A DNA stretch of 64,000 bases. It comes from Planctomycetota bacterium. GTDB taxonomy: Bacteria > Planctomycetota > UBA1135. Position 1 is the stretch's first letter, and every line of letters starts with the position of its first letter. The notes under the pieces are model-generated. The model did not search any database. It saw only the letters and a program-made list of their open reading frames with translations, and was not told where the DNA came from. The translations under genes and the position numbers were made by a program. Below, in pieces: positions 1 through 64,000 of the stretch. The DNA lies in the NCBI GenBank assembly GCA_027623295.1, contig JAQBXR010000004.1, positions 62,001 through 126,000 on the forward strand. The letters are read 5' to 3'.

Positions 1-1651
1 CAGCCGCCATCTCTTGCTTTTCTTTTAGGCGCTGCGCTTCTTGCTCCTTCAGCTTTTCGCGCCAATCCCCATCCCCGAAGCCGGCTAACTCCAAAGCGAC
101 CGGCTCCTCGGCTGGAGTGAAGTACGAAGAATCCTGCGTTCCATTTACCGCATAGAAGGTGAGCGGCGTGCCGTCGTCCTGATTGGAGACGGTTCCTGTA
201 ATGCCACCGGGCTCCATCATGATGAGCGCCAATTTCTTGTCTCCCATTTCGCGTGGAATGGAGTACACCGCTTTGGAGTATTCCGGCGCTTCAATGCGCA
301 ACTTCGCGCCTTCCCAAGCCGCGATATTAAAGCGACCGCTGCTATCGGTAATCGCCCAAGTTTCCGCCGGGATCAACTCTGGCAAAATCTCCTTGGCCAT
401 TTCCATGAGCATGTTGTCTGCCGATGGCATGCCGCGACCACGGTCATTGCTTTCTGGCATCGGAATGCTGTTGAGCAAAACTTTAGCGCCGGCAATGCCT
501 TTGCCGTCCATGCTGATCACGCGACCGGTTAGGTCATGCATGGTCTGTAGAACTAATGGCTTTCCAACCACCGAGTCTTGCGAGGTCACAGCACTGGCCA
601 CTGGGATCGCGCGGCCATCGCGTCCTTGTGCGAACAAAACTACATTGCGTTTCGGTAAGCGAGGGAATTCAAAACTTCCATCGGCCTTGGATTCCACGAT
701 GTAATCCGGAAAGGCGCGGACCACACCAACCAGCATGCGCATATCAATCGGGATTGCTAAAACTTTGGCACCCGAAATGCTTTCGCCATCGCTGTTTTCA
801 ATCGTGCCCGAGAGCCCACCGGTTGGGGCGAGTTGCACCTTGATATCGGCATCGGTGCCTGGATTGAGTGGGCCAAAGTCGCGCATGCCTGGGTGGGTTG
901 CACCATCGAGGGCAACCACGGACAGCTTCATGTTTGCGGGGACCACATCAATCGAATAACGTCCAGCGCCGTCGGTAAATACGCGGTCCAAGTAAATGTC
1001 GCGGTTGCGGATGGCCTGTGGGATGTACAGCAAGGACGGCCCCACAAAAACTTCAGCATTGGCAACCGGTGCACCAAACTCATCCATGACCGAGCCTTCT
1101 AGGTGCGCACCCGGAATCGTGTGCACCAGCAAGCCTTCCTCAGAATCCAAGTCGCTTGGGCGAATCTCCTGACGTCCGCGTGTTAAGTGGTGGTTGCCCC
1201 GTGCCACTAAGTACTGTCCCCGGCCATAAAGCCCTTCAAGCTGAAACTTGCCGTCGGCATCGGAACGTGTGGATGCAATCGGCTCCAGACTCAACTCCAA
1301 AGGATTCTCGATCAGCTCGGCGACATCGACCTCGAAATCGAAGAAGGGATAAGGGCCTCCATAGGCCGCAACCCACATATCTGCCATGGGAACTCCCTTT
1401 TCATCCACTACAGTGCCGACCAGACCAAAGTTGCCATCGCCCACCTTCTCAACCCGAGGATTAAACGGTTCCGCTTCGGCTTCGACCAAGCGTTCGGGGC
1501 CGCGATCCAGAGTTGCGGCGGCGACTACCTCTTCGGACTCCGCCACGGTGGGGTCATCCAGCGCCTCTTTGTTTGGGGAGCCGTCCTGGAAAATCCAGAA
1601 AATGAGCAAGGCAATCGCGACCAAGGCGACGAGAGGGAGGAGTCGTTTCAT
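1..1651 (-). CDS. Membrane-anchored carboxypeptidase-regulatory-like domain protein (3' end cut off by window edge)
   Basis: Reading leftward from an ATG at 1649-1651, the frame stays open for 550 codons and runs off the window. The protein begins MKRLLPLVALVAIALLIFWI, a lysine/arginine start followed by one hydrophobic helix, so it is probably an inner-membrane anchor or uncleaved signal. An acidic linker follows, then at least four repeats of the beta-sandwich style typical of carboxypeptidase regulatory-like (peptidase-associated) domains, with units such as 'GTVVDEKGVPMADMWV', 'GSVMDEFGAPVANAEVFV' and 'GRVISMDGKGIAGAKVLL', each followed by 'TDADGKF'-type turns. The visible end is rich in E, K and Q and may start a coiled region. 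These domains usually bind or display extracellularly; no catalytic domain is visible in the part present. Function unknown. Confidence 0.8.
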   Translation of the reverse strand, partial: MKRLLPLVALVAIALLIFWIFQDGSPNKEALDDPTVAESEEVVAAATLDRGPERLVEAEAEPFNPRVEKVGDGNFGLVGTVVDEKGVPMADMWVAAYGGPYPFFDFEVDVAELIENPLELSLEPIASTRSDADGKFQLEGLYGRGQYLVARGNHHLTRGRQEIRPSDLDSEEGLLVHTIPGAHLEGSVMDEFGAPVANAEVFVGPSLLYIPQAIRNRDIYLDRVFTDGAGRYSIDVVPANMKLSVVALDGATHPGMRDFGPLNPGTDADIKVQLAPTGGLSGTIENSDGESISGAKVLAIPIDMRMLVGVVRAFPDYIVESKADGSFEFPRLPKRNVVLFAQGRDGRAIPVASAVTSQDSVVGKPLVLQTMHDLTGRVISMDGKGIAGAKVLLNSIPMPESNDRGRGMPSADNMLMEMAKEILPELIPAETWAITDSSGRFNIAAWEGAKLRIEAPEYSKAVYSIPREMGDKKLALIMMEPGGITGTVSNQDDGTPLTFYAVNGTQDSSYFTPAEEPVALELAGFGDGDWREKLKEQEAQRLKEKQEMAA

Positions 1652-1816
1652 GAGTCTGGGAGCTGTAGGGAGCCTGGAGGCGGGGGAAGCCAGCAGGTTT
1701 ATTCTCTACGCGGGAAATGCCCCAATGTAGTCCTTTTCTCGGAGAATCCACCGATTATAGAAATTGAGGTTTTTCACTCCCTTTAGGAGCCAGGCCTTGT
1801 TCCTTCACTTAATTCA

Positions 1817-1839
1817 CCCCCCCCCAAAAAAAAAGGAGG
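1817..1839 (+). promoter_or_regulatory. C9-A9 homopolymer pair ending in a strong ribosome binding site
   Basis: Nine C (1817-1825) and nine A (1826-1834) run directly into AGGAGG (1834-1839), eight bases before the ATG at 1848. This is one of the few strong Shine-Dalgarno sequences in the window. It shows that the short signal-peptide frame at 1848 is a true translation start. Confidence 0.6.
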
Positions 1840-1847
1840 ATTCCCAC

Positions 1848-2846
1848 ATGAAAACATTCCCATCCTTGCTTACCTCGCTGGTAGGCCTATTACTTTCCTC
1901 ATCTCTGGTTGCCCAACAGGTTCCGCAGAGTTTGAGTTCCACGGTCACGAGTCCCGCGTAAAATCTCCAAACGGCAGGCCAGCCGACGGTCTTCTCCGGA
2001 AGTAGCTTGGCCCAAACCCTTGGCCCCTGGGAATTGAGCCCGCCAACCAGCGCGACTTTAATTGCCGGAGGCGGTGGCCTCTTCGGGTGGTTAAATACCA
2101 CCAATGCACCTTTATCGTTGTCAGAGGCCATGAGCTCCAGTCCCATTGAGGCCGGGGGTTTTGCGAATGCGGACGCTGGAACTACCGTGGAAGTCACCTT
2201 TTCTGGCGGAGTGGTGAATGGACCAGGTGCAGATTTGGTCATGCTCGACGCTCAGTTCGATGTCGGCAGTTACAGGATAACTTCGGACTTCGATGGCTTT
2301 GCTGCTTCTGTAGCTTTTAGTACTGTTTCAGGCACAGTGGTAAGTACGGTCGGTTACTTTTACGAGTTCAATTCATCTGGCCCTTTCACCGCAAACGTAG
2401 TTGGCGTTGAGGTGGATTTATCATCCATCGGCGTTCCAGCTGGGGGCACGGTGACCTCACTTCGCTTTACTAGTGCCAACGCAGCGTGCGACCCAGTCAG
2501 TCTCGCGAAGATTGATTCTGGGCTTTCGTTATCGGTTTCGGCTTTAGCGGCGGGAACCCTCGGAACTTTCGACGTCGCAAACGGAACGCCTTTCAGCAAC
2601 ATCGGCATTGGGTTCTCGCTGGCGGGCAATACCCCGACCTTGGTGAATACCGGTGCTTGTGGCGTTTTGTTGGTAGATTTAGCTCCGCCGATTCAAGTGT
2701 TAACTGTTTTGCCGGCAGACTCAAATGGAGACCTAAACTTCCCCGTCACGATTCCAGCAAATGCCTCTGGAGTTACGGTGCACTTCCAGGCTCTAGACTT
2801 CTCCAGTTGCGAACTCAGCAACGGAGTGACGACCACGGTGCTTTAG
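1848..2846 (+). pseudogene. Secreted protein gene interrupted by an in-frame TAA stop at codon 38
   Basis: The frame starts with a textbook signal peptide (MKTFPSLLTSLVGLLLSSSL, then VAQQ) after a strong ribosome site. It reads for 37 codons, meets TAA at 1959-1961, and then continues in the same frame without another stop until 2846. The remainder is a typical extracellular beta-rich protein: low charge, many G, S, T and V, and paired cysteines. Its last 45 residues contain 'DLNFPVTIPAN', then a 'VHFQALDF' strand and 'LSNGVTTTV', a module also seen in the hydrolase at 18545 and in a fragment near 63010. No good start codon lies between 1961 and the downstream part (only TTG at 2007). One C-to-T change (CAA to TAA) would explain the break. 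It is either a pseudogene, a read-through gene or a sequencing error. Confidence 0.7.
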
Positions 2847-3874
2847 ACCTCTAGCACTGGCAGCGAGGTCGCCTGAAGCTTCGAAACTTCAGCCGCGACC
2901 TTGCCCGCCATTGTGCGGAAGATCTGGGCGACGTTGCTGTCTGGATCTTCCACCACCACCGGTACGCCAGAATCGCCACAGCGGCGGACGTCGGCTTGAA
3001 GCGGAATGCTACCGAGGAAGGGGATATCGAACTTCTCGGAGATGGTCTTGCCACCGCCATCACCGAAGATTTCGCCGGTCATATTTTCAATGACTCCCAA
3101 AATCGTGGTCTTCACCTGTTTAGCCATGCCAATCGCACGGCGTACATCGGTCTGCGACACTTCTTGCGGAGTGGTGACCACCACCATGCCGGTGAGCGGC
3201 ACGAGTTGAGCGAGGGAGAGTTGCGCATCGCCGGTTCCTGGTGGCATGTCGACAATCAGGTAATCCAACTCACCCCATTCGACGTCTTGCAAGAACTGCT
3301 GCAGCGCGCGGTGCAACATAGGGCCACGCCACATGACCGGCTGACCATCTTCAATCATGTAACCGACCGACATGGTTTTGATGCCATGCGCCTTAATCGG
3401 AAACAGCTTTTTACCGCGCCCTTCCGGTTTCCGATGAATGCCCATCATGACGGGAACGTTGGGGCCGTAAACATCGGCATCTAAGATGCCGACCTTCGCG
3501 CCCGTAGCAGACAAGGCCGCGGCCAGATTCACCGCGCAAGTGCTTTTGCCGACACCGCCTTTACCGGAGGTCACTGCAATCACGTGCTTGATGTCGCCAC
3601 CCAACTGATTGCCCACCGGAAGCGAAGACTTGACTTGCGCAGTCATCTCAATATTCACCGTTTCCACACCTTCGAGCGCGATCACGGCATCGTAAGCCTG
3701 CTGCTTCAGCTGCTCTTTCACTGGGCAGGCTGGGGTGGTCAGCTCAATCTTGAACTTCACCACTCCCGCACAAACCGCCAAGTCCTTAATGAACCCAAGG
3801 GTGACAATGTCTTTGTGCAAATCCGGGTCCTGAACAATCTTCAGGGCTTCAAGTACGGCTTCTTTGTCGTTCAT
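2843..3874 (-). CDS. mrp: Mrp/ApbC-type iron-sulfur cluster carrier ATPase
   Basis: 343 residues. It has an N-terminal MIP18/DUF59 domain (about 1-85, with the 'TTPACPVK' cysteine) and then a P-loop NTPase of the Mrp/NBP35 family. The deviant Walker A motif is SGKGGVGKST (about 103-112), the switch is LDADVYGPNVPVMMG, and Walker B is 'YLIVDMPPGTGD'. The family carries [4Fe-4S] clusters to apoproteins in the cytosol. The CxxC that usually follows 'ENM' in the C-terminal part is missing: here the sequence runs from ENMTG straight into EIFGDGGG. Many bacterial Mrp proteins also lack it, so function may be kept. Its stop codon overlaps the end of the upstream convergent gene by a few bases. No other Fe-S assembly genes are near. 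Confidence 0.93.
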   Translation of the reverse strand: MNDKEAVLEALKIVQDPDLHKDIVTLGFIKDLAVCAGVVKFKIELTTPACPVKEQLKQQAYDAVIALEGVETVNIEMTAQVKSSLPVGNQLGGDIKHVIAVTSGKGGVGKSTCAVNLAAALSATGAKVGILDADVYGPNVPVMMGIHRKPEGRGKKLFPIKAHGIKTMSVGYMIEDGQPVMWRGPMLHRALQQFLQDVEWGELDYLIVDMPPGTGDAQLSLAQLVPLTGMVVVTTPQEVSQTDVRRAIGMAKQVKTTILGVIENMTGEIFGDGGGKTISEKFDIPFLGSIPLQADVRRCGDSGVPVVVEDPDSNVAQIFRTMAGKVAAEVSKLQATSLPVLEV

Positions 3875-3924
3875 GGTCGTGGATGGCTAGGGCTCGTGGC
3901 CACACCCCTGTAGGATAGTGGGCG

Positions 3925-5049
3925 ATGGTGCGGGCAAAGGATACGAAAAAATGCGCAGTTGTGCTGCTGTCTGGCGGGCTAGATTCGGCCACGGTCACGG
4001 CTTGGCTACAGCGCGAGGGTTTCGACGTGATCGGGCTGACGGTCGACTATGGCCAAAAGCATCGTGCGGAGCTGCTGGCGGCGACTGCGGTGGCGTTAGC
4101 GCTAGGGGTGAAGGAGCATTTAATCATGCGGCTGGATCTGCGGGCGATGGGCGGCTCAGCTCTGACTTCCGATTTGGAGGTCCCGAAAGCGGGCGATGCC
4201 TTGGATCAGGTCGCCGCGGATATTCCGGTGACGTATGTGCCGGCGCGCAACACCATTTTTCTGTCGCTTGCTTTGGGTTTAGCGGAAGCGCGCGGTGCGC
4301 ATGATCTTGGTATTGGAGTGAATGCGCTGGACTATTCCGGGTATCCGGACTGCCGCCCGGAGTTCGTTGAGAAGTTTGGCGAGCTTGCCAACTTGGCCAC
4401 GCGCGAAGGTGTGGAGGGACGTCCAATGGTGCTGCACTCACCGCTGCTCAATTTGTCTAAGGTTGAGATTCTGCGTTTGGCACATGAGTTAGAGGTGCCG
4501 GTCCATCAAACTTTGTCCTGCTATGATCCGGAAGCCAGTAGCGCGCCGTGCAAATTATGCGATGCCTGCCGCCTGCGTATTCAGGCGGAAAAGGAATATG
4601 CGAAGGAAGCGGTTTTGTATACGCAGGTGCATCACGAACGTACTTGGCATGTGCGGCACAGGAACTTACGTCAAGGGCAGCCTTTCGAAACCGTGGATTA
4701 TGGGGCGACCGATCGCTTGGAGACTACCGTGCATCTGGTTTTGACCATGGGTGAAAAAGAGATCGGATGCGCCACCATCATGAAGGAAGAGCGCGACGGC
4801 GGTTTCGGTTATCGCATTCGCGGCATGGCGGTGGACGAGGCCTATCGCGGTTTAGGCTGCGGACGACTTTTGATGGAGGGCTGTCAATCCCTAGCGCACG
4901 AACTCAAAACAGGCCTATGGTGCAATGCGCGCAACAACGCTATCCCGTCGTATGTGGCTTGCGGTTTTAGACAAGTGGGGGAGGAATTTGATATCCCCAA
5001 CATCGGCCCGCACTATGTTTTGGAATGGTTGCCCCACGCTAGGGATTGA
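3925..5049 (+). CDS. queC: QueC 7-cyano-7-deazaguanine synthase fused to a C-terminal GNAT acetyltransferase domain
   Basis: 374 residues, against about 220-230 for ordinary QueC. Residues 1-230 are a complete QueC: PP-loop SGGLDSA (16-22), the ARNT/IFLSLA stretch (107-116), and zinc cysteines C199, C209, C212 and C215. QueC converts 7-carboxy-7-deazaguanine to preQ0 with ATP and ammonia, for queuosine in tRNA or 7-deazaguanine in DNA. Residues 265-370 are a GNAT fold: beta strand 'EIGCATIMKEE', acetyl-CoA loop RGLGCGR (308-314), and 'NNAIPSYVACGFRQVGEEF', the usual GNAT C-terminal pattern. There is no stop, ribosome site or start between the parts, so this is one polypeptide. No queD, queE or folE is near. 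TAGGAT at 3911-3916 sits eight bases before the ATG. The substrate of the acetyltransferase half is unknown. Confidence 0.92.
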   Translation: MVRAKDTKKCAVVLLSGGLDSATVTAWLQREGFDVIGLTVDYGQKHRAELLAATAVALALGVKEHLIMRLDLRAMGGSALTSDLEVPKAGDALDQVAADIPVTYVPARNTIFLSLALGLAEARGAHDLGIGVNALDYSGYPDCRPEFVEKFGELANLATREGVEGRPMVLHSPLLNLSKVEILRLAHELEVPVHQTLSCYDPEASSAPCKLCDACRLRIQAEKEYAKEAVLYTQVHHERTWHVRHRNLRQGQPFETVDYGATDRLETTVHLVLTMGEKEIGCATIMKEERDGGFGYRIRGMAVDEAYRGLGCGRLLMEGCQSLAHELKTGLWCNARNNAIPSYVACGFRQVGEEFDIPNIGPHYVLEWLPHARD

Positions 5050-5092
5050 GCAAGGTCTAGACAGCCGAAATCTGCTTTCATCACCCTCCTAA

Positions 5093-5128
5093 GCGCGCAG
5101 TCCACGTCAAACGACGAAGACTGCGCGC
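5093..5128. terminator. Hairpin after queC fusion
   Basis: A perfect 10-base inverted repeat (gcgcgcagtc / gactgcgcgc) with a 16-base loop lies in the 135-base gap after the queC fusion gene. It lacks a T run, so it may be a processing or Rho-linked stop rather than a classical intrinsic terminator. Confidence 0.45.
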
Positions 5129-5151
5129 ACCCAACTTGGGCTTTGATGGAA

Positions 5152-5180
5152 GGAGTTTAAATCGCGCTGGTTTAAACTCC
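5152..5180. promoter_or_regulatory. 10-bp inverted repeat overlapping the mazG promoter
   Basis: ggagtttaaa (5152-5161) and tttaaactcc (5171-5180) form a perfect 10-base inverted repeat with a 9-base spacer, ending five bases before the mazG ATG. The right arm contains TAAACT, a candidate -10 element. The size and position fit a dimeric repressor operator; a hairpin in the RNA is the alternative. Confidence 0.45.
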
Positions 5181-5184
5181 CCGT

Positions 5185-5997
5185 ATGCCGCCCGTCACCA
5201 AACCGGTCCCCCAAGAAATCCTCGAAGCTTTCACCAAGCTTTATCAGGTCGTCGATGAACTGCGCTCTCCAGGCGGCTGCCCGTGGGATATCAAGCAGAC
5301 GGTCGAATCGCTGGCTCCGCATGTAGTGGAGGAGTGTCACGAGATGGCCGATGCCGTCGCACGAAAGAGCGCGCCTGACACATGTGAGGAGCTCGGTGAC
5401 CTACTCATGGGAGTCATGATGGTGGCGCGCGTGGCCGAGGAGGATCGTGGTTTCGGCATGGCTGAGGTGGCCGATGGCATTCGCACCAAATTGATCCGTC
5501 GTCATCCGCATGTTTATGGCGAGGTGGAAGTCGAAGGCAGTGACGAGGTCTTGCAGAACTGGGAGGCGATTAAGAAACAGGAGAAGATTGATAAGGGCGA
5601 GGATGAGTCCGCCCTTTCTGGAGTGCCACGTTCGCTTCCGGCTTTACTCCGCGCCTACCGAGTGGGGGCTAAGGCTTCCAACGCTGGTTTTGATTGGCCA
5701 GATCTTGCCGGTCCGAGCGCCAAGGTGGAGGAAGAGTGGCAAGAATTCCAAGAAGCGGTGGCCAGCGGAAATAAGGAACGCGCTGCGGAGGAGCTGGGCG
5801 ATTTGCTCTTTGCCGTGGTCAATGTCGCGCGGAAGATGAAAATTGAGCCAGAGCTTGCGCTTCGAGGCACAATTGAGCGCTTTTCTTTACGCTTTGCCTA
5901 TGTCGAACGAAACCTCGACAAAGACTTGGCCGACGCCACTCTCGAAGAAATGGATGTTCTTTGGGAGAAGGCAAAAAGCCTTGCTGACGGGGCTTGA
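5185..5997 (+). CDS. mazG: MazG nucleoside triphosphate pyrophosphohydrolase
   Basis: 270 residues, full length for two-domain MazG. The N-terminal domain has the hallmark 'CPWDIKQTVESLAPHVVEE' with the metal-binding E-E-x-x-E and a downstream ELGDLL. The C-terminal domain repeats the pattern (VEEEWQEFQEAV, then EELGDLLFAVVNVARK). The family hydrolyses (d)NTPs to monophosphates and pyrophosphate and is used for nucleotide-pool cleaning; in some bacteria it lowers ppGpp. A 10-base inverted repeat overlaps its presumed -10, so expression may be controlled. The ATG lies only six bases after TAAACT and no Shine-Dalgarno is seen. The stop codon overlaps the -35 of the following tRNA gene. Confidence 0.95.
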   Translation: MPPVTKPVPQEILEAFTKLYQVVDELRSPGGCPWDIKQTVESLAPHVVEECHEMADAVARKSAPDTCEELGDLLMGVMMVARVAEEDRGFGMAEVADGIRTKLIRRHPHVYGEVEVEGSDEVLQNWEAIKKQEKIDKGEDESALSGVPRSLPALLRAYRVGAKASNAGFDWPDLAGPSAKVEEEWQEFQEAVASGNKERAAEELGDLLFAVVNVARKMKIEPELALRGTIERFSLRFAYVERNLDKDLADATLEEMDVLWEKAKSLADGA

Positions 5998-6023
5998 CCA
6001 CTTGGTCAGGTGAGACTTATACT
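5994..6023 (+). promoter_or_regulatory. Sigma-70 type promoter of tRNA-Asp
   Basis: TTGACC (5994-5999) and TATACT (6018-6023) are separated by 18 bases and lie 14 bases before the mature tRNA start. This is the best -35/-10 pair in the window. A short hairpin, tgacc-actt-ggtca, overlaps the spacer. Confidence 0.65.
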
Positions 6024-6037
6024 TTCCGCCCAAGTGC

Positions 6038-6114
6038 GGGGAAGTGGCGCAATCGGTTAGCGTACCAGACTGTCGATCTGGTGGTTGCGGGTTCGAGTCC
6101 CGTCTTCCTCGCCA
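6038..6114 (+). tRNA. tRNA-Asp (anticodon GTC), CCA encoded
   Basis: The cloverleaf folds by eye: acceptor ggggaag with cttcctc (one G-T pair), a D arm, anticodon stem ccaga/tctgg around ctGTCga (anticodon 6072-6074), a five-base variable loop, T arm gcggg/cccgt with ttcgagt, discriminator G, and a genomic CCA at 6112-6114. Confidence 0.95.
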
Positions 6115-6123
6115 TTTAAATCA

Positions 6124-6155
6124 AAACGGTGGCTCTCTCACGAGAGCCACCGTTT
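6124..6155. terminator. Bidirectional terminator between tRNA-Asp and a convergent lipoprotein gene
   Basis: A perfect 14-bp stem (aaacggtggctctc / gagagccaccgttt) with a four-base loop, A-rich on one side and T-rich on the other, lies between convergent transcription units. Confidence 0.85.
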
Positions 6156-6177
6156 CTTGTTTATTCAGGTGGTTGAA

Positions 6178-6969
6178 CTACCAAGGCTTTTCCATCGAGT
6201 TGGCAGGCAACTGAATCTCGACCGCCTTGTCCTGTGTGCCGTCCCACTCAAAGATTTGGTAGTGACGATACTTGCCGCTACTTGCGTTGAAGGACAGGCG
6301 GTAAGAGCCAGGTGCGCGGTTGAAGGCGACCTTGCCAAAGTCATCGGCGCGTTCGGTATTCCCAACGTTGCCGCTTGAGCTGCCAGGCTCGGACATTTTG
6401 CCTTCCAGCACAGGTTGGTCTTGGTTGACCGCCATGGTGCAAACCGCGTTATCCGCGCGGTCACCATTTGGCAGGCGCACAATGAAATTGCACACTGGAA
6501 CAATCGTTGCGCGAATGGTCATCTCTTGAGTTTGACCACCAACGGCATTCCCTGCTTCGGTTACGAAGGGATCAAAGCCAGGGCCCGAGATGAGCCACCA
6601 CTTCATGGTGCCATCGGCATCGGCGGTGAGGGCAGATTGACCGTGCATAGGAGTGCGGTACTCAGCAACTACGGTCTTGCGGCGGGGGGAGCGCATGTAA
6701 AGCGGCTCCGGTATTTCACGCATGAGGTAGGTATTCACCCCGCCAATCGGGTTGCCGGAGACGGAATCCACAATGTGTGCCACAAAAACGGTTTGGTCCG
6801 CGGCAGGAATCGGTGGGTTCGGCGGCGGCGGTGCGTTAGCGGAGACCTGCGGGCCAGAGCCAGAAACGGTCTTCGAAATGACCTCAGTGGGCTGCTTGGT
6901 TTTGCCACCACAGGCAGGCAGAACGAGAAGGGCGCCACAAAGAATGGCAAGTAGGATTCGGGGACTCAT
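6178..6969 (-). CDS. Secreted lipoprotein with a carboxypeptidase-regulatory-like fold, function unknown
   Basis: 263 residues. The start MSPRILLAILCGALLVLPAC is a lipoprotein signal with lipobox LPAC, so Cys20 should be lipidated. A proline-rich linker follows, then 'VFVAHIVDSVSGNPIGGVNT' and later 'AVCTMAVNQDQPVLEGKMSE' and 'FGKVAFNRAPGSYRLSFNAS', which look like beta-sandwich regulatory or transthyretin-like repeats. I recognise no catalytic motif. It lies downstream of thiI on the same strand (stop of thiI to start about 5 bases), so it may share the thiI transcript and ends at the terminator shared with tRNA-Asp. Confidence 0.8.
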   Translation of the reverse strand: MSPRILLAILCGALLVLPACGGKTKQPTEVISKTVSGSGPQVSANAPPPPNPPIPAADQTVFVAHIVDSVSGNPIGGVNTYLMREIPEPLYMRSPRRKTVVAEYRTPMHGQSALTADADGTMKWWLISGPGFDPFVTEAGNAVGGQTQEMTIRATIVPVCNFIVRLPNGDRADNAVCTMAVNQDQPVLEGKMSEPGSSSGNVGNTERADDFGKVAFNRAPGSYRLSFNASSGKYRHYQIFEWDGTQDKAVEIQLPANSMEKPW

Positions 6970-6974
6970 GCGTC

Positions 6975-8159
6975 TTAAGAGAGTTCGAGCTTTTCGGCGC
7001 TTTGAATAGCGTCGAGGGTGAGTTTGTCGAGGTCGAGCACCGCCTCAGCGGCACGGGCCTCTTCTTTCGATGCGAACAGCACCGGGCTGTCCGGTTGGAA
7101 CACGGTACAACAATCCGGTGCAGGTAGGTTGGAAAGATCATAAGTGCCAATCTCTCGCGCGCGGGAAATGGCCTCGATCTTGTCCATGCCGATCAGCGGG
7201 CGCAGAATCGGCAAGGTCGATGCATCTTCAATCGTAGCAATATTTTGCAGCGTTTGGCTTGCCACCTGTCCTAGGCTTTCGCCGGTAATCAAGGCTTTGC
7301 ATCTCCGGCGGCCGGAGAGGCGGCAAGCAATCCTGGTCATGGCGCGTCGGTAAAGCACCGTACGGTAAGCCGGATTGCAGTAGTCGCGAATCGCTTCTTG
7401 GTAGGGGGCGAAGGGGACGATGTGCAGCACCGTGCGTGGTTGCCATTCGTCGAGTTTTTCTGCCAGGCGGATGATCTTTTCGCGCGATTGCGGACCGGTA
7501 TGGGGGAAGGAGTAAAAACTGACGAACTCCATGCGCAAGCCGCGCTTCATGCCCATCCAGGCCGCCACCGGAGAATCGATGCCACCCGACAGCAAAGTCA
7601 TGCCTCGCCCCAGGGTGCCGACGGGTAATCCACCCGGTCCCTGAATGCGTCGCGCAAAAATCAGCGCCTGCTCTTCGCGAATGTCCACCTCGAGCTCCAA
7701 TTCGGCATGCTTGAGATTCACTTCCAAAGAATCGTACTTGGTCATGGCTGCTTCCGCCAAAGTCAGCACCATCTCCCTGCTCCGATAAGGAAAGGATTTA
7801 TTCGAGCGGTTGACGGTCACTCGAAACGGAATTTTGGTTTGGCCTGGAAAATCCTCGGTCAGGGTGCACGCAAGCTGCTCCATAGCCGTTTTGATCATCA
7901 GGTCATGGTCCAAGTAGACCTCCTTCACGGGAGAAACGCTCGTCACCCCAAAAACCTTGGCCGCGCGGTTGACGTGATCTTCCAGTGGAGAATCCGCGTG
8001 CACCAGAATCCGGCCGCGCACCCGCTTGGTTTTCAGGCCCGGCAAAGGTCCCAGAGCGGACACAAGGTTCCTACACAACGCATTCTCGAAAATGTGCCGG
8101 TTGCCGCCTTTGAGGCCCAATTCGCCGTAACGAATGAGCATTGTGGATTTTTCTGTCAT
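6975..8159 (-). CDS. thiI: ThiI, tRNA 4-thiouridine synthase without rhodanese domain
   Basis: 394 residues from the ATG at 8157-8159, chosen because it is preceded by GGGAG and starts the conserved MTEKSTMLIRYGELGLKG; the frame is open 13 codons further but without a ribosome site. The order is ferredoxin-like N-terminus, THUMP domain (about 60-165), then a PP-loop ATPase with LLSGGIDSPVAAW (about 185). ThiI adenylates U8 of tRNA for thiolation and in some species also serves thiazole synthesis. Like Bacillus ThiI it ends after the ATPase domain, so the sulfur-carrying rhodanese domain of the enteric protein is absent and a separate cysteine desulfurase must supply sulfur. It is divergent from tRNA-Val. 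Confidence 0.93.
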   Translation of the reverse strand: MTEKSTMLIRYGELGLKGGNRHIFENALCRNLVSALGPLPGLKTKRVRGRILVHADSPLEDHVNRAAKVFGVTSVSPVKEVYLDHDLMIKTAMEQLACTLTEDFPGQTKIPFRVTVNRSNKSFPYRSREMVLTLAEAAMTKYDSLEVNLKHAELELEVDIREEQALIFARRIQGPGGLPVGTLGRGMTLLSGGIDSPVAAWMGMKRGLRMEFVSFYSFPHTGPQSREKIIRLAEKLDEWQPRTVLHIVPFAPYQEAIRDYCNPAYRTVLYRRAMTRIACRLSGRRRCKALITGESLGQVASQTLQNIATIEDASTLPILRPLIGMDKIEAISRAREIGTYDLSNLPAPDCCTVFQPDSPVLFASKEEARAAEAVLDLDKLTLDAIQSAEKLELS

Positions 8160-8196
8160 GGTTCTCCCTGGTAGGGCTTCCCCTATGGGGCCCAAC

Positions 8197-8206
8197 ATTC
8201 TAGAAT
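8197..8206. promoter_or_regulatory. Palindromic double -10 element between thiI and tRNA-Val
   Basis: ATTCTAGAAT is a perfect palindrome, so TAGAAT can be read on both strands. On the + strand it ends 10 bases before tRNA-Val; on the - strand it lies about 37 bases before thiI. It could serve two divergent promoters. No matching -35 is evident. Confidence 0.5.
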
Positions 8207-8216
8207 CTGTGGCTTC

Positions 8217-8293
8217 GGGCGTTTAGCTCAGTTGGCTAGAGCACCTCGTTTACACCGAGGGGGTCGGGGGTTCGAGCCCCTCAACGCCCACCA
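8217..8293 (+). tRNA. tRNA-Val (anticodon TAC), CCA encoded
   Basis: Acceptor gggcgtt pairs with aacgccc. The D arm contains agctcagttggctagagc, the anticodon stem is cctcg/cgagg around ttTACac (anticodon 8251-8253), the T arm is tcggggg with ttcgagc, the discriminator is A, and CCA (8291-8293) is encoded. Confidence 0.95.
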
Positions 8294-8396
8294 TTTCCCT
8301 CTGCGAGATGGTTATTCCCGAAAATTGACGTTAGGGAATCGCGCAGGAATCGCGATTTTTGCTACCAATCCTCGGATCCTGGACGAAAATACTGCG

Positions 8397-10763
8397 ATGA
8401 GCGCCCTTCTACTCTGGTCTGCCCTGCTTCTTCCACAGTTCGGATCGGACCAAGGGAGTGCTGAGATTACTGCTGCTTTTGCCGTAGATGCCGTTGCATC
8501 CGGTGAAACGGCAGAGTTACACGTCAATATCGACGTCACCCCTGGCTGGCATGTCTACCACCCAGATCAGGACCCTGCGAACGGCATCCCGATCACGGTC
8601 GATGTTTCGACGACCGGCCTGGTTTCCACTGGGCGCCTGATTTCCATGCAGGAGCCGGAGGTGCATGAGCTGACTGCCGGGACCTTCCACGCCACCTATC
8701 TGTGGCTGTCAGGCAATTCGGAGTTGGTTCTCCCGGTAACGTTGAGCGGCGACCTGGGCACGCGCGAGATCAAGGTCACCGTCAACTATCAGATCTGCGA
8801 CGAAAACGTCTGTCTGCAGCCGATGAGTCAGGATTTCTCGCTCTCGATGGACGTCACCGCGGCAGTGCTGACTGAGCAGGGCGTCAAGGAATCGGGCGAC
8901 GGAAGTACGGTCGATGAGATCCAAGAAAACGAAGTCCCTGAGTTCGAGTTAGATAGAGAAGACGTCGTCTTTGACAAAGTTAAGATCGATTTTGAGCTAG
9001 ATGGCAACGTAGCGGAAGGCGAAACCGTAAATGTCATCGTGAAGCTAGAAGTCGTGCCCGGCTGGCACGTTTATGACCCGAAGCAAGATCCCCTGTTAGG
9101 GATTCCCGTCACTGCCATCGTGTACGGCGAAGGCTTAGTCATGGTGGAGCCGTTAACCACGGACGTTGCTCCTGAAAGCCACATCACCCGTTTTGGCGGC
9201 GGTGTGCAGCAGTATTGGTGGCAAAGCGGCAAATTGGAGTTTCGCGGCAAGTTGCGTTTCGAGGGCCCGATTCCAAGCGATGCCAAACTGCGTCTGCTGT
9301 GGCAAACCTGTAACGAGGATTCTTGTCTGATGCCAGAGCAGAAGACCTACTCCCTGGCTGAGTACGCCACAGTAGTTGGAACTGGCAGAGACGCCGATGC
9401 TGCCGGAGTCATCTCTGGACTGCCCGCGGGCTTCTGGAAGTTCATGCTGGCCGCGATTACCGCAGGCTTGCTGACCTTGCTCACCCCATGTGTGTTCCCG
9501 ATGATCCCGGTGACCATCAGTTACTTCACTAAGCGCGCGGAAACTGGGAAAGGCACCCCGATGGGCAATGCTGTGGCTTATGCCTGCGGCATCATTTTCA
9601 CCTTCGCTGGCATTGGAGTGGGCGCCGCGTTGGCCTTAGGCGCTACCGGAGCCAACGCGATTGGTTCCAACCCATGGGTCAACGCCGCCATCGGCATCCT
9701 GTTTGTGGTCATGGCTTTGTCCCTTTTGGGCTTCTTCGAAATCCAGGCGCCTCGCTTTTTGCAGAACTTTGCCTCCAAAACGCAAAGTCAGGGGCAAGCC
9801 AAGGCCGGGTACTTGCCAGTCTTCATGATGGCGATTGCTTTCAGCATTACCGCCTTCACCTGCACCGTGGGTTTTGTGGGATTGGTGTTTGCAGCTGGCC
9901 TGCAACTTGGGGTTGGCTATCTGGTCGGAGGCATGTTCGTTTACGGTTTGGTGTTCGCACTACCGTTCTTCTTCCTCGCATTGTTGCCAGCGCGTTTGCA
10001 GAAAATGCCGTCGGCCGGCGGATGGATGAACACGGTGAAAGTTTGTGCCGGTTTCGTTGAACTGCTTGCAGCGATTAAGTTTTTCTCCAACACCGACCTT
10101 GTTTGGGAACTCGAAATTCTGACTTGGCCAATCGTGTTGGCAGCCTCGACCATCATCATGCTGCTTTGGGGTGCGTACATGCTCGGCCTTTACAAGCTGC
10201 CGTATGACTACGAGAAGCCAAAGCCTGGTGGACGTCGCAAAGTGTTTGGTGCTCTCATTGTTCTCACTGGACTTTGGTTGTCGCCTGCTATTTTCAACCG
10301 GGAGTACAACCTTGGTGGTTTGGTGGCTTACCTGCCGCCGCCGACTTACGGCTTTTACGAGTTCAATGAGGAGACTGGTCTGATTGTGGGTCCAGCCTCG
10401 TTGGAGTGGTATGAGAACTATGACCTCGCTTTCAAGGTCGCCAATGACACCGGCATGCCGCTATTCATTGACTTCACCGGCGTGACTTGTGTGAACTGTC
10501 GTCTCATGGAGTTCGGCGTGTTCCCCGATGATGAGGTGCGTCCTAAACTCGAGCTGTTCACCCGTGTGGAGCTGTGGGTGGACAAAGAACCGCAGTACGG
10601 CAAAATGCAAGCAGAGCGCTACGGACGCGTTTCGCAGCCCTATTACGTACTTTTGGACCCGCGGACCGATACCGTCTTGGCCACTTACGATGGCTTCGAT
10701 CCGGACCCATCCAAGTTCGCCGAGTTCTTGCAGAAGGGCCTCGACGCTTACGCCGCAAAGTAA
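8397..10763 (+). CDS. dsbD: DsbD-type thiol:disulfide interchange protein with two N-terminal sensor domains
   Basis: 788 residues from ATG 8397 (the frame is open further upstream but overlaps tRNA-Val). After a signal peptide there are two similar DsbD N-terminal-type domains: residues 20-152 with 'TPGWHVYHP' and C134/C139, and 195-322 with 'VPGWHVYDP' and C305/C310. A membrane part of about eight helices follows (345-640), with the conserved 'LLTPCVFPMIPVTISYF' and 'FTCTVGFVG' cysteines, then a thioredoxin-like domain with CVNC (698-701; CVAC in E. coli). The family carries electrons from cytoplasmic thioredoxin to periplasmic thiol proteins. Ordinary DsbD has one N-terminal domain; duplication may widen the range of partners. 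dapF starts two bases after the stop. Confidence 0.93.
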   Translation: MSALLLWSALLLPQFGSDQGSAEITAAFAVDAVASGETAELHVNIDVTPGWHVYHPDQDPANGIPITVDVSTTGLVSTGRLISMQEPEVHELTAGTFHATYLWLSGNSELVLPVTLSGDLGTREIKVTVNYQICDENVCLQPMSQDFSLSMDVTAAVLTEQGVKESGDGSTVDEIQENEVPEFELDREDVVFDKVKIDFELDGNVAEGETVNVIVKLEVVPGWHVYDPKQDPLLGIPVTAIVYGEGLVMVEPLTTDVAPESHITRFGGGVQQYWWQSGKLEFRGKLRFEGPIPSDAKLRLLWQTCNEDSCLMPEQKTYSLAEYATVVGTGRDADAAGVISGLPAGFWKFMLAAITAGLLTLLTPCVFPMIPVTISYFTKRAETGKGTPMGNAVAYACGIIFTFAGIGVGAALALGATGANAIGSNPWVNAAIGILFVVMALSLLGFFEIQAPRFLQNFASKTQSQGQAKAGYLPVFMMAIAFSITAFTCTVGFVGLVFAAGLQLGVGYLVGGMFVYGLVFALPFFFLALLPARLQKMPSAGGWMNTVKVCAGFVELLAAIKFFSNTDLVWELEILTWPIVLAASTIIMLLWGAYMLGLYKLPYDYEKPKPGGRRKVFGALIVLTGLWLSPAIFNREYNLGGLVAYLPPPTYGFYEFNEETGLIVGPASLEWYENYDLAFKVANDTGMPLFIDFTGVTCVNCRLMEFGVFPDDEVRPKLELFTRVELWVDKEPQYGKMQAERYGRVSQPYYVLLDPRTDTVLATYDGFDPDPSKFAEFLQKGLDAYAAK

Positions 10764-10765
10764 TC

Positions 10766-11569
10766 ATGTTGCAGCTTTACCCTGGCGATGGATGCGGCAA
10801 CCGTTTCCTTCTCGTTAGGGAATCCGAAGCCTTGGCAGCGGGGGAGGCTCCGGTCTCGCTTGCGCAACGTTTGTGTGGTGGAACTTACGATGGCTTGTTA
10901 GTCCTCGGCCCGAGCACCTCAGGTGCGTTGGCGGTGCAGATTTTGAACCCCGATGGTACCGATGGTGGCGCTTGCTTAAATGGTTTGCGCGTTGTTGCAT
11001 GTTTTACTGCAGCCGACCGCGGACGTTTGCGAATGGCTGGACGTGTGGTGAATTGGCGCCGGGTTGCCAGTGGTTTTGAATTGCACCTGCCCAATGTTCT
11101 CGCTGATTTAGAAGTTGAAGATTTCACTTTGCCCGATGGTCGGGCGGGTTTTGCGGTTTCGTTTTGGAACCCGCATGCCGTTTTCGCTTTCGATCCTGAG
11201 GCAGAGGCGTGTTCCTTGCGCGATTTTGATTTGGAAAGTTTTGCTGCTGCGGTGCGGCATAACGCAAAGCGCTTTCCGAATGGGGTGAATGTGGAAGTCG
11301 TGGAAGGCTTAGGGCGCAGTGATGGAATGCAGATGCGCGTTTCTGAGCGCGGCGTGGGGGAGACGGCGGCCTGCGGCAGTGGTGCGCTTGCGGTTGCCAG
11401 CACGGCCTGGTTCGGCGGCGCTGGGGCGCGAATTAGTCTTGGCATGGCTGGAGGGCGGCTGGAAATAGAGCGCGCCACAGACGGCTCTGTACGCCTGCGC
11501 GGGGCGGCTGGGACCGGTCCCGGCAAGAGCCTTGCCGAGCTTCTTCGGGGCGAGTGTAAAGGACTTTAA
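10766..11569 (+). CDS. dapF: Diaminopimelate epimerase-like protein
   Basis: 267 residues from ATG 10766. It has the two-lobed DapF layout with both catalytic cysteines: 'PDGTDGGACLNGLRVVAC' in the first lobe and 'GETAACGSGALAVAS' in the second. DapF converts LL- to meso-diaminopimelate for lysine and peptidoglycan. Several usually fixed residues differ: the N-terminal GNDF is GNRF, and the CGNG after the first active-site cysteine is CLNG. It is thus a divergent DapF or a relative of the PhzF/DapF superfamily with another substrate. No Shine-Dalgarno is seen; the start lies two bases after the dsbD stop, so translation is probably coupled. Confidence 0.82.
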   Translation: MLQLYPGDGCGNRFLLVRESEALAAGEAPVSLAQRLCGGTYDGLLVLGPSTSGALAVQILNPDGTDGGACLNGLRVVACFTAADRGRLRMAGRVVNWRRVASGFELHLPNVLADLEVEDFTLPDGRAGFAVSFWNPHAVFAFDPEAEACSLRDFDLESFAAAVRHNAKRFPNGVNVEVVEGLGRSDGMQMRVSERGVGETAACGSGALAVASTAWFGGAGARISLGMAGGRLEIERATDGSVRLRGAAGTGPGKSLAELLRGECKGL

Positions 11570-11575
11570 TATAGT

Positions 11576-11595
11576 CACTTAGGTCTGCCTAAGTG
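11576..11595. terminator. Small hairpin after dapF
   Basis: cacttagg-tctg-cctaagtg is a perfect 8-bp stem with a four-base loop just after the dapF stop. There is no T run, so its strength as a terminator is uncertain. A further 6-bp repeat gtccgg/ccggac (11646-11664) lies just before the gyrA start. Confidence 0.45.
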
Positions 11596-11672
11596 GAGAA
11601 TTAAAGCTTCCAAGAAGGGGCCGGAAATGGTGCAATATAACCTCTGTCCGGCTCCCCCCCGGACCTTAGCCT

Positions 11673-14144
11673 ATGGTCGACGAAACAGCCCCTGTACTCC
11701 AGCCGATTCCGGACACAGTGATCGAGAAAGAGATGTGTGAGAGTTATCTCACGTATGCCCTTTCTGTAATCCATGACCGGGCTTTGCCAGATGTGCGCGA
11801 TGGATTGAAACCATCGCAACGCCGCATTCTTGTGGCAATGAATGACCTGCACTTGCGCCCCGGTGCGAAGTACAGAAAGTGCGCAAAGATTGCGGGTGAT
11901 ACGTCGGGTAACTACCACCCGCACGGTGAATCGGTGATTTATCCAACGCTGGTGCGCATGGCCCAGCCGTTCCGTTTGCGTCACTGTTTGGTAGACGGGC
12001 AAGGCAACTTTGGTTCTATCGACGGCGACCCACCGGCTGCTATGCGATACACCGAAGCCAAGATGACCGGTCCAGCTGAAGAAATGCTGATCGACTTGGA
12101 CAAGGACACTGCCGACCTCAAGTCGAACTATGATGAAACTCGTATGGAGCCAACCGTGCTCCCGGGCAAGTTCCCAAACTTGTTGGTGAATGGTTCGGAA
12201 GGCATCGCAGTGGGTATGTCCACCGCATTGCCGCCGCACAACTTGTTGGAAGTGCTGAATGCAATCCGTCACCTTCTGGATAACCCAGAGTGCAAGGTGC
12301 AGGACCTCATGCAAATCGTTACCGGGCCTGACTTCCCAACCGGCGGCATCATTTGCGGTCGTAGTGGAATCGCAGAGGCCTACATGACGGGTCGCGGCAA
12401 AGTCACGCTGCGCGCCAAAATGCACCTCGAAGAATCTGATGGACGCGGGCGCGATAGCCTGGTCATTACCGAGATTCCTTACGAACGTGAGAAGGCAGCC
12501 ATCATTGAGAAAATTGCTGCAGAGGTCAAGAACGAGCGCATTGAGGGGATTCATGACATTCGCGATGAATCTTCACGCGAAGGCATGCGCTTGGTTATTG
12601 AACTGCGCAAAGATGGCGACCCAGTGGTGGTGGAGAACCTGTTGTATAAGCACAGCAGTCTTCAGATTACCTATGCCATCCGCAACACGGCCCTGATTGA
12701 GGGCCAGCCGCGTACCTTGAACTTGAAGGAGTTGGTCGGGGCTTACCGAGACCACCGCTTCGATGTCATCCGTCGCCGCACACGCTTCTTGCTGAATAAA
12801 GCAGAGCATCGCCTGCACATTCTCGAAGGGTTGATGATTGCGATTCAAGCCATCGATGAGGTGGTGGAGATTATCAAGGCATCGGCGGATACGCAGATTG
12901 CGCGCCAAACCTTGGAGGCAACGTTTAACCTCACGCCGATTCAGTCGCAGGCGATTGTCGACATGCGCCTCGGTCGTTTGACTGGCTTGGAGGTCGAGAA
13001 GCTGCAGAAAGAGATCGATGACCTCAAGATTGACATCGCTTGGTTCCGCCGCATCCTGGCGGAGGACGAGTTGGTGTTCAACATCATCCGCGAAGATTTG
13101 GATGATCTCGAGCAGAAGTATGCCGAGCCACGTCGCACCGAAATTGGTGAAGGTGTGCAGGACTTCTTGACCGAGGACCTCATCACCGAGGAGACCATGG
13201 CGGTTACCGTGAGTAGTCATGGTTACGTCAAGCGGACTTCGGTAGATACTTACCGCGCCCAATCGCGCGGTGGACGTGGTATTGCTGGCGGCAAGGCAAA
13301 GGACGGCGATGTCCTTTCGCACTTGTTCGTGTGCAGCACTCACGATTACCTGCTCGTCATTACCGACCGCGGACGTTTGTACTGGCTCAAGGTTTACCGC
13401 CTACCGGAGCAGGAGCGCACCGCGAAGGGACGTTCCATTCGTAACCTCATCGAAGGCATTCAGCCAGATGAGGAAATCCGTTCCATCCTCTCTACCCGCA
13501 ACTTCGACGAAAGCGATTACCTGCTCTTCGCTACGGAGAAAGGCAAGGTGAAGAAGACTGAACTCAAGGCTTACTCGAACGTGCGTAGCGCCGGCATCAT
13601 TGCGATCAAGCTTGAAGAAGGCGATCGCTTGATTGGCACCCGCTTAGTTTCGAAGGGCAGTGAGGTCATGCTCGCCACCGCTGGTGGCCAGGTCGTGCGC
13701 TTCCGCGAGGACGATGCACGTGCCATGGGCCGCAATGCTGCTGGCGTCAAAGGTGCTTCGCTGCGTGGGGACGACCAAGTGGTGGACCTCATCACCGGAG
13801 CCGAAGATGAGTATCTACTGCTCGTCTGTGAAAACGGTCACGGCAAGCAAACCCGCATTGGTGAGTTCCGTCTCACCAAACGCGGCTCGCAAGGTGTGGT
13901 TGGCATCAAGACCAACGAACGCAACGGCCTGGTGGTCAATGCGCGTAACGCCAGTCGCTGCGATGAAGTGATCTTCTCAACCACCGGCGGCATGTTAGTC
14001 CGCACCAAGATTGATGAGATTTCTAAGCAAGGCCGCGCCACCCAAGGTGTGCGCTTGGTCAATCTCAAGTCTGGCGACAAGATTGCCAGCCTTGCCGTCA
14101 TCCCTCGTGAAGACGAGAGTGATTCTTCGGAAGACGCGGAGTAA
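11673..14144 (+). CDS. gyrA: DNA gyrase subunit A
   Basis: 823 residues. The winged-helix and tower region contains the catalytic tyrosine in AAMRYTEAK (Tyr126), followed by the beta-propeller C-terminal domain with a GyrA box of form QSRGGRG (about 531-537), which marks gyrase rather than topoisomerase IV, and ends in an acidic tail. The enzyme introduces negative supercoils with GyrB, which is not in the window. In the quinolone-resistance region the sequence is HPHGESVIYPT: the serine equal to E. coli Ser83 is present, but the Asp87 position is proline and Asp82 is glutamate. No ribosome site is seen before the ATG; a C-rich inverted repeat ends eight bases upstream. Confidence 0.97.
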   Translation: MVDETAPVLQPIPDTVIEKEMCESYLTYALSVIHDRALPDVRDGLKPSQRRILVAMNDLHLRPGAKYRKCAKIAGDTSGNYHPHGESVIYPTLVRMAQPFRLRHCLVDGQGNFGSIDGDPPAAMRYTEAKMTGPAEEMLIDLDKDTADLKSNYDETRMEPTVLPGKFPNLLVNGSEGIAVGMSTALPPHNLLEVLNAIRHLLDNPECKVQDLMQIVTGPDFPTGGIICGRSGIAEAYMTGRGKVTLRAKMHLEESDGRGRDSLVITEIPYEREKAAIIEKIAAEVKNERIEGIHDIRDESSREGMRLVIELRKDGDPVVVENLLYKHSSLQITYAIRNTALIEGQPRTLNLKELVGAYRDHRFDVIRRRTRFLLNKAEHRLHILEGLMIAIQAIDEVVEIIKASADTQIARQTLEATFNLTPIQSQAIVDMRLGRLTGLEVEKLQKEIDDLKIDIAWFRRILAEDELVFNIIREDLDDLEQKYAEPRRTEIGEGVQDFLTEDLITEETMAVTVSSHGYVKRTSVDTYRAQSRGGRGIAGGKAKDGDVLSHLFVCSTHDYLLVITDRGRLYWLKVYRLPEQERTAKGRSIRNLIEGIQPDEEIRSILSTRNFDESDYLLFATEKGKVKKTELKAYSNVRSAGIIAIKLEEGDRLIGTRLVSKGSEVMLATAGGQVVRFREDDARAMGRNAAGVKGASLRGDDQVVDLITGAEDEYLLLVCENGHGKQTRIGEFRLTKRGSQGVVGIKTNERNGLVVNARNASRCDEVIFSTTGGMLVRTKIDEISKQGRATQGVRLVNLKSGDKIASLAVIPREDESDSSEDAE

Positions 14145-14155
14145 GGGAGAAAAGC

Positions 14156-14632
14156 ATGCTGCAAAAACTCAACGATGAAATTAAACAGGCCATGCGCGAC
14201 AAAGCAAAGTTGCGCTTGCAGACTTTGCGTTCGATCCTGAACGACTTCAAAAACGGAGGCATTGAGAAGAAGGGCGCGAAAGGCCTGACCGAAGAAGTAG
14301 CCTCGCCGGCGGAGTACTTGGAGGAAGCGGAAATGGTCAAAATCATTCAGAGTGCCGCCAAGCGTCGCCGCGAATCTGCAGAACAGTACATTGCTGGCCA
14401 CCGCCCCGAACTTGCGGCTAAGGAAGAAGAAGAGCTCGTCATTCTGGAGGAGTTCTTGCCTGCCGCGATGAGTGAAGATGAACTCAAAGGCATCGTTGAG
14501 GCTGCCATCGCCGAGGTTGGTGCTAGCTCCATGGCGGACATGGGTAAGGTCATGAAAGTCGTGCAAGGCAAGGTCGCTGGCGGTGCCGATGGTGGTGTCA
14601 TCTCCACAATCGTGCGGGGGATGCTCGGATGA
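14156..14632 (+). CDS. yqeY: GatB/YqeY domain protein
   Basis: 158 residues, starting MLQKLNDEIKQAMRDKAKLR with a good ribosome site (gggaga). The sequence shows the complete YqeY fold: an N-terminal helical part with 'RLQTLRSILNDF', then the 'AAKRRRESAEQY' segment, and a C-terminal part with 'EEFLPAAMSEDEL' and 'DMGKVMKVV'. It resembles the tail domain of the GatB amidotransferase subunit and may bind tRNA; its precise role is not established. It follows gyrA by 11 bases and overlaps the next gene by four bases (ATGA), so the three form an operon. Confidence 0.93.
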   Translation: MLQKLNDEIKQAMRDKAKLRLQTLRSILNDFKNGGIEKKGAKGLTEEVASPAEYLEEAEMVKIIQSAAKRRRESAEQYIAGHRPELAAKEEEELVILEEFLPAAMSEDELKGIVEAAIAEVGASSMADMGKVMKVVQGKVAGGADGGVISTIVRGMLG

Positions 14633-14904
14633 GTGAGCCCGTAAAAGTCACATTCAAGGCTCGGTACATTGCTTACGGCATTTTGTACCTGGCTTTCGTT
14701 ACTGGAATCTCTATGTTGACCATTGAGAAAGCGTTCAGCCGCTCGCAAGAGTTAGCGAACTACCAGATCGATAAGACGCGCCGCTTTATGGGCGAGGAAA
14801 AAGCTCAAGAAATGTCTGACTACATTCATGGCAAGAACCAGAATGTGGAAGAGGCTCCGGCACAGGATGCAGAAGCCTCGGTTGAGTCAGAAGTCGAGGA
14901 GTAA
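14629..14904 (+). CDS. Small single-helix membrane protein, function unknown
   Basis: 91 residues. The positively charged start MSEPVKVTFKARY is followed by one hydrophobic helix (about 13-32, YIAYGILYLAFVTGISML), then a charged cytoplasmic or periplasmic tail ending in a strongly acidic stretch (EEAPAQDAEASVESEVEE). Its ATG overlaps the yqeY stop (ATGA), which supports translation as the last gene of the gyrA operon. I do not recognise a family. It ends 18 bases before the stop of the convergent transporter gene. Confidence 0.75.
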   Translation: MSEPVKVTFKARYIAYGILYLAFVTGISMLTIEKAFSRSQELANYQIDKTRRFMGEEKAQEMSDYIHGKNQNVEEAPAQDAEASVESEVEE

Positions 14905-14922
14905 ACCTCTTCGCGTGGCTGC

Positions 14923-16332
14923 TTACAGGAAGCGTAAGTAAACGTACAGGTTGGCGATCATGATGCTCATAATCATCATGGGGAATGCCGATTTCAGGAA
15001 GGTCACGAACTTGATTGGATGCCCTGCACGTTCTGCAAAGCCAGCCACAATCAGGTTGGCACTAGCGCCAATCAAACTTCCGTTACCGCCCAGACATGCG
15101 CCGAGTGACAGAGACCACCAGATGGAGTGTTGCTGGTCCAAGGTGAGTTCAGTACCATTCGCCGTCAGTTGGTCGAAGGTTGCGTGAATGGTCGGAATCA
15201 TGGTCGCAACAAAGGGAATGTTGTCGACGATGGATGAGGCCAAAGCAGAAACCCACATGATGGAGATGGCCAACACGCTGGTGATTTCCGAGGTGCTTTC
15301 TATGCCCTCGGTGAGTCCAACGACCTGCCCTGCCAGAAGGTTGAGCGCGCCGGCTTGTTCGAGCCCGCCGACAATCACAAACAGACCGACAAAGAAGAAG
15401 ATGGTGACCCATTCGACTTCTCCCGAGGTGTGGTGCACGTTTTCACTTTTCTCCTCCACCGTTTTGCCGAGGTTATCCAGCAACAGTAAGAGAGCCGCGC
15501 CGAACATGGCAACAGTGGCTGGCTCCAAACCAGCAGGGTGACCGAAGACAAAGCCAACCAGGACTAGCGAAAGGACAGCCAGCGACTTTTTCAGCAATGG
15601 CACATCTTTGATCGATTCCTTCTCGCTGAAGTCCATCACCCGCTGGCGGGCTTCTGGAGTCGCCTTCAATTTGCGTCCCCAGACCAGCCAAATCGGAACT
15701 AAAGTGGCCACAAAAACCACTGGAACAATCGGGGCGATTTCGGTCAGGAAGTGATTGAAGGTGATGGTGTCGACCAGGGAACCAATCAAGATGTTGGGTG
15801 GGTCACCAATCAGGGTTGCTGTGCCACCGATGTTCGAAAACATGATTTCGGCAAAGAGGAAGGGATACGGTTTGATATCCATCTCCTCGGTAATCAGCAA
15901 GGTGACGGGTGCGATCAAGAGCACCGTGGTCACGTTGTCCAGCATGGCAGACAGCACCGCTGTAACGATGCAGAGCATGACCAAAATGCCCCACGGGCTG
16001 GCTTTTACCTTCTTAGCCGACCAAATAGCCAGATACTGAAAAACACCACTGCGGCGCGTAATGGCCACAATGATCATCATTCCAGTCAGAAGACCAATGG
16101 TGTTCCAATCGATGCCCATAATCGCAGTCTCCTGCGTATGAACTCCAACCAGAATCATGGCGCCACCGCCGAGCATGGCGACGACAGCGCGATTGAAGCG
16201 CTCGGCCATGATGACGGCATAGGTCAGGCCGAATATGATTCCGGCGACCAAAAGTGGATCTAACCCAAAAATCACATGAGGCTCATGCCCGCCAGCGGCG
16301 GGGGCCCCATGCTGTAAGAGCATGGAAAGCAT
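14923..16332 (-). CDS. NhaD/ArsB-type ion transporter (SLC13/IT superfamily)
   Basis: 469 residues with about 12 predicted membrane helices. Conserved features of the NhaD sodium/proton antiporter and ArsB-P-protein group are visible: 'MLDNVTTVLLIAPVTLLI', 'GGTATLIGDPPNILIG' in the first half, and 'ASSIVDNIPFVATMIP' with 'CLGGNGSLIGASANLIV' in the second. These are the paired substrate-binding hairpins of the IT superfamily. Na+/H+ exchange is the most likely activity, but anion transport cannot be excluded. It follows a CBS-domain gene by eight bases on the same strand, so the CBS protein may sense nucleotides or ionic strength for this transporter. Confidence 0.85.
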   Translation of the reverse strand: MLSMLLQHGAPAAGGHEPHVIFGLDPLLVAGIIFGLTYAVIMAERFNRAVVAMLGGGAMILVGVHTQETAIMGIDWNTIGLLTGMMIIVAITRRSGVFQYLAIWSAKKVKASPWGILVMLCIVTAVLSAMLDNVTTVLLIAPVTLLITEEMDIKPYPFLFAEIMFSNIGGTATLIGDPPNILIGSLVDTITFNHFLTEIAPIVPVVFVATLVPIWLVWGRKLKATPEARQRVMDFSEKESIKDVPLLKKSLAVLSLVLVGFVFGHPAGLEPATVAMFGAALLLLLDNLGKTVEEKSENVHHTSGEVEWVTIFFFVGLFVIVGGLEQAGALNLLAGQVVGLTEGIESTSEITSVLAISIMWVSALASSIVDNIPFVATMIPTIHATFDQLTANGTELTLDQQHSIWWSLSLGACLGGNGSLIGASANLIVAGFAERAGHPIKFVTFLKSAFPMMIMSIMIANLYVYLRFL

Positions 16333-16340
16333 GTGTTGAA

Positions 16341-16808
16341 TTATGTGTCGAGGTCGTCGAAGATGTGCTCGAGCGCGTCCCAGTATGAGACGATGCCGAC
16401 AAGTTTGCCACTATCTGGATCAACCACCGGCATATTGCCTCGTGATTGATAGAGCGATTGCACCACATGGGTCAGGTCGTCCTTTGGTTTCAGCGTTATG
16501 AACTCGCCAGAAACATAATTGCCCACTGGATCTTCCAAGTTATCTGCCAGGCGGCGGCGGATGTCGCTCATGTTGTCGTGAACAAAGCTGATGTTGGACA
16601 TCGAGCCTCTCAAACCCATGCCAGCAACACGGGGCATGCTAAGGCCGAGCACCCCTTGGACGCCAAATTGTCCGAGAAGGGTGCCGGCCTTGTCGACAAC
16701 CGGAATGCTTCGAAACCGCCGCTCAGTGAGCAGACGGATGGTGTCACCGACGGTCGTATCCGGGGATACGGTGACCAAGTCGGTGGTCATGATGGAGGCG
16801 CATGTCAT
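16341..16808 (-). CDS. CBS-domain pair protein
   Basis: 155 residues from the ATG at 16808 (MTCASIMTTDLVTVSPDTTV). The frame is open to 16919, but that part would overlap murJ and looks noncoding. It contains two CBS motifs: residues about 5-65 (VSPDTTVGDTIRLLTERRFR, IPVVDKAGTLLGQF) and about 95-150 (TLKPKDDLTHVVQSLYQSRG, MPVVDPDSGKLVGIVSYWDA). CBS pairs bind AMP, ATP or similar ligands and control partner proteins. It has no other domain, so it probably acts on the transporter encoded next. The start is not supported by a ribosome site and may be a few codons off. Confidence 0.85.
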   Translation of the reverse strand: MTCASIMTTDLVTVSPDTTVGDTIRLLTERRFRSIPVVDKAGTLLGQFGVQGVLGLSMPRVAGMGLRGSMSNISFVHDNMSDIRRRLADNLEDPVGNYVSGEFITLKPKDDLTHVVQSLYQSRGNMPVVDPDSGKLVGIVSYWDALEHIFDDLDT

Positions 16809-16917
16809 GGATTGAAACGGGGTTGACAAGATTAGGGTGGCCCGAAGCTTTGGTCTAGACTTTGGAAGGGCATTCCGGCGTTGGTAAGCGAGCCGGATAG
16901 CAGTCATAATCCCCTCC

Positions 16918-18480
16918 ATGGCCGCGGTTTCGGAAAACGATGGGGGAGGACGTCACGCTTTGCGCGGCGCCTTGGTCATGTCGGTTTGGACCCTGATCTC
17001 CAGAGTGCTTGGTTTCGTCCGTGATGCCCTCATGTTGTCGATTTTTGGGGCCAGTGCCGGGCAAGGCGCGTTTCTGCTGGCCTGGACAGTACCCAACTTA
17101 TTCCGCAAAGTGCTCGGAGAAGGCGCGGTCTCGGCGGCGGTACAACCTGCCCTCATGAAGGCCGAAGTGGAGGAGGGCGAAGATTGCGCTAAGGCCTTGT
17201 TCGCATCCTTCCAGGGATTTTTGGTGGTGATGTTGGTGGTTGTGGTGGCCATCGGCGAGCTGGTGATTTGGGGCTGGCGTTCTCAGTTGGAAGCAAGCCC
17301 AGAGAATTTTGACTTACGCCGCACCTTATTCTTCTCCGGCTTCCTCCTGCCCTATGTGATTCCGATTTGCCTGTGTGCGCTTTGTGCCGCACCGCAGAAC
17401 CTGCGCGACCATTTTTGGCGCCCGGCCTTGGCACCGGTCATGCTCAACGCCGTTTGGATCCTTGGCCTTTGGGTGTTGGCCAGCACCTTCGATTACAACC
17501 AAGCGATCATCGAAGGATTATGTGTGGTAGTCCTAGTTGGCGGGTTCTTGCAGTGGGCTTTGCAATGGGCCGGGCTCCATGACATGGGTTGGCCGGTGAA
17601 ACCCCATTTTCAAAAGCACGATGTACGGCGGAATCGGGCGATTCGAGCCTTTGCACCGGCCTTATTGGGTATGGCCGCTTTGCAGATCAACGTTGCGATT
17701 GATCAAGTGTTAGTGCGCAGCTTGGTGAGCGAATCTGCCAACAACTATTCCTTTTACGCCAATCGCATGCTGCATTTGCCGCTGGCCTTAGTTGGAATCG
17801 CAGCCATGACCGGCTCTATGCCGCTGTTTTCCAAGCTTGCCACCCAAGGGAAATTGAAGGAGTTGGCGACGGCATTGACCCGCGGATGTGAAAGCACCCT
17901 GCTGCTGATTTGCGCGGCGGGCATCGGCTTGGGAGTGATTGCCCATCCACTCTTAACGCTCATGTTTCAGCATGGCGAGTTCACCGCCGACGATATCAAC
18001 CTACTCACCCCAACGCTGCGGGCTTACTTATGGGTGTTGCCTTTCGCCATTATCGGCGGCATGTTGACGCGCGCGCATCAGAGTCTGAGTTCTTATCGAT
18101 TGCCGGCGATTGCCGCAGCGGTTTCCATTCCGGTGAACTTGTTATTAGATGTCATACTTTTGCCGCGCATGGGAGTGCCGGGTGCTGGCTGGGCAACGAC
18201 CGCCTCGATGGCTGTACAAACCGTCATCTTGTTGTTCAGCATGTCAGCTCTTGGACTGACTCGTCCCGTGCATTTAAGACGTTTGCCCGGCATTTTATTG
18301 CCTGGCATCTTGGCCGGCGCAGCGGCATGGTTGTCCTTGGAACTCCTTCCCCAAAATTTGCCCATGCCCGGCCTCGATGTTGGGCTTGCGGTCCTCGCCG
18401 GTGGAATGGTTGGTGCAGTAGCCACCTGGAAGACTCGGCCGGATGATTTCCGCGAGTTAATTCGAGCTTTACGCAGCTAA
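16918..18480 (+). CDS. murJ: Lipid II flippase MurJ
   Basis: 520 residues with about 14 membrane helices (MviN/MATE-like). The N-terminus has the typical 'SRVLGFVRDALMLSIFGA' with conserved arginines and 'AFLLAWTVPNLFRKVLGEGA' after it; these line the lipid II cavity. The C-terminal half ends with 'LTRPVHLRRLPGILLPGILA' and two further helices. MurJ flips lipid II across the inner membrane for peptidoglycan synthesis. CATAAT at 16905-16910 sits seven bases before the ATG and there is no ribosome site, so the mRNA may be leaderless. The gene stands alone between the CBS gene (divergent) and the hydrolase at 18545. Confidence 0.94.
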   Translation: MAAVSENDGGGRHALRGALVMSVWTLISRVLGFVRDALMLSIFGASAGQGAFLLAWTVPNLFRKVLGEGAVSAAVQPALMKAEVEEGEDCAKALFASFQGFLVVMLVVVVAIGELVIWGWRSQLEASPENFDLRRTLFFSGFLLPYVIPICLCALCAAPQNLRDHFWRPALAPVMLNAVWILGLWVLASTFDYNQAIIEGLCVVVLVGGFLQWALQWAGLHDMGWPVKPHFQKHDVRRNRAIRAFAPALLGMAALQINVAIDQVLVRSLVSESANNYSFYANRMLHLPLALVGIAAMTGSMPLFSKLATQGKLKELATALTRGCESTLLLICAAGIGLGVIAHPLLTLMFQHGEFTADDINLLTPTLRAYLWVLPFAIIGGMLTRAHQSLSSYRLPAIAAAVSIPVNLLLDVILLPRMGVPGAGWATTASMAVQTVILLFSMSALGLTRPVHLRRLPGILLPGILAGAAAWLSLELLPQNLPMPGLDVGLAVLAGGMVGAVATWKTRPDDFRELIRALRS

Positions 18481-18544
18481 AAGGCCTAACTTACCGGGCT
18501 TTCCACGTGACCGGAGCCAAGCACGTGATATCTTCAATACAATC

Positions 18545-20854
18545 ATGTTGCTTCCTCTCACGACACTTATTCTCCTGTCTAGTACAGCAGGGTCGGGCCT
18601 CGAAATCGACGGCAAGACCTCACTGACCAAACGGATGGGCTCACCGGTGCATATTCTTGTGACCGGCACGCCCGGCCAACCCGCCACTTTGCTGATGGAC
18701 GTCGATCCAGGGCCCTCCATCTTTCGAGGTGTGAGCGTGCCTCTTGGGCTGACCCCAGCTTTGCGTGTGTTCCCTCTCGGTTTGATTCCGGGCGGCGGCT
18801 CCATAGATTTGGACATAACCCTGCCGAATAAGCCGAGCTTGGCTAACGTCAAAATGTATGTCCTGGCTGTGATAACCGACCCTGCATTGCCGGGAGGCTT
18901 TGAGTTGTCGAACTCGGTGGAGGTGACCTTGGTGGACCGCAACATGCAGTTGGCTGGAAATCCCCTGGGAAGCTATCCGTCTTTTGAATATGTCAGCGCT
19001 TTCAATGAAGGTGCACCGATTGGCATGGCTGTAGAAACCAGCGAGTTCCCGGAAATTATTGGGCGCACGGGTGACATCTATGTGGTGGATTCGAAAACGC
19101 GTGCAGAGTGGATTTCTAACCCGACTTTGACCGACGTCGGTTCTGGACCGCAAACGCAAACCTTCACCGCTGGCCCGATTTCAGCAAATCAATTTCGGCT
19201 GAACAATGGAACCCTAAGCGGCAATGCCGGTGCTGGACTAGGCGTTGGCTACGACATCGTGATTGACTTGAATCAAGATGGCGTCCTGAACGGCGATGAT
19301 TTCATTGACGGTTACTCCGATGAGTCGGGGCTTTATGTAGTTCACGATTTGACCTTGCCGGGGCCGTACTCGGTCATCGAAACGCAATACTCTGGCGGTA
19401 CTTGGTTAAATCAAGACACCTACTACCCAAGTAACATTGGAAGTTTAGGCGAGGTGCCCTTGATTGTGATTAGTCACGGCAATGGACATAACTATCGCTG
19501 GTATGATCACATTGGTGAGCACATGGCGAGTTATGGATACGTGGTCATGAGCCATTCCAATAACACCAGCCCGGGCATTTTTTCCGCGAGCACTACCACG
19601 CTCACCAACACCGATTACTTTCTGAGCAACTTGGCTTCGATTGACGGCGGCGTTTTAGATGGGCACATTGATTCGCACAACATCACTTGGCTTGGCCATA
19701 GCCGCGGTGGAGAAGGGGTAGTACAGGCTTATGATCGCGTGCACGATGGACTTTTCATTCCGACCGACTTTGTAATCGAAGACATCAAACTGGTTTCTAG
19801 CATTGCGCCGACGGGCTTCCAGTCTCCAACGACTGCAGACCCACACGAAGTGACTTATCACGTCTGGACCGGCGAAGCGGACAACGATGTGAACGGTTGT
19901 GCCTCGAACACCATTACTTGGACTTTCCAAATCCATGATCGTGCTCAGCAAAAGCGTTTGTCAACTTCCCTGCACGGCGTGGGTCACGGAGACTTCCACG
20001 ATGGCGGCGGTTCCTCGGTTGCGAGTGGACCTTGTCTGGTTGGACGTCCCACAACCCATACCATCATGCGCGGTTATTTCTTGCCGCTGGTCAAGCATGT
20101 GATTGAAGGCAATGTTCCTGCAAAAGATTACCTGTGGCGTCAATGGGAGAGCTTCCGTCCAATCGGAAGTCCATCCAATGCCGACAACGCATGCGTCTTT
20201 GTGGACCTGCAGTTGCGCGATGGCAATGAAGTCGATCGTTTCGTTTTAGATGACTTTCAAACCAACCCCCTGCCAAGCCAATCGAGTTCTGGCGGCGCCG
20301 TAGTTGGCACCGTTAGCAATCTTGCGGAAGACAAGCTGCGCGATAACAATGGAAGCTTCACCAACTCGCTTTCGGATCCGTTTAATGGATTCACCTATGC
20401 CACCAGCGCCGACCTTGGCCGTGGCATGGTGTTTGATTACAACTCGGACTCCACCTTGGGCTTTGAGTTAGTCGGAGACGATCAAAACGTCAGCCGTTTT
20501 GATTACTTTAGCTTCCGTGCCGCGCAGGGAACCCGACACCCATTCACTACCTCTCTGTTAGCTGACCAAATCTTCAGCGTGACCTTGTCGGACGCCGATG
20601 GCGTATCCAGCACCATTTCGATTGGCGCCTACGGTGGCGGGATCGAGGAGCCTTATCAGCGTTCTAGTTGTGGAATTGGCGTTGGTTGGGGGAATGAGTT
20701 TGAAACCATTCGCATTCGCCTGAGCGACTTCCAGCACGATGGCAGCGCTCTTAACTTGTGCCAGATTAAAGGGGTCACCTTCAACTTTGGACCTTCTTCG
20801 GGTACGTCGGAAGGACGTCTCGGCATCGATGACCTTCAGTTTGTTGCGGAGTAA
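18545..20854 (+). CDS. Secreted alpha/beta hydrolase with an N-terminal beta domain
   Basis: 769 residues. Signal peptide MLLPLTTLILLSSTAGSG comes first. Residues about 85-131 (IPGGGSIDLDITLPN, VKMYVLAVITDPALP, LSNSVEVTLV) are the same short extracellular module seen at the end of the gene at 1848. At 241-255, DLNQDGVLNGDDFID resembles a dockerin or calcium-binding loop. The hydrolase core follows: 'PLIVISHGNGHNYRWYDHI' (oxyanion region), nucleophile elbow GHSRGG with Ser386, and 'GVGHGDFH' as the likely catalytic histidine. The fold is closest to chlorophyllase, dienelactone or polyester hydrolases; the substrate is unknown. About 250 C-terminal residues form another beta-rich domain. The next gene starts four bases after the stop, suggesting co-expression. 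Confidence 0.82.
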   Translation: MLLPLTTLILLSSTAGSGLEIDGKTSLTKRMGSPVHILVTGTPGQPATLLMDVDPGPSIFRGVSVPLGLTPALRVFPLGLIPGGGSIDLDITLPNKPSLANVKMYVLAVITDPALPGGFELSNSVEVTLVDRNMQLAGNPLGSYPSFEYVSAFNEGAPIGMAVETSEFPEIIGRTGDIYVVDSKTRAEWISNPTLTDVGSGPQTQTFTAGPISANQFRLNNGTLSGNAGAGLGVGYDIVIDLNQDGVLNGDDFIDGYSDESGLYVVHDLTLPGPYSVIETQYSGGTWLNQDTYYPSNIGSLGEVPLIVISHGNGHNYRWYDHIGEHMASYGYVVMSHSNNTSPGIFSASTTTLTNTDYFLSNLASIDGGVLDGHIDSHNITWLGHSRGGEGVVQAYDRVHDGLFIPTDFVIEDIKLVSSIAPTGFQSPTTADPHEVTYHVWTGEADNDVNGCASNTITWTFQIHDRAQQKRLSTSLHGVGHGDFHDGGGSSVASGPCLVGRPTTHTIMRGYFLPLVKHVIEGNVPAKDYLWRQWESFRPIGSPSNADNACVFVDLQLRDGNEVDRFVLDDFQTNPLPSQSSSGGAVVGTVSNLAEDKLRDNNGSFTNSLSDPFNGFTYATSADLGRGMVFDYNSDSTLGFELVGDDQNVSRFDYFSFRAAQGTRHPFTTSLLADQIFSVTLSDADGVSSTISIGAYGGGIEEPYQRSSCGIGVGWGNEFETIRIRLSDFQHDGSALNLCQIKGVTFNFGPSSGTSEGRLGIDDLQFVAE

Positions 20855-20858
20855 TCCT

Positions 20859-21530
20859 ATGAGTCACACACCAAATAGCATGTTTACCCTTGGCCGCATC
20901 TTGGTCGTCTCCTTAGTTTTGGTCGGCGCAGGCACCGCGGTCATGAACTGGACTCAGAACGATGCCATGCCAGCTTTGCCGGCTGCTCCGGCAGATTTCC
21001 CGGTGCAGTTGGTGTCGGCGCAAGCTTTCACTTTGGACCAGCCCTACACACACTGGTATCGCGCAGAGATGCCGATGGTCGATGCCGGAATGTTGCTCGT
21101 GCTCAAGGTCGATGAAGTGGAGCTTTTGCATCCACGTCAAATTGCACAACCCGTTCTACAAGTAGGAGCGGAAACCGCAGAGCCACTGAACATCGGGCAC
21201 CTTTCTGGTTATGTCATTGCGCTTTTGCCGGCACAACGACTAGACGATGGCGTGGTTGATCTCGACCTCTCCACCACACCCATCTTTTATGGGGAAGCAT
21301 CCCTGGCGGAAGAACTTGACGGTTCTAATCTCCAGGCCCGTCTTCAAGATGCCATTGCTCGCGGCGCTCAAGCCCCAAGCATGGATGTTTTAAAGCAGGC
21401 CACTGGCGAGTCCTTGCACTTTGCAAATGACCACGCCTTACGCCTTTGGGCAGCCGACATGATTGCGACTTGGTCCCCTCAGGAAAAGGACCTCGTCGAT
21501 GGCATGCGCGTGCCGCTACTAGGACAGTGA
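20859..21530 (+). CDS. Membrane-anchored exported protein, function unknown
   Basis: 223 residues from the ATG at 20859, four bases after the hydrolase stop; the longer upstream frame only overlaps the hydrolase. One N-terminal hydrophobic helix (about 12-32, TLGRILVVSLVLVGAGTAVM) precedes a soluble extracytoplasmic part with 'TLDQPYTHWYRAEMPMVDAG' and 'VLKVDEVELLHPRQIAQPVL'. No family is recognised. Position suggests that it works with the hydrolase, for example as a chaperone or surface anchor; this is inference. A strong inverted repeat follows the stop. Confidence 0.78.
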   Translation: MSHTPNSMFTLGRILVVSLVLVGAGTAVMNWTQNDAMPALPAAPADFPVQLVSAQAFTLDQPYTHWYRAEMPMVDAGMLLVLKVDEVELLHPRQIAQPVLQVGAETAEPLNIGHLSGYVIALLPAQRLDDGVVDLDLSTTPIFYGEASLAEELDGSNLQARLQDAIARGAQAPSMDVLKQATGESLHFANDHALRLWAADMIATWSPQEKDLVDGMRVPLLGQ

Positions 21531-21539
21531 ACGAAACCT

Positions 21540-21580
21540 TGATTAAGTCCATCCGCGGCTCTGCTCGATGGACTTAATCA
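21540..21580. terminator. Long inverted repeat between convergent genes
   Basis: tgattaagtccatc (21540-21553) and gatggacttaatca (21567-21580) form a perfect 14-bp stem with a 13-base loop. The right arm contains the stop codon of the convergent molybdenum hydroxylase gene. It probably ends transcription in both directions. Confidence 0.7.
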
Positions 21581-23847
21581 GAGCTTCCTAGGTCGTGATT
21601 CTTCAGCGGCAAACTGCGGATACGTTTCCCAGTTGCCGCGAAGATGGCATTTAGGAGTGCCGGCGCAAACGGCGGCACTCCAATCTCACCGACACCGGTG
21701 GGGAGTTCCTCGTTTTCAATAATGGCCACTTCTATGCTGGCCGGTGCATCGGAGTTACGGGCTACGCGGTAGTCATGAAAGTTACTCTGCACCACGCGAC
21801 CGTCCTTGCCAGTAATCTCGCCCCATCGCGCAAGGCTAGTTCCGAACACCACGGCACCTTCCATTTGTGCTTTGATACGGTCCGGGTGAATGGCAAGCCC
21901 GCAGTCGACCGCTACATAGACGTTTGGAATGCTGAGCGCGCCATCTTTGCTCACTGCAACCTCGACCACGTTGGCCACATAACCAAGGAAGCTGCGGTGT
22001 ACGGAAATGCCTAAGCCGCGGCGGATGCCATCCTTCTGGGGAAGCAGTGGATATTCTTCCTGCCAGTTGGACATGAGTGCGGCTTTGAAAATAACCCTGC
22101 GCAAACGTCCGGTATCGATGGGGGATTCTTCCAGTGAAGAACCATAGTTCCCATAACTCACGCCCATCGCATCAAGGTCGACGTTGCGCGGGAAGCCAAT
22201 GCGCTCAAGCAGGTAGAGCATGGGGTCGGCTTTGGCAGCGGCGGCGAGTTCGTCGGTGAAACACCCTACGCCGAAAGCGTGGAAGATGTTGCACACCGAA
22301 CGCAGCCATCCAATCCTAAGGTGGGAATTTGCATCGCAGCTTTCGACTTGCAGATTGTCGAGCTCGTAGGCGATGTCGGTGAAGCCTTGTCCCATTTCAC
22401 CGGCACCACCTTGTTTGGCGGCGGGGTTAAAGGTGTAGCCGATGGGGGTGAAAGCACTCCGTTGTAGCCAGGAGGTCGGCTTGCCTTGGGCATCGAGATT
22501 CGCCTCAAAGTGCATGGCCGATGCCGCATGGTAATAGTCATGCTGAATGTCATCTTCACGCGTCCAGACCACTTGGATAGGTGCGCCCACTTCACGTGCG
22601 AGCAGCGCGGCTTCCACACCGAAGTCTGGTTTAGATTTCCGCCCGAAGCCACCACCTAAAAGGGTAATGTGAACGGTGACTCTTACAGGGCTTAAACCAA
22701 GGGCTTCCGCGATTCTTCCCTGTGCACCTTGCGCTGCTTGTGTGGTCATCCAGATTTCAGCGCTATCCTCTGTGATACGGGCTGTAGCGCAAGGAGTTTC
22801 CATGGAGGCATGCGCCAAGTGCGGGCATTGATAACTCGCAGTAATGCGTTGTCCACCCTTCGGCGGTCCGTCGGTGAGCTCTCCATTCTTGCGCACAACT
22901 TTGCCCGGCTTAGTCGCCGAATCCAATAACTCTTGATGATGCTTATCACTATCAAAACTTGCATGCGCGCCTTCCTCCCATTGCACATTTAGTTTTTCGC
23001 GACCTTGGATCGCTGCCCAAGTGTTGTCCGCAATCACCGCAATACCACCCAAAGCATTGAATTCATAGGGAGCTGTGGCAAACGGGACTTTCACAATCTT
23101 GGTCACGCCGGGAACGGCAAGCGCGGCGGCTTCATCCCATTTTGTGGCGGTGCCGCCAAGCACCGGACACCTTGCGATGACTGCAAACTGCATGTCCGGA
23201 AGACGCACATCCATGCCGAACTGGGCGCTTCCATTGAGGATGGCATCTATGCTGCGGATAGGTATGTCTTTTCCAACATACTTACGCTCCGACGCTTCTT
23301 TGAGTGGCAAGGTACTCGGCGTAGGAGCCTCTACTTTCGCTGCATGTACGGCAAGTTCTCCGAACTCCAAGAAGCGACGTTTCGATTTCGTATGCACTAC
23401 CATGTGGTTGCTCGCAATGCATTCGGAAACGGGGACATCCCATTGTTTGGCTGCCGCTTCAATCAGCATATGCTTGGCAAGTGCGCCGACCTGACGCATG
23501 CGTTTGTAAAACTGCCGCACACTGCGCGAGCCATCGGTGTTCTGATCTCCATAGCGACTGTCGGCATCGCCTTGCACCACCACCACGCGTTCCCAATCGG
23601 CTTCCATCTCATCGGCGAGCACCATGGGGAGGGTCGTTGTGATGCCGGTTCCCATTTCAGAGCGATGCGCAATGATGGACAGCGTGCCATCGGATGCCAG
23701 GGACAGGAAGATGTTTGGGCTCCAATCTTCCTCTAAGGATTCGGTAATGGACTGCACGGTACGCGCAATTAAAGTCTTACCTTGAAGCGCAACGCCCAAA
23801 GTGAAACTGCCGGCTAGGCTTTGCTTTAAAAATTTGCGGCGGTTCAT
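21574..23847 (-). CDS. Molybdenum hydroxylase large subunit, IorB/xanthine dehydrogenase family
   Basis: 757 residues. The N-terminus MNRRKFLKQSLAGSFTLGVA is a twin-arginine-like signal (NRRKFLKQS), so the enzyme is exported folded. The body matches aldehyde oxidase/xanthine dehydrogenase molybdopterin-binding subunits of the isoquinoline 1-oxidoreductase beta type: 'THITLLGGGFGRKSKPDF' style cofactor loop, and the active-site glutamate in GVGEIGVPPFAPALLNA near the C-terminus. It should hydroxylate an aldehyde or N-heterocycle in the periplasm with electrons leaving through the small subunit. There is no FAD subunit or cytochrome gene adjacent. Its ATG overlaps the stop of the small-subunit gene by one base (TAATG). 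No XdhC-type maturase is near; fdhD is 27 kb away. Confidence 0.9.
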   Translation of the reverse strand: MNRRKFLKQSLAGSFTLGVALQGKTLIARTVQSITESLEEDWSPNIFLSLASDGTLSIIAHRSEMGTGITTTLPMVLADEMEADWERVVVVQGDADSRYGDQNTDGSRSVRQFYKRMRQVGALAKHMLIEAAAKQWDVPVSECIASNHMVVHTKSKRRFLEFGELAVHAAKVEAPTPSTLPLKEASERKYVGKDIPIRSIDAILNGSAQFGMDVRLPDMQFAVIARCPVLGGTATKWDEAAALAVPGVTKIVKVPFATAPYEFNALGGIAVIADNTWAAIQGREKLNVQWEEGAHASFDSDKHHQELLDSATKPGKVVRKNGELTDGPPKGGQRITASYQCPHLAHASMETPCATARITEDSAEIWMTTQAAQGAQGRIAEALGLSPVRVTVHITLLGGGFGRKSKPDFGVEAALLAREVGAPIQVVWTREDDIQHDYYHAASAMHFEANLDAQGKPTSWLQRSAFTPIGYTFNPAAKQGGAGEMGQGFTDIAYELDNLQVESCDANSHLRIGWLRSVCNIFHAFGVGCFTDELAAAAKADPMLYLLERIGFPRNVDLDAMGVSYGNYGSSLEESPIDTGRLRRVIFKAALMSNWQEEYPLLPQKDGIRRGLGISVHRSFLGYVANVVEVAVSKDGALSIPNVYVAVDCGLAIHPDRIKAQMEGAVVFGTSLARWGEITGKDGRVVQSNFHDYRVARNSDAPASIEVAIIENEELPTGVGEIGVPPFAPALLNAIFAATGKRIRSLPLKNHDLGSSD

Positions 23848-24320
23848 TACTTTTCACCTCCTAAGCCGGCACTAGCCTGATCCATCGCACTACGAATGCG
23901 GGTATAGGTTCCGCAACGGCAGATATTGCCTTCCATCGCGCCATCGCGCGCTTGCTTCGAAGCGGCGGGGGAAGTGCGTAGTTGATGTTCCGCACTCATT
24001 AGCTGTCCACCTTGGCAGAAACCACATTGCGGAACATTTCCAGCACTCCATGCAGCACGGAGGGCATCGGCCACACGACCTTCCAAACCTTCAATGGTGG
24101 TGATCTTCTTGCCATCAGCGACCGAAGCCGGAGTGATGCAAGCGCGGGCCGGGGCGCCATCGACGTGAATCGTGCACGCGCCGCACAGCCCTTTGCCACA
24201 ACCAAAGCGGGTTCCAGTCTTGCCCAAATGATCCCGCAGCACCCATAAAAGTGGCGTCTCCGGATCGAGGTCGGGCAGCTCCCGCGTTTCTCCGTTCACA
24301 CTTAGTTTCACTATGTGCAT
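23847..24320 (-). CDS. Molybdenum hydroxylase small subunit, two [2Fe-2S] clusters (IorA type)
   Basis: 157 residues. The plant-type ferredoxin domain has GCGKGLCGACTIHVDG with cysteines for the first [2Fe-2S] cluster, and the C-terminal helical domain has CGFCQGGQLMSA and 'GNICRCGTYTRIRSA' for the second. This is the complete pattern of xanthine dehydrogenase family small subunits. It passes electrons from the molybdenum cofactor to an acceptor. It lies directly upstream of the large subunit with a one-base overlap and is the first gene of the operon. It has no export signal of its own, so it probably travels through Tat with the large subunit. Confidence 0.93.
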   Translation of the reverse strand: MHIVKLSVNGETRELPDLDPETPLLWVLRDHLGKTGTRFGCGKGLCGACTIHVDGAPARACITPASVADGKKITTIEGLEGRVADALRAAWSAGNVPQCGFCQGGQLMSAEHQLRTSPAASKQARDGAMEGNICRCGTYTRIRSAMDQASAGLGGEK

Positions 24321-24471
24321 ATGGGAACAGGAACCCGGTGTTCTTGCAAGCAGAATCGGCCCGGTTACCTTCTACTTTGAGCTTGCTGCGCGTGATAGCA
24401 GCCAACAATACTTTGACACTATTGTTCAGGCAGTAGAAGTGAATTGAGGACTACGGTGAACCGTTGAAGGA

Positions 24472-27400
24472 TTAAGCCTTCACCGGTTCCGGTAATCCGT
24501 AAAACGACTGCAAACTCGCCACTTCTGTAGTCCCAGCGCGCAAAGCCTGAATGCCTTCGACGGCGGCCATGGCGGCGGCCATGGTGGTGAGGCAAGGGAT
24601 GTTCACTTGATAAGCATCGGAGCGAATCATGCCATCGTCGTGGCGGGTGACTTTTCCGTGCGGGGTGTTAATGATCAAGTCGACTTCTTGGTTCTTAATC
24701 AAATCCACTACGTGCGGGCGTCCCTCATGCACCTTGTTGATGCGCTCTACCGGAATGCCGTGTCGTTTGAGGATTTGATAAGTGCCGCCGGTCGCGACAA
24801 TCTCAAAGCCCATATCGACCAAGCTGCGCGCCACCATGGTGACGTTACGCTTATCCGCATCCTTCACACTGATGAAGACCTTGCCTTCGGTCGGCAACTT
24901 GCGTCCGGCAGCATCTGATGCCTTGGCGAAGGCCATGCCAAAGCTGCTGTCGATACCCATGGCTTCGCCAGTCGAGCGCATTTCTGGACCAAGGTCGGCG
25001 CGTGCTCCGGCAAACTTAGCGAATGGGAAAGCCGGTGCTTTCACAGCCACATGGTTTTCAGGAATGACTTCCCGTACACCAATCTCCGAGAGCTTCTTGC
25101 CCGCCATGACTTGCGTGGCATAAGCAGCCAGTGGTACGCCGGTTGCTTTGGCCACAAAGGGCACGGTGCGTGATGCCCGCGGGTTCACCTCAATGATATA
25201 AACCGTTTCGCCGCGGACCGCGAACTGCACATTCATCAAGCCAATCACACCGAGTTCCAGAGCCATCATCTTGGTGGATTCACGGATTTCTTCGAGGATG
25301 TACTCCGACAAAGTAATCGGTGGGATGGCGCAGGTGGAGTCACCGGAGTGGATACCAGCTTCCTCAATGTGCTCCATGATGGCGCCAATCACCACTTCGG
25401 TGCCGTCGCAGATGCAATCAACATCGACTTCGACTGCGTCTTCCAAGAAGCGGTCAATCAGCACGGGGCGTTCTGGTGAAGCCATGACGGCTTCTTTCAT
25501 GTAGCGACCGAGGTCGCGTGCGTCGTAAACGATTTCCATCGCGCGGCCGCCGAGTACATAGGAAGGGCGCACCAATACTGGATATCCGATGCTGTCGGCA
25601 ATCACCGTGGCTTCTTCTGGACTGCGCGCCACACCGTTCGCCGGTTGGCGCAAGCCAAGCAGATGCAGCATTTCGGAGAAGCGCTCGCGGTCTTCCGCGC
25701 GGTCAATCGCATCCACGGGAGTGCCCAGAATCGGAACTCCAGCTTTCTCCAAGCCTTCTGCAAGGTTGAGTGGAGTTTGCCCGCCAAACTGCACAATCAC
25801 GCCGCGCGGTTTCTCACGCAGGCAGATTTCCAACACATCTTCATGAGTGAGTGGCTCAAAGTACAGGCGGTCAGAAATGTCGAAGTCGGTCGAAACCGTT
25901 TCCGGGTTGGAGTTCACCATGATCGATTCAATCCCCATTTCACGCAGCGCCATGGAAGCGTGCACGCAACAGTAATCAAATTCAATGCCCTGGCCGATTC
26001 GGTTTGGACCGCCGCCAAGAATGATGACCTTGTCAGCTTTAGAAACCGCGACCTCTTCCGAACTGCAATCGTAAGTGGAGTAGAGGTAGGGAGTCGCTGC
26101 TTCGAATTCTCCGGCGCAGGTATCCACCAAGCGATAACCTGGACGTACACCTAAGTCTTCGCGTCGGGCGCGCAGTTCCGCTTCAGGAATTCCAAAGGCT
26201 TCGGCTAAACGATCATCGGAGAAGCCGCGGCGTTTCCAGGAGCGCATTTCATCGGCGCTGACTTCCGCCAAAGACCTTCCTTCAAGCGCGGCATCGGTCA
26301 CCGCGAGGTCGCGTAGGAAAGTAAGGAACCAGGGGTCGATACCCGATAAGCGATGCACTGTCTCCACGCTGTAATCGCTGCGGAAGGCATCGTAAAGCGC
26401 AAACAAACGGCCGGGTGCTGGACGCGCAATCTTCTGCGGCAATTCGTCCGCTTGGAAATTGCGTTTCTTGCCGGAGAAACCAGAACGTCCGACTTCCAAG
26501 CCCCGTAGCGCCTTTTGGAAAGCCTCTTCAAAGGTCCGTCCAATTGCCATGGTTTCGCCCACGGACTTCATTTGCGTTCCCAAGGTGGTGTCTGCCAGCG
26601 GGAACTTTTCAAATGCAAAGCGCGGCATTTTCACCACCACGTAATCCATCGATGGCTCGAAACAAGCCGGAGTGACTTTGGTGATGTCGTTCTCAATTTC
26701 ATCGAGGGAATAACCCACAGCCAACTTGGCCGCGAACTTTGCAATCGGGAATCCAGTTGCCTTGGAGGCAAGTGCGGACGAACGCGACACCCGAGGATTC
26801 ATCTCAATCACCACCAAATCGCCGTTCGCGGGGTTTACCGCAAACTGCACATTGGCACCGCCGGTCTCCACGCCAATTTCGCGCATGATGGCGAAACTCG
26901 CATCGCGCATACGCTGGAATTCGCGGTCGGTCAGGGTTTGCGACGGCGCCACGGTAATCGAATCGCCGGTATGCACGCCCATGGGGTCGAGGTTTTCAAT
27001 CGAACACACAATCACGCAGTTGTCTTTGCGATCACGCATGACCTCCATTTCGAATTCCTTCCAGCCGATCAAGCTCTTCTCGACCAGCACCTCACTCACT
27101 GGGCTCAAGCGCAAACCGCGCGCCATAATCGCTTCGAATTCCTCAACGTTGTAAGCAATGCCGCCGCCTGATCCACCCATGGTGAACGCAGGACGAATCA
27201 CGCACGGCAAACCAATAATGCCCATGGCTTCACGGCCTTGCGCCATGGTACGCGCAATTTTACTCGGCGCACTTGCCAGCCCAATCTTGTCCATGGCTTG
27301 ACGGAATTTCTCGCGGTCTTCGGCTTTATGAATGGATTCGGCGCGGGCGCCAATCATTTCGCAATTGAACTTGTCGAGCGTGCCATCTTCGGCAAGCGCA

Positions 27401-27699
27401 AGTCCAACATTGAGCGCGGTTTGCCCACCAAGAGTCGGGAGGATGGCATCGGGCCGCTCCTTCTCGATCACTTTGGCAACGAACTCCGGTGTGATCGGCT
27501 CGATGTAGGTGACATCGGCCATCTCCGGGTCGGTCATAATCGTCGCCGGGTTGGAGTTGACGAGGATGATACGAAACCCGTCTTCCCGCAGCGCCTTGAT
27601 CGCTTGGGTGCCAGAATAGTCGAATTCACAGGCTTGACCGATGACGATCGGGCCTGAACCTAGGATGAGGATGGAGTTTAGGTCAGTCCGGCGGGGCAT
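24472..27699 (-). CDS. carB: Carbamoyl-phosphate synthase large subunit
   Basis: 1,075 residues, the usual length. The two homologous ATP-grasp halves are clear ('[20 protein letters not shown]' start, '[20 protein letters not shown]' at the second half), with '[20 protein letters not shown]' and '[20 protein letters not shown]' metal-binding stretches. The C-terminal MGS-like allosteric domain has '[18 protein letters not shown]'. The enzyme makes carbamoyl phosphate from bicarbonate, ammonia and 2 ATP for pyrimidine and arginine synthesis. carA is not adjacent. TAGAAT on this strand at 27720-27725 is 20 bases before the ATG. The 246 bases between carB and aroB hold no other feature I can support. 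Confidence 0.97.
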
Positions 27700-27945
27700 G
27701 ATGCGCTCAGGGTTGCGCCATTCTAACGATGCCTTGGGGTGGAAGGTTAGAAGGTGACTCCCAGTATCTATCCTGGGGGGCGAGGCTAATGGATCACCTG
27801 ACTCACTCTGGCCTGCCCCGATCTCCGTACAACTAACAAGGTGACAGTCGACTAGGGTTTGTGCTCTCTAGGGGCATCAAAAGGAACTATTGGCGAAAAC
27901 TCCCAGTGAAAGCGGAAATCTTCGCGAACTTTTTATTCTCTTGAC

Positions 27946-29031
27946 TTAGCTTGTCGATGCCAAGTATTGCCGCATGCTCGTGGCGACCTCGTTAGCGTCG
28001 ACGCCTTGGACGAGTAGGCACGTACCGGGTTTGACCGGAAGAACCAAGTCCAGCCGTCCGTGCGCTGCTTTCTTATCCCGTAGTAATAGCTTTTCGAGAG
28101 CTCGCTTGCTTGGCAATGTGCCAGGAAACTCGGTCTTCATGCCATTGCGGGCCAAGAAGTCGCGCACTTCCAGTGCATATTGGGGGCGGCACAGCTCCTG
28201 CTCCACGCTCATCTCTAAAGCGCAGAGTAGGCCAAGGCCGACGGCTTCACCGTGCCTCAACTTGCGCGGACCCGCCGACGTTTCCAGCGCATGTCCAAAG
28301 GTATGTCCGAGGTTGAGCAACTTGCGTTCTCCACCTTCCAGTGGATCTCGACGCACCAGCTTTTGCTTAAAGCGTGCGCACTGTCCAACCAACTCGCTAA
28401 GTTCTGCACTGCCGCGCTGCAGCTTGCTGGGAGTCGTGTTGGTCAAGCTGCGGTACATGCTTGCGCCCGACAACATGGCGGTCTTCAACACTTCTCCCAT
28501 GCCAGAGCGCCATTCGCGAAGCGGGAGGGTGCGTAGCATTTGCACATCGGAAACCACAAATCGCGGGAAATGAAATGCGCCAAACAGATTCTTGCCTTCC
28601 CCCAAGTTCACCGCAGTCTTGCCGCCGATCGAGGCATCGGCCATCGCAAGAAGCGTGGTGGGAACGACTCCCCACTCGATGCCACGGAATAGATTCGCCG
28701 CAACAAAACCCGCTAAGTCCGAAGTCACGCCGCCTCCTACTGCAATCAAGAACGATTTCCGGTCAGCGCCTTGACGCACCAACTGAGAAGCCAATTTCTC
28801 TGCCGACTCCAAGGTCTTGCGTGCCTCTCCAATCGGTGCGAGCAAAACGGTTGCGGTAAACCCAGCATCTTTTGCAGCTAGGACGACCTTACGGCCCACC
28901 ACTTCTTCGGTCTTGCGGTCCATGACCACAAACACCTGCGATGGCTTTGGGCGCAAAGCCTGCAATCGAGCAGCAAGTGCCGAGCGTAGGACTCCGCGAC
29001 TATTTTCGAATTTGGTGTTTATATCGCTCAA
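27946..29031 (-). CDS. aroB: 3-dehydroquinate synthase
   Basis: 361 residues. The NAD-binding part has 'AVGGGVTSDLAGFVAANLFR' and 'VPTTLLAMADASIGGKTAVN'. The zinc-binding part has 'GMGEVLKTAMLSG' (Glu) and two histidine stretches, 'NLGHTFGHALE' and 'LRHGEAVGLGLLCALEM'. This is the second step of the shikimate pathway, from DAHP to dehydroquinate. It overlaps the preceding gene (unknown two-helix protein) by four bases, so they share an operon that starts with the glutamine amidotransferase gene at 31084. Confidence 0.96.
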   Translation of the reverse strand: MSDINTKFENSRGVLRSALAARLQALRPKPSQVFVVMDRKTEEVVGRKVVLAAKDAGFTATVLLAPIGEARKTLESAEKLASQLVRQGADRKSFLIAVGGGVTSDLAGFVAANLFRGIEWGVVPTTLLAMADASIGGKTAVNLGEGKNLFGAFHFPRFVVSDVQMLRTLPLREWRSGMGEVLKTAMLSGASMYRSLTNTTPSKLQRGSAELSELVGQCARFKQKLVRRDPLEGGERKLLNLGHTFGHALETSAGPRKLRHGEAVGLGLLCALEMSVEQELCRPQYALEVRDFLARNGMKTEFPGTLPSKRALEKLLLRDKKAAHGRLDLVLPVKPGTCLLVQGVDANEVATSMRQYLASTS

Positions 29032-30371
29032 GAATCATTCCGTCGTGCTGCACGACGTTCTGCGACCTTTGCCAAAGCAAGGTCACTTGCTTTCTTATCG
29101 CGCTTTATCAATAGAAATAGGAGGATTCCAATTACAATTGCGATCGCCAAAAACATGATGATTATTTGCCCTGCAAAGGGCGGCGTGATTTTTTCCTGAG
29201 TAGCGGCATCGATCACTACGAAGACTGGAGTGCGCAAGCGATTCCCTTCGGTGTCTACATAGGCCCAAAGCATGAGGAAATAGCCGTGATAAATGATGGG
29301 GCCCTTGCTTTCGCCAAAATCGAAAACTCCCGGGGCTTTTAGGTGGGTTAAGTTCGTGCCAACCAAGTCATTGCGAATCCAAGCAGAGGAAATATTTTTC
29401 TCCCTTAGTGGGTTTTCACCAAGCTGGTTTTTGCTGGCTTCACGCACCATGCCACCAAGTTCAAACATGCGGCCGCGGAAAATGGCTGGATTTTGGACTA
29501 ATGCCTTCAGCGTCTCTTCGTCCAGGACAATCGAGTCTTCGATAGCTTTCGCGTGGAGTTCTTCATCGTGCCCGACGGTACGCGCTACATTGAGCAAATG
29601 CCAAAGGTAAGGATCGCGGTCCAGCTTTGTCGGATTGTTATCCGTTCCGATTGGGTGGTCGCGGACATCGATCAGAAAATCCGGAGAAGGCTCGGTAATC
29701 GGAAGAGCTGGTGCAAAGGAGGGCTTGAGACCTCGTCCAACAAAGAGCGGAGTTAATAGAGATTCTTCTCCAAACGTTTCTTCGTAATATTTGAAGAAGT
29801 AACCATCGGCTAGGGAAAAGTTTTCGGAGAGTTCAATTGAGTCAGACCCCGAGATGTCAACGAAGCGAAACTTGTAACCCTCAGCAGTTTCGAGAATCCA
29901 CCAAATTTCTTTCTCCGCACCGGCTCCGATTTCACGCCGGTCCAAAATTTTCCCGCGCATTCGGAATGGTTTCCCTCGAGCTTCGTTGGACCTTTCAAGG
30001 CCACCCTCAAATGGGAATTCGGGTTCACCCAGGTAATAGAGCCAGGATCCGACTAATGGTTTTGCGGCATTCTTGAAGCTTTCAAAGGCTTCGCTCTCGA
30101 TAACATTGCACGCAGCCGACGATGAGTCGTCGATTAGCTTTAAGATTTCAGGATCAATCTTTTGTAGCAAATACCCATAGTCCGTTTCTTGAGTCCAAGT
30201 TTTTTCCGGTGCTTCCGCTGATTTTCCCACGCGGTCTTGGACCACAAAGATGATGGCAAAACAAAGCGCAATACCAACCGCTGACACGATTAACTTGCGT
30301 TTTTCTTTATGTTTAGCCTCAGCGAGCTTGCGCTCCATCAGCCGACGTTTTTCTTCTCGGTCCAGGGTCAT
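29028..30371 (-). CDS. Two-helix membrane protein between aroB and a glutamine amidotransferase, function unknown
   Basis: 447 residues from the ATG at 30371, whose first base is shared with the upstream stop (TAATG). A longer reading to 30458 exists but would overlap that gene. After a basic coiled start (MTLDREEKRRLMERKLAEAK) there is a helix at about 26-44 (KLIVSAVGIALCFAIIFVV), a large domain of about 340 residues on the far side of the membrane, a second helix near the C-terminus (IIIMFLAIAIVIGILLFLL), and a basic tail rich in R and A. The topology is a periplasmic loop held by two helices. I recognise no motif. Co-translation with aroB and the amidotransferase is clear but does not define a role. 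Confidence 0.8.
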   Translation of the reverse strand: MTLDREEKRRLMERKLAEAKHKEKRKLIVSAVGIALCFAIIFVVQDRVGKSAEAPEKTWTQETDYGYLLQKIDPEILKLIDDSSSAACNVIESEAFESFKNAAKPLVGSWLYYLGEPEFPFEGGLERSNEARGKPFRMRGKILDRREIGAGAEKEIWWILETAEGYKFRFVDISGSDSIELSENFSLADGYFFKYYEETFGEESLLTPLFVGRGLKPSFAPALPITEPSPDFLIDVRDHPIGTDNNPTKLDRDPYLWHLLNVARTVGHDEELHAKAIEDSIVLDEETLKALVQNPAIFRGRMFELGGMVREASKNQLGENPLREKNISSAWIRNDLVGTNLTHLKAPGVFDFGESKGPIIYHGYFLMLWAYVDTEGNRLRTPVFVVIDAATQEKITPPFAGQIIIMFLAIAIVIGILLFLLIKRDKKASDLALAKVAERRAARRNDS

Positions 30372-31084
30372 TACTTTTTGTAGTTGCGTGCCGCATCTGC
30401 GAAACCGGAAAACATGGCACGGGTAGCTTGGGAGTCCGGAGCGCGCTCTGGATGCCATTGCACACCCAACGCGAAGGTCTTTCCAGGCAGTTCGACGGCC
30501 TCTAGGGTGCCATCGTCCGCCCAGGCAGAGGCCTTAAGGATAGCGCCAGGGTCAATTAGCGCCTGATGATGGAAACTCGGCACCAAAAAATCGTTGGTGC
30601 CGACCAGTTGTGCGAGCAGGGAGCCAGCACACGGTTTGACGGCGTGCTCAAACCCTTTGGTGTGCCCGATGAAGTTCTCCATATGCTGCTCAAAAGGCGC
30701 ATCGTGGAGCAAACCCATCACTTGCATGCCGAAGCACACGCCGAACAAGGGCATGTCGCGCTGCAGGGTTCCGCGGACTAATTCCAAATTCATGGACTGC
30801 TGCTCCAGCGGTACCGGCTTACATTCGGCAGTGGGTGCTGGTCCGCCGTAAGGGCGCAGATCGAGGTCGTCGCCGCCAGTCATTAAAACGCCGTCGAGTC
30901 GATCCAGAATCGCATCGACATCGGCAGGCGGGGCGTCGCCAGGAATCAACACGGGAACCATGCCGGCCGCACGCAATACGGGCATGTAGCTGGTGAACAA
31001 CTGAAAGCGTCGTTGTCCTTCATACCAAGGGGCATCGAGCAGTTCGACGGTGACCCCAATCAGTGGGTGCGGTGAGTCCATCAT
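30371..31084 (-). CDS. Class I glutamine amidotransferase-like protein, gamma-glutamyl-GABA hydrolase (C26) family
   Basis: 237 residues from the ATG at 31082-31084; the open frame reaches 31327, but that extension lies over the divergent exchanger gene. The nucleophile is in LFGVCFGMQVMGLLHD, the catalytic histidine in GVQWHPERAP, and a 'GGDDLDLRPYGG' loop is present as in PuuD/peptidase C26 enzymes. Members hydrolyse gamma-glutamyl amides, as in polyamine breakdown. It is the first gene of a three-gene operon with an unknown membrane protein and aroB. Only 22 bases separate its start from the divergent exchanger gene. Confidence 0.85.
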   Translation of the reverse strand: MMDSPHPLIGVTVELLDAPWYEGQRRFQLFTSYMPVLRAAGMVPVLIPGDAPPADVDAILDRLDGVLMTGGDDLDLRPYGGPAPTAECKPVPLEQQSMNLELVRGTLQRDMPLFGVCFGMQVMGLLHDAPFEQHMENFIGHTKGFEHAVKPCAGSLLAQLVGTNDFLVPSFHHQALIDPGAILKASAWADDGTLEAVELPGKTFALGVQWHPERAPDSQATRAMFSGFADAARNYKK

Positions 31085-31106
31085 GGACCCTATACTAAGC
31101 GCCCGC

Positions 31107-32054
31107 ATGGCGTACCTGTACCTACTCCTCGGCCTTGCTGGCCTCTTGATTGGATCCGACCTCGCAGTACGCGGTTCGATTTCCTTGGCGCATCGCTGGG
31201 GATGGCCAGGATGGGCCACTGGCCTGTTGCTGCTCGCGGTTGGAACCTCGCTTCCGGAGCTATTCATCAGCATTGCGAGCGCCCCCGAGCACCCAGGATT
31301 GGCGCTTGGCAACATCTTTGGCTCCAACGCTTTTAACGTGGGCGTGGTGCTTGGCGCAGCTTTGTTGTTGAAGGGGAGTGCGCGCTTAGATGTTCACGCG
31401 GTGCGCCTGCCAACCCTCCTGCCTCTGGTGTTTGGAAGCCTGGCGGCGTTTTTGCTTATCGGCGCACCGCAAGAGATTTACTTTTTGAGCTTCCTGTTCT
31501 TGGTGGCTTATGGAGTCATGATCCGCCTGAGTATCGCTTTGCGCGGCGATGATTTACGCGAAGATGAGGAGGCTGCCCCAACCAAGGTATTCAACTTTCC
31601 GCTAGCCTTGGCGCTGACGGCGGCTGGCTTTCTGCTGTTGGCCTTTGCATCTACCTGGTTCCTCAATGGTGCATTAGACATCGCGAACCAATTGGGTTGG
31701 AAGGAAGGCTTTGCCGGTTTCATTATCACTGCGATTGGAACTTCGGCTCCAGAGTTGTTCACTTCGGTTCGAGCGCTGAAACTTGGCCATGCTGGCGCCG
31801 TCTTCGGTAATGTGGTGGGCTCCAACGCATTCAACCTTCTGGTCGCAGGCGGATTTATCGGTTTGCTGGCCGACGTGCAGGCACCACAAGAGGGCCTCTC
31901 CGCGCTAGTCATGGTCAACATGATTGCGACTTTGGTGTTGATCATCCCCGGGATTCTCACTAACAAAAATCGCGAAATCTCGATTAAGGCTTATCAAGGC
32001 ATGGGAGTGCTGCTGATTGGCGGCTATCTTGCCGGTGCCTTTTGGGTTTCCTAA
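31107..32054 (+). CDS. Na+/Ca2+ exchanger of the CaCA family
   Basis: 315 residues with about ten helices in two inverted halves. The alpha repeats are both present: 'VGTSLPELFISIASA' with 'GNIFGSNAFNVGVVLG', and 'IGTSAPELFTSVRA' with 'GNVVGSNAFNLL'. These bind the cations. I chose the ATG at 31107 (MAYLYLLLGLAGLLIGSD) because upstream codons lie inside the divergent gene and look noncoding. TATACT at 31091-31096 is ten bases before this ATG. The gene is followed by lpxD after 17 bases. Confidence 0.92.
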   Translation: MAYLYLLLGLAGLLIGSDLAVRGSISLAHRWGWPGWATGLLLLAVGTSLPELFISIASAPEHPGLALGNIFGSNAFNVGVVLGAALLLKGSARLDVHAVRLPTLLPLVFGSLAAFLLIGAPQEIYFLSFLFLVAYGVMIRLSIALRGDDLREDEEAAPTKVFNFPLALALTAAGFLLLAFASTWFLNGALDIANQLGWKEGFAGFIITAIGTSAPELFTSVRALKLGHAGAVFGNVVGSNAFNLLVAGGFIGLLADVQAPQEGLSALVMVNMIATLVLIIPGILTNKNREISIKAYQGMGVLLIGGYLAGAFWVS

Positions 32055-32071
32055 GCTGTTAAACTGCGCAC

Positions 32072-33112
32072 ATGAACCCTGGATGGACTCCCGAACCTGG
32101 AACTCCGCTCAACGCCGAGCAAGTTGCCGCTTTGGTCGATGGCACCCTCGAAGGGGAAACCGGACAATACTTCGAGCACGTGCGTGATCTGGAATCCGCG
32201 ACCAAGTCCGACGTTGTGTTCTTCCGTTCCGGCCCGAATGGAATTGGCCGCGCTCCAGCCCAAGCCGAACTCGAAGCCTTTCAAAATACGGCGGCTGGAT
32301 TACTGCTGGTGGACGCTCTCACCGATGCCAGTGGGCGCGCTTGCATTCGAGTTGCGAACCCAGCATTGGCCGCTGCAAAGTTGGCGCAGCATTGGGAATC
32401 TTACATTACGGAGACTGCCATGGGCATTCATCCAACCGCGGTGGTGGATAAGGCGGCTAAGGTTGATATCTCCGCGCGCATCGGACCGCACTGCGTGATT
32501 GCAGCGGGCGCCGTGATTGGCGCCCACGCGAACTTGGTTTCTGGTGTGCATGTAGGCGAAGGAAGTCGGGTCGGCGACGCTTGCGTTTTGAATCCAGGAG
32601 TGGTTCTTGGACCACGGGTAGAAATGGGTCAGAAATGTGTGGTGCAAGCCAATACAGTCATCGGCTCGGCGGGCTTCGGCTACGTTTGGAGCGGAAGTGA
32701 GCATGTGCACATGCCGCAAATGGGGGGCGTGCAAATTGGCGAGCGCGTCGAGATTGGCGCAAATTCATGCATTGACGCTGGTACTTTTCAGCCCACGGTC
32801 ATCGGCGATAACTGTCTACTCGACAACCATGTGCAGATCGGCCACAACAGCAAACTGGGTCGTTTCGTCATCCTGTGTGGCAAAGTTGGCATCAGTGGCA
32901 GTGTAGAAATCGGAGACGGCGCCATTTTTGCTGGATCTTCGGGTGCCGCCGGACATAATTCAATTGGACCAGGTGCCAAGATCGCCGTGAAAGCCGTGGT
33001 CACCAGCAATGTTCCTGCAGGAGCGACCTACGCCGGTAACCCTGCGGTGGATTACGGTTTACATCAGCGCATGCAAATTATGCTGCGGCGTATGGCCCGC
33101 AAAAAAAAGTAG
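32072..33112 (+). CDS. lpxD: UDP-3-O-acylglucosamine N-acyltransferase
   Basis: 346 residues. An N-terminal uridine-binding-like domain (about 1-110) is followed by a left-handed beta helix of hexapeptide repeats ('IGPHCVIAAGAVIGAHANLV' onward), with the catalytic histidine in QIGHNSKLG, 'GSAGFGYV' substrate loop and a C-terminal basic helix (QRMQIMLRRMARKKK). It adds the N-linked acyl chain in lipid A synthesis and so implies a lipopolysaccharide outer membrane. No other lpx gene is near. TAAACT (32060-32065) sits six bases before the ATG with no Shine-Dalgarno. Confidence 0.95.
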   Translation: MNPGWTPEPGTPLNAEQVAALVDGTLEGETGQYFEHVRDLESATKSDVVFFRSGPNGIGRAPAQAELEAFQNTAAGLLLVDALTDASGRACIRVANPALAAAKLAQHWESYITETAMGIHPTAVVDKAAKVDISARIGPHCVIAAGAVIGAHANLVSGVHVGEGSRVGDACVLNPGVVLGPRVEMGQKCVVQANTVIGSAGFGYVWSGSEHVHMPQMGGVQIGERVEIGANSCIDAGTFQPTVIGDNCLLDNHVQIGHNSKLGRFVILCGKVGISGSVEIGDGAIFAGSSGAAGHNSIGPGAKIAVKAVVTSNVPAGATYAGNPAVDYGLHQRMQIMLRRMARKKK

Positions 33113-33372
33113 GCTTTTAGGGTTCAATGACGGAGTTCCAGGAACTACGGAGCTGTATTACGGTCCAAGCTTCTTGGACCGCTCCTTTGGCGAGCCAGTC
33201 AATTTGGTCGTTCAGGTGAATCTAGGCTTGGTCGATTTCCATTGCCGGCAGTTACCTAGGGGGGGTGCCGAACATTTGGGCGCACTTTTTTACGCCCTAG
33301 ACGAAGAGGAAGTTGAAGCCGGCTTCCCGTTTCACGTGGAAGACTCTTCGGTCGCACCGCACTGCCCAGTGC
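33113..33372 (+). other. Gene-poor stretch after lpxD with a hairpin and a possible coding remnant
   Basis: No gene can be supported here. A perfect 9-bp stem with a three-base loop (cggtccaag-ctt-cttggaccg, 33161-33181) may end lpxD transcription, though it lacks a T run. One + frame stays open from about 33123 to 33440 without an ATG and contains fairly protein-like text (ELYYGPSFLDRSFGEPV, GGAEHLGALFYALDEEEVEA); it overlaps the 3' end of the Nudix gene on the other strand. It may be a decayed gene or chance. Confidence 0.3.
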
Positions 33373-33825
33373 TTAAGCGGCAAGCTGAAAATGCAGCTGC
33401 AGTAGATTCTGCCTGTGCAGGCTCGCGTCAAGAATCTTGAGCGCCTGATGGAAGGGGCACCATTCCCAGCCGGCAACAGCTCCGCGTAACTGGGGCTGCA
33501 CGCTAGGAGAACTGACCTGGACTCCAACGGGCCATTGCACCAGCTGCAAATCGCCAAGGTCTTGGATTAATCCGGTCGGTGGAGAAATGAAATCGAAGGC
33601 TTGGCTGAGCCCGGTTTCGGCGTGAACTTGGCGTAAAGCGGCATGCCGCAGGTCTTCATCCCAATCCACGGGACCGACCACTGGGCGCCACACCTTTTCT
33701 GCCGTCGGCGCGGCCTGAAGGAGCAGGTATTCTGGGCCACTACCGCTGTAACGGTAGAGGAATACGTGGACCTCATGGCGCTGGCCGAGATCACCAAACT
33801 GAGCGGGTGAGAATCTGCGTGACAT
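33373..33825 (-). CDS. Nudix-like hydrolase with a degenerate Nudix box
   Basis: 150 residues. The fold region starts 'HEVHVFLYRYSGSGPEYLLL'. The Nudix box can be aligned as G-x5-E-x7 in GPVDWDEDLRHAALRQVHAE plus TGL. Where the family has REUxEExGU, this protein has RQVHAETGL, so two of the metal-binding glutamates are replaced (E to Q, E to A). It either binds without hydrolysing or uses altered chemistry. Pyrimidine triphosphate-like substrates are usual for such short members, but I cannot assign one. Divergent from folC. Confidence 0.65.
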   Translation of the reverse strand: MSRRFSPAQFGDLGQRHEVHVFLYRYSGSGPEYLLLQAAPTAEKVWRPVVGPVDWDEDLRHAALRQVHAETGLSQAFDFISPPTGLIQDLGDLQLVQWPVGVQVSSPSVQPQLRGAVAGWEWCPFHQALKILDASLHRQNLLQLHFQLAA

Positions 33826-33849
33826 TGGAACTTCCTAGAAGCTTACCTC

Positions 33850-35065
33850 ATGAATCGGCTCGAAACACTGTGGACTAAACTCTGCGCACGCACCGACTAT
33901 GAAACCTGTAGTCGTCCGCGGGCCGCGCGTTTCCGCCTAGACACCATTCAGGGCCTCGTAGAACGCCTTGAGAACGTGCATTTGAGCATCCCAGTGGTCC
34001 ATTTGGCCGGGTCTAAAGGCAAAGGAACGGTGTGTAATTATTTGGCCAAGGGATTGTCAGCTTCGGGGCTGAAGGTCGGGCTGTACACCTCGCCGCACCT
34101 GAGTGATTGGCGCGAGCGGATTCAAGTCAACGGCGGCTTTTTAGACGAGGATGCCTTGGCTAATGGCATTGAAAAGGTTCTTCAGACCTCTGTCGGCGAC
34201 GAGACCTTATTTGCTCACGTCAACCGCCATGGTGTGCTTTCGAAGCGCCGCGTGTGACATCATGATTCTCGAAACCGGGCTCGGCGGACGTTCCGATTCC
34301 ACCAATGTGGTGCAGCCACTTGCCGCTGCGGTTTCCTCGATTGAGTTAGAGCACGTCGATGTCCTCGGCACTGACCTTGCCACCATCGCAGGGGAAAAGG
34401 CTGGCATTTTCAAATCGGGTTCTTTGCTTTTTGCCGGCGCCAGCCTGCGCGAAGAAGCGTTACGTGTACTTCAATCCACCGCCGATGGACTTCACGAATC
34501 ACTGCTCATCGCGCCAACTTCGGTGCCAGGTTTCACCCATCCACAGGCGCACATGCAGGCGAACTTTGCGCTCGCGGTGACCATCTTGCGCCATTTACCG
34601 CGGCCGTTTTCCGCAGCCGCCGACATCCTCCGCTCACTGCCAAGCTCTGCCCTGCAGTTACCCGGTCGCTTGGAGCAGCGGCAACTCCCCGACGGCCGTT
34701 TGGTTCTTTTTGATGTCGCGCATTCCACCGATTCGTTGACCTCGATAATCCAAACCTTTCGCGCAACTTATCCAGATGCTAAACGCGGCATTGTGCTTGC
34801 CCTGCGCGATGATAAAGACGCAGCACAATTAGCCACACAACTGAGCGCAAATCTCGGCCTTCGCCCGTCCTCGGAAAGCTGGTGGACTGCACCGGCCGGC
34901 GACCATCCGCGTTCGGCCAACCCGGATACAATCGCTGGTTCCTTTGAGGCCCAAGCCCTGCAACAGCCGGGTTTTCCAAAAGGCCCCGAAGTGCTCCTCA
35001 TTACTGGCTCGACTTATTTGGTCGGCGCCCTTCGTCCGCAAACTACGCCGCTTAACCTTCATTAA
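33850..35065 (+). pseudogene. folC: Folylpolyglutamate/dihydrofolate synthase split by a one-base frameshift
   Basis: Two overlapping frames together give a full Mur-ligase-type FolC of about 404 residues. The first part (33850 to about 34215) has the N-terminus and P-loop HLAGSKGKGTVCNYLAKGL and YTSPHLSDWRERI. It then runs into a stop at 34255. The second part, in the next frame (from about 34218), resumes with 'TSTAMVCFRSAACDIMILE', 'TGLGGRSDSTNVV', EHVDVLG, 'IAGEKAGIFK' and the C-terminal 'VLFDVAHSTDSLTSII' and ends just before ispH. Removing one base near 34212-34222 restores the frame. FolC adds glutamate to folates and is normally essential, so an assembly error or +1 frameshifting is more likely than true loss. 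The stop overlaps the ispH ATG by one base. Confidence 0.85.
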
Positions 35066-36222
35066 TGGCCACCTTCGACAACACGGAAGTTCGTCAAACC
35101 TACCGCAGCACCTTGGTTGAGGAGCTGCGCGCAAGTGGTTCCCGTTTGGTGGGGGGGTTGGAGATCATGCTGCCCCAGAATTTTGGTTTTTGTTGGGGCG
35201 TGGATCGCGCTTTAGCCATGGTGGAAGAGGCGCGTCGGGTATACGTCGGTCGCCCCATGTGGCTGATAGGCTCGATCATTCACAACCCGCGCGTGAATGC
35301 AGACCTTCGCTCCAAAGGCATCGGTTTCCTTAAAGGTAGTTTTGCAACCGAAGGCGCGCTAGAAAAACTTAGCGAGAACGATGTCGTCATCGTGCCGGCC
35401 TTTAGCGCTACGGTGGAGGACATGAATGATTTGCGCGCGCGGGGCGTAACGATTGTCGATACGACTTGCCCTTGGGTGATCAAACCGCATAAGCGCACGC
35501 TGAAGTACTTGAAGGAAGGTTTCACTACCGTGATTCACGGCACGGTTGGCCATGAAGAAACCGCTGCAACTTGCTCTTTGATTGAAAGCGAGGGTGGGCA
35601 TTACGTGGTGGTTTACAGTATTGAAGAAGCGGAAGTGCTCGCTTCTTTCCTCGAGGGTCAATGCGATGAACAAGCTATGCGCAGTGGCATTCGTGGTGGC
35701 AGTTTCTCGCCGGGCCTAAAAGTAGATGTCGATTTACAACGCTTAGGGGTTATCAACCAAACCACGATGTTGGCAAGCGAATCGCGTGCCATCGGAGACC
35801 GCTTGAAGCTTGCACTGCAAGCCCGGGACGGCGAAGTCGCTTACGAAGACAACTTCCGTGACTTCGACACCATCTGTCGCGCAACGCAAGATAACCAAGA
35901 TGCTGCGGCAGCCGTGGCAGATACTCAGCCCGACCTCTATCTTGTGGTGGGTGGTTACGACAGTTCGAACACTAAAAACCTAGCCCGCGTGGGCCGACGT
36001 TTAGGGGTTCCGGCTTTCCATATTGAAGGCCCACATTGCATTGGTGACAAACTTCAACATCGCGATCACACCAGCGGCGAAATCTTGGAGGAAGGCGCTT
36101 GGCTGCCATCGAAACGGCCTTTGCGCGTGGCTTTCACCGCCGGCGCCAGCACCCCCGATGCCGTTCTCGGTGAAGTGATCGAAGGTTTAGTTGAGTTTGC
36201 TGGCGAAACCTTAGTGATCTAG
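35065..36222 (+). CDS. ispH: 4-hydroxy-3-methylbut-2-enyl diphosphate reductase, cyanobacterial type
   Basis: 385 residues, longer than enteric IspH (about 316) and close to the cyanobacterial/plastid form. The three iron-sulfur cysteines lie in FGFCWGVDRA, DTTCPWVIKPHKR and DTICRATQDNQDA; the family's HGTVGHEE, INQTTML and 'VVGGYDSSNTKNLA' are also present. It performs the last step of the non-mevalonate isoprenoid pathway, giving IPP and DMAPP. The extra N-terminal 30 residues before 'LPQNFGFCWGV' match the longer subclass. It is translationally coupled to folC (TAATG). Confidence 0.95.
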   Translation: MATFDNTEVRQTYRSTLVEELRASGSRLVGGLEIMLPQNFGFCWGVDRALAMVEEARRVYVGRPMWLIGSIIHNPRVNADLRSKGIGFLKGSFATEGALEKLSENDVVIVPAFSATVEDMNDLRARGVTIVDTTCPWVIKPHKRTLKYLKEGFTTVIHGTVGHEETAATCSLIESEGGHYVVVYSIEEAEVLASFLEGQCDEQAMRSGIRGGSFSPGLKVDVDLQRLGVINQTTMLASESRAIGDRLKLALQARDGEVAYEDNFRDFDTICRATQDNQDAAAAVADTQPDLYLVVGGYDSSNTKNLARVGRRLGVPAFHIEGPHCIGDKLQHRDHTSGEILEEGAWLPSKRPLRVAFTAGASTPDAVLGEVIEGLVEFAGETLVI

Positions 36223-36241
36223 CGGTTCGCGCGCCCCACAC

Positions 36242-36433
36242 TTGGAGTTGGATGCTTGGAGTAGAGAGAGTGAATTCCAATTCCAACTTGCGGCTCAACG
36301 CGGAAGAGCTATTTTCGTCTTCCAAGTGGGCTTGATTCTGGCCGTTCTCATCCCCGGGTTATGCGTCATTACACGAAAGCGAGAGTGTTATGAAGAGCGA
36401 GAAAATCCAGCACATTTAGTGCTGGATGTTTAG
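36242..36433 (+). CDS. Possible small membrane protein
   Basis: 63 codons in the 207-base gap between ispH and rsgA. The translation has one convincing hydrophobic helix (FVFQVGLILAVLIPGLCV) followed by basic residues, as in small membrane proteins. Against it, no ribosome site is clear, and the last codons run through the hairpin at 36405-36427 and overlap the rsgA stop. It may be chance. Confidence 0.3.
   Translation: MELDAWSRESEFQFQLAAQRGRAIFVFQVGLILAVLIPGLCVITRKRECYEERENPAHLVLDV
36405..36427. terminator. Bidirectional terminator between ispH and rsgA
   Basis: atccagcac-attta-gtgctggat: a perfect 9-bp stem with a five-base loop, with A residues before and T residues after, between convergent genes. 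Confidence 0.75.
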
Positions 36434-37401
36434 TTCCGCGCCTTGTGGTCCGGTCCGGACGGCTTTTCATTACTACCCGTTCCGCCATACGCTTCTTCGA
36501 GTTCGTTGAGGATCTCGATATAGGAGCGCAAACGTGATGGCGGAAAGTCGCCATCGTCCAGAGCCTTTTGCACTGCGCAGTCGGGCTCTCCCCGATGCAT
36601 GCAGGCTGGGTATTTACATTCTTTTCCAAGCTCACGCATTTCCGCATAGTGCAGACGCAATTCATGTGGCGGAATTCCGAAAGGCCGGAATTTGCGCACG
36701 CCAGGAGTGTCAATCATGGCTCCACCCATGGCTAGCGGATACCAACGGGTAAAGGTTGTGGTGTGGCGCCCCGACTGCAGCGAGACTGAGGCTTCGCGGA
36801 CTTCCAAGTTGAGGCTTGGATCAATCGCATTCATTAAAGTGGATTTACCAACACCGCTCAATCCATAAAGCACACTGGTTTTGCCTTTAAGTTTGGCCAC
36901 TAACTCCTCTACGCCAATGTTTTCGGTGGCCGAGGTTTGTAAGACATCGGCACCGGAGTTTGCATAACTGGCCTCATACTTCCTCAGCTTGCCACGCTTA
37001 CCTTGGTCTATCTTGTTCAAGACAAGCAGCGCAGGGATTCCGGCAAAACTACAAGCGGCCAACATGCGGTCCGCCACAATCGAAGAAAACGCAGGCATTC
37101 CAAGGGAATTGACCACTACGACTAAATCCACATTAGTCGCCAAAATTTGGCGTCGGTCGGCGTCATCACCAGCGGCTCGTCGCGCAAACAAGTTGCTGCG
37201 AGGGAGGACTTTATCGATTGCTAAATCGGAGGCTCCACCGCTCAAAACCACCCGGTCGCCCACAGCAACCGGCGCCTTATCGATGCATTGGTTTTCAAAT
37301 AGTCGTCCTCGCATGCGCGCCTTGCGAACCTCTCCGTCCACCATGACCTCGCATTGCCGAGCGTCTACGCGAACCACAAAGGGGCTGTCTTGGAATTCCA
37401 T
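36430..37401 (-). CDS. rsgA: Ribosome small-subunit-dependent GTPase A
   Basis: 323 residues. OB-fold N-terminus, then a circularly permuted GTPase with motif order G4-G1-G3: 'LLVLNKIDQGKRGKLRKYEA', GLSGVGKSTLMNA (P-loop), 'GRHTTTFTRWYPL', and DTPGVRKF. The C-terminal zinc motif is C-x4-C-x-H-x5-C in CKYPACMHRGEPDC. RsgA tests and releases late 30S ribosome assembly intermediates. TAGAAT on this strand (37410-37415) is eight bases from the ATG. It is divergent from the methyltransferase gene across a 56-base gap. Confidence 0.95.
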   Translation of the reverse strand: MEFQDSPFVVRVDARQCEVMVDGEVRKARMRGRLFENQCIDKAPVAVGDRVVLSGGASDLAIDKVLPRSNLFARRAAGDDADRRQILATNVDLVVVVNSLGMPAFSSIVADRMLAACSFAGIPALLVLNKIDQGKRGKLRKYEASYANSGADVLQTSATENIGVEELVAKLKGKTSVLYGLSGVGKSTLMNAIDPSLNLEVREASVSLQSGRHTTTFTRWYPLAMGGAMIDTPGVRKFRPFGIPPHELRLHYAEMRELGKECKYPACMHRGEPDCAVQKALDDGDFPPSRLRSYIEILNELEEAYGGTGSNEKPSGPDHKARN

Positions 37402-37409
37402 CGGCCAAC

Positions 37410-37451
37410 ATTCTATCTCAGTTCTCCGCGGTGGAGTGGGGTAAGTAGAAT
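37410..37451. promoter_or_regulatory. Divergent pair of TAGAAT -10 elements between rsgA and a TrmH-type gene
   Basis: TAGAAT occurs on the - strand at 37410-37415 (eight bases from the rsgA ATG) and on the + strand at 37446-37451 (six bases from the methyltransferase ATG). The 56-base gap leaves no room for normal leaders, so both mRNAs should begin at or next to the start codon. No TTGACA-like -35 is seen for either. Confidence 0.5.
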
Positions 37452-37457
37452 AGGAGC

Positions 37458-38252
37458 ATGGAACTTGAGGTCATTCAGTCAGCACAAAACGCGAAGTTGA
37501 AATCCTTGCGTGGGTTACGCGCAGGAAAGGAGCGTGAATTCACCGCATTGGAGGGTCGACATTTGCTGGAAGATGCTTTGGCTGCTGGTGCCAAGGTGCT
37601 TTGGGTTTTGGTGCGCGAAGGGGAAGATCTGGAGGACCCTCTTTTGCAGCAAGCAGAGGCGGTTGGCGCGGAGATTGCTCCTTGCGATGGCAAGCTCATG
37701 CTCGATGCCAGCCGTTTAGATTCCCCACCAGATTTCATCGCATGGGTGGAACGCCCTTGCGGCGATTGGAAAGAAGCTTTTGCTGCGAGTGAGCCTGGGC
37801 AATGGTGGTTGGTTGCAGCTGGCGTGCAGGACCCTGGCAACTTAGGCGCTTTGGCGCGGGTCGCTGCCGGATTTGGCGCGGTTGGTTTGCTGTGCCTAAA
37901 GGGTGGCGTTTCTCCATGGCATCCGCGTGCTTTACGTGGAGCAAGCGGCACGACTTTTCGCTTACCCGTTTTTGAAGGCGTGGACTCCAGTGAGTTTTTG
38001 GCCTTCGCAAATGATTCTCACGTAGAGCTCTGGGCAACCGCGACCGATGGCGAAGACCTGAACGATGTCATCGGAGGTGCGAAAAGGGAAAAACCGATTG
38101 CTTTACTTCTTGGTGAAGAGGGACGTGGGTTAGATCCTTGGTTGTTTGCCGCCTGTTCCCGGAAAATAGGCATCTCTTTGGCGCGCGATGTGGATTCCTT
38201 AAATGTGGCCACAGCGGCGGCGGTGTTCGGCTGGGCTTTGCGCGAGAAATAG
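37458..38252 (+). CDS. SpoU/TrmH-family RNA 2'-O-methyltransferase
   Basis: 264 residues. The N-terminal part (about 1-90) resembles the SpoU substrate-binding domain ('LKSLRGLRAGKEREFTALEG', which starts the RNA-binding fold). The SPOUT knot has all three motifs: VQDPGNLGALARVAAGFGA (with Asn and Arg), 'LLLGEEGRGLD', and 'DSLNVATAAAVFGW'. Such enzymes methylate ribose in 23S rRNA or tRNA; the exact target cannot be read from the sequence, though RlmB/TsnR-like 23S modification is likely. It lies three bases before rarA. Confidence 0.92.
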   Translation: MELEVIQSAQNAKLKSLRGLRAGKEREFTALEGRHLLEDALAAGAKVLWVLVREGEDLEDPLLQQAEAVGAEIAPCDGKLMLDASRLDSPPDFIAWVERPCGDWKEAFAASEPGQWWLVAAGVQDPGNLGALARVAAGFGAVGLLCLKGGVSPWHPRALRGASGTTFRLPVFEGVDSSEFLAFANDSHVELWATATDGEDLNDVIGGAKREKPIALLLGEEGRGLDPWLFAACSRKIGISLARDVDSLNVATAAAVFGWALREK

Positions 38253-38255
38253 GCC

Positions 38256-39617
38256 ATGGCCATCCAGGACGGGTTGTTTGGTGAGAAAGAGAGTGAGGTC
38301 GATGCCATGCGTCGGAACCAAAACTCTGCTTCCACTCCTTTGGCGGAACGTATGCGTCCGCACAACCTGGATGAGTTTGTTGGGCAGAAGAAACTGGTGG
38401 GTGAGAAGGGCGCGCTGCGCATGATTTTTGAAGGCGGCGACATGGGTTCGATGATTTTCTGGGGCCCCCCGGGAACTGGAAAGACGACCCTTGCGCGCAT
38501 GCTGGCGGAGCGAGCGGATTTAGAGTTCCGCACCTTTTCCGCCGTCCTGGCAGGGATTAAGGAAGTGCGCGGCGCCATGCAGGAAGCGCAACGCCTGCGT
38601 CGCTCGACCGGGCAACCCACCTTGTTGTTCGTGGATGAGATTCATCGCTTTAATAAGTCGCAGCAAGATGCGTTTTTGCCTTTTGTGGAAAACGGCGACA
38701 TCATTTTGGTGGGGGCGACCACTGAGAATCCATCCTTTGAGGTGGTTGGTCCGTTGCTGTCGCGTTTAACAGTTCATGTGCTTGAACCGATTGAGGAAGA
38801 GGACTTGGTGCTGTTGTTGCGCCGCGCTTTAGAAGATGTGGACCGTGGTTTTGGTGCGCGTAAGGTGAAGGTTTCGGAAGATCAGCTCAGCGCCATGGCT
38901 CGCTATGCCAGTGGAGACGGGCGTCGTGCTTATGTCGCCTTAGAGTCAGCCATCCGCCGTTGCGATGTCGGCGCCACCCTGTCCGATGACATCCTCGAGC
39001 AGGTTTTCGCTGGTCGTGCTTTGCTCTACGACAAGTCGGGTGAATCGCATTATGACTTAATCTCTGCCTTGCATAAGTCGGTGCGTTCTTCCGACCCCGA
39101 TGCCGCGCTTTACTGGTTGGTGCGCATGCTCAAGTCCGGGGAAGACCCTATGTTCCTTGCCCGACGTTTGGTGCGCATGGCATCGGAAGATATTGGCTTG
39201 GCGGACCCCAACGCTTTGCGCTTGGCCGTGGCCGCCAAAGATGCTTTCCACTTTTTGGGCAGTCCAGAAGGCGAACTGGCCCTGGCAGAGATTGTAATTT
39301 ATCTGGCGGTAGCGCCTAAATCGAATGCGGTTTACAAAGCCTATAAGGCGGTGTCCGAAGAGTTGGCATTGGGTTATGCACATGCCGTGCCGAAACAGTT
39401 ACGTAATGCGCCGACCAAGCTGATGAAAGACATCGGCTGGGGGAAAGGGCAAAAGTATGCCCACGATGAAGCCGGTGCCCTCACCGACATGGAGTGCCTC
39501 CCCGAGGCTCTTGCGGGGCGTAAGTTTTATGAGCCCACAGAATTTGGTGTCGAAGCCCGCATTCGCACCCGCATCGATGAGATCCACGCGGAAGTGCAGC
39601 GGCGTCGGGATTCTTAA
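38256..39617 (+). CDS. rarA: Replication-associated recombination protein A
   Basis: 453 residues. After a short start with a DnaN-binding-like peptide (QDGLFG near the N-terminus), the AAA+ core has WGPPGTGKTTLARMLA (Walker A), LLFVDEIHRFNKSQQDAFLP (Walker B and sensor region) and 'GATTENPSFEVVGPLLSR'. The C-terminal MgsA/WHIP domains contain 'EDPMFLARRLVRMASEDIGLA' style text. It acts at stalled replication forks with SSB and the clamp loader-like cycle. It forms an operon with the SpoU methyltransferase. Confidence 0.95.
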   Translation: MAIQDGLFGEKESEVDAMRRNQNSASTPLAERMRPHNLDEFVGQKKLVGEKGALRMIFEGGDMGSMIFWGPPGTGKTTLARMLAERADLEFRTFSAVLAGIKEVRGAMQEAQRLRRSTGQPTLLFVDEIHRFNKSQQDAFLPFVENGDIILVGATTENPSFEVVGPLLSRLTVHVLEPIEEEDLVLLLRRALEDVDRGFGARKVKVSEDQLSAMARYASGDGRRAYVALESAIRRCDVGATLSDDILEQVFAGRALLYDKSGESHYDLISALHKSVRSSDPDAALYWLVRMLKSGEDPMFLARRLVRMASEDIGLADPNALRLAVAAKDAFHFLGSPEGELALAEIVIYLAVAPKSNAVYKAYKAVSEELALGYAHAVPKQLRNAPTKLMKDIGWGKGQKYAHDEAGALTDMECLPEALAGRKFYEPTEFGVEARIRTRIDEIHAEVQRRRDS

Positions 39618-39676
39618 GCGCTTACAGGCCTGTATAGGGTGTATACCCCCCCCCAACCTAAAAGTAACATGCTTGA

Positions 39677-40180
39677 TATACTGAATTACACTGGTATGGA
39701 GCCGATTCGGAGGTCACGCAATTCAATGGCCAACAGGTGAAGCTAGAGGGCACCCTCATTTACCGCGACGGCATCACCATGGTGGAAATCATGGATGGAA
39801 CCACGGTGGAGTTACTTGGAGATTCCCTCCTTGCCATGCCTGACAGCCTCCCTGAAAGCAAAAGCATGCAAACTCTGGTGGGAGAGATTGTTGACAGCAA
39901 GTGTTTCTTGGGAGTCATGAAACCGGGAAATCTAAAACCACACCGGGCATGCGCAACGCGATGCATCAGCGGTGGTGTTCCTCCCGTGCTTTTGGTGCGT
40001 GATGACCTCGGCAATGCAAGCTACTACTTGCTGACTTCGCCGAGTGGCGCTGCCGTGAATCAAGACATCATCCGCCACAATCTGGTTGCGGAACCAATCA
40101 GCATTACTGGCGAGGTTTGGCAGCAGGGGGATCGAAGAGTTCTTCGTGCAGACCCAGAAACCTATCTCCGCTTGCCTTGA
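39677..40180 (+). pseudogene. Conserved cysteine-containing protein, 5' end missing
   Basis: The frame is open from just after TGA at 39674 to 40180, but has no ATG near the start; the first usable start is a GTG at 39737 without a ribosome site. Codons before that GTG still read as protein (LHWYGADSEVTQFNGQQVKL), so the true N-terminus, probably with a membrane helix, is lost or lies in another frame. The recognisable part is 'GEIVDSKCFLGVMKPG', 'HRACATRCISGGVPPVLLV' and a beta strand tail, a small domain with three or four conserved cysteines that I know only as an uncharacterised bacterial family. A C9 run (39646-39654) lies just upstream. A 5'-truncated remnant is most likely. Confidence 0.55.
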
Positions 40181-40215
40181 GATTGGCTAGGCCTGTGCTT
40201 GAAGGAGAATCCAGA

Positions 40216-40851
40216 TCAAGAAAATTGATTTTGGTGCTCTAGTGAACCACACAAGAACGCTAGGTCATCACGGTTTCCCATGGCGCGCAGAGACATGCCT
40301 TTTTTAGCTGCGCGATCAAATACGTTTTTGATTTCACTGGCTGGGAAGCCAAACAGTAAGAGTTGACCTTCGGGGCGCATGCGGCGCACTAGGGGGCCAG
40401 CATCGGTTAGGTCTTCCGGGACCTTGCCATCGCAGCCGAAGGCGACCAGATCGTGGAAAGCGCCATCGGTGGCATCGTCCATGCGGCCTAGGCGACGTAC
40501 CTCAGTGGGGCTATTGCGCCGGGCCACGAGGTTCTTAAATCCCTCCAGATCATTAGGGTGGAGGACGACTTCCACATGCGCCATTTCCATGCATACTGCA
40601 ATGTAGGCGGCCAGGGCTGAGCCCGGTCCAGTGCCAAGGAAGGAAAGTTTTTTGCGTACGCGCGGAGAAAGCGCGGCGGTTGGCGCCATGGCTTGTGCAG
40701 CGAGCAATCCACCAGCTTCAATCCAACTGTCGATGATGTCGCCACCCGCTCCCAGAGGAACGGTTACCCCATGTCCCGGTGCGACGGCGGTTTCTTCGCG
40801 ACTCAAAAGTAAGTCGCCAAGTTGTAGCGGGGTGTCGGCGGTCAGTGGCAT
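40216..40851 (-). CDS. Rossmann-like protein, function unknown
   Basis: 211 residues. Residues about 70-118 (LSFLGTGPGSALAAYIAVCM, EVVLHPNDLEGFKNLVARRN) look like a dinucleotide-binding beta-alpha-beta unit with GxGxG, and 'GAFHDLVAFGCDG' and 'MRPEGQLLLFGFPASEI' fit later strands of a medium-chain dehydrogenase cofactor domain. The catalytic domain of such dehydrogenases is absent, so this is a cut-down relative or an independent small Rossmann protein. It starts one base after the dinG-type stop on the same strand and is probably co-transcribed with it. Confidence 0.65.
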   Translation of the reverse strand: MPLTADTPLQLGDLLLSREETAVAPGHGVTVPLGAGGDIIDSWIEAGGLLAAQAMAPTAALSPRVRKKLSFLGTGPGSALAAYIAVCMEMAHVEVVLHPNDLEGFKNLVARRNSPTEVRRLGRMDDATDGAFHDLVAFGCDGKVPEDLTDAGPLVRRMRPEGQLLLFGFPASEIKNVFDRAAKKGMSLRAMGNRDDLAFLCGSLEHQNQFS

Positions 40852-40852
40852 T

Positions 40853-43800
40853 TTAAGAGCGTAACGCGCCGCGGGCTTTAAGGAAGCTCGGGGTGAGTCC
40901 TCTGCGCTCCAGTTCGCCGCCTAGGCGCATATGAGCGAAAATGCGTGCAAAGCACTGTTCGCTTTCTGCGCGCACGATTTCGGGCAGTTGCCACTCGTCG
41001 GGACCGGTGGGTAGCTCCTTCAAAAAGTTGGCATGGCGCTTTTCAAGAACGCGTCGATCTAAAAGTAAGACAGCGCCGCGGTCGCTTTCATTGCGCAATA
41101 GGCGGCCGCATCCTTGGCGGAACATGGCAAGGGCCTTGGGTAGGTAAATGGCATTGCGTTGCGGGCCCCAACCCATGCGCGCTTGTTGCGCAATCATGTA
41201 GTCATCGGGCGCACCATAGGGCAGCTTGGGCATGACGATGTATTCACAAGTCGGTCCCGGGAAATCCACGCCATACCAAAAGGTATCGAGCCCAAACAGC
41301 ACACTCTCTTTTTGCGCGCGGAACAAACGCATGATCTCTTCCTTGCGAAAACCGGGCATGCCTTGCCAGTAAAACGGAAGGCCTAAAGCGCGGAAGCGGG
41401 GTGCTAAGCGTTCACCCACTCGGCGTACAAGAACGCGCGAGGTGAATAAGCCGAGCAGCCGACCTTGGGTGCGTTCGGCAAGGAAGAGCAGGACATCTTC
41501 TACATATTCCAGCCAAGTCTCGGCATCGGGGCCGCGGTAGGCATAAGGAGGCGCATCTTCTGGTACGCAGTAAAGCGCGGCGTCGGCGTCGAAGGAAGCG
41601 GGCGAGGCGAACTCACGAACTGGGGTGCCAAGACGGTCGATGGTGTCCTGTTGGAGTAGATCCAATCCTAAGTAAGCCTTCATCGAACGGAAGCCGCCGC
41701 GGATTTTGCTGGTCGCGCTGACTAAGGCGGCGTTGCGTAACGATGGAAAGTAAACATCGCCTAACCATTTTTGCGGCAACAGCCATTTGAGTGCGAGCAA
41801 GGGACGGCGTCGCTGATCGGTGACGACTTCGAAATGCAAGTCCTCGGAGAAGTCACCTTCTTCACTTTCACCACCTAACCACAAACCAAGTCCTTCACGC
41901 CAATGTGCAAGCAACTCCAGCGGACGACGTAAGGCCCACCGCAGCTTGCGCGCTTGGCGTAAATGCACATCGCCAAGTTCTTCGATGACAGTACGTAGTG
42001 CGCTATCTAATCCATCGACGGATTCGCGCAGGCCTTTGAGTGCAGTCACTAACTCGTCGCCGCGTCCGCTCTCTAAGTACTCATGCAGTAAAAAAGCAGC
42101 TTCCTCACGGGTGCGCTTGCCGTGTTCTTCACGCCTGAAATCTTCAAACACACGTAACTGCCGTGCCGTTTCATGCGCTGCCGCATCTAAGCCTTGCACA
42201 TGCAAATGCGATTCTTTGGTCGCGCCCTCTAGGCGTTCGCCGCGATCACCGGTGGCCAGCCGTTCCAGTAACTGATCTAGCAAAATCAAAGGTGCACGAT
42301 CTCGTCCGCGGGACTGTTGCAAATTGGAGGCTAACTTGGCGACATCGTCCAGCTCGATATCATAACTTTTTGCGGACAAAGCGACTTCATGGAGGTGATC
42401 GCACTCGTCAAACACCACGTGTCCAAACTGTTCTGGTCGCGCAAGTACAAAAGCGTGATTGGTGACGACCAAGTGGGAACGCTCGGAACGTAAGGTGCGT
42501 ACACCCGCAGCGCAACGCATAGCTGAACGGCCGCGACAACAGTTGGGCAAAGCCCGCACTTGATTCATCATGGCGCTTGCAGTGCTCACCATTTTTGCGC
42601 GGTTTCCACACGGCATACCTGGCGCCAAAGGGAAGCCATCTAAGTCTGCGGTTGGGTCCTCGTTGTAGAACATGGCCAAGCGCAACCAAGTGACGCGCGC
42701 GACCATGGAGGCGCTGGATGGTTCCGGCGCTGCATCTAAAATGGCACGGCCACAAATGTAGTTCGCGCGTCCCTTTAACAAGCTGACCTTGGGCAATTCC
42801 GCGCGCGGTAACCCGGCGGCTTCTAATAAATCTAAAGCACGTGGGACTTCACGGAAATAGGCCTGCTCTTGCAAGGCGCGCGTGTAAGTGGAAACGCAAA
42901 CTCGAACATCATGCTCCACCGCCCACAGCATGAGTGGCCCTAGGTAGGCCAAAGTTTTACCGGTACCGGTTGGGGCATCGGCAATTACGAACTCATGTTT
43001 GCCTAAGGTTTCTGCAACGGTATTGCCCAAGGCACGTTGCCCCGGGCGTTCGCGCGCCTCGGCATCGTCCACTTGGAATTGCTTGGGCAGCAAATCAAAG
43101 AAAGCGGCCATACGCCGCTGGCCTTCTTCACCAAGGGGAGCGTCATCTTCTAGGCGGGAACAGCGCGGGTCGGTGTCGCGGAACTCGTGACGGTAGTCCT
43201 CCAGGAAGCGCGGGTCGCGTTCTCGCAAGATGCGGTCGGCATCCATGGGCGCTTCCTCGAGGTCGGCTTGGAACTGGCCGTCCTCGGAGCGCGAGAAAAA
43301 TAACTCCTGCTGCGCGCCGGCGGAGTAGCAACTCGGCTGATCGAGCAGGCGCTCGACCATGTGGAGCCAATCCCAGGAATCCTTTTGCTCCGAGGCGTTC
43401 TCCAACCGGAGGTCCTCGTAGCCTCTGGCGAAGAGTTGGCGCAAAACTTGGTCTCGCTCAAGGTGCTTTTGGACTAGAGCCACCAACAGGCGTCGTAGCT
43501 CCTCTGGCCCTGGTGGGCTCGGGGCTGCTTCACCGCAAAAGGCAAGATACAGGGCTTCAAAGTTGTTTTCCAGCCTTCGTGGATGGAGAAATGCTGCAAA
43601 CCCGGTGAGGTCTAGCACGGTTGGGGGGATCGCAGTTGGGCACAAATTGCGAAAGCGAAGCAAGAAGCTCTCGCGGTCCGAGGCGACCACCACGGGCCGA
43701 GACTCTAGGCCGACCAGAAAGGCAGGGACGACTTCCTTCCACGACTCCATTCCCTGCAACTTCTTACCACTCAAGCCCTTATCGGCAAGCCACTTAGGGG

Positions 43801-43975
43801 CCGATTCTGGAGCTTGCCCGGGCGCAAAGGGTGAGCATTCTATGGGGGGGAATAAGTCAACTGCGCCTTCTCCCTCAACAAAGGAAGTGGCGTGTAGTGC
43901 GTACATTCCGTCGTGCACCGGATCGGGTCCTGTGGTGCCGAGGGAGACGAATATGGGGTCAAGAGAGGCGTTCAT
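40853..43975 (-). CDS. DinG/XPD-type Fe-S helicase with an inactive exonuclease-like N-terminal domain
   Basis: 1,040 residues from the ATG at 43975 (a GTG four codons earlier is possible). The N-terminal 180 residues look like a DnaQ-type 3'-5' exonuclease, but the first motif, normally DxETTGxDP, reads SLGTTGPDP: both metal-binding acids are gone. The helicase has Walker A APTGTGKT (about 333-340), DECD box (about 521) and, between them, cysteines at about 406, 454 and 480-489 (YICGR, PCGNR, NCCRGRSAMRC) able to hold a [4Fe-4S] cluster. The C-terminal RecA domain contains GLDTFWYGVDFPG and 'QGCGRLLRNESDRGAVLLLD'. Such enzymes unwind 5' overhang DNA, D-loops or RNA-DNA hybrids. Confidence 0.88.
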   Translation of the reverse strand: MNASLDPIFVSLGTTGPDPVHDGMYALHATSFVEGEGAVDLFPPIECSPFAPGQAPESAPKWLADKGLSGKKLQGMESWKEVVPAFLVGLESRPVVVASDRESFLLRFRNLCPTAIPPTVLDLTGFAAFLHPRRLENNFEALYLAFCGEAAPSPPGPEELRRLLVALVQKHLERDQVLRQLFARGYEDLRLENASEQKDSWDWLHMVERLLDQPSCYSAGAQQELFFSRSEDGQFQADLEEAPMDADRILRERDPRFLEDYRHEFRDTDPRCSRLEDDAPLGEEGQRRMAAFFDLLPKQFQVDDAEARERPGQRALGNTVAETLGKHEFVIADAPTGTGKTLAYLGPLMLWAVEHDVRVCVSTYTRALQEQAYFREVPRALDLLEAAGLPRAELPKVSLLKGRANYICGRAILDAAPEPSSASMVARVTWLRLAMFYNEDPTADLDGFPLAPGMPCGNRAKMVSTASAMMNQVRALPNCCRGRSAMRCAAGVRTLRSERSHLVVTNHAFVLARPEQFGHVVFDECDHLHEVALSAKSYDIELDDVAKLASNLQQSRGRDRAPLILLDQLLERLATGDRGERLEGATKESHLHVQGLDAAAHETARQLRVFEDFRREEHGKRTREEAAFLLHEYLESGRGDELVTALKGLRESVDGLDSALRTVIEELGDVHLRQARKLRWALRRPLELLAHWREGLGLWLGGESEEGDFSEDLHFEVVTDQRRRPLLALKWLLPQKWLGDVYFPSLRNAALVSATSKIRGGFRSMKAYLGLDLLQQDTIDRLGTPVREFASPASFDADAALYCVPEDAPPYAYRGPDAETWLEYVEDVLLFLAERTQGRLLGLFTSRVLVRRVGERLAPRFRALGLPFYWQGMPGFRKEEIMRLFRAQKESVLFGLDTFWYGVDFPGPTCEYIVMPKLPYGAPDDYMIAQQARMGWGPQRNAIYLPKALAMFRQGCGRLLRNESDRGAVLLLDRRVLEKRHANFLKELPTGPDEWQLPEIVRAESEQCFARIFAHMRLGGELERRGLTPSFLKARGALRS

Positions 43976-44057
43976 TGGCGCTCGCACAAAGCGTTCCGCT
44001 TAACGATAATACCTCCCGGTCAATCATCGTTCATCCCCAAAAAACGAGACCAAATCC

Positions 44058-45110
44058 ATGATTGAAATTACGGAAATCCAGGTCGACGGTTACGAGTGCG
44101 TTAAGCGCGCCATCGACCCTGTATCAGGCCTTCACGCCTACATTTCGGTGCACAGCACTGTTCTCGGTCCCGCTCTCGGCGGTATGCGCCTCTGGCCCTA
44201 TGGTTCTGAAGAAGAGGCCATGACCGACGTGCTGCGTTTGTCTCGTGGCATGACCTACAAGGCTGCTTGTGCAGGTTTGGCATTGGGGGGTGGAAAGTCT
44301 GTCATCATTGGCGATCCATCCATGAAATCGGACGCTTTTTTCGAAGCTATGGGGGAGTTTGTCGAGTCTTTCGGTGGTTCTTACATCACTGCGGAAGACG
44401 TCAACATCAAGGTAGAGGACATGGGCATTGTGGCGCGCAAGTCGGACCACGTGGTTGGCCTAGCCGGTAAATCCGGCAACCCATCGCCCAAAACTGCATG
44501 GGGAGTCTTCCTCGGCCTGAAGGCGTCCCTGGAAGATGTCTACGGCTCTGATTCTTGCGAAGGCAAGGTCGTGGCTGTGGAAGGCGCCGGTTCGGTCGGC
44601 TCAGTCTATGCGGATTACATCGCCAAGGATGGCGGCATAATTGTGGTCGCTGACATCAACGGCGAAAGTGCACAACGGGTGGCGAAGGCTACTGGCGGCA
44701 CCGTGGTTGGACCGGACGAAATCCGCGCAGTCGATTGCGATGTTTACGCACCGTGCGCACTTGGGGGCTCCATCAACGATGAGAGTATTGTGGGTCTGAA
44801 GTGCAAGATTGTTTGTGGCGCTGCTAACAACCAATTGCTCGAAGCTCGTCACGGCGACAAGCTACGCGAGCTTGGCATTCGTTACGCTCCAGACTTTGTG
44901 GTTAACGCCGCGGGGCTGATTAACGTCTTCGACGAAATGATGCCTGGTGGTTACAAGGAAGAGCGTGCCTTGAAGAACATGGATCAAATTCGAGAAAGCA
45001 TGCGTTCCATTTTCGCGATTTCGAACGAAGAAGGCATTAGCACTTCAGCAGCCGCAGACCGTTTTGCTGAGCGTCGTGTAGAAGAAGCACGCGCGGCAGC
45101 GAAGGCTTAA
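44058..45110 (+). CDS. Leucine dehydrogenase (Glu/Leu/Phe/Val dehydrogenase family)
   Basis: 350 residues, the size of Bacillus leucine dehydrogenase rather than hexameric glutamate dehydrogenase (about 420-450). The substrate domain has 'LGPALGGMRLWPYGSEEEAM' and 'AGLALGGGKSVIIGDP' with the catalytic lysine, then 'TAEDVNIKVEDM'. The NAD domain has VEGAGSVGSVYADYIAKDGG. It deaminates branched-chain amino acids to 2-oxo acids with NAD. It stands alone, with a strong terminator after it. Confidence 0.92.
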   Translation: MIEITEIQVDGYECVKRAIDPVSGLHAYISVHSTVLGPALGGMRLWPYGSEEEAMTDVLRLSRGMTYKAACAGLALGGGKSVIIGDPSMKSDAFFEAMGEFVESFGGSYITAEDVNIKVEDMGIVARKSDHVVGLAGKSGNPSPKTAWGVFLGLKASLEDVYGSDSCEGKVVAVEGAGSVGSVYADYIAKDGGIIVVADINGESAQRVAKATGGTVVGPDEIRAVDCDVYAPCALGGSINDESIVGLKCKIVCGAANNQLLEARHGDKLRELGIRYAPDFVVNAAGLINVFDEMMPGGYKEERALKNMDQIRESMRSIFAISNEEGISTSAAADRFAERRVEEARAAAKA

Positions 45111-45125
45111 GTTCGAGCGTAAAAC

Positions 45126-45162
45126 AAAAAAGCTGGCGCCTCCCTTGGGGGTGCCGGCTTTT
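45126..45162 (+). terminator. Intrinsic terminator after leucine dehydrogenase gene
   Basis: An A-rich left arm (aaaaagctggcgcctccc) pairs with gggggtgccggctttt, with a few G-T pairs, followed by tctcgttttt. It can also serve the convergent strand. Confidence 0.8.
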
Positions 45163-45178
45163 CTCGTTTTTAATGCGC

Positions 45179-45476
45179 TTAGTTTTTCATTAGCATCTGG
45201 CCAATCGCAGTTGCCCAGGTGCGAGGAATCTTGACGACCTCTGGATCCAACATGGCCTGTACACGGTCAAGCTCTTGCTCTAAGAAACCACCGTAATAGC
45301 CAAAGCCAGCATTGTTAATGAGAATATCGACAGCCCAGTCGGCCTCTTCTGTTTTGGTGAAGAGTTGGTCTGCAGCGTCGTGCGACCAGGATGAGGTTGC
45401 GCCCATCGGCAGCGAGCTGACGTGCAAAATCTACACCTAAACCGCTAGAGGCACCAGTGATTAGGGCCCAAGATTT
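45179..45476 (-). pseudogene. Remains of a short-chain dehydrogenase gene
   Basis: Two short frames on the - strand hold pieces of a classical SDR. From 45476: '[20 protein letters not shown]' (cofactor glycines) and '[10 protein letters not shown]'. Then, in another frame from about 45385: '[20 protein letters not shown]' (NNAG motif) and 'LDRVQAMLD', and then an abrupt C-terminal tail. An ordinary SDR has about 30 residues between LVARR and the NNAG strand and over 100 after 'AMLD', including the Ser-Tyr-Lys active site. All that is missing. So at least two internal deletions and one frame change have destroyed the gene, leaving about 300 bases. It lies directly downstream of the MetAP gene. 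Confidence 0.85.
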
Positions 45477-45495
45477 CCTGGAGTCAGGCAATGAT

Positions 45496-46428
45496 CTAGC
45501 CCGTGATGACTTCCACACCATCCGCGGTAACGATCATGGTATGTTCGGTTTGGGTGATGCGAGTTGCGGGATCTGGATCCACCAAAGGTGGAAAGTCCAT
45601 CAGGCAACCAGTGCGCTGCAAACGACTCAAGGTACCTTCGATGGCATCTGCCGACATACCCCGAAAAGTGCGACGTGCGAAAGGGAGGCCGTTCATGCCT
45701 TCAATGACTTCCCACACACCAGGGTCTATCCCCTTCATCTTGCGAGGTTTTTTCTGCATCATAAAAATCTCGGCGCGACCAGATTCATGCACCGTGCCAT
45801 TGCCATTGGTTGCGAAAGGCTCAATCGCAATGACCATACCTTCTTCAAGGATTCCACGTGACCACTTGTCAGGCGCAGCTGGAATTTGTGGAGCGCAATG
45901 AACGGTCCATCGCGCAACGCCATGTCCGGTTAAGTTGTAAACCGGACGAAAACCGCGAGCCTCAATCGCGCGCAATATCGCGGCCGAAATGGTGCGCACC
46001 TCTACACCAGGTCCAGCGGTTTCAATCGCGGCAGCCAAGCCATCGGCCGAAGCTTGCACCATGTTGATGTACTCCTCCTTCTCGCCGAGATAGATGGTCT
46101 GCGCATTATCTGCAACGTAGCCATCGACCTCCACGCCAATGTCGACCTTCACCACATCTTCTGCCTCATAGACCATGGTGTCGCCAGGGCGGGGGCAATA
46201 GTGTGCGGCCACATGGTTGCGACTGGTCTGTGCCGGGAAGGCCATACCGGCGCCCTCGGAACGAATGTAGTCCTCTACTTCGTTCATGACATCTTCCAAT
46301 TTTGCGCCAGGCTTCACCAGGGAAGCAGCAAGTTTGCGGGCAGTGCCAGCAATCACGCCAGCACGGCGGAACTTTTCGATGGCCTCAGGGCTAGAAGCGG
46401 GGTGTTGCGTCAATTTCATCAGGGGCAT
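45496..46428 (-). CDS. Methionine aminopeptidase of the archaeal/eukaryotic type II
   Basis: 310 residues. Metal ligands of the M24 fold are all visible: D96 and D107 ([15 protein letters not shown]), H169 ([12 protein letters not shown]), E203 ([10 protein letters not shown]) and E295 (TEHTMIV), with H76 near the active site. Three things mark it as type II: the helical insert after E203 ('[20 protein letters not shown]' and on), the 'AIEPFATNG' motif, and the end '[17 protein letters not shown]', which align well with archaeal enzymes such as that of Pyrococcus. Bacterial enzymes are normally type I (about 250-265 residues). It removes the first methionine from new proteins. Transfer from archaea is likely. 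Whether a type I gene also exists cannot be seen here. Confidence 0.88.
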
Positions 46429-46564
46429 TCCTTAGGTGGAATCCGAGGATTTTAGAGTATTTATTGGGTTTACGGGAATTCAAAAGAATCAAAGGCGAAT
46501 TCTGCTCAAGTCCTTTAGGGACGGGCCGAGGGCTGCCGATAGATACCCGAACCCAGTTCATCCC

Positions 46565-47497
46565 ATGCTTCAAATTCAGACAGGACAGAAGATTGGCCAA
46601 TATCAGGTCGAAGGCTTTCTCGGCAGAGGAGCATTCGCACAGGTATTCCTGGCCACCGACCTCAAAGGACGCCGTGTTGCTCTCAAAATGGGCGACGACA
46701 GTGGTGGCGGACGGTTCCTCCCTCGCTTCGGCGAAGTGACGGGGACCCGCGACCCGCGTGCTGTGAGTCCCGACGAAACCCCGGCAGAAGCCATGTTCCT
46801 CGACCCAGTGGAAGGCGCTCGACCCGAGGTCTTGAATGCAAACGAGGTGGATGACCTGTTGCTCCAAGAAGCTGAAATGCTGCGCCTGGCCGATGGTAAC
46901 TCGGTGCCGCGCTTGCATGAGATTATCTATGTGGAGGACCGCCCCGTGCTGGTCATGGATCATATTCCTGGCAGCACCCTGCGCGAGCGCATTCGCTCCA
47001 TGGAAGGTGTCAAACTAGGCTGGATTCTAAAGGCGGCCCAAATCGTGCAACGCAACTGCGAGTTCGGATGGACTTGCCACGGCGACATTAAGCCGGAGAA
47101 CATCATCATTACCGAGCAGGAGGAAGTCCTCCTCATTGACCCGGTACCCAAAGCTTGTCGTGAAGACAGCATCGTGACCACCCCCTGGTACAATCCCTTC
47201 CTACGCTGGGATGAGAAGGGTGATGCCCAATCATTTGCCATCATTCTGTATGAATTGATGGTTGGCGCCGTACCTTTTGATCAAGTCCCCTGGTCGATGG
47301 CAGGTACCTGTGCCAGCGCTCACTCGGAGGAGGAACGGGAAATGAGCCTTTCGCTCTATCTCGCTTATCCACCGATGAGAGAATTGAACGCCTTAACTCC
47401 AAGGCACATCGAACAAATGTTTCACCGCTCTATGTGCGATTCGAGTTATGGCTTAGCTGAGCTGATTTACGACCTCGAGGAATTCCTCCTGCGTTAA
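46565..47497 (+). CDS. Serine/threonine protein kinase-like protein
   Basis: 310 residues from the ATG at 46565; the frame is open upstream, but that text looks noncoding. Kinase landmarks: glycine loop LGRGAFAQVFLA (19-30), lysine in RRVALKMGDD (Lys41), catalytic loop TCHGDIKPENI (Asp174) and a metal site IDPVPK (Asp192). The usual DFG is DPV. A threonine-rich activation segment 'TTPWYNPFLRWDEKGDAQSF' follows. About 45 extra residues sit between the lysine and the helix C glutamate. No membrane helix or sensor domain is attached. It may be active, since the key Lys and both Asp are present, but the DPV change is unusual. Bacterial Hanks-type kinases are common in Planctomycetota. Confidence 0.83.
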   Translation: MLQIQTGQKIGQYQVEGFLGRGAFAQVFLATDLKGRRVALKMGDDSGGGRFLPRFGEVTGTRDPRAVSPDETPAEAMFLDPVEGARPEVLNANEVDDLLLQEAEMLRLADGNSVPRLHEIIYVEDRPVLVMDHIPGSTLRERIRSMEGVKLGWILKAAQIVQRNCEFGWTCHGDIKPENIIITEQEEVLLIDPVPKACREDSIVTTPWYNPFLRWDEKGDAQSFAIILYELMVGAVPFDQVPWSMAGTCASAHSEEEREMSLSLYLAYPPMRELNALTPRHIEQMFHRSMCDSSYGLAELIYDLEEFLLR

Positions 47498-47558
47498 AGC
47501 AGAGTCGAAAGTCAGATTCCCGTGATTGGAGGAGGTTGTTAGAATCTCCTCCGAATCC

Positions 47559-48413
47559 ATGGGAACCACCGCAAATCGTACTCTTCAGCTCGGACACAGC
47601 CCTGATCCAGATGATGCCTTCATGCATTTTGCATTGGCGGCCGATCGTCTTGATACCGGTGGGCTCATCTTTGAGCACAAATTAGAAGATATTGAGTCTC
47701 TAAACCGTCGCGCAGTGACCGGCGACTATGAGATTACCGCAGTCTCGATTCACGGCTATGCCTTCGTGTCCGACAAGTACGCCTTGTTGAATCACGGCGC
47801 ATCCATGGGCGAAAAGTACGGCCCGCGGATTGTGGCACGCGAAGAAATGTCTTTGTCGGATCTCGAAAAGGGCAAGGGCAAGCGCATTGCCATCCCTGGC
47901 GAGTGGACCAGCGCCCACCTTGCTGCACAAATGCTGATCGGTGACTACGACTACGGCATTGTGGCTTTTGATGAAATCCCTTTCGCTGTTGAGAAAGGTG
48001 AGTACGACGCCGGCGTGTTGATTCACGAAGGGCAACTCACTTTCCAAGAGCAAGGTTTGGTCTTGTTGGAAGACCTTGGTGTTTGGTGGGCGAAGGAGAC
48101 CGATGGCTTACCACTTCCATTGGGCGGCAACACGGTGCGCCGTGACTTGGGCGATTTGATTCCGCAGGTTTCCAACCTTTTGCGCGAGTCGATTCAGTAC
48201 GGATTGGATCACCGCGAAGAGTCGGTGCAATATTCCTTGCAGTTTGGTCGTGACCTCAGCCTTGAGCAGGCTGACGAATTCATTGCCATGTACGTGAATG
48301 AGCGCACGATCGATTACGGAGACGACGGTCGCGAAGCCGTGCGCCTGTTCTTGGATCGCGCTTTCCGCATGGGATTAATTCCGCAAATGCCTGAGCTAGA
48401 TTTCGTGCGCTAG
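47559..48413 (+). CDS. mqnD: 1,4-dihydroxy-6-naphthoate synthase (futalosine pathway)
   Basis: 284 residues from the ATG at 47559 (a TTG at 47526 is also in frame). It has the MqnA/MqnD fold with the MqnD signature LGHSPDPDDAFMHFALA near the start, 'GDYEITAVSIHGYAFVSDKY', 'LLNHGASMGEKYGPRIVARE' and 'GVWWAKETDGLPLPLGG'. It cleaves cyclic de-hypoxanthine futalosine to give dihydroxynaphthoate for menaquinone. No other mqn gene lies in the window. A perfect ggaggag/ctcctcc inverted repeat (47528-47534 with 47546-47552) and TAGAAT (47540-47545) lie between. Confidence 0.92.
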   Translation: MGTTANRTLQLGHSPDPDDAFMHFALAADRLDTGGLIFEHKLEDIESLNRRAVTGDYEITAVSIHGYAFVSDKYALLNHGASMGEKYGPRIVAREEMSLSDLEKGKGKRIAIPGEWTSAHLAAQMLIGDYDYGIVAFDEIPFAVEKGEYDAGVLIHEGQLTFQEQGLVLLEDLGVWWAKETDGLPLPLGGNTVRRDLGDLIPQVSNLLRESIQYGLDHREESVQYSLQFGRDLSLEQADEFIAMYVNERTIDYGDDGREAVRLFLDRAFRMGLIPQMPELDFVR

Positions 48414-48456
48414 TGGGAGGCGGGGATTAGACTGGATTTGCCGTTTCTAGGCGTCC

Positions 48457-48743
48457 ATGAACTCCAACTCTGACTTTCTGACCAGCAGCGCAATTGAAGA
48501 CTTGCGCCGCTTCCGGCTGCTGGTCGATAAAGCGCCGTTTTGCATCCACGCTTTGATGATTTCCCGCGCTCCTATATTCAAGACCGCGAAGTGCATTCCG
48601 TCTTGGACGTGCCTGTGCGAAGGGCTGGAAAACTCGTGGGCCTGGTAGGTATTTCGGATACAACCCACCATCGGGAGTGGGAGGAAGACGAGGTCGATTT
48701 TGCGCTAGATCTCGCGCAGCAGGTCGTCCGAGTATTAGATTAG
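48457..48743 (+). pseudogene. Broken PAS-GAF sensor part of a hybrid histidine kinase
   Basis: This is the damaged 5' part of the kinase that follows. The frame from ATG 48457 begins like a PAS sensor (DLRRFRLLVDKAPFCIH) and then loses register. From about 48550 another frame gives the end of a GAF domain ('VHSVLDVPVRRAGKLVGLVG' then 'REWEEDEVDFALDLAQQVVR'), meets TAG at 48741-48743, and continues in that same frame into the kinase (ADADVAEEKQRGLERQMLHA). About 150-250 residues that should separate the PAS start from this GAF end are missing. So there is an internal deletion with frame change plus one nonsense codon. Confidence 0.8.
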
Positions 48744-48791
48744 GCCGATGCCGATGTAGCGGAAGAGAAGCAGAGAGGCTTAGAAAGGCAA

Positions 48792-49934
48792 ATGTTGCAT
48801 GCGCAAAAAATGGAGAGTTTGGGCCTTATGGCTGGGGGCATTGCGCATGACTTCAATAATCTGTTGGTTGCCATCTTGGGGAATGCAGATTTACTTCAAC
48901 GGTCCCTGCCGATCGACTCTACGGAGTTGGGCTTGGTGAGCGAAATTGAATCGGCCTCGCAGCGTGCAGCGGAATTATGTCAGCAAATGTTGGCTTACTC
49001 CGGGCACAGTAGTCACGAAGTTTCAAGATTTAGCCTGCAGGACTTGGTCTCCGAAATGATTCAGATTCTGCGCATTACGATTTCTAAGGACGCAGAGCTG
49101 GTTTATGAATCGGGAGAAATTCTCCCTTGCACAGAGGGAGATTCATCGCAAATCCGCCAGGTCATTATGAATCTAATCTTGAATGCTGCGGAGTCTTTGC
49201 CCGGAGGGCGGGGTGAGATTTTTATCAAGACTCAATTGGTGGCTGGTGGTTGTGCGCCGTCCAAGCATGGCGTCAACGTCCCTGGCGATGCGGACTATTT
49301 GTGCCTCAAGGTGACCGATACAGGTTGCGGTATGAGCGAAGAAATGTTGGACCGTATTTACGATCCTTTCTTCTCCACTAAGTTCACCGGACGAGGTTTG
49401 GGTTTGGCATCGGTGTTGGGAATCGTGCGCGCGCACAAGGGTGGCATCCAGGTCGCCAGTGAAGTCGGCAAGGGCACAACTTTCCGTTTATGTTTGCCGC
49501 TAGCTTCGGAGCCCAAGCTGCTCCCGGTTATCGAGGACACCTCCCTCGGAGAATGGAAGGCCTCTGGCCTAGCACTCATGGTCGATGACGATGAAACGGT
49601 TTTGCTGCTGGGCAAGGAAATGCTGACAAGGATTGGCTTCAGGGTCATTCAGGCAACCAATGGCGAGGAAGCCCTTCGCCTATTTGATTCCCACCGCGAG
49701 GAGCTCTCTGTGGTTCTGTTGGACTTGACCATGCCAGGACTCAGTGGCCAGGAGGTTTATGGCAGGATGCAAGATCTCGATGCCTCGATTCCGGTGGTCA
49801 TGTCGAGTGGATACACCGAGCAACACGTTGCACTGCGCCTTGGATCGCGCGGATTGGGTGGTTTTTTACAAAAACCCTATACGCTTGATCAATTAGCTAT
49901 ACAAATTCACCGGCTGCTCGGACGCTTAAGCTAG
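48792..49934 (+). CDS. Histidine kinase and receiver remnant of a hybrid sensor kinase
   Basis: 380 residues from the first in-frame ATG after the broken sensor part. It has the H box GGIAHDFNNLLVAILGNADL, N box 'VIMNLILNAAESLPGGRGEI', G1 'LKVTDTGCGMSEEML', F box 'IYDPFFSTKFTGRGLGLASV' and a C-terminal receiver domain with DDDE, phospho-acceptor in VVLLDLTMPG and the final lysine in LQKPYT. The catalytic core is intact, so a soluble, sensorless kinase could still be made if translation starts here. Otherwise this is the undamaged end of a dead gene. A small pseudo-receiver gene follows. Confidence 0.85.
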   Translation: MLHAQKMESLGLMAGGIAHDFNNLLVAILGNADLLQRSLPIDSTELGLVSEIESASQRAAELCQQMLAYSGHSSHEVSRFSLQDLVSEMIQILRITISKDAELVYESGEILPCTEGDSSQIRQVIMNLILNAAESLPGGRGEIFIKTQLVAGGCAPSKHGVNVPGDADYLCLKVTDTGCGMSEEMLDRIYDPFFSTKFTGRGLGLASVLGIVRAHKGGIQVASEVGKGTTFRLCLPLASEPKLLPVIEDTSLGEWKASGLALMVDDDETVLLLGKEMLTRIGFRVIQATNGEEALRLFDSHREELSVVLLDLTMPGLSGQEVYGRMQDLDASIPVVMSSGYTEQHVALRLGSRGLGGFLQKPYTLDQLAIQIHRLLGRLS

Positions 49935-50002
49935 GTCGTTGGATTATTCTCTTTTTGAGGGGCCAAGGGTCGGTTCTCTGCCGATGGACAGGTAAGAACT
50001 GC

Positions 50003-50407
50003 ATGGCAAAGGATTCTGAACCAAACCGACAGGGAAAGGTCGTCGTCCTGGTCTCCGAAGACTTCTTCAGGGATTGGATTTGTACTACCCTCGAGGCCCT
50101 TGGTCGCGTGGCCATTCGGCTTGAGCCTGGCGATGACCTACTGAACCGCGTTCTAGCCACCAACTGCCTTGGTGTGGTTGTGGATTTGGAAGACCAGAAG
50201 TTTGATGGTCCAGAGGTGTTGAAAGGCGTCCGCGCATCGGAAAAGTCGGCTGACTGGACGATTATGAGCTTTTGCTCGTATGAGGACGAGGAACGCATGG
50301 CCAAAGTCACTGCGCTCGGACTGACCGTCACGCCGCGTTCCACCTTCGCTCTGAACCTGGTGCGCAAGCTTCAGGAGTTTGGCGCGGACGGGGAAGCCGA
50401 TTCCTAA
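50003..50407 (+). CDS. Receiver-like regulatory protein
   Basis: 134 residues from the ATG at 50003. Alternating beta-alpha pattern of a response-regulator receiver: 'GKVVVLVSEDFFRDWICTTL', then 'GVVVDLEDQKFDGPEVLKGV', 'DWTIMSFCSYEDEERMAKV' and 'LGLTVTPRSTFALNLVRKL'. An aspartate (in VVVDLEDQ) falls where the phospho-acceptor would be, but the N-terminal acidic pair is E-D only and the conserved lysine is missing, so phosphorylation is doubtful. No output domain. It follows the hybrid kinase by 68 bases and may once have been part of the same pathway. Confidence 0.7.
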   Translation: MAKDSEPNRQGKVVVLVSEDFFRDWICTTLEALGRVAIRLEPGDDLLNRVLATNCLGVVVDLEDQKFDGPEVLKGVRASEKSADWTIMSFCSYEDEERMAKVTALGLTVTPRSTFALNLVRKLQEFGADGEADS

Positions 50408-50595
50408 ACGGGCCTAAAACGGCTTAGAATGCGCCAGAATTGCAGCTTCGAGGCCCAGGTTGCCCTAATTCTTCTTTTTGGGTAGAATGCATGGCCTTAA
50501 AGGGGGCCCAGTCAGCCAAAGGCGTGCGTGGCAAACCCTCTCATCCCGTAATACCCTCCTCTGCGAGGGAATTTCAACCCGATACAAGAAATAGC

Positions 50596-50940
50596 GTGGT
50601 TAAGCTCTACATCAAGTCCAATTGCAGGACCTGTGACAAGGCCGTGAAATACCTCACAAAGAAGGATGTTTCTTTCGAAGTGTTAGACATCATGAAGAGC
50701 CCTCCTGCAAAAAAGCTGCTTGAAAAAGCAGTAGATGCTCTCGATCCCAAAGGCGCTTTCAATAAGAAGGCCAAGGGATACAAGGAGCACAGCATCGAGG
50801 ATGCAAACTTCAAGACTAAAAAAGAGGTCGTTGATCTCCTTCGTGCCAACCCGGATATGATTCGTCGCCCACTTTTGGCGCGCGGTGAAAAAGCTATCCT
50901 TGGGTTTGACGAAGCAGATTACGCAACCTTCCTGCGTTAG
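50596..50940 (+). CDS. ArsC/Spx-family thioredoxin-fold protein
   Basis: 114 residues from GTG 50596 (VVKLYIKSNCRTCDKAVKYL); an in-frame ATG at 50491 would add 35 residues that look unstructured. It has an N-terminal CxxC (NCRTC), then 'VSFEVLDIMKSPPAKKLLEK', and the C-terminal 'MIRRPLLARGEKAILGFDEA' typical of ArsC and Spx proteins, where the arginine and proline shape the active site. It is closest to the YffB/Spx-like arsenate reductase group; a true arsenate reductase role is not proven and no ars genes are near. TAGAAT occurs at 50425 and 50483 upstream. Confidence 0.82.
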   Translation: MVKLYIKSNCRTCDKAVKYLTKKDVSFEVLDIMKSPPAKKLLEKAVDALDPKGAFNKKAKGYKEHSIEDANFKTKKEVVDLLRANPDMIRRPLLARGEKAILGFDEADYATFLR

Positions 50941-50962
50941 GCTGTAAGAGCCCCCTTTGATC

Positions 50963-51000
50963 CGGTCCGGTGGCATGCGCCTCCGGACCGTTCCTTTTTG
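50963..51000 (+). terminator. Intrinsic terminator after the ArsC-like gene
   Basis: cggtccgg...ccggaccg (50963-50970 with 50983-50990), extendable by ggc/gcc across one mismatch, followed by ttccttttt. Confidence 0.8.
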
Positions 51001-51009
51001 TCTCCGCTC

Positions 51010-51852
51010 ATGACTCCTGACCCACCAACCGAAAATCGTGCCGCCATCCGGCGTACCCGCTTTCGTTTGGATTTCGGGTCCATGCCGGCGGCGGAAGATT
51101 ATGTTGCTTCGGAGGAGCCGTTGGAAATCCGAATCCGCGGTCAAGCTTTTGCCGTTCTCATGCGCACCCCCGGACGTGAACGAGATTTGGTGGCCGGATT
51201 CTTGGCCGCCGAAGGTTTGATTCACCATAAGGACGATGTCACTGCCATCGAACCTTGCCTCGATGTGCAAGCCGGATTGCCAGAGCCCAACATTTGGAAT
51301 GTCGCCCTAGCCGATGGCGTCGCTTTTGATCCACGCAACCTGCGGCAAGTGATGGTTTCCTCCTCATGCGGCTTGTGCGGTGCGCGTTCCCTCGAAGATC
51401 TGCAGCGCGACATGCCTGTCTTAGCGAGCGGTTTGCCGAAGCAGTTGTCGTTGTCTTCCTTGCTGCATGCATTCGAACAACTACGCAAGGCGCAATCCTT
51501 ATTCGAAGCGACTGCCGGCAGTCATGGTGTCGCACTGTGGGACCCAGAATCCACGCAAATCCTCGATGTTGCAGAAGATGTCGGCCGCCACAATGCAGTG
51601 GACAAATTGCTGGGTGCACAGCTCCTCGCTGATGCCTATCCTGCCGCCAAACCGCTCAGTTTACTGATTAGCGGCCGCATCTCTTTTGAGTTAGTGCAGA
51701 AAGCTGCACTTGCAGGCATACCTATGTTGGCTGGGGTTGGCATGCCAACCTCGCTCGCGGTAGATGCCGCCCGAGAGACTGGGCAAGTGCTCTTGGGGTG
51801 GGCGCGTGACGCCGGCGCAAATCTTTACGCCGGCGAGTTACACCTCAGTTAG
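51010..51852 (+). CDS. fdhD: Formate dehydrogenase accessory sulfurtransferase FdhD
   Basis: 280 residues from the ATG at 51010. FdhD landmarks: 'MRTPGRERDLVAGFLAAEGL' near the start, the redox cysteine pair in SSSCGLCGARS, 'VAEDVGRHNAVDKLLG' and 'ISGRISFELVQKAALAGIPM'. FdhD takes sulfur from the desulfurase IscS and sulfurates the molybdenum cofactor for formate dehydrogenase. No formate dehydrogenase lies in the window, so either it is elsewhere or FdhD serves another molybdenum enzyme. The stop codon overlaps that of the convergent small gene. Confidence 0.95.
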   Translation: MTPDPPTENRAAIRRTRFRLDFGSMPAAEDYVASEEPLEIRIRGQAFAVLMRTPGRERDLVAGFLAAEGLIHHKDDVTAIEPCLDVQAGLPEPNIWNVALADGVAFDPRNLRQVMVSSSCGLCGARSLEDLQRDMPVLASGLPKQLSLSSLLHAFEQLRKAQSLFEATAGSHGVALWDPESTQILDVAEDVGRHNAVDKLLGAQLLADAYPAAKPLSLLISGRISFELVQKAALAGIPMLAGVGMPTSLAVDAARETGQVLLGWARDAGANLYAGELHLS

Positions 51853-52082
51853 CTTAAGTAATCCACGCCAGTGAGATCTGCGATGGAGAAGTCCATCGAG
51901 AATTCACGATCGATGTCAATAATGCGGCCACGGCCGAGGCGCTCGACAAATGTGATGGCGCCATTTTCTTTGCGGCCATCACGGAAGTGAAGACGCACGC
52001 TGTATTTGGTCATGCCCTCTTTGAGGCGGGCAGAGAGTTCGGAGACTTTGGGCAATTCTGATTCGGGTACGGGGCGGACCAT
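51849..52082 (-). CDS. Small conserved-looking protein, function unknown
   Basis: 77 residues. The sequence is a compact alpha/beta mix ('YSVRLHFRDGRKENGAITFV' and 'ERLGRGRIIDIDREFSMDFS') with no signal, helix or motif that I recognise. It follows the Nudix gene by 12 bases on the same strand and its stop overlaps that of fdhD, so the frame fits neatly between two real genes. Base use is like its neighbours. Confidence 0.7.
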   Translation of the reverse strand: MVRPVPESELPKVSELSARLKEGMTKYSVRLHFRDGRKENGAITFVERLGRGRIIDIDREFSMDFSIADLTGVDYLS

Positions 52083-52094
52083 TTAAGTATTGAT

Positions 52095-52730
52095 TCAGGC
52101 GAGAAGGGGGGATCCGGCAGAAACCTTCAAGGCACCGGAGCGTAGAAGCAAGGTCGACCAAGTCTCGTAAGGAGGCTCGGCAGAAAGCGCGAGTTTTTCC
52201 AGGCTAGCTAGCGATTGGAAATCACCAGTCATCGCGGAAGTTTCGCGGATGGCCACCTCAATGTCAGATGCATTCAGGCGGTAAACAAGACCGACGTGGA
52301 CTGCGCCAACCGCAGTCGTGTCGTCATTGAGCAGGCCCACCGGAGTGAGGTTCAACTCGATGTCGGGTAGCACGAGTTCTTCGTGCAGCTCGCGGGCGCA
52401 GGCACTCGCGAAAAGATCGGAGCCTTCTTGGTCGCAGGGGTTAATGTGCCCTCCGACGCCAATGCTCTTTTTCCCATGGAGACGCTTCTCGCCCTGAGCG
52501 GAAAGGCGAGTCAGGCACAAAACCTGGTCCTCACGGCAAATCGCGACGTAGGGGATAGGCTGCTTGAATTCTGGATGCTCTTCGGCGTATCTACGCTCAA
52601 TGAAAAATCCAGATTCCCTTGCGGGCCCTAGGTAACGGTCTTCTAGCTCTTGCGCCTCAAGGGCAAGAAGACCATGAGGGGTGGCCTCCGGAAAGAGGAC
52701 CGAGCGCGGAACAACCCAGACAAACTCCAT
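52095..52730 (-). CDS. Nudix hydrolase-like protein
   Basis: 211 residues from the ATG at 52730 (MEFVWVVPRSVLFPEATPHG). The Nudix box is GGHINPCDQEGSDLFASACA followed by RELHEEL, i.e. G-x-insert-RELxEEL; the REU-EE core is present, with a slightly longer spacer than the standard. The protein reads 'EFKQPIPYVAICREDQVLCL' before it, as in the group of phosphoesterase (DHH-associated) Nudix proteins. Substrate unknown. It lies next to the rnpB gene, same strand. Confidence 0.82.
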   Translation of the reverse strand: MEFVWVVPRSVLFPEATPHGLLALEAQELEDRYLGPARESGFFIERRYAEEHPEFKQPIPYVAICREDQVLCLTRLSAQGEKRLHGKKSIGVGGHINPCDQEGSDLFASACARELHEELVLPDIELNLTPVGLLNDDTTAVGAVHVGLVYRLNASDIEVAIRETSAMTGDFQSLASLEKLALSAEPPYETWSTLLLRSGALKVSAGSPLLA

Positions 52731-52873
52731 GGCTGCGATTTTGCCTTCTTCTGACAATCTGGCAAGGGAAAACTACCAGATGTTGCGTTTTGTGGATAAA
52801 TCGGGCTGCATATAGCACGCTATATCTAGTGGTACCCGCAAGCTCTTGCCTAAATTTTGCTTGCCTGGGAAAA

Positions 52874-53238
52874 ATGAGTGCTGCCAGTAAGCCGGGTCCT
52901 GTCCCTCCGAAGAGGTGACGACCATTTCTCTAGGACCGCCATTGCTGACGGCCTCAAACGCTCTACCCGGAGGTCCAAACGGTGCGGGCAGCACCTTTCC
53001 TCCCTACATGAACTTTCTCCCGATGGGGTTTACCCTGCCACGGCTGTTACCAGACGCGCGGTGAGCTCTTACCTCACCCTTTCACCCTTACCGGCCCCGA
53101 AGAGCTTAGGCGGTTTGCTTTCTGCGGCACTTTCCCTGGGGTTGCCCCCGGTGGTCGTTAGCCACCATCGCGCCCTATGGAGCCCGGACTTTCCTCGTGT
53201 GGCACGAAACCACCCGCGGCCGTCTAGGCAGCACTCAT
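52874..53238 (-). ncRNA. rnpB: RNase P RNA, bacterial type A
   Basis: On the - strand the conserved 5' element GAGGAAAGTCCGGGCTCC and the 3' element GACAGGACCCGGCTTA, which form helix P4, lie about 300 bases apart as expected. The ends are set by helix P1: ATGAGTGCTGCC at 53238-53227 pairs perfectly (12 bp) with GGCAGCACTCAT at 52885-52874, followed by a T run. The tetraloop stretch 'GTAAGGGTGAAAGGGTG' and 'GGTAAACCCCATC' of the specificity and catalytic domains are also visible. This is the ribozyme that trims tRNA 5' ends. Small open frames in this span are chance. TACAAT (53243-53248) is the likely -10. Confidence 0.97.
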
Positions 53239-53242
53239 GTCT

Positions 53243-53248
53243 ATTGTA
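53243..53248 (-). promoter_or_regulatory. -10 element of rnpB
   Basis: TACAAT on the - strand ends five bases before the P1 helix start of RNase P RNA, the right distance for transcription to begin at the mature 5' end. No clear -35 lies in the end of yqgF upstream. Confidence 0.55.
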
Positions 53249-53262
53249 AACGCTGCCTGAGA

Positions 53263-53691
53263 TTAAAGTGTGGCGTTGTTCTCTAGGAACTCACGCAGAA
53301 TGACCACGGCGGCCACTGAGTCGAGTTTTTCTTTATGCTTCTTGCCACGCAAACCCGAACCCTTCAGTAACTGCTTCGCTTCCTTGGTGGTGTGCCGCTC
53401 ATCTTGATGCCCAAGTTCGACGCGCTCGGGGAGCTTCAAACGCAAGGCATCGAGAAACACATATACGCTTTTGGCTTGTTCGCCTTCGCGTCCATCGGGC
53501 ATGTACGGCATGCCTACAATCACGCGTTGCACTTCCCGCTTCACGACTAAATCGACAATCGCCTGCACCGTTTCGTTTAAGGAATAACTCGCCACCGCCT
53601 CAAGCGGATGAGCAGCAATGCCAAGCGCATCGCACACCGCAAGCCCGGTGCGCTTCAGCCCATAATCGACGGCAAGTGTGCGCCCGATCAC
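53263..53691 (-). CDS. yqgF: Holliday-junction resolvase-like protein YqgF/RuvX (pre-16S rRNA nuclease)
   Basis: 142 residues. RNase H-like fold with DYG (RTLAVDYGLKRTGLAVCD), 'RVIVGMPYMPDGREGEQAKS', 'DERHTTKEAKQLL' and the C-terminal 'KLDSVAAVVILREFLE' metal site. The family matures the 5' end of 16S rRNA in E. coli. The start is GTG, overlapping the manC stop (GTGA). rnpB begins 24 bases after the stop, so the yqgF transcript may read into rnpB. Confidence 0.93.
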   Translation of the reverse strand: MIGRTLAVDYGLKRTGLAVCDALGIAAHPLEAVASYSLNETVQAIVDLVVKREVQRVIVGMPYMPDGREGEQAKSVYVFLDALRLKLPERVELGHQDERHTTKEAKQLLKGSGLRGKKHKEKLDSVAAVVILREFLENNATL

Positions 53692-54776
53692 AGGAGTTCG
53701 TTACGCCCCTCTTCCATCAAGCGCGTGACGAAGCGCTTGACTTCTTCTGCACGATCGCGCGGGGCCACTAAAATCGCATCTGCGGTACGCACTACGACGA
53801 TGTCTTCCATACCGAGTACCGCAATCGTTTGTGGCTCGGAGGAGTACGCCAATACGCCTTTGGAATCTTCTGCCATGAGCGTGCCGCCCTTCGCGAAAAT
53901 ACCAACGTTACCATCGGCGTCGTGCTCGACTTCATCGTAAAGCGCCTTCCAAGATCCAACATCGCTCCACCGATACGGGGTAGCTAAGACTTGGACGCCA
54001 GCGACCTTTTCCATGATGGCTACGTCTACCGGTTCGGACGGAAGCGTTGGATAGACCTCGTTGACGGCACTTTGGAAGCCCTCGGTGCCAATCGCCGGCA
54101 AGATTTTTTCGAGTCCAGACATGAGCTCCGGCGCATGGATGCGAATGGCATCTAAAATCGTTGCGGTGCTCCACACGAAGATGCCTGCATTCCAAAAGTA
54201 ACCACCAGCCGCAAGGAAGGCTTCCGCAGTTTCCTGGTTCGGCTTTTCACGGAAGGAGTCAACCGTAAAGCACTCCAGGCCTTCATGGGTGCCGGCAAGA
54301 CTAGAGCTCTGAATGTAGCCATACCCAGTCGCTGGGTAGGTAGGGGGAATACCAAAGGTGATGAACACTCCTGGCACCGATGCCGCCTCGGCACCTGCAC
54401 GTAGACTCCGTTGGAATTCTTCATTCGGAGAAATGGAATGGTCCGCTGGCAAAACCGCCATGACCGCATCAGGATCTTGGGCGTGAATCACGGCTGCAGC
54501 AAGGCCAACGCAAGGCGCAGTGTTGCGCGCGCAGGGCTCAATCAGAACATTCTCTTTCGGAACCCCCGGGCAGGCAGCCAGCACACCTTCCACTTGTTGT
54601 GCATTGGTCACAATCCAAGTGCGCTGCAAAGGAATCAAAGGATCTAAGCGACCAATGGTTTCCGCCAACATCGAATCACCACCTGTAATTGGCAGCAACT
54701 GTTTCGGGCGACTGCCTCGGCTTTCAGGCCAAAAACGAGTGCCAGAACCTCCGGCCATAATCACAGCGTGCAACAT
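53688..54776 (-). CDS. manC: Mannose-1-phosphate guanylyltransferase
   Basis: 362 residues. Nucleotidyltransferase start AVIMAGGSGTRFWPESRGSR with PKQLL, the GMP-family signature, then 'VLPADHSISPNEEFQRSL', 'GYGYIQSSSLAGTHEGLECF' and 'FREKPNQETAEAFLAAGGYF' with 'WNAGIFVW'. It makes GDP-mannose for polysaccharides or glycans. No cupin isomerase domain is fused (unlike long ManC), so this is the short form. Its stop overlaps yqgF. Confidence 0.95.
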   Translation of the reverse strand: MLHAVIMAGGSGTRFWPESRGSRPKQLLPITGGDSMLAETIGRLDPLIPLQRTWIVTNAQQVEGVLAACPGVPKENVLIEPCARNTAPCVGLAAAVIHAQDPDAVMAVLPADHSISPNEEFQRSLRAGAEAASVPGVFITFGIPPTYPATGYGYIQSSSLAGTHEGLECFTVDSFREKPNQETAEAFLAAGGYFWNAGIFVWSTATILDAIRIHAPELMSGLEKILPAIGTEGFQSAVNEVYPTLPSEPVDVAIMEKVAGVQVLATPYRWSDVGSWKALYDEVEHDADGNVGIFAKGGTLMAEDSKGVLAYSSEPQTIAVLGMEDIVVVRTADAILVAPRDRAEEVKRFVTRLMEEGRNELL

Positions 54777-54881
54777 CTATCTATCCTTTTCGTGGGTAGT
54801 TTCGCGCCGCTATGGGTCAGCGGTCGCGAAGAGCCGTCTCTATGTAACGGCAGGGCACAGTTTACCCTTTCGAAGCCCGCA

Positions 54882-57800
54882 CTACTCGATAGGAAGCACT
54901 GGAGAAACCTTCCAATCTGGCTTCGGTGGTGCCGGCACCCAAAGCGGGAAGGGTGGTCGTGCAAAAATATCGCCACCAATCTTGCTCACTGCACGTTGCG
55001 TAATGATGGGCGCTTCGGCTGGACCATAAACCTGTTGTTCGACCAGAAAATCAATCAAGTCTTTAAGGATGGGCAAGCGCCCAAGCAGGCTGAAAGTGCG
55101 CAAGGTCACTTTCAGGCTGAGGTTGGTGTCCATATCAATCGAGCCTTCGCCACGCACCTCCAAGAGGCTGTGGTTTAACGCCAGCTTCTCCACGAAGATT
55201 TTTCCCTTGCCATCGACGCGGAAATCTAAAACGCCTTCACTGAACTTAGGCGGAGCAATGCCCGCAACCCGCCAGATGGCATTCAAGACCGGTACGGTGC
55301 CAAGCACTCCATTTTCAATGCGAAGCTGCCCTAATCCTTTACAGAAGGTAGGCGAAGGGCTTGGACTCTTTAAGTACAAGTAACCACCTAGCTGTCCCGC
55401 GAGGGAGCCACTTAAGCCAACTTCCCGGCGCATGCGTTGCAAGGACAAGTCTTCGGCAAAGCAGCGCACTTCAATCGGCGCCTCTTTGGTTAATCCCAAG
55501 GAGAAGTAGCCGCGAACATCTTCTCCATCTCGGGTCTTACCATTGGTCGTCACCTTGCCGCCAAGCAGGGCAAGGTCGACGTCGGTCCAGCGGATGACTT
55601 CGCTATCGATATGGATATGGGCGGAGGCCTTGGACATGCCTACCTCGCCGAGCATGCCAGTGCCGTCGCTTAAATCTAGTTCGGCGCCAAACTCAGAGGA
55701 GTCACTCCACCACGCTTTGCGTACCTCGACTTTTGCATAGCCGCGGGTAATCGGGCTCATACCTGCCATGGAGACATCTTCCAAAATCAGGCCGCCTTCC
55801 GCACGAATACGGGGGGTGCCGCCCGCAGGGAGGATGGCTTCCACGCGCAGATTGTCGGCACGAACGTGGCCATCTAATCCAATCTCGGAGAGAGCCGAAA
55901 GCGCTTCGCGGTTGGCAATCAAAGCCAAACGCGAACTTAAGGAGATCCCTTGTTGGCTGTCCAGAATGGCATTGAGGTTCAGAATGTCGCCCTCAAAGAC
56001 GCCATCAACTTCATGAATGGTCAAGTCGGAGTCTTCACTGAACAAGCGCAGGACATCGGCTTTGAAACCGTCCGGGAATAGATGAATCGCGCCTTGGAGG
56101 CGGAAAGTTTCACCGAGCAGGGCATCGCCCATTTGCATGGTGAGAGGCTTTAGATCCACCCGTGCCTGAAACTCTTCCGGGTTATCCGGGTTGAGCGTTG
56201 CACGTATGTCGGCGGTGCCACTCCAATCCGCGTGGGTGCCCCAAGGCTCCTGCCCAGTCAGCTCCTGCATGCGCAACAACAAGTCACTGCGAATGTGCAG
56301 ATCCTGTCCATAAACCGTGGCCATGGAGAGTCCTGGTTGCGAACTCACGTTATAGCTGGCACGGATATTGCCACCATCGACGCCCGACCAGGTGCGTGGC
56401 AAGCTAATCAAAAACTCTTTCCCACGAAGGGCGATGGCACCCTGACCATTGAGCGGAGTAAAGCTCAATCCCATGTCGGGCCAATCCAGCTTTGCGTTGG
56501 AGCAGGTAAATGTGGTGAGCATGTGCGGCGCGCTTTGGTTGAGCGGCAACACCATTTGAATGCCGTAGCTGACATCGCCCTGCAGGGGGAAGTCGGCAAT
56601 CTCTGGCGGCAGTTGCAAGTATGCAGAAAGCGTGTTCATTTCGGCAAGGGTTGCTGCCGCGTCTTGACCTTGCAAAGTCATGCGCACCACCGGGTCGATG
56701 CCTTCTTGTGCAGCCTCGCGGGCTTCTCCACTAAGGGTGAAATCGCCGCCCATGACACGCAGCAACCCACCGAAACGTGCTAGCCCAGGAGTCCAGCTGA
56801 ACCACGCGGAATCAGCGTGCATGGGAAGGGGAAGTAAGCCTGGAATGGCATCTAAGTTGGTGCCTTCCCCGCGGATGCCAACGCCAAAATCCTTGCCGTC
56901 GTAGCGCAACAAGACCTCAATCCCGGCGGTTCCATTGGAGGGGCTGCCCAAGTCTCTCCACAAGCGTGCGATTTCTGGGTTGCCGGTTAAGGCGTGGTTG
57001 ATTTTTGCATCGAGAGTTACATTCTCGGCAGTCAGGTCGAGTGCGAACTCCACTTCTTCCGGACGGAAATCAAAAGTTCCCGTGGCCCAGGCGTTTCCGG
57101 TTTCGCCAGCATCGGTTTCGCCAAGGAACAGCAGAGTTTTGTTGCCGGTGACCATGTGGCCGTGTTGCACGTTCACCGGGTAAGGGAATGAAATTCGGCT
57201 TCCATCTTCCTCGTCTAAGAAGCCGCGGTAGGTGAGCGCGGTGTCGGTGGCATCTACATGCAGCGACCAATCAAAGCCCAACTCCTCATTCCATTGCGCG
57301 GCGAACTCGGTCTGGGGATAACCACGAGGTTCCAGCCCTTTTACGATGGCCCCCACATCGGGAAGAATACTGTCGAGCCAATCGACCAACTCCTCGGTCA
57401 CTTCGAGGCCTTCCCCGCGCACTGCAAAACCGACCTCGGGTTGCTCGCCATTGGTCAGGCGGATGGCGCCACCGCCCGCAAAATCGCCATGTGCTTCGGA
57501 GCCGTGTAAGGAAAACTGTATACCGGTATGGTTGTCGCCCTCAAAATCCATGCCCAGCTTGGAAGTGCGAATGTCATAAGGCGGGTACTCCAGTTGGGCC
57601 AGAGCTAAAGAACCCTGGAGTTTGGCTAGGCCGAGTCCTTCTGCGGTTCCGTTGGCTTCGGCGCGTAGACTTAAATGGCCTCCAACCCAGGGCAAATCGG
57701 GGTGCGCCAACACCGCCCAATCTTCGACAACACGAACATCCGCCGCCAGGGCAACAGTCCATGCAGCAAAACCTTGGGTGGCTTCCAGGTGGAAATCAAA

Positions 57801-58346
57801 GGCGCCGGTTGCCGGCAAACTGGCTTGGCTGTTAACCGCAAAACGAGAACCTTGCGCAGAGAGATAGCCCTTCACTTGCGCATTCCCCACTTGATAAACG
57901 CGTTGTTCCTCATCGGTCCAACGCAATTGACTGTCAGCGATTTCTAGCTGCAGAGGAAATGGTTCGGGGTTGTTGGACTTGAGCTTTGCCAAAGACTCCA
58001 GGACTTCCAAGCTCATGTCGCCATCGGCTTCTTGGATTTTTAGCGTGATTGGTTTGCCAAAAGCCTTGCTCCAAGGGCGTAAATCCAGAAAGGCATCGAG
58101 GCGCTCAACGCGTGCTCGATCTAGATCCTTATGGGTGAGGCGTAAATCGGCCATAATGACTTGGCCAAATCCCCAACGAATCGTGGCGCCCTCCGCTTTA
58201 AGGGCGAGCTCTGGTGCGCGCAAAGCAATCGCCCGATTGATGAGCCCAATCGGCAACGGCATAGGGAGATATGCCGTGATGATGAGAAGGCCGGTAAGGA
58301 ATAGCGAAAAACGAGAGACCCGGCCGCGAGGAATCGGGAATCTCAT
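54882..58346 (-). CDS. Very large AsmA-like envelope protein
   Basis: 1,154 residues. After one N-terminal helix (RFSLFLTGLLIITAYLPM) the protein is a long run of beta strands, low in cysteine, with many 'GEGTNLDAI', 'GSIDMDTNLSLKVTLRTF' type repeats, as in AsmA, TamB and DUF3971 proteins that form periplasmic lipid-transport grooves. The C-terminal part, 'DGKGKIFVEKLALNHSLLEV' and 'LGRLPILKDLIDFLVEQQ', resembles the AsmA C-terminal domain. Inner-membrane anchored, periplasmic, and likely to help move lipids to the outer membrane. Its ATG overlaps the alr stop (ATGA), so it follows alr in one operon. Confidence 0.8.
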   Translation of the reverse strand: MRFPIPRGRVSRFSLFLTGLLIITAYLPMPLPIGLINRAIALRAPELALKAEGATIRWGFGQVIMADLRLTHKDLDRARVERLDAFLDLRPWSKAFGKPITLKIQEADGDMSLEVLESLAKLKSNNPEPFPLQLEIADSQLRWTDEEQRVYQVGNAQVKGYLSAQGSRFAVNSQASLPATGAFDFHLEATQGFAAWTVALAADVRVVEDWAVLAHPDLPWVGGHLSLRAEANGTAEGLGLAKLQGSLALAQLEYPPYDIRTSKLGMDFEGDNHTGIQFSLHGSEAHGDFAGGGAIRLTNGEQPEVGFAVRGEGLEVTEELVDWLDSILPDVGAIVKGLEPRGYPQTEFAAQWNEELGFDWSLHVDATDTALTYRGFLDEEDGSRISFPYPVNVQHGHMVTGNKTLLFLGETDAGETGNAWATGTFDFRPEEVEFALDLTAENVTLDAKINHALTGNPEIARLWRDLGSPSNGTAGIEVLLRYDGKDFGVGIRGEGTNLDAIPGLLPLPMHADSAWFSWTPGLARFGGLLRVMGGDFTLSGEAREAAQEGIDPVVRMTLQGQDAAATLAEMNTLSAYLQLPPEIADFPLQGDVSYGIQMVLPLNQSAPHMLTTFTCSNAKLDWPDMGLSFTPLNGQGAIALRGKEFLISLPRTWSGVDGGNIRASYNVSSQPGLSMATVYGQDLHIRSDLLLRMQELTGQEPWGTHADWSGTADIRATLNPDNPEEFQARVDLKPLTMQMGDALLGETFRLQGAIHLFPDGFKADVLRLFSEDSDLTIHEVDGVFEGDILNLNAILDSQQGISLSSRLALIANREALSALSEIGLDGHVRADNLRVEAILPAGGTPRIRAEGGLILEDVSMAGMSPITRGYAKVEVRKAWWSDSSEFGAELDLSDGTGMLGEVGMSKASAHIHIDSEVIRWTDVDLALLGGKVTTNGKTRDGEDVRGYFSLGLTKEAPIEVRCFAEDLSLQRMRREVGLSGSLAGQLGGYLYLKSPSPSPTFCKGLGQLRIENGVLGTVPVLNAIWRVAGIAPPKFSEGVLDFRVDGKGKIFVEKLALNHSLLEVRGEGSIDMDTNLSLKVTLRTFSLLGRLPILKDLIDFLVEQQVYGPAEAPIITQRAVSKIGGDIFARPPFPLWVPAPPKPDWKVSPVLPIE

Positions 58347-59509
58347 GTTTTGGAGTGCATGCTGTGGGAGGAATAGTCGTTGGTTTGTAGGTCGCGGTAA
58401 ATGCGTTTTACACGGGAACCTAAACGGCAGGTAATTTCATACGGAATGGTGCCCGCAGCGTTGGCAACATGGGTGGCGGTGAGGACTTCAAGGCCATCTT
58501 TGCCAATGATGGTCACACAGTCGCCGATGGTGGCATCTTGTACGTGGGTGACATCGATGGTGCAGTAATCCATGGAAACTGCGCCGACAATGGGGCAACG
58601 TTGCCCGCGCACCAAAACTTGTCCGCGACCACCTTTGCCTACACGGAAGGGGAGGCCATCGTTGTAACCCATAGGGAGGGTGGCCAAACGGGTGGCTTGA
58701 TGGCTGGTCCAGCGTCCGTCGTAACCCACTTGAGTGCCAGCCGGAACGTCCTTTATGAAAACCAATTGCGTGTACAGGGAGAGTACCGGCTCGAGCAGGG
58801 CATCGGGGCAGACGTCCGCGGGGAGAATGCCGAACAAACTAATTCCAGGGCGCACGGCATCTGTAATTGGGTTGAGGCCCGAGAAGAGGGCAGCCGAATT
58901 TGCGCAGTGCAAGGTCGGTAAACCGCCCAAGGCTTCTCGGATTTCATCGGCAGCGGCGAGAAACAAGGCTTGCTGTCCTTCTGTAATCGTGGAATGCGCG
59001 CCTTGCGAACTACTGAAATGGGTCATCAGGCCGCGAAATTTCAGGTGCGGTTCGTCTTCAATCGCTTGGGCCACGCGCAGAGCTACTTCCGGTCGCACAC
59101 CAAGGCGGCCCAGGCCAGTATCCACCTTGAGGTGTACGGCGAGTTGGGTTCCATGTTCGCGGGCGATGGCACCCAGTTTGCGCACCCGGCTCTCCGAATG
59201 CACGCCGACCTCAACATCGTGGGCCAGAAGGTCTTTAACCTCAGCATCAATGATGGTGCCTAAAACTAAGAGCGGTAACTTTACGCCGCTGTGGCGAAGC
59301 TGCAGTGCCTCTCCACTGTCGCCGACGCCAATACGCTCAACTTTTTCCTCGCTGCAGACCCGAGCAATGGCTACTGCTCCGTGACCATAGGCATTTGCTT
59401 TCAGCACTGGCCAAACCTCGGCGGACCCGGCGCGCTGACGAGCACGTTTCAGGTTCCGACGGAAGGCTGCTAAATCAATTTCAGCCCAGGCGCGATGCGC
59501 GGATTGCAT
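58343..59509 (-). CDS. alr: Alanine racemase
   Basis: 388 residues from the ATG at 59509 (MQSAHRAWAEIDLAAFRRNL); the upstream extension of the frame is not protein-like. PLP lysine in VLKANAYGHGAV, 'GLGRLGVRPE' loop, catalytic tyrosine region 'PAGTQVGYDGRWTSHQATRL', and a C-terminal beta domain with 'CPIVGAVSMDYCTIDV'. It makes D-alanine for peptidoglycan. It lies 20 bases after the end of an unknown secreted-protein gene on the same strand. Confidence 0.95.
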   Translation of the reverse strand: MQSAHRAWAEIDLAAFRRNLKRARQRAGSAEVWPVLKANAYGHGAVAIARVCSEEKVERIGVGDSGEALQLRHSGVKLPLLVLGTIIDAEVKDLLAHDVEVGVHSESRVRKLGAIAREHGTQLAVHLKVDTGLGRLGVRPEVALRVAQAIEDEPHLKFRGLMTHFSSSQGAHSTITEGQQALFLAAADEIREALGGLPTLHCANSAALFSGLNPITDAVRPGISLFGILPADVCPDALLEPVLSLYTQLVFIKDVPAGTQVGYDGRWTSHQATRLATLPMGYNDGLPFRVGKGGRGQVLVRGQRCPIVGAVSMDYCTIDVTHVQDATIGDCVTIIGKDGLEVLTATHVANAAGTIPYEITCRLGSRVKRIYRDLQTNDYSSHSMHSKT

Positions 59510-59529
59510 GCCCCCAGGGTACGCTTCAT

Positions 59530-60636
59530 TTAGCGCCGATGGAAGCCGGTGAGGCCTTCGCCACTGAGGAAATCTAAGGTGTAGGCGCGGATGTGCCCTG
59601 GCAGCGTGTTGCGCGCCTCCTGATGCTTGGCCCAAGTCTCATTATTGAGGCCTTCTTCAGTTTTTGGCACCCGTTCGGCCACCGCCGCAAGAAATTCCTT
59701 GCGGGTTGGGTGTTGTTTGAGAAAAGTGGCCATTCGACGGGAACTATGCCCCATTAAAATCCAGGCCTGATCAAAAGCGGGGGCCACTTCGCCGTAAATG
59801 AGAGGCACTGATCCATTTGGATCGACCATGCGTTGCGCGAGTGCATGATGCAAATCTCGATATTCCCGATAAGCGGCAAAGCGCGCTTTGATTTTCTCGT
59901 AGATGCCATCGTGTTCGGAAGCCGCAATGGGGGATTCCAAACCATCGGAACCCTCGATGTGGCGTAAGAATGCAATCGACTCAACATCGGAAATACCGAA
60001 CTCCACCTGCGAACCCCACATGTCATAAAGGCGAATCTCGTCGTAGACTTTCCCGTTGCGGTCACGGTAAACGTGCTCGAAGTAGTCGGCAATCGGGTCG
60101 AATTCATGTTCAAAGTCCAAACTTCCTTCTGCGAACGCCGAAAACTTTCCGCTATCTGGCCATCGCCCAGCAAGCATGGCAATCACCGTATCGCGCGGTT
60201 TCGCACGGGTTTCCTCGAAGAATTGATTATTGGAATAATCCCAAGCCCAAGTCGCATAGCGGTTGGGTGTTGCGGTGCGTAAATAACGTTTGCGAAAGCT
60301 TTCCCAGGTTTTAGTTTGCACTATGACGTGCTTCGTTTTGAGTTTTAGCGCTGGAGCATATTCCTTTGGAGAATAGGCTAAAAGGGCTTCTCTTGGGTTT
60401 ATAGTGGCATTTCGAAGCCTTCTGTCGTCGAGCAAGGCAAGTGTGGTTTCACACAATGGGTGCTCTTGCCCTAAAACGAAAGGCACCAGTTCTTCAGCAA
60501 TGCGTTCGCGTTCTTCGAGCGGCAAAGAGTCAAACCGGCGCAGAATATTGCCTTCTAGCGAGTCACTTACAGGCTCCAATATGGAGCTTGCGCCGACTTG
60601 CGCGAGTGAAAGGAGGAGCATGGCGATGGATAGCAC
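59530..60636 (-). CDS. Exported protein, function unknown
   Basis: 368 residues from a GTG at 60636, chosen because it begins a signal peptide (VLSIAMLLLSLAQVGASS); an ATG five codons later and a longer frame to 60753 are also possible, the latter overlapping the region before the histone-like gene. The mature part is charged and helical, with 'KTWESFRKRYLRTATPNRYA', 'TWAWDYSNNQFFEETRAKPR' and 'PDSGKFSAFAEGSLDFEHEF'. I recognise no family. It ends 20 bases before alr on the same strand. Confidence 0.7.
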   Translation of the reverse strand: MLSIAMLLLSLAQVGASSILEPVSDSLEGNILRRFDSLPLEERERIAEELVPFVLGQEHPLCETTLALLDDRRLRNATINPREALLAYSPKEYAPALKLKTKHVIVQTKTWESFRKRYLRTATPNRYATWAWDYSNNQFFEETRAKPRDTVIAMLAGRWPDSGKFSAFAEGSLDFEHEFDPIADYFEHVYRDRNGKVYDEIRLYDMWGSQVEFGISDVESIAFLRHIEGSDGLESPIAASEHDGIYEKIKARFAAYREYRDLHHALAQRMVDPNGSVPLIYGEVAPAFDQAWILMGHSSRRMATFLKQHPTRKEFLAAVAERVPKTEEGLNNETWAKHQEARNTLPGHIRAYTLDFLSGEGLTGFHRR

Positions 60637-60807
60637 GCCATGAGGATATCGCCATGAATTTGGATTTTTCGCTTTAATTCGGTATTTCCGCGTTGACTTT
60701 GCAGTTGTGGTGCAAGCACAATCTGTACAGGGAGTGTCGGAAACGGCCTCCAATCACTACTTTCCACCTGTTCGCAGTCCTGCGGACCACAATCAAAAAA
60801 CTGAATC

Positions 60808-61101
60808 ATGGCTGCACTCAAAAAAGCGACTAAGAAAACGGCACCTAAAAAGGCTGCCACGAAAGCTCCTAAGAAAGCCGTTGCAAAGAAGGCTCCTAAG
60901 AAAGCTGCTAAGAAAGGTAATCAGGCCAAAATGGTCGATCTCATCATTTCGAAGAGCCGCACCAAGAACGCAGTCCAAAGCTGCAACGTTTCTGGTGACT
61001 TCTACGGCGCTCTAGATAGCTACGTACGCGAAGCTATCGAAGCTGCAGAAGCACGCGCTTCCGCAAACGGCCGCAAGACTTTGCGTCCACAAGATCTGTA
61101 A
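60808..61101 (+). CDS. Bacterial histone-fold protein with an H1-like lysine-rich tail
   Basis: 97 residues. Residues 1-37 are a flexible basic tail with 15 lysines in the pattern K-K-A-P-K-K-A-A, as in eukaryotic H1 and bacterial H1-like proteins. Residues 40-97 read as a short histone fold: helix 1 (about 41-57, MVDLIISKSRTKNAVQS), loop 'CNVSGDF', long helix 2 (about 63-87, FYGALDSYVREAIEAAEARA) and the loop 2 motif GRKTLRPQDL, where the protein stops, so helix 3 is nearly absent. NxSGDFxxALD and GRKTxRPxDL are the pattern of the short (helix-3-truncated) prokaryotic histones. It probably compacts DNA. It stands alone with a strong terminator, as expected for an abundant chromatin protein. 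Confidence 0.82.
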   Translation: MAALKKATKKTAPKKAATKAPKKAVAKKAPKKAAKKGNQAKMVDLIISKSRTKNAVQSCNVSGDFYGALDSYVREAIEAAEARASANGRKTLRPQDL

Positions 61102-61121
61102 GTCGTTTTAGCGATTTACCC

Positions 61122-61156
61122 GAGGCGCTACCTTTACCGGTAGCGCCTCTTTTTTT
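61122..61156 (+). terminator. Strong intrinsic terminator after the histone-like gene
   Basis: gaggcgctacc-tttacc-ggtagcgcctc, a perfect 11-bp stem with a six-base loop and T7 directly after it: the best terminator in the window. Confidence 0.95.
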
Positions 61157-61295
61157 GCGACTACTGGACGACCGGTGTCACGATATTCGACATGCGTGCA
61201 TCAGGGGCACGCGTTTCGCTCTGCAGTGGCACCGGGCATCTGTTGGAGCTTTACCACAAGAAATTTGATGCAAATCGCGCTTCATGCGGCAGGAT

Positions 61296-62900
61296 TTAGG
61301 GAGGGGGAAGTGGAATCCCAATGCCCTGCAGGCGCAAGGCCTCTAGGCCTGGATGCTCCGGCATCAAATGGGTAATCCGGAACAGAGAGTTCGCTCTCAC
61401 CGGACCACCCTTGGGGCCTTCTGCTTGCTCTTCGGAAACTAAATCGCATTCCCATTCCCATACGATCTTGCCGGCAGGGTCGACCTCGAACAGCAGTCCT
61501 GGTTCGCCGGAGCAGATCAGCGTGTTGCCATTCGGTAAGCGTTGCACCCCACTAATGAAGCTAGAGAAAAAATCTGCCTTCTCCGGTGCCGTGTAAGTCC
61601 AGGAAGTTTCAGCCGGGCCGAAGCTGCCATCTGCATCACGCAGGTAGGTGCCAGCCTCGTTTCTGACTGGCCACCATTCTTCAATGCTGGAGTAATCACC
61701 ACCTGGACGATCTTCTCCATTGTTGAAGACCATCAGGCCGCCGGCGCCGAGTTGTCCGTCTTCAATCCATTGAACGTCATGCTGCCCGATGAGCACGCGG
61801 TCTTCCAAAGTCCCCATGCCGTATGCCGCAGGATTTCCCCAGCGATAGAGCAAATCCCCGCCTTTGCCGCGACGTCCTCCACTACGGGATGCCGCTTCTG
61901 CGGTGCTGGTGGAGTGGTCGATGATCCAAATCTCATCGAAGGTGCGCACGCTGATGGCAACTTGATCGAGCGTGGCGTTGTAATCGATGGCGTTGGTGTG
62001 CATCCAATCGGCATCGCGAAACTTCTTGCGACGAAGCTCCTTGGCAGTGGGAGGGCCATCGTTTTGGGAGTCCGGCGCGGCATCATGAGGAGGTGGCCCG
62101 GCGGAATCCGGAGGGATGGGTGCGCCGTCATCGCCACCGGCGTAACCGGCGTAACCCATGGCTGCGAGTTGATCCATCAAAGCATCGAGCTCCTCTTCCG
62201 ACTTCAACTCGGGATCGCGGTCGCCGTTGATGTCGATGCGCTCGGGGTGTTCGGCGACCACGCCATAGTGCGGTGCTTCCGGATCGAAATCTTGAATCAA
62301 GTGATCCCAGGAATGCCACTGCCAAACAATCTCGGCGCCATCGGTTCCGAAGGGACGGATTTCATAAAGCGCATCGGGCCAGAACTCTTCACCGCGCAAT
62401 AATTCGGGATCGCGTCCGTTGGCTAAGGCTTCTTCGGCACTGCGTTTCTCCCAACCGATTAACAAGAGGTTGCCGTTGGGCATGGGCTCGATGTCGTGAT
62501 GATGATGACGCTGCCCATCTGCCATGCGGTATTCCCACAGTACGGTGCCATCGGCCGCGATCTCTTGAATGCCTCCGCCAATGCCGCCGCCGGAAAAAGC
62601 GACGTCTTCCTCAATGCGCATGCACCGGTAAAGCGTGCCACGTTCGGTCAAGTAAACCGAGTTGCCCGGCTCCCACTCGGTTTCCCATTGATGCAGGGTC
62701 GTGCCTTCGCGGTCGACAAGGAAGACCTTCTTGCTTTTCAGCGGCGTGATGAGGAGGTAGCCATCTTGCGCCGTGGCGGAGCCCAAACGGTCACGCGCGG
62801 GCGCCGGAATGGGGGTTGGGTCATGCGGGTCAGGCCCGGAATGGGTGCATGCGGCTAGAAGGAGTGGGAGCAGACACGCGTGTTTGGCAAACGGGAGCAT
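61296..62900 (-). CDS. Arylsulfotransferase-like lipoprotein (beta-propeller)
   Basis: 534 residues. Lipoprotein signal MLPFAKHACLLPLLLAAC with lipobox LAAC. The body is a beta-propeller with the sequence style of arylsulfate sulfotransferases (ASST): 'DGYLLITPLKSKKVFLVDRE', 'GQRHHHHDIEPMPNGNLLLI' and later 'WIEDGQLGAGGLMVFNNGED' and 'VQRLPNGNTLICSGEPGLLF', repeated H-D and N-G-N strand patterns. ASST moves sulfate between phenols, using a histidine; here the HHHHD stretch provides candidates. An acidic, proline-rich insert (about 225-290, with calcium-loop-like 'DINGDRDPELKSEEELDALM') is unusual. It may be an enzyme or only a propeller of similar fold. Confidence 0.78.
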   Translation of the reverse strand: MLPFAKHACLLPLLLAACTHSGPDPHDPTPIPAPARDRLGSATAQDGYLLITPLKSKKVFLVDREGTTLHQWETEWEPGNSVYLTERGTLYRCMRIEEDVAFSGGGIGGGIQEIAADGTVLWEYRMADGQRHHHHDIEPMPNGNLLLIGWEKRSAEEALANGRDPELLRGEEFWPDALYEIRPFGTDGAEIVWQWHSWDHLIQDFDPEAPHYGVVAEHPERIDINGDRDPELKSEEELDALMDQLAAMGYAGYAGGDDGAPIPPDSAGPPPHDAAPDSQNDGPPTAKELRRKKFRDADWMHTNAIDYNATLDQVAISVRTFDEIWIIDHSTSTAEAASRSGGRRGKGGDLLYRWGNPAAYGMGTLEDRVLIGQHDVQWIEDGQLGAGGLMVFNNGEDRPGGDYSSIEEWWPVRNEAGTYLRDADGSFGPAETSWTYTAPEKADFFSSFISGVQRLPNGNTLICSGEPGLLFEVDPAGKIVWEWECDLVSEEQAEGPKGGPVRANSLFRITHLMPEHPGLEALRLQGIGIPLPPP

Positions 62901-63008
62901 GCCGGATTGTAAAGGCTAGCTACGGAAAGCTGCGAAGTTCCCATAAGCACAGTGGCCGCCAGGTCCGTGAGGGAGCCGCTTGAGACGATGCTCCAGGTAC
63001 TTTGGGGA

Positions 63009-63128
63009 CTAAGGAAGCACCGTAGATTGGCCAAGCGAAGAAAGTGTCCATACTTTGACGAATGGTGCAGATGGATCCCAAGCGATTCCACGAAGATAGA
63101 AATCAGTGCCGATGAGTGCGGAGTTGTT
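63009..63128 (-). pseudogene. Fragment of a secreted protein's C-terminal module
   Basis: In the 238 bases between tsaB and the arylsulfotransferase-like gene, one - strand frame reads NNSALIGTDFYLRGIAWDPS and on to a stop at 63009. This matches the end of the secreted protein at 1848 and the N-terminal module of the hydrolase at 18545 (pattern P-N-x-x-L-x-G-x-x-x-Y-x-x-x-x-x-x-D-P). Upstream there is no signal peptide or start codon; the frame runs into the tsaB gene. It is most likely the last piece of a lost gene. Confidence 0.5.
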
Positions 63129-63138
63129 TGATTTACTT

Positions 63139-63771
63139 TTAGGGCCGAAATACTGCTGGCCGCAAATACAACGGTTCTGCACTTTGCAGCTGGTCGACCC
63201 CGCGTCCATCGGGAGTTAAGCCAAGACTTTGGGCGAATAGAAGCAAATCCACAGCACTGGCCTGACAGCTTGCGCGTAACTGAACGCCCCTTGTGGCTAA
63301 TCGCACATCACCTAAAAAAGCGTCGGAGTCAACTTTCGCTTTCCCATCTGCCAGGGAAATCACTTGCGGCATTTGTAGTGTTTCGAGCGAGTCGCCGCGG
63401 CGCAAATAAGTCGCGTGGTAAACCTCTTTGCGATAAGCATCCAGGATTAAGTGGAGCTTTTCGTTTTCAAGGTTTTGCGCGAAAGCCGCAGCATCGAAGG
63501 AGGGGAGGCCGGCGCAGGGAATGTCGAGCGCATAGCCGAGCATAATGCCGGCGCTACACGCAATGCGTAGTCCGGTGTAAGAGCCAGGGCCAATGCCAAC
63601 AAGTATCCCGCGCAGGTCTTGGCGTTCGGCGTTCTCATTTGCAAGCAAGGTTTGCACCGCTTGCATGAGACCTTTGCCGCGTTGCTCGCTGAAATCAACC
63701 TCGGCGGTCGTTTCGCCATTCCATAGTGCGACGGAGTTTCGCGGACCGGACAGTTCTATGGCAAGCAGCAT
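63139..63771 (-). CDS. tsaB: tRNA threonylcarbamoyladenosine biosynthesis protein TsaB
   Basis: 210 residues. ASKHA fold start MLLAIELSGPRNSVALWNGE, 'FSEQRGKGLMQAVQTLLANE', then the signature GIGPGSYTGLRIACSAGIML and 'CAGLPSFDAAAFAQ', 'LHLILDAYRKEVYHATY'. TsaB helps TsaD and TsaE make t6A at A37 of ANN-decoding tRNAs. It follows glmM by 15 bases on the same strand. Confidence 0.93.
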   Translation of the reverse strand: MLLAIELSGPRNSVALWNGETTAEVDFSEQRGKGLMQAVQTLLANENAERQDLRGILVGIGPGSYTGLRIACSAGIMLGYALDIPCAGLPSFDAAAFAQNLENEKLHLILDAYRKEVYHATYLRRGDSLETLQMPQVISLADGKAKVDSDAFLGDVRLATRGVQLRASCQASAVDLLLFAQSLGLTPDGRGVDQLQSAEPLYLRPAVFRP

Positions 63772-63786
63772 GATTTCCCTCGAACT

Positions 63787-64000
63787 TTAGACGAGGATGT
63801 CGTCTTGCTGCACCGCAGCTTCTAATTTGGCGATGGATGCATCGACCAAATCAGCTTCCAGCGCTTCGACCATGAGGCGTAAGCGTAATTCTGTACCGGA
63901 AAAGCGCACCACAATGCGTCCGCGGTCGCCGAGTTCCTTTTCAAGTTCGGCGCAGGCAGCAAAAAGGGTAGGTAACTCTTCCAGCGGGACTCGCTTTTTC
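63787..64000 (-). CDS. glmM: Phosphoglucosamine mutase, C-terminal end (cut off by window edge)
   Basis: The last 71 codons of a gene that enters from the right edge. 'RVPLEELPTLFAACAELEKE' followed by 'GRIVVRFSGTELRLRLMVEA' is the C-terminal phosphate-binding domain of GlmM (family pattern GRxLxRxSGTExxxRVMVE). Ends ...VQQDDILV. The enzyme makes glucosamine-1-phosphate for UDP-GlcNAc. Other hexosephosphate mutases share this domain, but the SGTE spacing and short tail fit GlmM best. Confidence 0.75.
   Translation of the reverse strand, partial: KKRVPLEELPTLFAACAELEKELGDRGRIVVRFSGTELRLRLMVEALEADLVDASIAKLEAAVQQDDILV

Follow-up and report, generated by a model that had tools for sequence, protein, structure and literature searches.

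Putative sigma-70-type -10 boxes immediately upstream of start codons point to leaderless mRNAs in a family of Planctomycetota

Hexamers upstream of start codons in the window

Does a -10-like hexamer lying directly before the ATG mark genes that are transcribed into leaderless mRNAs? The question is raised by a 64,000-nucleotide stretch of Planctomycetota DNA (the window; G000:C9:62001-126000, from G000, a MAG of 2.45 Mb). An earlier note on the window had listed eight genes with such a hexamer, and when we checked the window sequence all eight were found at the claimed spacings. The features considered here are as follows.

3911..3916, + strand: TAGGAT, hexamer of queC, spacer 8 to the ATG at 3925
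3925..5049, + strand: queC gene (TIGR00364)
5173..5178, + strand: TAAACT, putative -10 hexamer of mazG, spacer 6
5185..5997, + strand: mazG gene (family match)
8197..8206, both strands: palindrome ATTCTAGAAT between thiI (- strand) and tRNA-Val (+ strand), with TAGAAT on each strand
16905..16910, + strand: CATAAT, hexamer of murJ, spacer 7
31091..31096, + strand: TATACT, hexamer of the Na+/Ca2+ exchanger gene (31107-32054, + strand), spacer 10
32060..32065, + strand: TAAACT, putative -10 hexamer of lpxD, spacer 6
33836..33841, + strand: TAGAAG, hexamer of folC, spacer 8
37410..37415, - strand: TAGAAT, putative -10 hexamer of rsgA, spacer 8
37446..37451, + strand: TAGAAT, putative -10 hexamer of the SpoU methyltransferase gene, spacer 6
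62906..62911, - strand: TACAAT before an arylsulfotransferase-like gene (61296-62900, - strand), spacer 5

The gene names were consistent with NCBIfam and Pfam matches, those of SpoU, folC and the exchanger (the last in NCBIfam) falling below curated cut-offs. Near relatives of queC were found in the Planctomycetota MAGs NORP40 (85% identity) and Arabian9_MAG_16 (74%). The rsgA and SpoU genes are divergent, with a gap of 56 bp. Only mazG, lpxD and SpoU have the 6-base spacer that proved to be modal in the genome; in the other five listed genes, a transcript begun 7 bases past the box would have a leader of 1-4 bases. Two of the eight boxes (CATAAT of murJ and TAGAAG of folC) do not fit TANNNT and were left out of the TANNNT counts below. 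The folC gene (33850-35065, + strand) is split across two overlapping frames, a 135-aa ORF matching positions 1-84 of TIGR01499 and an ORF at 34151-35065 matching positions 98-397, which could reflect a frameshift, an assembly error or a broken gene.

TAGAAT had also been reported before four further genes. This was correct for carB (spacer 20), mqnD (spacer 13) and tRNA-Val (10 bases before the tRNA), while at thiI the hexamer lies ~55 bases before the called start and on the opposite strand of the palindrome. At these distances the mRNAs of carB, mqnD and thiI would carry a leader, short or longer, instead of being leaderless, and the palindrome is possibly a bidirectional -10 element for a leadered thiI mRNA and tRNA-Val. 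At mqnD (47528-47552) we noted the order GGAGGAGG, TAGAAT, CTCCTCC, which places the hexamer in the loop of a possible hairpin just before the start. The absence of a Shine-Dalgarno (SD) sequence from the eight listed genes was confirmed with two remarks: AGGA occurs within the queC box, and an AGGAG lies one base before the SpoU ATG, probably too near to act as an SD, and went unflagged because the scan of these genes covered -15 to -5 only.

Position and sequence of the box across the genome

We called genes in 772,395 bases of G000 from codon usage only, with no input from the bases upstream, and obtained 593 genes with enough upstream sequence. Miscalled starts are certain among them; queC, for example, was called 36 bases downstream of 3925. 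As a proxy for transcript starts, genes whose upstream neighbor was divergent or >50 bp away were classed as first genes (n = 373), while those with a gap of <=25 bp to the upstream neighbor were classed as inner genes (n = 170). The first base of TANNNT fell at -12 in 43 of the 593 genes, against 5.05 per position (mean over -90 to -31), and the counts at -15, -14, -13, -11 and -10 were 12, 18, 19, 6 and 5, respectively. At -12 there were 29 hits in first genes (3.82 expected) and 9 in inner genes (0.82 expected). At -15 to -12 the hexamer was present in 61 first genes, whereas 200 dinucleotide shuffles averaged 13.4 and never exceeded 24; it was not limited to this class, as 22 of the inner genes had it too. 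A second, smaller excess was seen at -20 (13 of 593 against 5.05), five of these genes being inner ones.

To allow for miscalled starts, we scanned the first genes with any nearby ATG or GTG permitted as the start, so that one gene can be scored at several spacers. Spacers 6, 7, 8 and 9 held 63, 24, 20 and 21 of the 373 genes against a background of 10.1 (spacers 14-40, sd 4.0), and the excess amounted to ~88 genes (24%). In the whole genome, TAGAATN6ATG occurred 28 times, whereas spacers 12-20 gave 5.7 each on average (p = 1.1e-9); the backward pattern occurred twice but is not a clean control, and more weight was given to the spacer control. In textbook promoters the -10 hexamer occupies -12 to -7 relative to +1. 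A box at -12 to -7 from the start codon, as at the modal spacing, is therefore expected to start the transcript on the A of the ATG. An alternative holds that the -10 boxes are real, but that most transcripts begin a few bases ahead of the start codon and rely on another non-SD route of translation, which would make 'leaderless' too strong a word. The spacers of 7-10 in five of the eight listed genes and the enrichment at spacers 7-9 are in its favor, but spacer 6 is the mode, at 2.6 times the next spacer, and we consider this alternative unlikely, while giving it real weight.

A more trivial origin of the peak would be an artefact of start calling or of stop codons, in which the TAA or TAG of the upstream gene, or an in-frame stop before the first ATG, generates the hexamer. 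Position -12 does share the frame of the start, and counts at further positions of that frame were slightly raised among the 593 starts (12 at -15, 10 at -9 and 10 at -18). However, the out-of-frame positions -13 and -14 were raised as well, and TA[CT]NNT, which never contains a stop codon, was enriched at -12 on its own (22 of 593 against 2.28; 15 of 200 against 1.00 for divergent genes only). With divergent genes alone, TANNNT was found at -12 in 24 of 200 (2.10 expected). Among 4850 in-frame Met codons within genes, 13 had the hexamer at -12 and no peak was seen, and 200 dinucleotide shuffles of the first genes gave a mean of 3.4 and a maximum of 8 at -12, against the 29 observed. None of these controls, shuffles included, accounts for the peak, and an artefact is extremely improbable. 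A plasmid stretch of Deinococcus deserti, intended as a positive control, failed as such (2 of 34 at -12, SD-dominated); an E. coli sample gave 0 of 35.

Alignment of 97 genes on TANNNT gave the consensus TANA(A/C)T, with A at position 4 in 45% and A or C at position 5 in 84%; both preferences fall at free positions, which the TANNNT selection does not impose. The TAGAAT emphasized in the earlier note is present, but the preferred form is TANA(A/C)T and not TAGAAT alone. Its remark that matching -35 boxes are poor was borne out: TTG was found in 0-3 of the 97 genes at each spacer of 13-22, and at least four matches to TTGACA in 1-5 of the 97 at these spacers, indicating that a -35 consensus is absent. 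There was no clear extended -10 TGn in these genes (T 26% and G 39% at the two positions). The genome encodes an RpoD with regions 1.2, 2, 3 and 4. Similar hexamers were found 10-18 bases upstream of 8 of the 11 predicted tRNA genes in the sample, a count for which no background rate was computed, and by eye tRNA-Ser and tRNA-Asp have TTG-containing -35 boxes. Since tRNA genes are not translated, the box seems to act there as a promoter element.

SD sequences were distributed differently. SD tetramers were flat in first genes (5 at -12 against a background of 5.52) and peaked in inner genes (22 at -12 against 1.88), and an SD was present in 37 of 170 inner genes versus 29 of 373 first genes (p = 1.4e-5). 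Mutual exclusion of hexamer and SD was not significant in either class (Fisher p = 0.80 for first and 0.17 for inner genes), and 439 of the 593 genes had neither. The 3' end of the 16S rRNA is CCTCCTTTC, indicating that the anti-SD is intact. At L001 ~1500-1515 the 16S 3' end reads GGACCACCTCCTTTC, with a C before CACCTCC; the usual base at that place is T.

The hexamer could also be a translational signal that marks, before non-SD starts, a site which is AU-rich, unstructured or used by ribosomal protein S1. An S1-like protein is encoded (517.7 bits, below the family cut-off of 577), and Nakagawa et al. (2017, PMC5397173) could not tell leaderless mRNA from RPS1 in Planctomycetes. Against this, the signal falls at one position, dropping from 43 at -12 to 6 and 5 at the next two, the flank composition is near background, and hexamers of like kind precede tRNA genes; we judge such a signal to be very unlikely.

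To determine if the box is conserved, we compared 197 orthologue pairs, 71 of which had the same start. The hexamer was kept in 8 of 12 pairs (six genes), while the flanks had diverged, and was present in 2 of the 59 others. The TAAACT of mazG was kept in both NORP40 and Arabian9 next to a diverged upstream flank, and at queC a TANNAT was kept 8 bases before the start, as TACAAT in NORP40 and as TAGGAT in Arabian9, there before a GTG. TANNNT at -12 was also enriched in pooled samples of the genus (21 of 323 against 2.45), the family (14 of 273 against 1.75) and the order (7 of 245 against 0.53), and in ten other genomes of the phylum (8 of 226 against 1.87). Single genomes of the genus were not all clear; G001, a thin sample, had 2 hits in 29 first genes at -15 to -11 against 1.4. 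Across the phylum, TAGAATN6ATG was counted 1376 times in 79 whole genomes, with 953.9 expected from spacers 12-20. Significance at the Bonferroni limit was reached in 15 of the 79, of which 12 lie outside the order, and 19 had p > 0.3. The trait is thus patchy across Planctomycetota and not universal. The genome-wide enrichment that the earlier note had staked its proposal on is strong and sharply placed at -12; orthologues retain it, and the genus, family and order samples all show it.

From the observed position, sequence preference and conservation of the box, and from the SD difference between gene classes, we infer where transcripts start and how ribosomes bind them. The leaderless reading proposed in the earlier note is supported by the enrichment at -12 and by orthologue conservation, and we consider it very likely that sigma-70-type -10 boxes place the start of transcription on the start codon or 1-4 bases upstream of it, and that about one quarter of the putative first-of-transcript genes yield mRNAs with no leader or almost none. 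The -10 box would act largely without a conserved -35, and a ribosome recognizing the 5'-terminal AUG would begin translation. Operon-internal genes would more often use an SD site with the intact anti-SD.

Head-to-head genes around one core

The exchanger gene is head to head with a glutamine-amidotransferase-like gene, and the two candidate boxes overlap.

31085..31106, both strands: intergenic region of 22 bp between the two head-to-head genes, with one symmetric core, TATACTA
31092..31097, - strand: TAGTAT for the glutamine-amidotransferase-like gene (30371-31084, - strand), spacer 7

The core provides TATACT for the exchanger (spacer 10) and TAGTAT for the amidotransferase-like gene. Orthologues of the pair were head to head in 12 of 13 family genomes, including that of the window, and on different contigs in G008. 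The gap, extrapolated from alignments, was 22-26 bp in 10 of the 12, 35 in G009 and 61 in G006. In G012, which belongs to another genus (exchanger identity 45%), a site CAT..CCTATACTAAGCG..ATG ends at the extrapolated start codon of the exchanger. The 13 bases CCTATACTAAGCG are common to G012 and the window, with the same spacing of 10 (core letters read in both); measured to the printed CAT, the G012 gap is 23, versus 26 by extrapolation.

Among divergent pairs of G000 with gaps of 14-32 bp, called starts gave a hexamer at spacer 6-10 for both genes from one core in 4 of 7, compared with an average of 0.16 in shuffles, none of 5000 reaching 4; this class was spotted on the same data, so the test is post hoc and the numbers are small. 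At gaps >40 bp (n = 87), both hexamers were present in 4 pairs, where independence expects 4.1. In the genus and family samples, called starts at spacers 6-10 gave both boxes in 1 of 5 short-gap pairs. When alternative starts were allowed (spacers 5-10, 14-32 bp) the count was 8 of 23 in G000, 1 of 8 in the genus, 2 of 4 in the family, 0 of 5 in the order and 0 of 1 in the phylum, figures that are optimistic since the best of several starts is taken. As a rival explanation, each promoter of a short divergent pair would lie inside the opposite gene.

A whole-genome count of the head-to-head pattern was rejected as support for a shared core. CATN{5,9}TANNNTAN{5,9}ATG gave 213 sites versus 63 backward in the 13 family genomes, and 42 versus 44 in 8 other genomes of the order, but the version with an AT core gave larger numbers (509 versus 24 backward). 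The TA/AT core ratio was about equal in CAT..ATG flanks (213/509) and GTA..TAC flanks (24/63), indicating that this pattern test is no evidence for a shared core. A loose ORF-based scan for the motif was uninformative, with 10 in G000 versus 5-21 for eleven other cores. On balance, the case is evenly poised that head-to-head pairs of this family share a single symmetric -10 box from which both mRNAs arise nearly leaderless, with a whole regulatory region of ~20-26 bp whose length is kept across genera.

Comparison with known systems

A TANNNT ~12 bp upstream of the start is, in the portions of Zheng et al. (2011, PMC3160421) consulted, the mark of bacterial leaderless ('TA-led') genes; it is read there as a -10 box, and SD-led genes are tied to operon-distal position. 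Here, too, TANNNT was enriched at about -12 and first genes were without SD enrichment. The emphasis in those portions is on Actinobacteria and Deinococcus-Thermus, with Planctomycetes unmentioned. The Deinococcus-Thermus -10-motif is likewise a TANNNT adjoining the ORF with leaderless mRNA, and a -35 enhances it but is not needed, according to the sections seen of Zhong et al. (2025, PMC12340547); in our genes, too, no conserved -35 lies upstream of the box. That motif belongs to another phylum and was experimentally tested. Those sections do not mention Planctomycetes, and their Fig. S7 on common phyla may include Planctomycetota. For Planctomycetes, Nakagawa et al. (2017), in the text available, ascribe an upstream bias to leaderless mRNA and/or RPS1, from base composition only in one species and with the mechanism left open. 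Two planctomycete classes appear in an anti-SD table of PMC10783764, whose relevant passages do not call them leaderless. Besides these papers, no transcript-start map or leaderless survey of Planctomycetota was among the matches listed, in a search that covered subscription journals thinly. Our results would assign abundant leaderless expression to a family within Planctomycetota, a phylum for which leaderless mRNA and S1-type initiation could not be told apart in earlier work, and they supply a specific, testable promoter, TANA(A/C)T with spacer 6. Start codons in these MAGs could be corrected from the -10 box.

The leaderless architecture itself was already known; the shared-core divergent pairs are possibly new. 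A literature search found no paper whose title or opening abstract lines deal with both leaderless genes of bacteria and bidirectional promoters, and 'leaderless' does not occur in the excerpts consulted of the two bidirectional-promoter studies (Warman et al. 2026, PMC12825309; Middlemiss et al. 2023, PMC10268837). As described in those excerpts, one -10 core is read on both strands and the starts are most often 18 bp apart. A symmetric -10 core with a hexamer on each strand at a promoter-like distance from each gene was found in the window as well. Unlike in those promoters, the two genes here would each yield a nearly leaderless mRNA, and the entire gap between them is ~22 bp. If real, such pairs would be an unusually compact promoter arrangement, in which competition between two leaderless transcripts is directly testable.

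Follow-up and report, generated by a model that had tools for sequence, protein, structure and literature searches.

Results

A conserved single-copy histone gene

The histone gene lies at positions 60808–61101 on the forward strand of the window, the 64,000-nucleotide stretch of planctomycete DNA analysed here, and runs from ATG to TAA. Its product (MAALKKATKKTAPKKAATKAPKKAVAKKAPKKAAKKGNQAKMVDLIISKSRTKNAVQSCNVSGDFYGALDSYVREAIEAAEARASANGRKTLRPQDL) is a 97-residue α3-truncated histone, most likely of the FtF type, that ends in GRKTLRPQDL. Because an in-frame TGA is located at 60802–60804, two codons before the ATG at 60808, this ATG is the only standard start. Downstream of the gene, a strong hairpin with an 11-bp stem and a T-run (61122–61156, forward strand) forms an intrinsic terminator that is predicted to end a single-gene transcript. 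Upstream, a sigma-70-like promoter match at 60693–60722 is within chance expectation. The codon adaptation of the histone gene is 0.77, compared to a window mean of 0.70 and values of 0.69–0.87 for ribosomal genes (resampling P 0.038); the gene thus resembles ribosomal genes in codon use more than it does the window mean, which weakly suggests good expression and high abundance of the protein. The host genome consists of 2.45 Mb in 34 contigs and harbors a single copy of the gene: a profile search of this genome for a second histone found none, and a weak match on contig C1 (E 0.15), which contains an internal stop, was rejected.

We compared the locus across 61 related genomes from 44 genera, the named ones of which are nearly all Planctomycetota metagenome-assembled genomes. 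The histone is encoded in 55 of these genomes (39 of the 44 genera), and across the phylum a profile search detected the histone or a related protein in 122 of 294 genomes. The core is 91–96% identical in the nearest species and is under purifying selection, with dN/dS values of ~0.07 and 0.04 against the two nearest species and of 0.09–0.19 further out. The gene order alr (alanine racemase), conserved hypothetical, histone, tsaB recurs at locus L032 and in eight further family genomes. Given its presence in 55 of 61 relatives, the identity of the core, the low dN/dS and the kept neighbours, the open reading frame is not a chance one, and the histone is a conserved planctomycete core gene, ordinary for its clade.

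Two conserved proteins that lack any Pfam match are encoded on the reverse strand at 59533–60621 and 54885–58346, and both stay beside the histone and alanine racemase genes in the other family genomes compared. Between the histone gene and tsaB lies an arylsulfotransferase-like gene (61299–62900, reverse strand); among the genomes compared, it has this position in no species but the present one and the closest to it (G003).

The C-terminal domain is predicted to adopt an α3-truncated histone fold

The original prediction read the C-terminal part of the protein as a histone fold truncated at helix 3 and called for structure prediction of residues 38–97. An AlphaFold2 model of the monomer, built on a 28-sequence alignment, shows a histone fold in this region with pLDDT values of 92–95 in the core; the segment is 60 residues long rather than the 58 first given, a trivial difference. 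Helix α1 spans residues 49–55 (KSRTKNA; 60952–60972, forward strand), of which Lys49, Arg51 and Lys53 are conserved. Helix α2 comprises the 24 residues 63–86 (60994–61065, forward strand) and is short, as in α3 histones, while helix α3 is reduced to the three residues 94–96 (61087–61095, forward strand). The model thus displays the feature of the α3-truncated class, an α3 of 3–4 residues combined with a shortened α2.

Structural and profile searches agree with this assignment. A Foldseek search of the PDB placed HTkC (9F2C) and HLp (9QT0, 9QT1) at the top, with target-normalised TM-scores of 0.80–0.82 and 0.85–0.87, respectively, and rmsds of 1.2–1.3 Å, followed by HBb (TM 0.75–0.79). The Foldseek E-values are modest (0.002–0.02), in line with a query that consists of a 57-residue domain and a long disordered tail. 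The profile search returned the same proteins with E-values of 1.8e-12 for HTkC, 1.4e-10 for HLp and 1.4e-6 for HBb; in a single-sequence search of the PDB only HTkC was clear, and HLp and HBb could be ranked only with a profile. Scans of the protein against Pfam and NCBIfam gave no meaningful match (the best, at 13 bits, was unrelated), so that library scans alone miss this histone. Matches of the histone profile to eukaryotic H2B (E ~0.005–0.03) were set aside as at least partly composition driven; they span profile positions 2–81 and include the tail.

Conserved residues point to an FtF-type tetramer

HLp tetramers are held together by Arg49, Asn53 and Arg55 (Hu et al. 2025, PMC12701072). 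The corresponding residues of the planctomycete histone are Arg83, Asn87 and Arg89 (61054–61074, forward strand), which are kept in 60, 61 and 61 of 61 homologues, respectively. The protein also contains an RxTxxxxD motif (RKTLRPQD; 61072–61095, forward strand), in which Arg89 and Asp96 correspond to the RD clamp of loop L2; Arg89, Thr91 and Asp96 are invariant in all 61 homologues. Two minor HLp contacts, Ser52 and Thr61, are not kept, the planctomycete protein having Ala86 and Gln95. HTkC carries a glutamate at the Asn87 position, so this residue is a marker of the FtF type and not a strict requirement.

A different possibility is that the protein resembles the bacterial dimer HBb (Bd0055): as a dimer it would bend DNA or coat it end-on, and the tail would contribute affinity. 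HBb is itself a significant match by profile and fold, and bacterial dimers occur in Planctomycetota too (PMC11390915). The FtF structures outscore HBb by both sequence and fold, however, and the bacterial dimers are described as lacking the interface arginine and asparagine (Schwab et al. 2024, PMC11390915). Indeed, HBb has serine and aspartate at the aligned positions, whereas the planctomycete protein has both interface residues. We therefore consider an HBb-like dimer unlikely. Since Arg83, Asn87 and Arg89 are kept and HBb differs at the first two, we file the planctomycete histone as FtF type; this is the most likely assignment, and a tetramer would be expected from the three residues together with homology. 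The protein likewise departs from nucleosomal core histones, which have a full α3, a long α2 and a four-helix bundle, in its three-residue α3 and 24-residue α2. It also departs from H1-like (Hc1) proteins, which consist of lysine/alanine repeats without a histone fold, in that the fold is present.

We also considered that the histone fold has been reused off chromatin, for RNA binding or in a link to the ribosome or translation given the proximity of tsaB, with the tail serving as a generic basic extension. Polybasic tails also bind RNA, and the neighbourhood of tsaB and alr is indeed fixed. These neighbours, though, have unrelated housekeeping functions and lie on the opposite strand, the RKT motif and the basic residues of α1 are kept, and the closest relatives of known structure, HLp and HBb, are DNA binders that were crystallised on DNA (PMC12701072). 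Such a role is very unlikely, and a DNA-binding FtF histone remains the preferred reading.

The basic tail is labile in length and conserved only in composition

The fold is preceded by an N-terminal tail rich in lysine, alanine and proline (residues 1–40; 60808–60927, forward strand), which is predicted to be disordered (pLDDT about 49–55). The model thus bears out the proposal of a lysine-rich tail joined to a histone fold, and residues 1–37 do contain exactly 15 lysines, as reported, together with 12 alanines, three prolines and three threonines and no acidic residue. In the family of the window's histone (f1), tails have a median length of 44 residues and range from 3 to 58, while those of families f5, f6 and f8 measure 15 (12–20), 30 and about 36 residues. 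In all tails of more than 10 residues, 27–58% of the positions are lysine or arginine, and no motif beyond composition is conserved among the homologues. In two species of one genus (g11; L021 and L025), which retain the core and the FtF residues, the tail is gone, and the proteins start with MADLIISK and MSDLIISK almost at the fold.

Among more distant homologues from planctomycetes, most begin with MAKKK or MAARKK and carry basic tails of varied length, and a few lack a tail. Outside Planctomycetota, the related histone of Bacteriovorax sp. DB6_IX (L049:4872 onward) has a lysine-rich tail too (MAKKKTAKKATKKATKK). Because these homologues also carry tails, the extension is a common and labile one and not a fusion invented here. 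The lability of the tail is more in keeping with a tuning of charge than with a tail code of the eukaryotic kind.

The charge of the core varies with the tail. Core net charge is ~+6 in homologues with short tails and ~+3 in those with long tails (Spearman −0.73, n = 59), a correlation that is mostly between clades and is marginal after phylogenetic correction (r −0.32, one-sided P 0.037, from independent contrasts computed on a FastTree tree of the core). This hints at, but does not prove, a DNA-holding role shared between tail and core.

Could the tail instead serve, like its eukaryotic counterparts, as a regulated platform on which lysines are acetylated or otherwise modified to switch chromatin? 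The tail has many accessible lysines, and lysine acetylation is common in bacteria. On the other hand, only the composition of the tail is conserved, its length runs from 3 to 58 residues within a single order, with one genus tail-less, and the adjacent genes scanned include no modifying enzyme. The original prediction had raised tail acetylation and pointed to a GNAT domain encoded in the window; no GNAT was present among the immediate neighbours scanned, and one elsewhere in the window does not by itself show a link to the histone. A regulated tail of this kind is highly improbable.

HU and a free-standing H1-like protein in the same genomes

HU-family proteins are present in 61 of 61 genomes, including the host of the histone described here, and a replacement of HU by the histone was rejected given this distribution. 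On contig C15 of the host genome (L071:74–376), just upstream of HU (L071:504–776), we observed a free-standing H1-like protein of 100 residues with KKKVA/KKTA repeats, the start of which (MAARKKATKKKAAKK) is much like the histone tail. Near an HU gene, five of six other family genomes checked carry an equivalent protein of 88–168 residues and roughly 48% lysine.

Discussion

Taken as a whole, the protein is probably an FtF histone that forms tetramers wrapping ~60 bp of DNA, with disordered cationic tails that add DNA affinity and compaction, and that works beside HU. Two chains would first form a handshake dimer, and two dimers would then join face to face through Arg83, Asn87 and Arg89, at the end of α2 and in loop L2. 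For the HLp tetramer the wrapped length is about 60 bp (PMC12701072), within the roughly 50–60 bp expected of FtF histones, and by homology the planctomycete tetramer would bind DNA without sequence preference and wrap a roughly similar length. Each chain would contribute a flexible tail of ~40 residues and about +15 charge, four per tetramer. The tails would most likely neutralise DNA and hold it at the entry and exit points or on neighbouring duplexes, leading to higher affinity and compaction. In this way, tail length may work like a charge dial that evolution can turn, complementing the charge of the core, and the histone would function beside HU and not in its place.

A broader view, which we offer only as a possibility, treats the tail in this planctomycete order as an evolvable charge module of 12–58 residues on a fixed fold: core charge falls with increasing tail length, and one genus has dropped the tail. 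Together with HU and the free-standing H1-like protein, it might make up a three-part chromatin of wrapping core histone, linker-like protein and HU, independent of that of eukaryotes. The FtF structures that we found, HTkC and HLp, have short or no tails, though surveys list tailed FtF histones. The present family offers a natural series of tails, 0 to about 58 residues long and attached to an almost unchanged core, for testing the role of a tail outside eukaryotes, and the genomes concerned also carry H1-like and HU partners.

Among known systems, HLp of Leptospira perolatii (bacterial FtF; PDB 9QT0–9QT2; PMC12701072) shares the α3-truncated fold, the R/N/R triad and the RD clamp. Its core is about 30% identical, its N-terminus is short compared to the ~40-residue lysine-rich planctomycete tail, and Leptospira lacks HU (PMC12701072), which the planctomycete genome has. 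The best match by sequence and fold is archaeal HTkC of Thermococcus kodakarensis (FtF; PDB 9F2C; 38–39% identity), which has a glutamate for Asn87 and whose chain begins a few residues before α1 and thus has no tail of planctomycete length. HBb of Bdellovibrio bacteriovorus, a dimeric bender or coater that is 21–22% identical, shares the fold class and the RKT..D motif but not the equivalents of Arg83 and Asn87.

The original prediction regarded the joining of tail and fold as noteworthy, but this combination is already published for bacterial FtF histones (Schwab et al. 2024, PMC11390915). That survey states that most bacterial FtF histones are tailed, that the tails are mostly positively charged and H3-like, and that Planctomycetota are among the main bearers of bacterial FtF histones; relative to the tailed histones described there, we identified no difference in kind. 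A literature search for a study devoted to planctomycete histone tails found none. The planctomycete histone is thus a clean example of the kind of bacterial histone described in 2024–2025 and not a new design. Eukaryotic core histones likewise carry a basic disordered N-terminal tail ahead of the histone fold, and in composition and position the proposed recreation of their design holds. It does not extend to the labile length of the tail or to a fold nearest to FtF tetramers: compared to eukaryotic core histones, the planctomycete protein has a shorter α2, an α3 of three residues and an unconserved tail sequence, and their nucleosomal four-helix-bundle interface is not expected in it.
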